Virus record (IMG/VR): IMGVR_UViG_3300025117_001650
Location: 1 to 23,041 of that record
Source of the DNA: a virus
Length of the DNA: 23,041 nucleotides
Direction: 5' to 3' (one strand)
A program made the position numbers and the translations under genes. The notes under the pieces are model-generated. The model was not told the DNA's origin and did no database searches. It saw only the letters and a list, made by a program, of their open reading frames with translations. Positions 1-23,041 of the stretch are shown here, in pieces. How positions within the stretch are numbered: position 1 is the first letter of the stretch; every line of letters begins with the position of its first letter.

Positions 1-1980
1 TAAAACCGGATTAGCGTCTGTCCCATTAAGCAAGTCTTGGAAATCTAAAGTAACAGAACCTGCAGCGTCTATTGCAATTACTTTTACAAACACAGTTACC
101 CCAGCTACGTTTACATTGTAAAACACTATTGATGGATTAGAAGCAGCAGTTTGCTCAATCCAACAATTTGTGTTCCCTGTTATATCGGGGCTATTACCAT
201 CAACATAAACATCAGTATACAATAATTCTCTTGCTTCAATAGCAACTATTAATAAAGCCATTTGGTCATAAACTGCATTCTTGCTTGGAGCTATTGTAGT
301 TACTCCGTTCCAACCTGCTACATAAGCAGTGTCACTAATACTTGCTGATGTTAAATAAGAAGATGAAGCATTAGTTAAAGTTGCTATTGAAGAACTCACT
401 GAAGCACTTGATATCAAATATGAACTTGAGATAATTTTTAGTGGAACTATATCATTTTCATTTGTAGTTATTCTTAAACTAAAACTTGATGAGTCTAATT
501 GCAAAGACTTAATTGATGATGAAAATGAAGCTGAAGCAATTATAAAGTTTGATGCCGTTACTTCTAAATTATCAATTCTTATTTCATGATCTGAACTTGT
601 TAAAGTTAAATTGCTTGCAGTTGTTTGTAGATTTGAAATATCAGTTTCATTACTTATAAATCTTGAAGAAATACTTGAAGATACAGATGTAAATGAACCA
701 CTTATTTCAGATGATATTTGTGCTGACGAACTTAATAAACTTGGTTTTGCAGAAATATTACTAAATTCAACTGATGAAGCATAAGATGATGTTACTGCAT
801 AAGAAGAAGATATTACACTCCCTGAAAATACTCCATTCGTGTCTATACTAAATACATTCGCTTCATCGCTATCTCTACCTACTAATATATTTGTAGAACC
901 GTCATTAGTTGTTCCTTTGAGAGTCAATCTTCCAATAGCAGGTGTACCGTCTAAATCAGTCGTCCCGATACCGACGTTGTCTGTAAATATTCCAGTTCCA
1001 AATTTTACTCCCCCGTAACTATTGCCAGCATTATAAAATGTAAAAAGACCTGATTCTATTTGTATGCGATTTATACTCGCAGCTTCTCCAATCAATAATC
1101 CCGCAGTTGAACCATAAATGTTCCCAATTACATCTAATTTATATGTCGGCTCCGTCGTCCCGATACCGACGTTGCCTGTAAAAGATCCACTAAATGAACC
1201 GGTATAATTAGTTTTAGTTTCTAATGTTGCAGCCCTAGTTGAAATTGAAGAACTAAATGCTGTTACTGAACCTGAAATTTCTGATGCTATTTGTGTAGAA
1301 GATGAAAGTAAAGTTTTACTATTTAATATAGATAAACTTGACGAAAACGAAGAAGAAGCTATTATAAAATTAGAAGCTGTAGTTTCTGTATCTGTAATTC
1401 TTATAGAAATACTTGAAGATGCTAGGATAAATGCTCCAGATATTTCTGTAGAAATTTGTGCTGAAGATGATAATAAAGTTTTAAAATTTAATATTGAAAT
1501 AGATGAGCTAAATGATGCAGATGCAATTATAAGATTAGAAGATGTTACTTCTAAATTATCAATTTTTGTTTCATGATATGAACCAGTTGAAGTTGAATTT
1601 AAAATTGATGCTTCATTTGATGTTATTCTTGTAGATAAAGAACTTGATAAAGAATTACTTGAACCAGAAATTTCAGAAGCAATTTGCAAAGAAGACGACA
1701 ATAATATTGGTTTTGCAGAAATATTAGAATAGATAATTGATGAAGCATAAGATGATGTTACTGCAAATGATGCTGAAGTAATTATTCCAGTTAAAGTAGA
1801 AGCAGTTGCGGCATAAGATGCAGATTGAATAGATCCAAGTAAAAGAGATGCAGTTAAAGCAAAAGAAGATGTTGGAATTAAAGTAGTATTTCCTAATCCA
1901 TCTTGAGTAGTATTGCTTGCTGTATCTATTTGAATTAAACGAGGATATGTATCACTTATTAAATTATTAGTTAAATCCAT
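1..1980 (-). CDS. Long repetitive tail fibre protein, 3' end cut by window edge
   Basis: An uninterrupted frame runs from ATG at 1980 to the left edge (660 codons, no stop). It is probably a receptor-binding or side tail fibre. About residues 72-260 and 394-540 are Ser/Ala/Ile/Leu-rich repeats built on variants of SSSAQISSEISGS, spaced heptad-like, which suggests a trimeric coiled-coil shaft. Between them are two copies of NVGIGTT (near residues 271 and 336), the first followed by YKLDVIGN, a phrase typical of fibres in aquatic phages and of proteins carrying a C-terminal chaperone domain. Near residues 549-575 is a second known fibre phrase, VAGWNGVTTIAPSKNAVYDQ. The start abuts the TAA of the 96-aa gene upstream. 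The NVGIGTT codons are unusually GC-rich for this gene. The C-terminal tip or chaperone lies outside the window. Frame and repeats are direct observations; the fibre role is inferred from composition. Confidence 0.85.
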   Translation of the reverse strand, partial: MDLTNNLISDTYPRLIQIDTASNTTQDGLGNTTLIPTSSFALTASLLLGSIQSASYAATASTLTGIITSASFAVTSSYASSIIYSNISAKPILLSSSLQIASEISGSSNSLSSSLSTRITSNEASILNSTSTGSYHETKIDNLEVTSSNLIIASASFSSSISILNFKTLLSSSAQISTEISGAFILASSSISIRITDTETTASNFIIASSSFSSSLSILNSKTLLSSSTQIASEISGSVTAFSSSISTRAATLETKTNYTGSFSGSFTGNVGIGTTEPTYKLDVIGNIYGSTAGLLIGEAASINRIQIESGLFTFYNAGNSYGGVKFGTGIFTDNVGIGTTDLDGTPAIGRLTLKGTTNDGSTNILVGRDSDEANVFSIDTNGVFSGSVISSSYAVTSSYASSVEFSNISAKPSLLSSSAQISSEISGSFTSVSSSISSRFISNETDISNLQTTASNLTLTSSDHEIRIDNLEVTASNFIIASASFSSSIKSLQLDSSSFSLRITTNENDIVPLKIISSSYLISSASVSSSIATLTNASSSYLTSASISDTAYVAGWNGVTTIAPSKNAVYDQMALLIVAIEARELLYTDVYVDGNSPDITGNTNCWIEQTAASNPSIVFYNVNVAGVTVFVKVIAIDAAGSVTLDFQDLLNGTDANPVL
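741..799. repeat. Fibre repeat copy B (59 bp, two exact blocks)
   Basis: This copy matches 1707..1765. The first 20 bases and the last 28 bases are identical between copies, and the 11 bases between them differ. The copies lie exactly 966 bases (322 codons) apart in the same frame, so the fibre gene carries a duplicated shaft module. It encodes the segment around SYASS near residue 400. Confidence 0.9.
959..979. repeat. GC-rich 21-bp repeat in fibre gene, copy 1
   Basis: Identical over 21 bases to 1154..1174. It encodes NVGIGTT in the fibre. The codons are GC-rich (GTC, GGG, ACG) although the surrounding gene prefers A/T-ending codons, which suggests a recently copied or acquired module. Confidence 0.9.
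1154..1174. repeat. GC-rich 21-bp repeat in fibre gene, copy 2
   Basis: Second copy of the 21-base repeat at 959..979, 195 bases (65 codons) away and in the same frame. In the protein it is followed by YKLDVIGN, whereas copy 1 leads into a different sequence. Confidence 0.9.
1707..1765. repeat. Fibre repeat copy A (59 bp, two exact blocks)
   Basis: Partner of 741..799. It encodes the segment around SYASS near residue 78 of the fibre. The exact 28-base block suggests that the two Ser-rich shaft modules arose by duplication or are kept alike by recombination. Confidence 0.9.
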
Positions 1981-2271
1981 TTAAGAAACCTCTATGTTTG
2001 AAACATTTATTGAAATAGTTTTTCTTGATTCTTTAATCATTTCAATATCATTTACTGTAACTTTATAATTATGTATTTGTTTTTCTTGTACTATTTTATT
2101 TCCTTTTAACCATAAAATAAGTGTTATTATTTTTTTCTTTTTATAATCTTCTAATTGTTGAAATTTTAATAAACTTTCTTCTCCTGTAGAACCATATTGT
2201 ATGATTTCATCAACAAAGTTCCAAATAACATCATAGTCAATCCAATTTGTAAATACTTCATTCCACTTCAT
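1981..2271 (-). CDS. Small conserved-looking phage protein, unknown function (96 aa)
   Basis: Compact acidic/aromatic protein starting MKWNEVFTNWIDYDVIWN, followed by a Lys-rich helix near residues 43-48 and a beta-rich C-terminus. No signal peptide or clear membrane span is visible. I do not recognise a named family. Its TAA directly precedes the fibre ATG, so the two are probably co-transcribed and it could be a fibre-assembly or other tail-associated factor; that role is inferred from position only. No Shine-Dalgarno is visible before the ATG. The promoter-like motif at 2276..2285 ends only four bases upstream, so a transcript starting there would be almost leaderless. Confidence 0.75.
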   Translation of the reverse strand: MKWNEVFTNWIDYDVIWNFVDEIIQYGSTGEESLLKFQQLEDYKKKKIITLILWLKGNKIVQEKQIHNYKVTVNDIEMIKESRKTISINVSNIEVS

Positions 2272-2275
2272 TTAT

Positions 2276-2285
2276 TATAAATATA
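2276..2285 (-). promoter_or_regulatory. Recurrent promoter-like motif TATATTTATA, upstream of fibre unit
   Basis: Exact copy (coding strand) of the motif also found at 9337, 9364, 13971, 17255 and 19741. It lies between the ligase-unit terminator and the 96-aa gene, where a new promoter would be expected. Its distance to the ATG (four bases) is unusually short. Confidence 0.45.
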
Positions 2286-2294
2286 AATTTTTTT

Positions 2295-2324
2295 AAAATA
2301 AAAAAGCCCATATTTCTATGAGCT
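2295..2324 (-). terminator. Rho-independent terminator after the ligase unit
   Basis: On the minus strand an 8-bp stem (AGCTCATA with TATGGGCT, one G-U pair) closes a GAAA tetraloop at 2305..2324 and is followed by TTTTTATTTT. It sits downstream of the ligase stop and upstream of the fibre unit. The 20 bases at 2289..2308 are identical to the tail of the sheath terminator (6877..6896). Confidence 0.85.
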
Positions 2325-2406
2325 CTCTTAATCAATCAAGTATCGATCTAAATTATATCTAGAAATTCATTAGATGATGACTACGACACTATTTTAAATA
2401 TAATTA

Positions 2407-2414
2407 TATTTATA
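2407..2414 (-). promoter_or_regulatory. TATAAATA octamer overlapping ligase stop (weak candidate)
   Basis: Exact match on the coding strand to the T4 late-promoter octamer, overlapping the TAA of the ligase gene. A transcript from here would meet the terminator at 2305..2324 before the fibre unit, and such octamers arise easily in AT-rich DNA. It is listed only as a possibility. Confidence 0.15.
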
Positions 2415-4338
2415 TCATTCTCAAGAATTCAATATCTGAAATGATTTTGACACCTAAATTTTTAGCCTTTTTAGTTTTACTACTTTGAGAATCTTTGTCA
2501 GTCTGGACAAGGTAAGTTAAGTCTTTTTTAACGTCAGTTTCAACCAATCCACCATTTTCAATTACTAATTGTTGAAGTTTTTCACGAGTATATCTTTCAT
2601 TGTTTTTATCAACAATTTCTACTTTTCCAGTAAAACAAAATGAATTTCCAGACAATTTATTACTATTTATAAAATTTACTGCATTCACAATATTATTTTG
2701 TATAGTGACATATTTCAATAAATTTGCTATGATATATTTTCTTTTATTAATTCCGTCAAGAAATGATTTAGCTGTTTTTTCTTCGATGCCCTTTATAGAT
2801 ATTAAATCATCTAATCTAATGTCAAGAATCTTATCTAAAGTATTATAACCACTATTTACTAATAACTCTACCATTCTTGATCCAAAGTTTTTAATATTTA
2901 ATCCAGCTATAAACTTGACTAAAGTCAAATTACTGTGAGTGTTTATTATTTCAATAATTTTTTCAGCGGATCTTTCTCCAAATCCATCGAGATGTCTAAT
3001 ATTATTAATATTTAATTTATACAAGTCAGATGGAATTATTATTAATCCAAGCTCATAAAATTTTTCTATTGTTTTTTCTCCAATTCCTTGAGTTCTCATT
3101 CCAGAAATACTGATCCATTTATTTAATATTCCAAGATTAAGTCCCTTACATTCTTCGTTATCGCACTGTAAAAATTTTCCATTAACTTTAAGAATTGAAT
3201 TACAACTTTCACAACACTTAGGATGTAAAAATAAATTACTTCCAACTCTCTTAATTACATTTTCTAAATATGGAATTACATCGTTTCTTCTACTAATTAA
3301 AACAATATCTCCTTTTGAAAGTTGGAAGTTTTTAAACATTTCATAATTGTGTAATGAAACTCTTTTTACTTCAACACTGCCGATTATAACTGGTTCAACT
3401 AACATTACTGGAGTCATTCTTCCATTACTTCCAAGTTGCCAAACAACATCATTTACAGTTGTCTGTTTTTTAGAAGATGTAAATTTAAAAGCCATAGCTC
3501 CCTTAGGTCTGTTATCTTTTTCTCCAAGATTGTTGTATTTGTTTATAATATCACATTCAATGACTAAACCATCAATTTCATAAGCTAAACTATTTCTTAT
3601 TTCATTTTCATAATCAGTATATAATTTATTTATTTGAGACATTTTAGAAATATTTTTAATATGAGCTGTTTCTAACCCAAATTTTTCTATATATTCAAAT
3701 TTATTTTTCTTTAGTTCAAATATACCGCTGCAATCATAATACATTATTGTCAAATATTCACTATATTTACCATCATATCTTTTAGATATCCCACCTGCGC
3801 CGTTTCTTAAATTTTTAATTGAAACTTCGTTTCTTTGTAGTTGAATTGATATTATTTCATTAAAATCTTTTTGTTTTAAAATAATTTCTCCTCGCAAAGA
3901 TCCAGTATAATTGTTTATTTTTAATTTTACATTTTTCATCTTTTTAACATTCTGAAAAATGTTCTCTCCAAAAATTCCATCACCCCTCGTGATAGCTTTA
4001 ATTAAATTTCCATTTTCATATTCAAGGTCAATACTTATGCCATCTAATTTTTCACTTACACATAACGTATCAATATTGTACTTGTTTATCCATTCAATAA
4101 ATTCACCAATATTCACAACCTTATTTAGGCTTCCCATTGGAATCTTGTGTCTCTCTTTTGTCCAAGAACTTACAGAAACTGGACTTCCAATAGTTTTAAG
4201 AAATGGATCATCTGGATATTTTAATTTAAACTCATCATATAATTTATCATATTCTTTGTCAGACATTATTGGATTAGACAAATTATAGTAGGTATCAGAT
4301 GCTTTTAAAAGTAATTGTTTAAGTTCTTCTTTATTCAT
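2410..4338 (-). CDS. ligA: NAD+-dependent DNA ligase (LigA)
   Basis: Seals 3'-OH/5'-phosphate nicks in duplex DNA using NAD+, probably at replication forks or in repair of phage DNA. The order of parts is complete: domain Ia with the NAD-binding phrase NPIMSDKEYD (residues 22-31), the adenylation motif EKLDGI with nucleophile Lys97, an OB-fold region, a four-Cys zinc finger (HPKCCESCNS to CDNEECKG), helix-hairpin-helix repeats (HLDGFGERSAEK; SIKGIEEKTAK) and a C-terminal BRCT domain beginning near FCFTGKVE. Its 642 residues are close to the usual ~670 for bacterial LigA, so it is not one of the minimal viral forms. The start overlaps the end of the 58-aa ORF by eight bases. It is the last gene of a four-gene unit closed by a terminator. 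An NAD-dependent rather than a T4-type ATP-dependent ligase is the less common choice for a T4-like phage. Confidence 0.97.
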   Translation of the reverse strand: MNKEELKQLLLKASDTYYNLSNPIMSDKEYDKLYDEFKLKYPDDPFLKTIGSPVSVSSWTKERHKIPMGSLNKVVNIGEFIEWINKYNIDTLCVSEKLDGISIDLEYENGNLIKAITRGDGIFGENIFQNVKKMKNVKLKINNYTGSLRGEIILKQKDFNEIISIQLQRNEVSIKNLRNGAGGISKRYDGKYSEYLTIMYYDCSGIFELKKNKFEYIEKFGLETAHIKNISKMSQINKLYTDYENEIRNSLAYEIDGLVIECDIINKYNNLGEKDNRPKGAMAFKFTSSKKQTTVNDVVWQLGSNGRMTPVMLVEPVIIGSVEVKRVSLHNYEMFKNFQLSKGDIVLISRRNDVIPYLENVIKRVGSNLFLHPKCCESCNSILKVNGKFLQCDNEECKGLNLGILNKWISISGMRTQGIGEKTIEKFYELGLIIIPSDLYKLNINNIRHLDGFGERSAEKIIEIINTHSNLTLVKFIAGLNIKNFGSRMVELLVNSGYNTLDKILDIRLDDLISIKGIEEKTAKSFLDGINKRKYIIANLLKYVTIQNNIVNAVNFINSNKLSGNSFCFTGKVEIVDKNNERYTREKLQQLVIENGGLVETDVKKDLTYLVQTDKDSQSSKTKKAKNLGVKIISDIEFLRMI

Positions 4339-4507
4339 CTTCTAAATCTTTATTTTTAAGAGTTTCAATAAAATCAATCAAAATTTTTAAAACTCGAGGT
4401 TCTAAGTAAATTTCATTTTGAATCTCTATACCATTACTAGTATAAAGTATCAATTGATAACCATCAAATTTTACGTACACTGAATCACCAAGATACTGTT
4501 CTTTCAT
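4331..4507 (-). CDS. Small ORF between ligase and 63-aa gene (58 aa, unknown)
   Basis: An open frame of 58 codons fills the otherwise empty space between the 63-aa gene and ligA. Its ATG overlaps the upstream stop as ATGA, and its TAA lies eight bases inside the ligase start, a layout typical of translational coupling. The product begins MKEQYLGDSVYVKFDGYQLI and ends in an acidic Lys/Glu helix. The N-terminal beta-strand pattern (GDSVYVKFDGYQLILYTSNG) would suit a small beta-barrel or clamp. I do not recognise a family. The evidence is the fit of both boundaries and the absence of any other explanation for the gap. Confidence 0.7.
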   Translation of the reverse strand: MKEQYLGDSVYVKFDGYQLILYTSNGIEIQNEIYLEPRVLKILIDFIETLKNKDLEDE

Positions 4508-4695
4508 TTTGTCTCCAATTTTTTAATAACATTTATCTCATTTCTAAAAATACCATTTATATAATAGTAATAAGCTTTTCTTTTAGAATTTTTAGTAACA
4601 TTTTCAAATTTAATCGCAGTTATATTTCCAGCCCGTTTTCTTCCAAACACATCTTTAAATAATACTAAATCTTCAAGCTCGTATTTTTGTTTCAT
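4504..4695 (-). CDS. Small SH3-barrel-like phage protein (63 aa, unknown)
   Basis: A 63-residue basic protein with phrases such as LEDLVLFKD, GNITAIKFEN and AYYYYINGIF, a pattern of short beta strands seen in KOW/SH3-like small barrels that bind nucleic acid or protein. This fold is an inference from the pattern only. Its ATG abuts the TAA of the 112-aa gene, and its TGA overlaps the next ATG by ATGA. It is part of the ligase unit, so a role in DNA metabolism or host takeover is plausible but unproven. Confidence 0.7.
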   Translation of the reverse strand: MKQKYELEDLVLFKDVFGRKRAGNITAIKFENVTKNSKRKAYYYYINGIFRNEINVIKKLETK

Positions 4696-5034
4696 TTAAA
4701 ATCCCTTTATTGTTTTGAAATAAGACCTCAAACTTTTTCCATCTAATAATTTAAATGATGTGATAGAATCACATCTATACTGAGATTTTCCCCTGTTGTT
4801 TGTATAATTTAATGGTACTTTATCATAAGAATCAAAATAAATAATATAATGTCCGGTTTTTCCGGACGATCTTGTACATATAGCATTTATCGAAACGTTG
4901 AATGATTTATTGACTGGCATGTGTTTCTCACAATCATAGTGATCATAACAAATAAATATCGCAGGAATATTTACCTCATGAACATAAAATCCAGTTCCCC
5001 AATTAGTATTAGATGTAGCATTAAATGTATTCAT
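4696..5034 (-). CDS. Unknown protein, first gene of the ligase unit (112 aa)
   Basis: A 112-residue protein rich in aromatic residues, with five cysteines (ICYDHYDCEKH; AICTRSSGK; YRCDSI) and several histidines, so metal binding is possible. No known domain is recognised. It opens the unit 112 aa - 63 aa - 58 aa - ligA, which ends at the terminator near 2305. A TATAAATA octamer lies 21 bases upstream of its ATG. The ribosome site is weak (AAGAAG two bases before ATG). Confidence 0.7.
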   Translation of the reverse strand: MNTFNATSNTNWGTGFYVHEVNIPAIFICYDHYDCEKHMPVNKSFNVSINAICTRSSGKTGHYIIYFDSYDKVPLNYTNNRGKSQYRCDSITSFKLLDGKSLRSYFKTIKGF

Positions 5035-5055
5035 AACTTCTTATAAAATATTATT

Positions 5056-5063
5056 TATTTATA
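5056..5063 (-). promoter_or_regulatory. TATAAATA late-promoter-like octamer before the ligase unit
   Basis: On the coding strand the sequence reads ACTATATAAATAAATAATAT, with an exact T4-type late octamer 21 bases before the ATG at 5034. A TTTACA hexamer lies further upstream, but no well-spaced -10 partner is evident. The 5035..5157 gap contains no ORF and no clear terminator for the endonuclease gene. Confidence 0.35.
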
Positions 5064-5157
5064 TAGTCTAATATATATAATTTAAGTGTAAAAAGAAATA
5101 GGTAGGAAAAATATTTTTGTTATAAATTATTCATTTTTGGAAGAATTTGAAAGGTTT

Positions 5158-6801
5158 TTAGATATTTAATTCGAATTTGTAATGGCCACAATCCCAAATT
5201 CTGTCAAAGCCATTTAACTGCATATTCTCCCATTCTGTTAGTTTTGGATTAAATGTTTTAAGCTTTTTTGAAAGAACATTTTTACGATAGTTGAAACGAT
5301 GAATTCTATCAATATACGCTTTTTTATTGACATACCAGTAATTGGGTGTTGTTTCTTTTATTAAATCAAATCCTATTTTCTTATATAAATTTCCATTAGA
5401 CCATCTTTTGTCAGCATAAGTAATGATTTTTTTTGGATGATAATTTTTGATGAAATGAGATAATAATTTTGATGCTATTCCAATTATATTTTTTGATGAA
5501 CAAAATCTTATGAGCTCATATTCATTTTTTACATCTCTAGATCCAAGAGAAATTCTTAGTTTTCCAAATGTCATTACTGAAATAAGTTCATTATTGTAAA
5601 ATGCACCAAGCCTAATAGAAGAATTATCAATTCCTTGAATATGATATTTTTGTAAAAATATATCTTTTTCGTGGACAGAAACTTCTTTTATTATACACTT
5701 TCTAGCATATATTTTTTCATCATTTAAATTAAAGATTGATATTAATCTTGATTTAACTATATCTTTTTTTAATCTCCATTCATCTTCAAAAATTTGAATT
5801 AACTGTATTTTATTGTCTTGACATATTTTTGTTTTTTTCAAATGATAGTTTTTGTCTTTATTACCACCCAATTCTGAATGATGATAATTTCCATTTGTTT
5901 CAATAGCAATTTTTCTTTTTTCTAAAAATATATCTAATTCAATTGATTTATTGTTTTCATCTCTTAAATATCTATATCTATGATATATGTTATCATTTAT
6001 GTTGATTGATTTTATAAATTCTATAATTTCTTTCTCAAATTTTGATGTTCCAATTGTAGGATTGCATTTAAAACAAATTGGATATTTTGCTTTTTGACTT
6101 ATATTTTTCTTACAAAATATAAAATTACATTGTAAACACTGAAATTTATTTTTTGTAATTTGTTCAAGTTTTGCAGTTTCTAAATATATATTAAATTTTT
6201 CTAATGATTTTTTCTTTTTTGTTTCTATAGATTTATTAATATTATTTTCTAATTGAAAGCCTATTCCTCCATATTTTTCTAATATAGTTTTCATAGCTTT
6301 TTTGTTATTAGCATAGAATTCATTTCCATATTTTTTTTTAAGAATTTCATTCATTTCCTTTGAGTGCCAAGCAAAAGCATTTTCATTACCATATTTTTTT
6401 AATTTAGTTTGTTTAATTTTTTCAATATTTATATAATTTTCATCTCCATATCTTTTTAATTTTGTTTGTTTAACTTTTTTTACAACTTCGGGTCTTTGAA
6501 AAATATATTCTACTCCATATTTTTCTTTATGTTTTCTTTTAACATTTTCATTATATTTATTTCTAAATTCTTCATCTTTTCTATATTTTTCCCATTTTAA
6601 TGTTTGTTGATGTGAAACTTGACATGAATGATTGTGATAAAAGTGTCTATCATCTTTTCTAAGAGTTTTATCGCAACTTGGATTTTTACATTTTTTTACT
6701 GGGATTTCATTTAACCAATTAAAATTATGTATTCTATTTAAATGAGATCTTAATCCTCTTAATGATTTATGTTCTTTATTGCAAAATTTACATTTATTCA
6801 T
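5158..6801 (-). CDS. Free-standing homing endonuclease, Vsr/PD-(D/E)XK-like with zinc finger
   Basis: Probably cuts a specific phage sequence to spread its own gene. Seen in order: a C2H2 finger (C4, C7, H20, H25); a second Cys/His cluster (residues 38-60); five DNA-binding-type repeats built on kKYGnE at residues 95, 118, 137, 158 and 177; a zinc ribbon (C222, C225, C243, C246); a nuclease core near 253-345 with IELD (D290), IAIETNG (E301) and HH307-308 followed by IFEDEW; and a C-terminal part (about 370-510) shaped like a GNAT fold (LGAFYNNELISVMTFG; GIASKLLSHF; YADKRWSNGNLYKKIGF). This architecture matches large phage endonucleases such as cyanophage PD-(D/E)XK enzymes. It sits alone between the sheath terminator and the ligase unit, with a hairpin 15 bases before its ATG and no strong ribosome site. 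Family-level confidence is high; the target site is unknown. Confidence 0.88.
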   Translation of the reverse strand: MNKCKFCNKEHKSLRGLRSHLNRIHNFNWLNEIPVKKCKNPSCDKTLRKDDRHFYHNHSCQVSHQQTLKWEKYRKDEEFRNKYNENVKRKHKEKYGVEYIFQRPEVVKKVKQTKLKRYGDENYINIEKIKQTKLKKYGNENAFAWHSKEMNEILKKKYGNEFYANNKKAMKTILEKYGGIGFQLENNINKSIETKKKKSLEKFNIYLETAKLEQITKNKFQCLQCNFIFCKKNISQKAKYPICFKCNPTIGTSKFEKEIIEFIKSININDNIYHRYRYLRDENNKSIELDIFLEKRKIAIETNGNYHHSELGGNKDKNYHLKKTKICQDNKIQLIQIFEDEWRLKKDIVKSRLISIFNLNDEKIYARKCIIKEVSVHEKDIFLQKYHIQGIDNSSIRLGAFYNNELISVMTFGKLRISLGSRDVKNEYELIRFCSSKNIIGIASKLLSHFIKNYHPKKIITYADKRWSNGNLYKKIGFDLIKETTPNYWYVNKKAYIDRIHRFNYRKNVLSKKLKTFNPKLTEWENMQLNGFDRIWDCGHYKFELNI

Positions 6802-6815
6802 ATTTTTTAACCAAT

Positions 6816-6844
6816 CAATATAGCAGAAGTTTAATGTTATATTG
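6816..6844 (-). promoter_or_regulatory. Hairpin in the leader of the homing endonuclease gene
   Basis: CAATATAACA pairs with TGCTATATTG on the coding strand (10 bp including one wobble) around a nine-base loop. It ends 15 bases before the start codon. In T4, leader hairpins limit translation of homing endonuclease genes to certain transcripts; a similar role here is inferred. Confidence 0.45.
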
Positions 6845-6854
6845 AATAAATATA
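6845..6854 (-). promoter_or_regulatory. Near copy (9/10) of the TATATTTATA motif before endonuclease gene
   Basis: The coding strand reads TATATTTATT, one base from the motif found exactly before six other gene starts. It lies between the sheath terminator and the endonuclease leader hairpin, 43 bases before the ATG. Confidence 0.35.
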
Positions 6855-6882
6855 AAAAATAATTTTCTTTTTATTATTTTTT

Positions 6883-6914
6883 AAAATAAAAAAGCCTGTA
6901 AAATTACAGGCTTT
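6883..6914 (-). terminator. Rho-independent terminator after tail sheath gene
   Basis: On the minus strand AAAGCCTGTA pairs perfectly with TACAGGCTTT around ATTT (6891..6914), followed by a T-rich tail. It lies 24 bases past the sheath stop. Twenty bases of its tail are identical to those of the ligase-unit terminator. Confidence 0.92.
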
Positions 6915-6937
6915 AGAAATTATATAAAGAAAAGAAT

Positions 6938-9301
6938 TTAGACTACAGTTTCACCGATACTTGCTCCTGTTGGTTGAATATTGAAAGATAATTGAATAAA
7001 CTCGGCTGCCTTAGTTGGCTGTATATAAATATCACCTTTTAAAATATTTCTATCAATGACGTCTGCTGTATTATTTGTTTCGTCCATTACAATTCTATAA
7101 GCATAGACTCCAGATTTCCTTTGGACAGAATCCATATAAGGATTTGCAATATTAAGAAATTGTTGTCTAGTAGTGTTTGTATTAGGCTCAAAAAGTAGAT
7201 AACGACTTGTTGAAGCCAAAAATTTCTTTAGAGCTATCAGCAACCTTCTTACGTTTACCCTATCTAATGCTGATGCAGCCTTCTGCAGAGTCTTCTGTCC
7301 CCAGACACTTATTCCCTGACCAGGAAATGTAGCAATTGGATTTACTCTTCCATCGTATAACGTGTCTCTTTCTGTATGAAGGACTTTTTTCTTCACATCG
7401 ACAGCACCAATTCCACCACGGTTTAATCCAGCTGGAGCAAACCAGGGTGAAGCTACCTTATCTGTAAATGAAATTACTTCAGCAATAACAACCGAGGGCG
7501 GTACCCATACGTTTTTATTTCTCTCTGTATCTTTAATTTGTATCCACGGGTAGTATGTTGCCGTGAAATTATTATCTATTCCTGAAACAGAATTTACAGC
7601 ATCTGTAATTGATCCGTTATATCCAACACAATCCATAACATAAAAACAATCTTGTCTACTATCACATATATTTCTTACATGTTCAGTTATTTTTGGATGT
7701 GTATTTTCTAAAATGCCTGGAGTTATAATCATATTTACATCAAACAAGTCTGGGTCAGATATAGTATTTAACGCTCTTTTATAAGCAAGTGAACCAGATG
7801 TAGATGCTCCAGAACAATCAAATCCAAATATATTAGATGCTTGAATTGCTGCTCCTACCTGTTTTCCTCTATTTGGAGCCATTCCATCCCAACCGAATTG
7901 GAATCCAACTGTGAATTTTAACATTTCAGTTGGAGCTGTTGAGCCAGATAAAGAAGCAGAATATAGAGATGAACTTCTGTGACCCACTTTGTCGTCTAAA
8001 TTCATTGTTGCAACTGAATTTGTTACTGAAGAATCAGGTATCGGTTTAAAAAATTCCTTAGCATCAGAATCTTCGAAGTCTACTCCCCAATAGTGAAGAT
8101 TGTTGTACGTATCTTCATCACCTTGATATGATTTTGTTGGAATTGAAACTAAACCTACAACATTATCTATAAAATCAATATATGCACTATTTCCAAATGG
8201 AACAACTTGATTAGAAATATTTTCTAAACCATTAGCTGGAATTATACGTACATATTTACTCTTGTTCGGATAATCTCCAAAAGAATCTATTCTTCCATTG
8301 GAATCAATAACATCATATTTGTCTCCGATAACCTTAAGTATGTAATTGTCACTGCTTGGATTCAAATCAACATTAGTAAATGTTTCATATGCAATCTGTC
8401 TTGTATCTTTATCAGCATAATCTCTGATAACAACATTAAATGTTCCATAATCAGAACTTCCAGAAGCAGGTTTTTTGACACTATTAATAGATATTTTATA
8501 AGATGTATTAGCATTTGTTCCATCACTAAGAGTTGCAAACCTAAATAAGTTAAATGGGCCACCGCTTACACTTCTTTGTGATTGAATCCAGGGTGTAAAT
8601 GCCGCAGAATAACTTGCAGAATTGTCAAATGTTAAATTACCAGTACTTGAACTTACACTACAGCTTACAGTATCTGCTAATGAGGCAGAATTTGCAAAGT
8701 TTCTAAATAAAGAATAAATATATAAATTGCTTGACAGTGCATTTCCTGATGTGCTTTCAGGACCCTTACCAAAAACTTTTTCTATATAATTAGGACTGGC
8801 AAAATCAAATGAGGCACTAACAGTAGTTCCACTACCAGAAATTATAAAACTGGTTCCAATAGCAGCACCAGAACCTGTTACTGATCCTGTAACAAAAACA
8901 TCATTTGTAAAAGCATCACTTCCAGATGTGGGCGCAAGAACAGCTACACATTTTAAATATGAAGAGCCAGAAGATATATATAATTTAATAAAATCATTCT
9001 GCCCTTCAGTTCTTGTACTACCATTTCTCCATCCCTCTATTCCCAAAACTCTGACAACATGAACAATACCTGCATTTTTTAAATAATTTTTTACTGTATA
9101 AGGTACGTACGTCTTATCTGTATTCTCACCAAATAGCACATTAAAATCATTTGCATTAGTAACAGGTTGAGGAAAAAATGCCTTCCCACGTTCTGTTGGT
9201 CCGATTATTACCGCACCAATAGCACCAATTCCTGTTGACAAAAATGATTGATCGAGTTCGCGGGTAAATACACCCGGCGAAATTTGAGCTCCTGTCGCCA
9301 C
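6938..9301 (-). CDS. Contractile tail sheath protein (T4 gp18-like)
   Basis: Forms the contractile outer cylinder around the tail tube that drives injection. The N-terminus has the sheath signature ISPGVFTRELDQS, followed by IGAVIIGPTERGKAF and a region VPYTVKNYLKNAG typical of sheath domain I. The conserved C-terminal half contains FPGQGISVWGQKTL (near residue 657), DRVNVRRLLIALKKF and GDIYIQPTKAAEFIQLSF, the strands that link neighbouring subunits. At 787 residues it is longer than T4 gp18 (659), with Ser/Gly-rich insertions near residues 120-260 that probably form surface domains. Translation starts at GTG with GGAG eight bases upstream. It is preceded by two copies of the promoter-like motif and followed by a strong terminator, so it may be made from its own transcript, as expected for an abundant protein. 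Confidence 0.96.
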   Translation of the reverse strand: MATGAQISPGVFTRELDQSFLSTGIGAIGAVIIGPTERGKAFFPQPVTNANDFNVLFGENTDKTYVPYTVKNYLKNAGIVHVVRVLGIEGWRNGSTRTEGQNDFIKLYISSGSSYLKCVAVLAPTSGSDAFTNDVFVTGSVTGSGAAIGTSFIISGSGTTVSASFDFASPNYIEKVFGKGPESTSGNALSSNLYIYSLFRNFANSASLADTVSCSVSSSTGNLTFDNSASYSAAFTPWIQSQRSVSGGPFNLFRFATLSDGTNANTSYKISINSVKKPASGSSDYGTFNVVIRDYADKDTRQIAYETFTNVDLNPSSDNYILKVIGDKYDVIDSNGRIDSFGDYPNKSKYVRIIPANGLENISNQVVPFGNSAYIDFIDNVVGLVSIPTKSYQGDEDTYNNLHYWGVDFEDSDAKEFFKPIPDSSVTNSVATMNLDDKVGHRSSSLYSASLSGSTAPTEMLKFTVGFQFGWDGMAPNRGKQVGAAIQASNIFGFDCSGASTSGSLAYKRALNTISDPDLFDVNMIITPGILENTHPKITEHVRNICDSRQDCFYVMDCVGYNGSITDAVNSVSGIDNNFTATYYPWIQIKDTERNKNVWVPPSVVIAEVISFTDKVASPWFAPAGLNRGGIGAVDVKKKVLHTERDTLYDGRVNPIATFPGQGISVWGQKTLQKAASALDRVNVRRLLIALKKFLASTSRYLLFEPNTNTTRQQFLNIANPYMDSVQRKSGVYAYRIVMDETNNTADVIDRNILKGDIYIQPTKAAEFIQLSFNIQPTGASIGETVV

Positions 9302-9336
9302 TAAATTTTCTCCATTTTAATTAAAATAAACTATTA

Positions 9337-9346
9337 TATAAATATA
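9337..9346 (-). promoter_or_regulatory. Promoter-like motif TATATTTATA before sheath (proximal copy)
   Basis: Exact motif copy 35 bases before the GTG start of the sheath gene, inside the 92-base gap that separates it from the coiled-coil gene. No ORF or terminator is visible in that gap. Confidence 0.5.
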
Positions 9347-9363
9347 AGACTTTGAAAGTAAAA

Positions 9364-9373
9364 TATAAATATA
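9364..9373 (-). promoter_or_regulatory. Promoter-like motif TATATTTATA before sheath (distal copy)
   Basis: Second exact copy, 27 bases upstream of the proximal one. Two copies in front of the sheath gene would fit strong expression of a high-copy structural protein, if the motif is a promoter. Confidence 0.4.
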
Positions 9374-9393
9374 TTACAAAATCTTTAAATCTT

Positions 9394-9645
9394 TTAATCT
9401 ACTGTCAATGTTCCTTTTTCTAAATCAACTTTTCCAAATCCGAACTTCTTTCCAGTATCGTCGATTAATTGTTTTTCTCTATTTTTCAATTCTTTGTAGT
9501 CTATAAACAATTTCTTTTCTAATTCACTCAAATTATTCATTTCGATCCTAACTTCACCAATTTGGTTCATAACTTTGATGAATTCTATTTGTAAATTTTT
9601 TATTGTTTCTAATGTTTCCTTTGGGAGATTAATAACTTTTATCAT
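9394..9645 (-). CDS. Small coiled-coil phage protein (83 aa, unknown)
   Basis: After a short strand (MIKVINLPKETL) the protein is one long predicted coiled coil (about residues 10-66, heptads of Leu/Ile with Glu/Lys) ending in FGFGKVDLEKGTLTVD. Proteins of this size and layout are common in phage genomes without known role; a scaffold, chaperone or assembly factor is possible. It starts three bases after the endolysin stop, so it is probably co-translated with the upstream genes. No strong ribosome site is needed if coupling applies. Confidence 0.75.
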   Translation of the reverse strand: MIKVINLPKETLETIKNLQIEFIKVMNQIGEVRIEMNNLSELEKKLFIDYKELKNREKQLIDDTGKKFGFGKVDLEKGTLTVD

Positions 9646-9648
9646 GTT

Positions 9649-10266
9649 TTACTCTACTTTTATTGTTTTTAATGTTTCTTTTACTCGACTGTTTTGTAAA
9701 ATAGATTCAAATTTGACCGCATATCCTTTTATTAATTCAGCTCTATCTAAACCATTAATTATTTTCCTGGAATTTAAGTAATCAGTTTTATTCTCATTTA
9801 TATAGTCACTTAATTTTTTACCAGTAAATATTCCCTTTATCATTCCAATAGACATGATCTTGTAGGCAATACTTGACTGTAAAGCTTTTTCTGGATTATC
9901 TATTAAATTTTCATTTAATAAATCTCCTAATTTTTTATAATTAGATCTACCAGTAATTTGTACAAAACCTCTACCTCTAAATAAATAACCATCTCCTTTT
10001 ATAGTGTTTCCTAATCTTTTACCAATTGGGGTATTTGGCTCGTATTTATCAAAATAAGATTTTTGACCCCTTTCGATTATAGGCTGATAAGTATTAGCAC
10101 ATTCATGTTTTACAGTTGCAAACATGTATGTAATATATTGAATATTATTTATATTATCTAATTCTATAGAATTTAAAATATTTTCTAATCCATTTACTTG
10201 CTCTTGGTTTAATTTTCCAAAACTGTTTTTATATAATTTAAAAAATAACTGTCTGCTAAATTTCAT
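9649..10266 (-). CDS. GH19 chitinase-fold endolysin / peptidoglycan hydrolase
   Basis: Cleaves the beta-1,4 glycan backbone of peptidoglycan, either in host lysis or as a virion lysin. The GH19 landmarks are clear: catalytic Glu55 in VKHECANTY and a second acid Glu65, then YFDKYEP, the signature GDGYLFRGRGFVQITGRSNY, and later IINGLDRAELIKGYAVKFE. At 205 residues it is a single-domain enzyme. No signal peptide is visible, so release would require a holin, or it acts as part of the particle. Its ATG overlaps the stop of the subtilase-like gene (ATGA). Position amid tail genes rather than in a holin-endolysin cassette leaves a tail-associated role open. Confidence 0.92.
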   Translation of the reverse strand: MKFSRQLFFKLYKNSFGKLNQEQVNGLENILNSIELDNINNIQYITYMFATVKHECANTYQPIIERGQKSYFDKYEPNTPIGKRLGNTIKGDGYLFRGRGFVQITGRSNYKKLGDLLNENLIDNPEKALQSSIAYKIMSIGMIKGIFTGKKLSDYINENKTDYLNSRKIINGLDRAELIKGYAVKFESILQNSRVKETLKTIKVE

Positions 10267-11192
10267 ATTATTTGTGATAAATTTAATTGTTGAAATTTTA
10301 TTCTTTTTATCTGGACAGTATTAGAAAAATCTGTAGATTCACTAATATATTCATTATTTAGTTTTGCACTAACTCTATAATCATATGTTCCCCAATTTAT
10401 AATATCAACATATCTTGATTCTGAAGAAGTTGAAATTAATTCAAAAGAAGATGAATTATGAGATCTAAATATTTCATAATAATTTATATTTTTTATTGGA
10501 TTAAATCCCAAAATAACTCTATCATTATTCTTTAATGAAGTCAATGTCTGAATTTCTCCAGAATGAGTAATGTATAAATTATTAGCCCAATAATTTGTGC
10601 CTGATACATATAGATTTATAACATTTTGAATGTTAATTTTTCCATATCCATTTGTAGAGTGCCAAATTCCATTTTCACTTCCTGTTTGTCTAGCAAGATA
10701 TCGAGCAACCCACAAACTTTCAGATAGATAATTTGTTATATATGATAATTGTCCAGCAATATATCCATTTGAATAAGAACTAGCGTCTGGCTCAATTTGA
10801 ATGGGGTCTAATGAAAAAAATTCTATATCATATCCAGTTTCGTTATTGTTATCACCACCACCAGTAACTACAATACTTGGTAAGTTGCTTCCACTATCAC
10901 TATCAAAAACATTATCTAAACTATTGGTACCTGCTGGAACAAAACATTGAACAAATGGATAATAATTTAATGCAGTAGAGATAAATCCAGACAAACCAAT
11001 TGTTGATTGAATATAAATTTGAGATCCAGTTGAGAATGATTGAGAAATTAATGTTGAAAAATTTTCAATTCCAAGTTGATTAATTTGTCCAGTCCATATC
11101 TCTCCCAAACTTTCATATCCTGATATAAATGCATTGCCAATATCAATATCATGTTGTCCTCCAACTCCTCCTATAGAAATATTATTTATCAT
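10263..11192 (-). CDS. Degenerate subtilase-like virion protein with C-terminal FN3 domain
   Basis: A 309-residue protein. Residues about 75-190 resemble the second half of a subtilisin (S8) fold: VQCFVPAGTNS corresponds to the oxyanion-hole phrase AAGN, ASSYSNGYIAG (137-147) aligns with GTSMAAPHVAG so that Ser139 is at the nucleophile position, and NGYGKINIQNVI matches the closing GYG phrase. No Asp or His catalytic motif is visible, so proteolysis is doubtful and the fold may serve structure or binding. Residues about 213-297 look like a fibronectin type III domain, common on phage surfaces. It lies in the tail gene cluster, overlapping both neighbours by one to four bases. The subtilase reading is an inference from the pattern, made with moderate confidence; the gene itself is certain. 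Confidence 0.6.
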   Translation of the reverse strand: MINNISIGGVGGQHDIDIGNAFISGYESLGEIWTGQINQLGIENFSTLISQSFSTGSQIYIQSTIGLSGFISTALNYYPFVQCFVPAGTNSLDNVFDSDSGSNLPSIVVTGGGDNNNETGYDIEFFSLDPIQIEPDASSYSNGYIAGQLSYITNYLSESLWVARYLARQTGSENGIWHSTNGYGKINIQNVINLYVSGTNYWANNLYITHSGEIQTLTSLKNNDRVILGFNPIKNINYYEIFRSHNSSSFELISTSSESRYVDIINWGTYDYRVSAKLNNEYISESTDFSNTVQIKRIKFQQLNLSQII

Positions 11193-12286
11193 TATTGTAA
11201 GGTGTAATAAACATTCACTTCTATATTAACTGGATTGGTAGAATTTATATCTATTGCACTGCCACTAATATCATAAGTAAAAATCTTTAGTTGTTTACTC
11301 AAAGAACCTTTTTGTCCATATCCAAAAAACAATTTTCCATCATTATTGTATCCGACAAAAGATTTAACATAAACAATTCCATTTAATGTAGCCACTGAAC
11401 TTGTTGCTAAATACGAACCAGTTGCTGTCCTAGACCAACTAACATCTGATCCTAAACTATTTTTATGAAGATATAATACACTTGGATTGTTAGAACCACT
11501 TTGCTGAATTTGAGCTATATATTTTCTTTCATATCCAATTATTTTAGAATTAGCATTAGAAGCTATAACCCAAAAATTAGCAGCTCCATTACTATTATAA
11601 ATTATTGGCTCACCATTCCAATAAGTAATTACAGTCTGATTATCATCAGAAAATGTTCCACTAGGGTGACTACTACTTATAATTACACCAGGAGAAAATT
11701 TAAAATTAACATCGTTTTTTAATATTACTTGATTACTTCCTAAATTATGTGTTCCTGGACCAACATCAATTAACTGACTAGATGTTGCTAAAGCAACTTT
11801 TGCTGATAAATCATCACTAGTACTTACATAAATTATTTTAGAATCTAAAATTAAACTTTTTAATTCATGTGTAGATTTATTTACAAAATTTAATGAACCA
11901 CTTACTAATTCAACTCTTAAAAAATCTCCATTATTTAATGAATTTGCTCTTAATGTTTTTTCAATTGATGAGCTTGGATGTGTCAAAACAATTTCATAAG
12001 AAGAACCAGATATATTATATATATCTCCTCTTCCTTCTATAACTATATTAATCTGATTTCCATTATCTCTTAAAGTCCCAGTTAATTCTGAGCTGCTTAT
12101 TATTGCATTTGGAAGTAAAAATAGATCTACGTTATTTTTTAACACTATTCCACCATCATACGTTCCAGGGTAAATGGAAACTAAATCACCAGAACTAGCA
12201 CTATTTACAGCGGTTTGAACATTTTCAAAACCTAATGTACTGCCATCTGATTTTAAAAGAATTATGTTGTTATATGTTGTTGACAT
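11192..12286 (-). CDS. Beta-helix (pectin-lyase-fold) virion protein with internal duplication
   Basis: The 364-residue product has two related halves. Residues about 22-92 (VQTAVNSASSGDLVSIYPG, then VILKNNVDLFLLPNAIISSS) and 157-233 (LSAKVALATSSQLIDVGPGT, then VILKNDVNFKFSPGVIISSS) share the same order of strands, as in right-handed beta-helix proteins that begin with a PGTY-type rung. The last 130 residues are a beta-rich domain ending VNIEVNVYYTLQ. A tail-spike, fibre or decoration role is inferred. No catalytic acids of a lyase can be assigned. It begins directly after the gp15-like gene's stop and overlaps the next start by one base. Confidence 0.72.
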   Translation of the reverse strand: MSTTYNNIILLKSDGSTLGFENVQTAVNSASSGDLVSIYPGTYDGGIVLKNNVDLFLLPNAIISSSELTGTLRDNGNQINIVIEGRGDIYNISGSSYEIVLTHPSSSIEKTLRANSLNNGDFLRVELVSGSLNFVNKSTHELKSLILDSKIIYVSTSDDLSAKVALATSSQLIDVGPGTHNLGSNQVILKNDVNFKFSPGVIISSSHPSGTFSDDNQTVITYWNGEPIIYNSNGAANFWVIASNANSKIIGYERKYIAQIQQSGSNNPSVLYLHKNSLGSDVSWSRTATGSYLATSSVATLNGIVYVKSFVGYNNDGKLFFGYGQKGSLSKQLKIFTYDISGSAIDINSTNPVNIEVNVYYTLQ

Positions 12287-13132
12287 TTAAGCATTTCCGG
12301 GATTAAAAAAATTAAAAGTATAAACAGATTGCTCGTCAATAACTACAAGCACGGTATTTGTAATAGAAACTGGAATTTTATTATTTAAAATAATACTATT
12401 TATATTTTTAACAAATTCAGACTGTATTATTATTTTAGCTGGAGATAAGATCTTTATCGTTGTGTCTCTATTGTTAAAAGATTCTGGAATTATATAAGCA
12501 TTTACATTCATTGTAAAAGTATCTGTTACACTTCTATTATCATTATCAGTAACTTCTATAACATTATTTATATTATCATAATTTGCACGAAACTTATAGT
12601 ATTTATCTCCCCAATAACTACCCTCAGCATAAACAAATTTTTCTATGATACTGTTCATCTGTCTAATGTATGCAGTCCAGATTTTTACTTCATAGTTAAC
12701 ATTTACATAATCTGGAACAGTCACCGAATAATGAACTTTAGAAGGACTTAACTTATTTGCTAAAGAAAATATGTCGTACCTATTTTTCGTATCATATCCT
12801 GATGAAATAGTTCTTCTAAGGTTTCCATCCATCTTGTCCATAGTCATGGTTGAACTTTTAGCAATATCTCCTCTTGATATTACTAAAACTGGAACTAATA
12901 TTTGTTTTGTATTTTCGTCACGAAACCATCCATCAGCTTGAATAGACTTCCATCTCTCAGGATTTGCAAAATAACAAGGGACTGTTGTTGATTTATTATT
13001 TTCTACAATTTCTGGTTTAATTGTATTTTTAATGTGTCTTAATATTGCTTCATCAACATCTTCGATTTTAATACAAATATTTCTTACAGTATCAGTATCT
13101 CGTCTAAGTTGATTTATTCTGTTTTCATACAT
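12287..13132 (-). CDS. Tail terminator / proximal sheath stabiliser (T4 gp15-like)
   Basis: Probably caps the tail tube and joins it to the neck. The layout follows T4 gp15 (281 residues here, 272 in T4): an early VPCYFANPERW corresponding to gp15 VPITYASKEHF, a long strand ILVPVLVISRGDIA, then a central VNYEVKIWTAYIRQMNSIIEKF corresponding to YELSIFTRYEDDMFQIVEQI, and a strand TFTMNVNAYIIPE near the end like gp15 LTFEVNGWMYPP. These matches are of pattern rather than close identity. Position between gp13/gp14-like genes and the sheath fits the T4 order. The start is ATG at 13132, eleven bases after the previous stop. Confidence 0.62.
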   Translation of the reverse strand: MYENRINQLRRDTDTVRNICIKIEDVDEAILRHIKNTIKPEIVENNKSTTVPCYFANPERWKSIQADGWFRDENTKQILVPVLVISRGDIAKSSTMTMDKMDGNLRRTISSGYDTKNRYDIFSLANKLSPSKVHYSVTVPDYVNVNYEVKIWTAYIRQMNSIIEKFVYAEGSYWGDKYYKFRANYDNINNVIEVTDNDNRSVTDTFTMNVNAYIIPESFNNRDTTIKILSPAKIIIQSEFVKNINSIILNNKIPVSITNTVLVVIDEQSVYTFNFFNPGNA

Positions 13133-13143
13133 AATAAAATAAA

Positions 13144-13950
13144 TTAATCCAAAATAATAAGTAGTGACGCTGTCGCGAAACTCAACTCATCATCAGTGGT
13201 TACTGCAACAGATGATGAAAGGGCTCCATAAACTAAAACATTTCCTGTAGAACCAGAATCACATAAAGCTGCACTTACAACTGTTCCCCAATCTGTAGAT
13301 GATGCTGTTGCAAATGTTGCTGTCCCATAATTATGAGTTCCTGCAGTTGAAGCTGTTGCCCATAAATCATGAGAAAGTCTTGAATAATTAGATCCAGTTA
13401 CTGAAGGTATATTTGTTCCTGTCATAGAACCAGTTATGCTTCCAGTTGTAAGTGCTATAAAAATAGATGACGTCATCGGATAACTGATACCTTTAAAAGT
13501 ATGATCTATCATTTTATTTGCGATAAATGTAGAAAATCCACCATTCAATACTTCTATTGATAATTGATTGATTCCTACTCTTACAGTATCACCAGCATTT
13601 ATTGTTTTAGATGTTGCCAGCGGACAGTGAGCAAGCATATTGCCACCAGTTTTTGCATCAAACAGGGCAGCACTTATAACTGTTCCCCATCCTGGTGCAG
13701 TAGACTGAGTAAAAGTAATCTGAACATCATTTAATTTAATTCTATTTGCTGCAGGAGTTCCAAAGGCATCGTCGCATATCGAACGAGTATATGCGCCGCC
13801 TAAATTTACAGGTTCATATATTCCCGTTCCGTCATCAGCAATACTTGACGTTGATAGAGCAAGATAAATTTGTGTTGGTTGAGTAAATGCCGTGTTGCCT
13901 ACGATATGATCAAGCCATTTAAGTTCTGTATAATCTGTAATAGTTGCTAT
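13144..13950 (-). CDS. Two-domain tail-fibre-type protein starting at ATA
   Basis: The frame is open far upstream of its first ATG (13638). The missing 104 codons encode a well-formed domain beginning ATITDYTELKWLDHIVGNT. Just before it the coding strand has GGAG seven bases from ATA (13950..13948), and an in-frame TAA lies upstream, so ATA (or ATT two codons earlier) must be the start. The 268-residue product holds two copies of a phage domain often annotated as tail fibre: PTQIYLALSTSS ... WGTVISAALFDAKTGGNML ... SKTINAGDTVRV, and SSIFIALTTGS ... WGTVVSAALCDSGSTGNVL ... VTTDDELSF. Both end in a beta strand. It is likely a neck or tail decoration or fibre component. A motif copy and a TATAAATA lie just upstream. 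Confidence 0.82.
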   Translation of the reverse strand: MATITDYTELKWLDHIVGNTAFTQPTQIYLALSTSSIADDGTGIYEPVNLGGAYTRSICDDAFGTPAANRIKLNDVQITFTQSTAPGWGTVISAALFDAKTGGNMLAHCPLATSKTINAGDTVRVGINQLSIEVLNGGFSTFIANKMIDHTFKGISYPMTSSIFIALTTGSITGSMTGTNIPSVTGSNYSRLSHDLWATASTAGTHNYGTATFATASSTDWGTVVSAALCDSGSTGNVLVYGALSSSVAVTTDDELSFATASLLIILD

Positions 13951-13957
13951 TTTAATT

Positions 13958-13961
13958 CTCC
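13958..13961 (-). promoter_or_regulatory. Ribosome binding site that points to the ATA start
   Basis: GGAG on the coding strand, seven bases before ATA at 13950. The same spacing and sequence class are seen before the GTG start of the sheath, the TTG start at 17236 and the ATG at 19705, which supports initiation here rather than at the internal ATG at 13638. Confidence 0.7.
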
Positions 13962-13970
13962 GTTTTTATT

Positions 13971-13980
13971 TATAAATATA
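13971..13980 (-). promoter_or_regulatory. Promoter-like motif TATATTTATA before two-domain fibre gene
   Basis: Exact motif copy, overlapping by four bases a T4-type TATAAATA octamer on the coding strand (13967..13974). It lies 20 bases before the ATA start, in the 42-base gap after the gp14-like gene. Confidence 0.5.
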
Positions 13981-13992
13981 ATTTTATTTTTT

Positions 13993-14454
13993 TTATTGAA
14001 TTCTTTCACTAAGATTTGTCAAACTTATATTTGAGAGATGAGCCAAACAAATAAAACTCCAAGTATGCTCTTCACCAGGTCTTTTAGCAATTTTCTGATC
14101 TTCTTGAACATTGTTTATTTCATATATTGTTTCTTGCCACTCTATCACATCTCCAATTTCTGGATAACTTCCTTTTTGTCTCATCATTTCTCTGTTTATT
14201 GCAACTATTATTCCTTGTTTTACATTCTGTCCGAATTCATTTACAGAAATTAATGGAGTATCTGATTTTATTAGACAATTAATTCTGATTCCTGTATAAT
14301 ATTTTTTATTTACGCTTTCTCCATATATATCTTTAGTATCAGAATTTGCTATTGATACCTTAAATATAGTCACTTCTGTCTCTATGACATCATTGATTAA
14401 CTCATTGTTTATATTGTAAAAAAAGCGTAAGTCTTTTTCTGTTACAAATCTCAT
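13993..14454 (-). CDS. Candidate neck protein, T4 gp14-like (153 aa)
   Basis: Begins MRFVTEKDLRFFYNINNELI, followed by IYGESVNKKYYTGI, NEFGQNVKQGIIVAINREMM and PEIGDVIEWQETIYEINNVQED. The sequence of a small-beta region, FG..., a strand, then GD-[IL]-hydrophobic and YEIN-V matches the core of T4 gp14 ([29 protein letters not shown]), though it is shorter (153 against 256). gp14 forms the neck with gp13 and joins the filled head to the tail. Placement between gp13-like and gp15-like genes supports this. An alternative is a head-closure or connector protein of another class. Confidence 0.5.
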   Translation of the reverse strand: MRFVTEKDLRFFYNINNELINDVIETEVTIFKVSIANSDTKDIYGESVNKKYYTGIRINCLIKSDTPLISVNEFGQNVKQGIIVAINREMMRQKGSYPEIGDVIEWQETIYEINNVQEDQKIAKRPGEEHTWSFICLAHLSNISLTNLSERIQ

Positions 14455-14469
14455 TAATTTTATTCTTTA

Positions 14470-14763
14470 TTAGAAACTTACTCCTGAAGGATGAATACGA
14501 TTTAAATTTTCTTGATCTTTATCTTTTGTTCCAATTTTCTTATATAAACTAATATATAATTTCTTTTTATCGCTATCTTCAAAAGCTAATCTATCAGCTA
14601 ATTTTAAAACAAAATCAGTAATTAAATTTACTAAAATTAGTTTTGGATAGTTTGCTTTAAAAAATCTAGATGTAGTTATATCTAGAAGTTTTTCTAGATC
14701 CTTTTCAGTAACTTCTTTTATCAATTCTTCTTTGATAATTTCTTTTAATTCTGATTTTTTCAT
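14470..14763 (-). CDS. Small helical protein, unknown (97 aa)
   Basis: Strongly charged, starting MKKSELKEIIKEELIKEVTE, a pattern seen at the N-termini of several T4-like phage proteins that are trimmed or packaged in the head. This is followed by a central hydrophobic helix (KLILVNLITDFVLKLADRL) and a polar tail. It is not recognised as a named family. Its ATG overlaps the TGA of the papain-like gene (ATGA), so the two are probably coupled. Confidence 0.72.
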   Translation of the reverse strand: MKKSELKEIIKEELIKEVTEKDLEKLLDITTSRFFKANYPKLILVNLITDFVLKLADRLAFEDSDKKKLYISLYKKIGTKDKDQENLNRIHPSGVSF

Positions 14764-15134
14764 TTTTTTACCCTTAATTTATTTTTTAAATTTGGAAAAT
14801 ATCCCTCCCATGGACCCCAATTTTTTGTTTTCATCATAAATTTTATAATATCTGATAATTTATACCTATAAAATTTATATTTTTTTTGCATTTCAAATAT
14901 TTGTCCAATAGCATAATAAAGAACTTTAGGTACTGAAATATTTCTATTATTAGAGTGATCAAAAATCATTTCTCCTTTTTCAATCCAACAGTGTCCGAAT
15001 TCCATATTTTCAATTTCTGTTCCTTTTTGACCAATAGCCACTCCGTGAACTAAAGTATATTCATTTATATCTGGCTTATTGTTATTTAACCATATCCAAC
15101 GAGCATTTGCCTCATAACAATCACCCTTTGCCAT
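14760..15134 (-). CDS. Papain-fold-like small protein with Cys-His-Asp pattern (124 aa)
   Basis: The pattern GDCYEANAR (Cys6), FGHCWIE (His48) and IFDHSN (Asp59) is the order and spacing expected of a compact papain/transglutaminase-type Cys-His-Asp centre. The helix after the Cys and the strands around the His fit that fold. This could be a peptidase, amidase or deamidase acting on a host or virion protein, or an inactive structural relative; substrate and activity cannot be read from the sequence. The C-terminus is basic and aromatic (GPWEGYFPNLKNK). It lies directly after the ParB-like gene and a short overlapping ORF, in a cassette between neck genes. Start ATG at 15134, preceded by an A-rich stretch with no clear ribosome site. 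Confidence 0.65.
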   Translation of the reverse strand: MAKGDCYEANARWIWLNNNKPDINEYTLVHGVAIGQKGTEIENMEFGHCWIEKGEMIFDHSNNRNISVPKVLYYAIGQIFEMQKKYKFYRYKLSDIIKFMMKTKNWGPWEGYFPNLKNKLRVKK

Positions 15135-15289
15135 TTTTTTTTAATATAATTTTTTATTTCTTTTATTTCTAATTTTATTTCTATTTCATTTAAATCATTA
15201 GAGTTTATTTTAATTTTTTTTCTTCCTATTTCACTTTTAGAATTAGGAAAAATTTGTTTTGATTCGATTAATTTTACTTTCATTTTCAT
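15086..15289 (-). CDS. Possible small Lys/Ile/Glu-rich protein (67 aa)
   Basis: An open frame starting at ATG 15289, eight bases after the ParB-like stop, fills the 162-base gap and then overlaps the next gene by 49 bases. The product begins MKMKVKLIESKQIFPNSKSE and ends in a basic helix. The same frame extends back to an ATG at 15373 inside the ParB-like gene, but that start is unlikely. The composition could also be accidental in AT-rich DNA. No family is recognised and no ribosome site is visible. Confidence 0.45.
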   Translation of the reverse strand: MKMKVKLIESKQIFPNSKSEIGRKKIKINSNDLNEIEIKLEIKEIKNYIKKKWQRVIVMRQMLVGYG

Positions 15290-15296
15290 TTTATTA

Positions 15297-16007
15297 TTAT
15301 TTATTGCGTTCATTCCCAATTGCATCTCCATAAGCTGTTGATAATGGTAATAATTCTTTAATTGGTAAATCAATTGACAAACAATTAACTATAATTTTTG
15401 GATTAATTAATAATCCAGAAAGCCATCTATGATGTCCATCAATAATAAAATTATCTGCACTTATGATAAAAAATGTTTTTGATTTAAGAAAGTTTATTGT
15501 TCCAATAATACCAAATTTTATTGTTGCTTCTATTGATTTGTCAAAATATATTTGTCTTTGAATTGGTCTTAATGAATTTATTGCTTTATGTTTAATAGAT
15601 AATGATATTTGATCATCTTCTATAGATTTATCTTTTAATCCTCTTTCTAAAAAATCTTTTGCATCATATCCTGAAAGTCCAAGTGGAAATGGATTTGTAG
15701 ATTTATATGTTGATGAAAATGGTTTATTTACATCAATATATCCATCTTTTAATCTATTTTGAAATTCTCTAACATCTTTATCATCAATAACTGGCATATC
15801 TTTTCTTTTAGTTTTTCCAAGACTAGCTAAATTCTTAGCATTTATAAAATTAGTTTCAAAATTACTAAAATCTTTTAAATTACCACCGATTTTAATTACA
15901 AATTGTTTTGCATCATTAATATCAGTATTAATTAATTCCATTTTGCCAGCAGATTCTCCTGCTTCTAATAATATTTTTTTATTTAATAATTCTTTTAATT
16001 TAATCAT
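15297..16007 (-). CDS. ParB/sulfiredoxin-like protein (236 aa)
   Basis: Residues about 147-235 carry the ParB/sulfiredoxin signature: LRPIQRQIYFDK, then IISADNFIIDGHHRW (GHHR at 191-194) and INPKIIVNCLSIDLPI, ending TAYGDAIGN. ParB-like domains bind or hydrolyse nucleotides (CTP in ParB, ATP in sulfiredoxin) or cut DNA. The N-terminus (MIKLKELLNKKILLEAGESA) resembles the helical leaders of head-packaged proteins in T4-like phages. The middle (about 40-140) is not recognised. It is the first of a four-ORF cassette placed between the gp13-like and gp14-like genes. An injected or virion-packaged enzyme is one possibility (inference). Confidence 0.8.
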   Translation of the reverse strand: MIKLKELLNKKILLEAGESAGKMELINTDINDAKQFVIKIGGNLKDFSNFETNFINAKNLASLGKTKRKDMPVIDDKDVREFQNRLKDGYIDVNKPFSSTYKSTNPFPLGLSGYDAKDFLERGLKDKSIEDDQISLSIKHKAINSLRPIQRQIYFDKSIEATIKFGIIGTINFLKSKTFFIISADNFIIDGHHRWLSGLLINPKIIVNCLSIDLPIKELLPLSTAYGDAIGNERNK

Positions 16008-16054
16008 ATTTCACTTTAAAAATTTTATAAATAGCATATCTATGTTGTAACATT

Positions 16055-17236
16055 TCAACGAATATAAATCGGGAGTGGGAATTTTCCCAATATTTTATTC
16101 ATATTTTCGTCTATATCATTTTTACTTTCCATTTGAGATCTTCTACTAGTTTTTTCAAGCATCTGTTGAAGTTGTTCTATTAATTTATCTCTTTCATTTA
16201 TACCCTCAGCTCTCATGGATTCACCATCTAAACTTACTTCTGCATCTGGTATTGGAATATTTGGATATTTACCCCTAATTCCACCTAAAGATATTTTACA
16301 TATAGCAAGAAAATAATTTCTTATCCACTGTCTGCCAACTGAATTTATATATGAGTATGTAATTGTATCATAAGGTACGTTTGAAGGATCTGTGATCTTT
16401 CCAAGTGAACTAGTGTCAAATGAAACATCTGATTCGTCTTTAAAAACATATTGAAAGAATAATGTAAAATCACTTTGTGGTATTGGAAATAACCGTAATT
16501 GATTATTTATTATTTCAAAGGAATATGCACTCTTCCTAACTTGATCATTTAATTCTATCGCTTGCATTCTTAAAAGATCTTCATAAACTGGTCTTAAAAC
16601 GTATGTTGCTCCAACACCACCAACAGTCCCACCTAATTCAGAACCAAATCCAAAAAATCCCATGTTGTAAGAACCCGGTGCTGTTGGTAATCCCCATGGA
16701 TCAAAGTACCTAACAGATGCTGGTGTTCTTTGGTGAAAAATTTTCTTAATCCTTATGTCTCTTCCACTAGCACTGGGAACTGCGAATAATGCATTTAAAT
16801 CATATAACTGAGTTCCTGTTGCAACAGGTATACTTCCAGTATGCCAAGTAATGTCACCACCAGCACCAACTTCAGCACCATATTGTTCTGAAAGCTTTAC
16901 TATTCCACCAAGTGAGCCTCTTATTTCTTTACCAGTTAGATTGCTTGAAGTGGGACTTCCCTGAAGTGTAAGTAAGTGTTCTTTAATATTAAATGAATTT
17001 ATTTGAGCACTATACTCATTTACAGCTTCTTCAAAATAAGTAACAAATTGTTCGTTTGATAATTCTATATCAATCGAAGGATAACCAAGTCTTCTTACAG
17101 CCCAGACTGTGGATGAAACACTCTCGGAAATATAAGTTGTATCACTATTATAAAACCCAAAAGCAGAAAAACTTACAACTTCTAGTAAAGAACTGCTACC
17201 CGGATAAAAAATACTGCCAGTAATGTTCAAGCTCAA
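16055..17236 (-). CDS. Candidate neck protein, T4 gp13-like (393 aa)
   Basis: Residues about 40-90 (WAVRRLGYPSIDIELSNEQF then FEEAVNEYSAQIN) match the N-terminal phrase of gp13-like neck proteins (RRLG...I-ELTEENFDDAVEEA). The remainder is beta-rich with IKKIFHQRTPA, SAYSFEIINNQLRLFPIP and a C-terminal helical tail (INERDKLIEQLQQMLEKTSR). It would join the head portal to the tail with gp14. The 393 residues exceed T4 gp13 (309), with Gly-rich inserts. Translation starts at TTG with AAGGA seven bases upstream. A motif copy lies 18 bases before the start. The order 13-like, 14-like, 15-like, sheath matches T4. Confidence 0.6.
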   Translation of the reverse strand: MSLNITGSIFYPGSSSLLEVVSFSAFGFYNSDTTYISESVSSTVWAVRRLGYPSIDIELSNEQFVTYFEEAVNEYSAQINSFNIKEHLLTLQGSPTSSNLTGKEIRGSLGGIVKLSEQYGAEVGAGGDITWHTGSIPVATGTQLYDLNALFAVPSASGRDIRIKKIFHQRTPASVRYFDPWGLPTAPGSYNMGFFGFGSELGGTVGGVGATYVLRPVYEDLLRMQAIELNDQVRKSAYSFEIINNQLRLFPIPQSDFTLFFQYVFKDESDVSFDTSSLGKITDPSNVPYDTITYSYINSVGRQWIRNYFLAICKISLGGIRGKYPNIPIPDAEVSLDGESMRAEGINERDKLIEQLQQMLEKTSRRSQMESKNDIDENMNKILGKFPLPIYIR

Positions 17237-17254
17237 TTATTTTTCCTTATTTTA

Positions 17255-17264
17255 TATAAATATA
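17255..17264 (-). promoter_or_regulatory. Promoter-like motif TATATTTATA before gp13-like gene
   Basis: Exact copy in the 33-base gap between the 99-aa gene and the gp13-like TTG start, 18 bases upstream of the start and just before the AAGGA ribosome site. Confidence 0.5.
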
Positions 17265-17269
17265 AAAAT

Positions 17270-17569
17270 TTAAATTAATATTTTAACGCTTGGTAATTCA
17301 CCAAGCTTAATTTTAATATTATCTATGGTTATTTTCTTATCAAAATCAACTATCTTTTCGTCAGTATATTCTTTGTTCATAATCATAACAACAACTTTAA
17401 CTCTTTTTTTCTTTTTTTTCTCTATACCGAATAATTTTTCGATATATGACGATTGTTGAGTAATCAGTGTTTCAGAAATAGTGATGTTACTTAGAATTCC
17501 ACCAGTAATTAGTGATTCACCGGCTCCAAAAATACCACCAAGTACAATATTTAAAGCAAAATCAGCCAC
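17270..17569 (-). CDS. Small virion-type protein with Gly-rich hydrophobic start (99 aa)
   Basis: Starts at GTG overlapping the previous TAG by one base (TAGTG). The N-terminus NIVLGGIFGAGESLITGGIL is hydrophobic and Gly-rich, perhaps a membrane-inserting or oligomerising segment. This is followed by TISETLITQQSSYIEKLFG, a Lys cluster (KKKKKR) and a beta-rich C-terminus. Small proteins with this LGG...SETxxTQ layout often follow the DLYSDWK-type virion protein in phage genomes. The exact role is unknown. Confidence 0.7.
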   Translation of the reverse strand: MADFALNIVLGGIFGAGESLITGGILSNITISETLITQQSSYIEKLFGIEKKKKKRVKVVVMIMNKEYTDEKIVDFDKKITIDNIKIKLGELPSVKILI

Positions 17570-18339
17570 TATTTAAATGATTTATATTCTATAAGCTTAC
17601 CATTACTATCATAACTTGCTGAAACGTAAATGATTGATTTTGGATTGTCATAAATTTCGTCTTCTCTTGTATTATAAATTTTTACAATACCTGTTTTAAG
17701 ATTTCCTTGAGGATTATATGTTACATTAGATAATTTAAAGTTACTTTGTCCAGCAAGTCTTAACGTGGTATTTAAAATTTCAAGTATTTCATAGCCAAAT
17801 GTTCCATCGTTAAAAGAACTAGTATTTTGCGACCATACAGCATTAGCAATTTGAATTGGGGTTGCTCCAGAACTTGCACTTACATTTGCTAGTATATTGC
17901 CAGCTGAATTACTTGGATAAGTAGAAACAGACTCGTTCCAGACAGCATCTGCAATATTATCAGATGTTATATCACTATTTACAATTTGTGTCAGACTTGA
18001 AAATGCACTTCTAACTGAAACGTTGTATGAAGAAAGTGTAGATAAAAATGGATTGCTACCATCTCTTGTAAATAAATTACCTGCAATATTTAATATATGA
18101 CTTGATTCTTGTGGCCTAATTTTCCAACCATTTTCTAAAAAATAATAATCACCAGCATACAATCCACTTCCTAAATTATCTCCTCCAATTGTAGAAAAAG
18201 CTATTAAATATTTAGAATTATCACTTAATAAAATCCATTCTTTCCAATCTGAATATAAGTCAACTTTAACATTTAATTCTGTTGATCCACTATTACAAAT
18301 AATAAGCTTATTATTTCCATCAAAAGTAACTTTTGACAT
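17569..18339 (-). CDS. Conserved virion structural protein, DLYSDWK type (256 aa)
   Basis: The N-terminal 100 residues contain a phrase set I associate with a widespread phage structural family: VTFDGNNKLIICNSG, VKVDLYSDWKEWILLSDNSK, AFSTIGGDNL, ENGWKIRPQE and a short VSVRSAFSSL. Residues about 125-175 carry two DAVWNE/NAVWSQ-like helix phrases (IADAVWNESVS; IQIANAVWSQ), and the last 60 form a beta domain (TGIVKIYNTREDEI). Likely a tail or baseplate component; the biochemical role is not known. It directly follows the 450-aa gene, 13 bases apart, and overlaps the 99-aa GTG start. Confidence 0.78.
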   Translation of the reverse strand: MSKVTFDGNNKLIICNSGSTELNVKVDLYSDWKEWILLSDNSKYLIAFSTIGGDNLGSGLYAGDYYFLENGWKIRPQESSHILNIAGNLFTRDGSNPFLSTLSSYNVSVRSAFSSLTQIVNSDITSDNIADAVWNESVSTYPSNSAGNILANVSASSGATPIQIANAVWSQNTSSFNDGTFGYEILEILNTTLRLAGQSNFKLSNVTYNPQGNLKTGIVKIYNTREDEIYDNPKSIIYVSASYDSNGKLIEYKSFK

Positions 18340-18352
18340 ATATTATTTCTCA

Positions 18353-19705
18353 TTACGGATTAGAATAATTTCTTTCAAGAGGAGCTACTAAAGAAACAGC
18401 ATTGCTTATACTTCTTCCAATAGTTCCAGCTGCTTTAACAAACTGTGCTGTTGATAAACCAATTGCAACAGCAGTTATTGGCGCATCACTTCCTGAAGAA
18501 TCTGTTCCTCTTTGTATGTTTGTATCATAATTATATGATAATTGAACACTTGAACTTGCAGCTATATTATTTGTCATATTTGCACTATTTGCATCTTGAG
18601 CTATTATTGCATTTGCTGTTCCATAATCTTGTCCAGTATTATTACCTGCATCATCATTTGTAAAATATATCCAATATTTTGCAGAAGAATCGTTTACTAA
18701 GTTATCACCAAAGCTTAATGTTAATACTGAAGTAAATGGGAATGTTCTTTCAGAACCAGTATCATCAACAAATATTAATCTATTAATATCTGCAGATTGA
18801 TAGTTGTCTATAAAAGCACCACCTTCACTTTGTAAAATTGTATATAATGTATCACCAACAAATTTTAAAATAGAAGTTGTAGTTTTTCCAATATGTATTG
18901 TACTGCCAGAATCTATATCTACATTTTGTCGTAATTGATATTGAACTCCAGTATATATTTCTTCTGCTGTTTTATTTTTACCATCTATAATAACATGAAA
19001 ATCCCTATTTGTTCCACCTATATCTCGCTGTTGTGATGAAGTATAATATGTAATTCCAATATCATATAATGATGCTGTTGAATCATCAACAGTTACTTTA
19101 GGATCAGCATTTGTAGCAAGTGGAAAACGATATGCTTGATAAGTTAATGATGTAGCACCAATATCTGATAGTTGTGAATATGCATAAACATCACCTTGTT
19201 CTCTTGCAAAAATTTTGAAATAATTTCTATAATCAAATGTTCCTGATTCGTATACTAATACGGCTTCATTAACAGCATCACTTCTAGACATTACTGTAGA
19301 TGCGCTTGCTGCTGTCCCACTTCCAGACTGTTGATAATACACTTGTGTGCCACCAATTAATGATCCAAGTGATATAATTCCAGTCCATTCTTCTGTAGAT
19401 ATACCATTAGCATCTTTTAATGCCCAACCTGCATTTCTAATGAGTTTTTTAGTATCTACATCAAATAAATTCCACCCATTTACAAACTCAAACTGTTCAT
19501 CAGTAATAGGACCCATTGGAAATGGAAATTTAATTAAATTTGCATCATTTTTCCATTCTTCTTTTAAAAATGAATATAATGCTTTACCAGTAACTCCATC
19601 TCCAGATAGATTTCCTGAAATGAATAAATCTATTTTTTTTGTCGTTGTATTTATTGAAACTTCTACATTCTGATTTAAAAAATCGGGATCTATTATAAGT
19701 GCCAT
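18353..19705 (-). CDS. Conserved virion structural protein, SFLKEEW/FPFP type (450 aa)
   Basis: Carries the set ALYSFLKEEWKNDANLIKFP, GPITDEQFEFVNGW, LIRNAGWALKDANG, YAGII-like TGIISLGSL, QVYYQQSGSG, FDYRNYFKIFAREQGD and LTYQAYRFPLATN. I associate these with a large phage structural family commonly found beside the DLYSDWK protein. The C-terminal half is beta-rich with Asp/Ser/Thr loops (TGSERTFPFTSVLTLSFGD), consistent with an adhesion or baseplate appendage. The start ATG has GGAG eight bases upstream and a motif copy 35 bases upstream, so a transcription unit probably begins here. The particle position is not established. Confidence 0.8.
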   Translation of the reverse strand: MALIIDPDFLNQNVEVSINTTTKKIDLFISGNLSGDGVTGKALYSFLKEEWKNDANLIKFPFPMGPITDEQFEFVNGWNLFDVDTKKLIRNAGWALKDANGISTEEWTGIISLGSLIGGTQVYYQQSGSGTAASASTVMSRSDAVNEAVLVYESGTFDYRNYFKIFAREQGDVYAYSQLSDIGATSLTYQAYRFPLATNADPKVTVDDSTASLYDIGITYYTSSQQRDIGGTNRDFHVIIDGKNKTAEEIYTGVQYQLRQNVDIDSGSTIHIGKTTTSILKFVGDTLYTILQSEGGAFIDNYQSADINRLIFVDDTGSERTFPFTSVLTLSFGDNLVNDSSAKYWIYFTNDDAGNNTGQDYGTANAIIAQDANSANMTNNIAASSSVQLSYNYDTNIQRGTDSSGSDAPITAVAIGLSTAQFVKAAGTIGRSISNAVSLVAPLERNYSNP

Positions 19706-19740
19706 TTATTTTTCTCCATTATTTTCTCTACTTATTTTTA

Positions 19741-19750
19741 TATAAATATA
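19741..19750 (-). promoter_or_regulatory. Promoter-like motif TATATTTATA before 450-aa virion gene
   Basis: Exact copy in the 59-base gap between the 535-aa and 450-aa genes, 35 bases before the ATG, the same distance as the proximal copy has from the sheath start. Confidence 0.5.
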
Positions 19751-19764
19751 TTTTTTTATTTAAT

Positions 19765-21372
19765 TTAAATCGGGTTTTCATACTGTCTATCTAAAATTTG
19801 TTGAATTGGTATAGTCGCATCTGAATTTAACAAGGTATATTCTGTAATATTTGACAAATTTGGACTATAATCTGTATGGAATATGATAATATCTACAACT
19901 TTGTTTGGTTCGTAATTATATGAATATGCAACACTACCAGATGAAGCAACTTCTTCTACATTAAATAATTCAATGGGCGGACTGCCGGAAACTATTGCAA
20001 CTTCTGAACCAGAAATTATTCCTGTTAAAGTCAATACTTTTGGATTGTTAATTACTGTAACTGCATTCACACCATTTCTTACTGATACTGTAGTTCCTCC
20101 TGCAGAAATTGACATTGTCACTATGCCTCCAGAATTATTATAAATCATTGAATTTCCATCACCAGAACTAGCAGTAGTATTAGAACCAGGTGTTCCACCA
20201 TATCCTATAAATGTATTTCCCTTAAATGAATAATTTCCTGGTTCTACAATTTCTAATCCATGTCCAGAACCACTACTAATAAATGTTGAATATGCTATAT
20301 TATTTGGATTTGATGATAACAAAAATGATTGACTTACTTGAACATCTGGATTATCAAATGAACAGGTTGTTATAATCGGATTAACAGATTGTGTCATTTC
20401 TCTTGGGCGTATAAACGTACAGTTTTTTAGTATAACTTCAGCTGAACCTGATATTAAAAATCTATCAAAATTATTGAAACTACAAGCATTAGCATAAAAT
20501 CCACCTAAAGAACCCGTTATTAAAAGATTTGCTCTTGTATCTGCAGACTGAGTTGCTATCCCTTTAAACGCCCCTTGTGAGTTTAACACACAAGATGACA
20601 TTGTAATAGTGGCTCCAGTATTTTCTAAATTTAAAAATAAGCCAGAAAATCCACGATTAAATCTTCCATCATTAAATACTAATACTTTATTTGAATCGTT
20701 AAAGCTTGCAGTTCCAGTTGCAGAACCGCTTCCAATTGATAAAGTACCATTTATATATAAAATCCCAGCACGAGTAGATATTACTCCATACCTATTTGTT
20801 GTAATATCTTCATCAAAAACTGTAAAATTTGTAAAAGTTCCATTAGAACCAGTTAATGTTAAACCTCTACCAGAAGGAATCCAGTCTATTGCATCCAATC
20901 CCAAATTTGGAGCTTTAGCTGTTGCATTAGCATCACTTTTAATTCCAAAAAAATCTATAGATGCAGAATTAGGAGATGCAACTATTTGTGTAATAAATCC
21001 CGGTATCATGGGATCTACAGGAACTATCTGAAATCCACCAGGCACAGGATATGTTGTTGAATTAAATATTTCATATCTATAATGATTTGTAGCATCTAAT
21101 CCTATAAATAATTGTAATCCTAATCCATCAATAGCATCTTTATTTGTTTGAATGAATTTTGCTAACCAAACTTTTCCACCATGAAAATCAGTTGTAGCAG
21201 TATGAGTATAATTAAATCCAACTTCTGCAGTTTTAACTTGACCTGATATGCAAAAACTTCCTTGGTAATGAAAATCAGTTTCTGCAGTTACTGCAGCAAC
21301 TCCCCATGTTGACCAATTTGTAGTCAATTCTGCATCATTTAATCTTATACCATCAAATTTTACACCTGCCAT
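19765..21372 (-). CDS. Beta-rich virion protein, lectin-like start and beta-helix body (535 aa)
   Basis: The first ~150 residues (MAGVKFDGIRLNDAELTTNW, FHYQGSFCISGQVK, VWLAKFIQTN, HYRYEIFNSTT) look like a jelly-roll or concanavalin-type domain. From about 165 the repeats of short strands with Ser/Thr/Asn turns (GRGLTLTGSNGTFTNFTVFD; GATITMSSCVLNSQGAF; AEVILKNCTFIRP; NYSFKGNTFIG) are those of a parallel beta-helix, typical of tailspikes and adsorption proteins. The end (YNYEPNKVVDIIIF to IQQILDRQYENPI) is a distinct tail. No enzyme motif could be assigned. It starts three bases after the CxxCxxCC gene's stop, so it is probably translated from the same message. Host-surface binding is inferred from the fold type. 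Confidence 0.78.
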   Translation of the reverse strand: MAGVKFDGIRLNDAELTTNWSTWGVAAVTAETDFHYQGSFCISGQVKTAEVGFNYTHTATTDFHGGKVWLAKFIQTNKDAIDGLGLQLFIGLDATNHYRYEIFNSTTYPVPGGFQIVPVDPMIPGFITQIVASPNSASIDFFGIKSDANATAKAPNLGLDAIDWIPSGRGLTLTGSNGTFTNFTVFDEDITTNRYGVISTRAGILYINGTLSIGSGSATGTASFNDSNKVLVFNDGRFNRGFSGLFLNLENTGATITMSSCVLNSQGAFKGIATQSADTRANLLITGSLGGFYANACSFNNFDRFLISGSAEVILKNCTFIRPREMTQSVNPIITTCSFDNPDVQVSQSFLLSSNPNNIAYSTFISSGSGHGLEIVEPGNYSFKGNTFIGYGGTPGSNTTASSGDGNSMIYNNSGGIVTMSISAGGTTVSVRNGVNAVTVINNPKVLTLTGIISGSEVAIVSGSPPIELFNVEEVASSGSVAYSYNYEPNKVVDIIIFHTDYSPNLSNITEYTLLNSDATIPIQQILDRQYENPI

Positions 21373-21375
21373 TTT

Positions 21376-21891
21376 TTATTTATTCTTAAGTAATTCAAAT
21401 ATATTTACATCTTCAGTTAAAGAAGTTAAAAATTTACCCTTAACTGAATTACATCTATGTTCTAATTTTTTAGATATAATAATTCTATCTCCTGTTTTTG
21501 GAGGTATTGTTTCATAATCAAATATTATAGCAGGCAAATTTACTTTAGATATTATATCTAATATAATATTTTTTCCAGATGTAAGTGCTGCATTTTGAGA
21601 TAATTCTATTATAGTTATCCAATCAAATCCTTCTAATCTATCTATACTCACCATAATACCATTTTTATCTGGTCTATCATTTTCAGCACCAAAACCCCTT
21701 AACCATGAGCATTGATATGAATTACAAACATTTGGTCTTTCTAGTTTACCATATATTGCACATCCATTACATTGATACTTACATTTCTGAAACGAAGGTT
21801 TAAAAAAATTATTTTCTCGTATTTCAGCAACCTCACAACAAACTTCACACTCTTTACACTGTCTAATTTTATAAACTCTTTTTAAAATTAT
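21376..21891 (-). CDS. CxxCxxCC metal-cluster protein with disrupted or non-ATG start
   Basis: The first in-frame ATG (21654) would give only 92 residues, but the frame is open to 21897 and encodes a clear N-terminal domain: C-x2-C-x2-CC (Cys12, 15, 18, 19 counting from ATA at 21891), then KPSFQKCKYQCNGCAIYG (Cys37, 41, 44) and RPNVCNSYQC (Cys56, 61). This is the pattern of the YkgJ-like putative zinc- or iron-chelating family. No ATG, GTG or TTG exists in frame at the 5' end. Instead a well-placed ATG (21910, two bases after the previous stop codon) begins a frame that ends at 21869 and would join this one if a single base were absent from the A5/T4 run at 21879..21887. So either ATA starts it, or the gene has a one-base insertion. 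Function is unknown; metal binding is likely. Confidence 0.78.
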   Translation of the reverse strand: MILKRVYKIRQCKECEVCCEVAEIRENNFFKPSFQKCKYQCNGCAIYGKLERPNVCNSYQCSWLRGFGAENDRPDKNGIMVSIDRLEGFDWITIIELSQNAALTSGKNIILDIISKVNLPAIIFDYETIPPKTGDRIIISKKLEHRCNSVKGKFLTSLTEDVNIFELLKNK

Positions 21892-21911
21892 TAGAAATTA
21901 TAACTAACATT

Positions 21912-22484
21912 TTATTTTTTAATTCTATTTTTTATTCTATCAAATTTATCCATACAGAATATTGCTTCTTTTGAATTAATGTTTTCAAATGTTAATTGTG
22001 CCCATTTTAATGCCATACTAGAGGGCTTATATTTATTTTCAATTAATTTTATTTTGTTTTTATCAAATGATTTAAGTAATATTTCGGCAAGCTTTTTATA
22101 TTTTGGATTGAAAGATTTTATATCTTTTAATGAAACTTCTACTTTAATTTTATTTTCTTTTTTATTTTTTTTTGTTTTTACAGATGTTACTTCAACTATC
22201 TTGCTTGTAGTTAATTCAAATTCAGATGTAAATGATTCAAATATAGTAGACTCAGCAATAACTTCTAATACTGCCTTACCAAAATCAAATGGTGTGTTTT
22301 TTAATGCTGGTACATTTATTTTACAAATACCGTTTTCTTGTAAATTACCATTAAATAAATATGTTATATCATCTCCAAAATTAAGCAATAATCTAGCTTT
22401 AGATTCCTTAATTTTTGCACCAGTAATTTTAACTTCGCATTCAAGAACTTCAGATCTATCTTTATAAAATATTAATTTTTTCAA
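21912..22484 (-). CDS. Conserved phage protein with beta domain and helical tail (190 aa)
   Basis: N-terminal ~95 residues form a beta-sandwich-like pattern (ARLLLNFGDDITYLFNGNL, GICKINVPALKN, GKAVLEVIAESTIFESFTSE), seen in proteins of T4-like and other marine phages. A Lys-rich linker (KTKKNKKENK) follows, then a helical C-terminal half (KYKKLAEILLKSF, KWAQLTFENI). The role is unknown; a virion or assembly factor is plausible from position. The start is TTG (22484), overlapping the preceding TGA as TTGA. The product starts MKKLIFYKDRSEVLECEVK. Confidence 0.72.
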   Translation of the reverse strand: MKKLIFYKDRSEVLECEVKITGAKIKESKARLLLNFGDDITYLFNGNLQENGICKINVPALKNTPFDFGKAVLEVIAESTIFESFTSEFELTTSKIVEVTSVKTKKNKKENKIKVEVSLKDIKSFNPKYKKLAEILLKSFDKNKIKLIENKYKPSSMALKWAQLTFENINSKEAIFCMDKFDRIKNRIKK

Positions 22485-23041
22485 TCAATTACTCTTTCGT
22501 AGTAAACAACTGAAGTTTCTATAATTTCACCAGAAGCTGAAACTCTGCCTCTTATTAAAATATTTTCATTGACGCTTAAAGCTAAAGCACCATCAAATTT
22601 ATATATATAATTTGGCACATTATTGTTTAAATATATGTTTATTAATTTATTGTCAGTTGCAATTGATCCTGTTAATATAATACCTTCGCCTGTTGATGCT
22701 GTCACATTAGCTGAGTCTCCTCCAATTGTTAAATTTGTCGGTGTATCATTCACTGATCCACTAATTCCTGTAGCATTTACATAGACTTCAACTTTAGATA
22801 AATTTGAGTTTGTACTCACTAATATGTGATCTATAAAAAGAACATTGGAACCGCTATATATCAATCCCAATATGTTTTCATACCATGAAGATCCACTTTC
22901 TGCAACTCCAGCAGAAAAACTTCTTGATGCCTCTACTATGAATACCTTTCCATCTAATTCAGAAACTGCCCCTATATCATGTAGATCCACGTTTGGAATT
23001 ATAGATGTACCATATAATGAATTTGTTTTTCTTATTGCCAA
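22481..23041 (-). CDS. Beta-rich virion-type protein, 5' end at or beyond window edge
   Basis: At least 186 residues, read from TTG exactly at the right edge (LAIRKTNSLYGTSIIPNVDL if internal, M if it is the start). The composition is Ser/Gly/Asn/Ile-rich with regular strands (KVFIVEASRSF; NVLFIDHILVSTNSNLSKVE; GIILTGSIATDNKLINIYL; NENILIRGRVSASGEIIETS), typical of phage tail or decoration proteins. No specific family is recognised. Whether the true start lies in this window cannot be decided. It overlaps the TTG start of the next gene by four bases. Confidence 0.65.
   Translation of the reverse strand: MAIRKTNSLYGTSIIPNVDLHDIGAVSELDGKVFIVEASRSFSAGVAESGSSWYENILGLIYSGSNVLFIDHILVSTNSNLSKVEVYVNATGISGSVNDTPTNLTIGGDSANVTASTGEGIILTGSIATDNKLINIYLNNNVPNYIYKFDGALALSVNENILIRGRVSASGEIIETSVVYYERVID

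Follow-up and report, generated by a model that had tools for sequence, protein, structure and literature searches.

A virion gene with an ATA at its start

The window, that is, the whole stretch of DNA analyzed here, is a virus record of 23,041 bases with a G+C content of 28.6%, in which nearly all genes are on the minus strand. Its genes for tail sheath, neck and endolysin are those of a T4-like phage. The sheath protein is 75% and 68% identical to those encoded in two contigs (L009 and L010, respectively), and the best named relative is Microcystis phage Mel-JY01 (43%). Genes for an NAD-dependent DNA ligase and an HNH homing endonuclease (2410-4338 and 5158-6801) adjoin the virion gene cluster. 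Several unrelated small genes (14763 in the window; also 12363-13829 in L010) have the same N-terminus, MKKSELKKIIKEEL, seemingly a shared leader for targeting or packaging. Scans for Rfam families, tRNAs and terminators returned nothing, and the matches in a sigma-70 scan were at chance level.

The gene of interest here (Table 1) was described in the first-pass annotation as a virion gene with a full N-terminal domain upstream of its first ATG, and both points are borne out by profile searches. The protein matches the Gp80 family, PF23140, twice in tandem (E=2.9e-53), with the two copies spanning approximately residues 2-135 and 138-268; the score of 180 bits, against a gathering cut-off of 27 bits, places it within the family, and residues 4-132 cover positions 2-127 of the 128 in the profile. 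The PHROG match is PHROG 240, 'head protein'. A relative of solved structure, PDB 8jou ('virion-associated phage protein'), aligns with domain 1 residue 2 to residue 2, in accord with the proposed start position. On the strength of these sequence matches, the assignment of the product as a virion-associated, fiber- or head-type protein holds. Most of the homologs that we fetched contain a single copy of the domain, whereas a few (L043, L044, L005) share the tandem duplication. An AlphaFold model derived from a 12-sequence alignment (mean pLDDT 83.5) shows order from residue 2 onward, with a strand followed by a helix at residues 6-18 (pLDDT 86 for the first block); domain 2 has this helix again at 141-153. 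If translation began at codon 105, only the last hairpin of domain 1 would be spared.

The minus-strand frame is uninterrupted from 13965 to 13144, with all 268 codons from the ATA intact, so that the open frame upstream of the first ATG, the GGAG at a spacing of 7 and the TAA that precludes a longer gene are all present exactly as originally reported. Only five codons (AAA CGG AGA ATT AAA) separate the TAA from the ATA; there is no in-frame ATG, GTG, TTG or CTG within this interval, and no ATG, GTG or TTG between the ATA and codon 105. The earlier statement that either ATA or ATT lies at the right distance holds for ATA but not for ATT: given that the ATT at 13956 is only 1 nt from GGAG and the one at codon 4 is 16 nt from it, ATA is the sole well-placed start codon. 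Pairing of this GGAG with the anti-Shine-Dalgarno sequence is predicted at -6.6 kcal/mol, the second strongest value among the window starts examined, and the 63 nt around the ATA are predicted to be nearly unstructured (-0.5 kcal/mol). In the coding DNA of the window, ATH occupies 9.7% of the codon positions, and in 5.1% of these cases a strong Shine-Dalgarno core is suitably spaced; the chance of finding this combination at a pre-specified codon is therefore about 0.5%. The strongest Shine-Dalgarno sites, in what is a small set of genes, include those of the GTG start of the sheath gene (9301) and the TTG start of a neck gene (17236) along with that of the gp80-like gene (13950).

Upstream of the Shine-Dalgarno site, there is a copy of the element TATTTATA, whose reverse complement is TATAAATA, the late promoter box of T4. 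Seven of its nine minus-strand copies are located upstream of gene starts in non-coding DNA, which makes up 8% of the window, compared to 0.6 expected, and this number was reached in none of 2000 simulations. In many relatives, virion genes have the same element ahead of them, with a Shine-Dalgarno site and usually an ATG after it. It is likely to be a late-promoter element of this phage group, a role to which its placement points, and the copy ahead of the gp80-like gene suggests that transcription would begin just upstream of the ATA.

Table 1. Features of the two genes and of the promoter-like element in the window
Feature	Position	Strand	Basis or remark
gp80-like virion gene, 268 codons, start codon ATA	13144..13950	-	frame, Pfam, PHROG, PDB 8jou, model
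ATA start codon	13948..13950	-	aligned with homolog ATG
Shine-Dalgarno core GGAG	13958..13961	-	spacer AATTAAA (7 nt) to ATA
In-frame TAA, rules out a longer gene	13966..13968	-	sequence
First in-frame ATG (codon 105, within domain 1), rejected as start	13636..13638	-	domains, model
Promoter-like TATTTATA	13971..13978	-	20 nt upstream of ATA
TATTTATA upstream of gene starts	13971-13978, 16026-16033, 17255-17262, 19741-19748, 9337-9344, 9364-9371, 2276-2283	-	motif scan
Second gene, Cys-rich CxxCxxCC-like protein (phrog_9155), 163 codons, probable start ATT 21867-21865	21376..21867	-	homologs
Weak Shine-Dalgarno AAGAG	21876..21880	-	8-nt spacer to ATT
13-codon ORF, ATG at 21910	21869..21910	-	sequence

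Homologs, gene context and a second gene

When the N-terminus of the gp80-like protein was aligned to those of 87 homologs from phage records and viral contigs, the ATG of the homolog coincided exactly with the ATA in 74 cases and was found one codon later in nine and one codon earlier in four. Thus, the comparison proposed in the first-pass annotation, a search for ATG at the aligned codon, yields an ATG within one codon of this position in 87 of 87 homologs. All these homologs start with ATG and none with ATA, so the ATA start is not conserved; among AUH-start genes, conservation is a supporting rather than a necessary feature. The relatives in the phage collection are all less than 60% identical to the window protein, and no close relative of the gene turned up in searches of viral contigs and bacterial genomes; the ATA is therefore known from one metagenome contig, which is the chief reservation about it.

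The gene is flanked by two conserved neck/tail genes (14454..13993 and 13132..12287). In none of the 90 related loci that keep both neighbors is a gp80-like gene found between them; the inserts present there in some of these loci are other proteins or longer neighbors, and in the nearest relative, L010, the two neighbors are 15 nt apart, as measured between alignment ends. The gene was not found anywhere in the complete contigs of the six relatives that were searched either. Given this absence from related loci, it was either gained by the lineage of the window or lost by the others.

A second gene had been reported to have the same start problem. The gene indeed exists and appears to lack an NTG start, but the ATA at 21891 that had been assigned as its first codon is rejected in favor of the ATT at 21867, where homologs place the start. 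The protein matches phrog_9155 (2e-7). Its homologs score 15.9-16.1 bits against the CxxCxxCC family PF03692, below the cut-off of 23 and hence outside the family, and the Pfam search gave no PF03692 match for the window protein itself. The initial methionine of the homologs from contig L042 (MRNCGECNVCC) and Synechococcus phage S-SRM01 (MRECRECTACC) falls exactly on the ATT (IRQCKECEVCC), without any upstream extension, and a third homolog, in L124, begins one residue earlier; the L042 homolog also adjoins a relative of the window gene at 18353. Immediately upstream, a 13-codon ORF opens one base past the TAA of the previous gene and closes 1 nt before the ATT. This ORF could be a coupling leader or else the true N-terminus of the protein, severed by a one-base frameshift in an A/T run. 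Indeed, an ATG one base after the preceding stop, such as the one at 21910, is a usual gene junction in this phage, and a single-base shift in the TTTTAAAAA run, whether an error, a mutation or +1 frameshifting, would suffice to bring the ORF into the main frame of the second gene. Against a true start at the ATG stand the starts of all three homologs and the Shine-Dalgarno site ahead of the ATT. We regard this possibility as a serious one but rather short of even, and give initiation at the ATT about an even chance or slightly better.

Two features of AUH-start genes are seen in both genes: no NTG intervenes from the preceding stop to the conserved N-terminus, and an AUH codon with a Shine-Dalgarno site occupies the position of the homolog start, with the site of the second gene being the weaker one. 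We looked, in 1233 genes from relatives and homolog-bearing contigs, for conserved starts that lack an NTG, and only the two window genes are convincing cases. The two surveys flagged 18 and 25 genes, respectively, and the other flagged genes listed were dismissed as small start shifts or partial alignments. The list from the second survey comprised flagged genes in which concordant homologs did not outnumber discordant ones; the gp80-like gene, which is listed in the first survey, was filtered from it, probably via its second-domain alignments. In bacteria, a single AUG-to-AUU switch, and no listed AUA, was identified among 61,358 ancestral AUG starts (PMC5622118). Given such rarity, two AUH starts in one fragment suggest something specific to this phage or this contig, although the second gene is less certain.

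Competing explanations for the ATA

So what could account for the ATA? An altered genetic code in which AUA stands for methionine can be rejected: among 103 aligned internal ATA codons, the majority residue is isoleucine at 32 and methionine at 5. Inside genes, AUA is isoleucine; the code is therefore the standard one, and no code change is needed. Another candidate, that translation starts at Met 105 or that ribosomes enter the frame by shifting from the gene upstream, has in its favor that the first ATG is indeed at 13638 and that the frame across the spacer has no stop before a TAG that shares bases with the ATA. Met 105, however, is inside domain 1, the homologs are free-standing genes that begin at the ATA position, and fusion to the upstream gene would require two frameshifts. 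Both versions were rejected as candidates, and we consider this possibility very improbable. The two alternatives that were named at the outset, a point mutation from ATG and a sequence error, are both still live. The ATA could be an error of sequencing or assembly, or the consensus could have picked up a variant from a minor strain, with the population carrying ATG. It is known from a single contig without a replicate, one substitution from ATG would suffice, and, with consensus errors at a rate of 1e-4, one or more of the 23 starts would be lost with a probability of 0.5%, which is on a par with how rare AUA starts are in nature. However, the second gene appears equally defective, and two start errors at the same rate have a probability of about 1e-5. 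An error rate capable of hitting two starts is unlikely because many premature stops would be expected, and none was seen in 7026 codons. That only two such cases turned up among the 1233 related genes, which come from comparable contigs, also speaks against an error, and on balance we think it unlikely, albeit well worth keeping in mind.

If the substitution is real, it might have silenced the gene, so that an accessory protein has been lost and the frame has not yet decayed. Compatible with such a loss, the gene is accessory, being missing from this slot in the related loci and, in the nearest relatives, from the contig as a whole, and no close homolog shows selection on the ATA form. Nevertheless, the frame, the Shine-Dalgarno site and the promoter-like element are all intact. 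Furthermore, full silencing is unlikely given that, in bacteria, an AUA behind a good Shine-Dalgarno site has measurable activity (PMC13009471), and we hold this outcome to be improbable. Only marginally less so is a relaxed start-codon discrimination in the phage lineage or its host, such that AUH codons are ordinary starts; if this were the case, the AUA and AUU accessory genes within 23 kb, beside the GTG and TTG virion starts, would be its footprint. We consider it probable that the start of an acquired, accessory late virion gene underwent a natural change from AUG to AUA and that the gene is weakly translated from a good Shine-Dalgarno site. Under this hypothesis, the gp80-like gene would have entered a T4-like phage between two conserved genes of the neck/tail type, and its ancestral AUG would have changed to AUA, which would be real in the phage and in use. 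Ribosomes would bind the strong GGAG, assisted by the open leader, and fMet-tRNA would initiate on AUA through a third-position mismatch, giving the full-length two-domain protein at a lower yield, perhaps 10-30% of that from AUG by analogy with Staphylococcus aureus. IF3 disfavors weak third-position pairs, and the yield would therefore be lowered (PMC10158994).

Weak start codons in phages and bacteria

The gp80 ATA would join the known, rare class of weak AUA/AUU starts and would not be a new mechanism. In S. aureus, infC, ccpN and citZ start with AUA and cvfC1 with AUU, likewise in combination with a Shine-Dalgarno site, and reporters with these starts yield about 10% of the AUG level, and up to 30% for ccpN, so that initiation is reduced but measured (PMC13009471). 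Unlike the phage genes of the window, these are bacterial genes with starts proven by ribosome profiling and reporters, and the non-canonical starts of ccpN and cvfC1 are conserved in relatives whereas those of the window are not (PMC13009471). A strain with an ATG>ATA change in rpoS still produced RpoS, up to 5-fold less (PMC12864459). In Escherichia coli, infC and pcnB have AUU starts, as cited in PMC13009471 and PMC2268962; there, a near-cognate AUH start limits expression, as we propose for the window genes, but the regulatory role of the start codon is established for the E. coli genes and not for those of the window. The Gp80 family (Podophage GP4 fiber I protein; PDB 8jou) is matched over the whole domain from residue 2, and the window protein differs from it in having two tandem copies, in belonging to a contractile-tailed T4-like phage and in starting with ATA rather than ATG. 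A parallel by type of gene is gene 26 of T4, a virion gene of a T4-type phage with an internal AUU start; the AUU in that gene yields an additional internal product, whereas the ATA of the gp80-like gene would be the sole start.

Gene finders that accept ATG, GTG and TTG would shorten the gp80-like protein to 164 residues or miss the start. AUH starts are seldom noticed because few analyses look for them, and a homolog-anchored scan provides a simple route to such starts in phage genomes, and a way of distinguishing errors from weak starts. Should both cases hold, a single phage with two AUH genes would be a natural test of the compensation of a poor start codon by the Shine-Dalgarno site.
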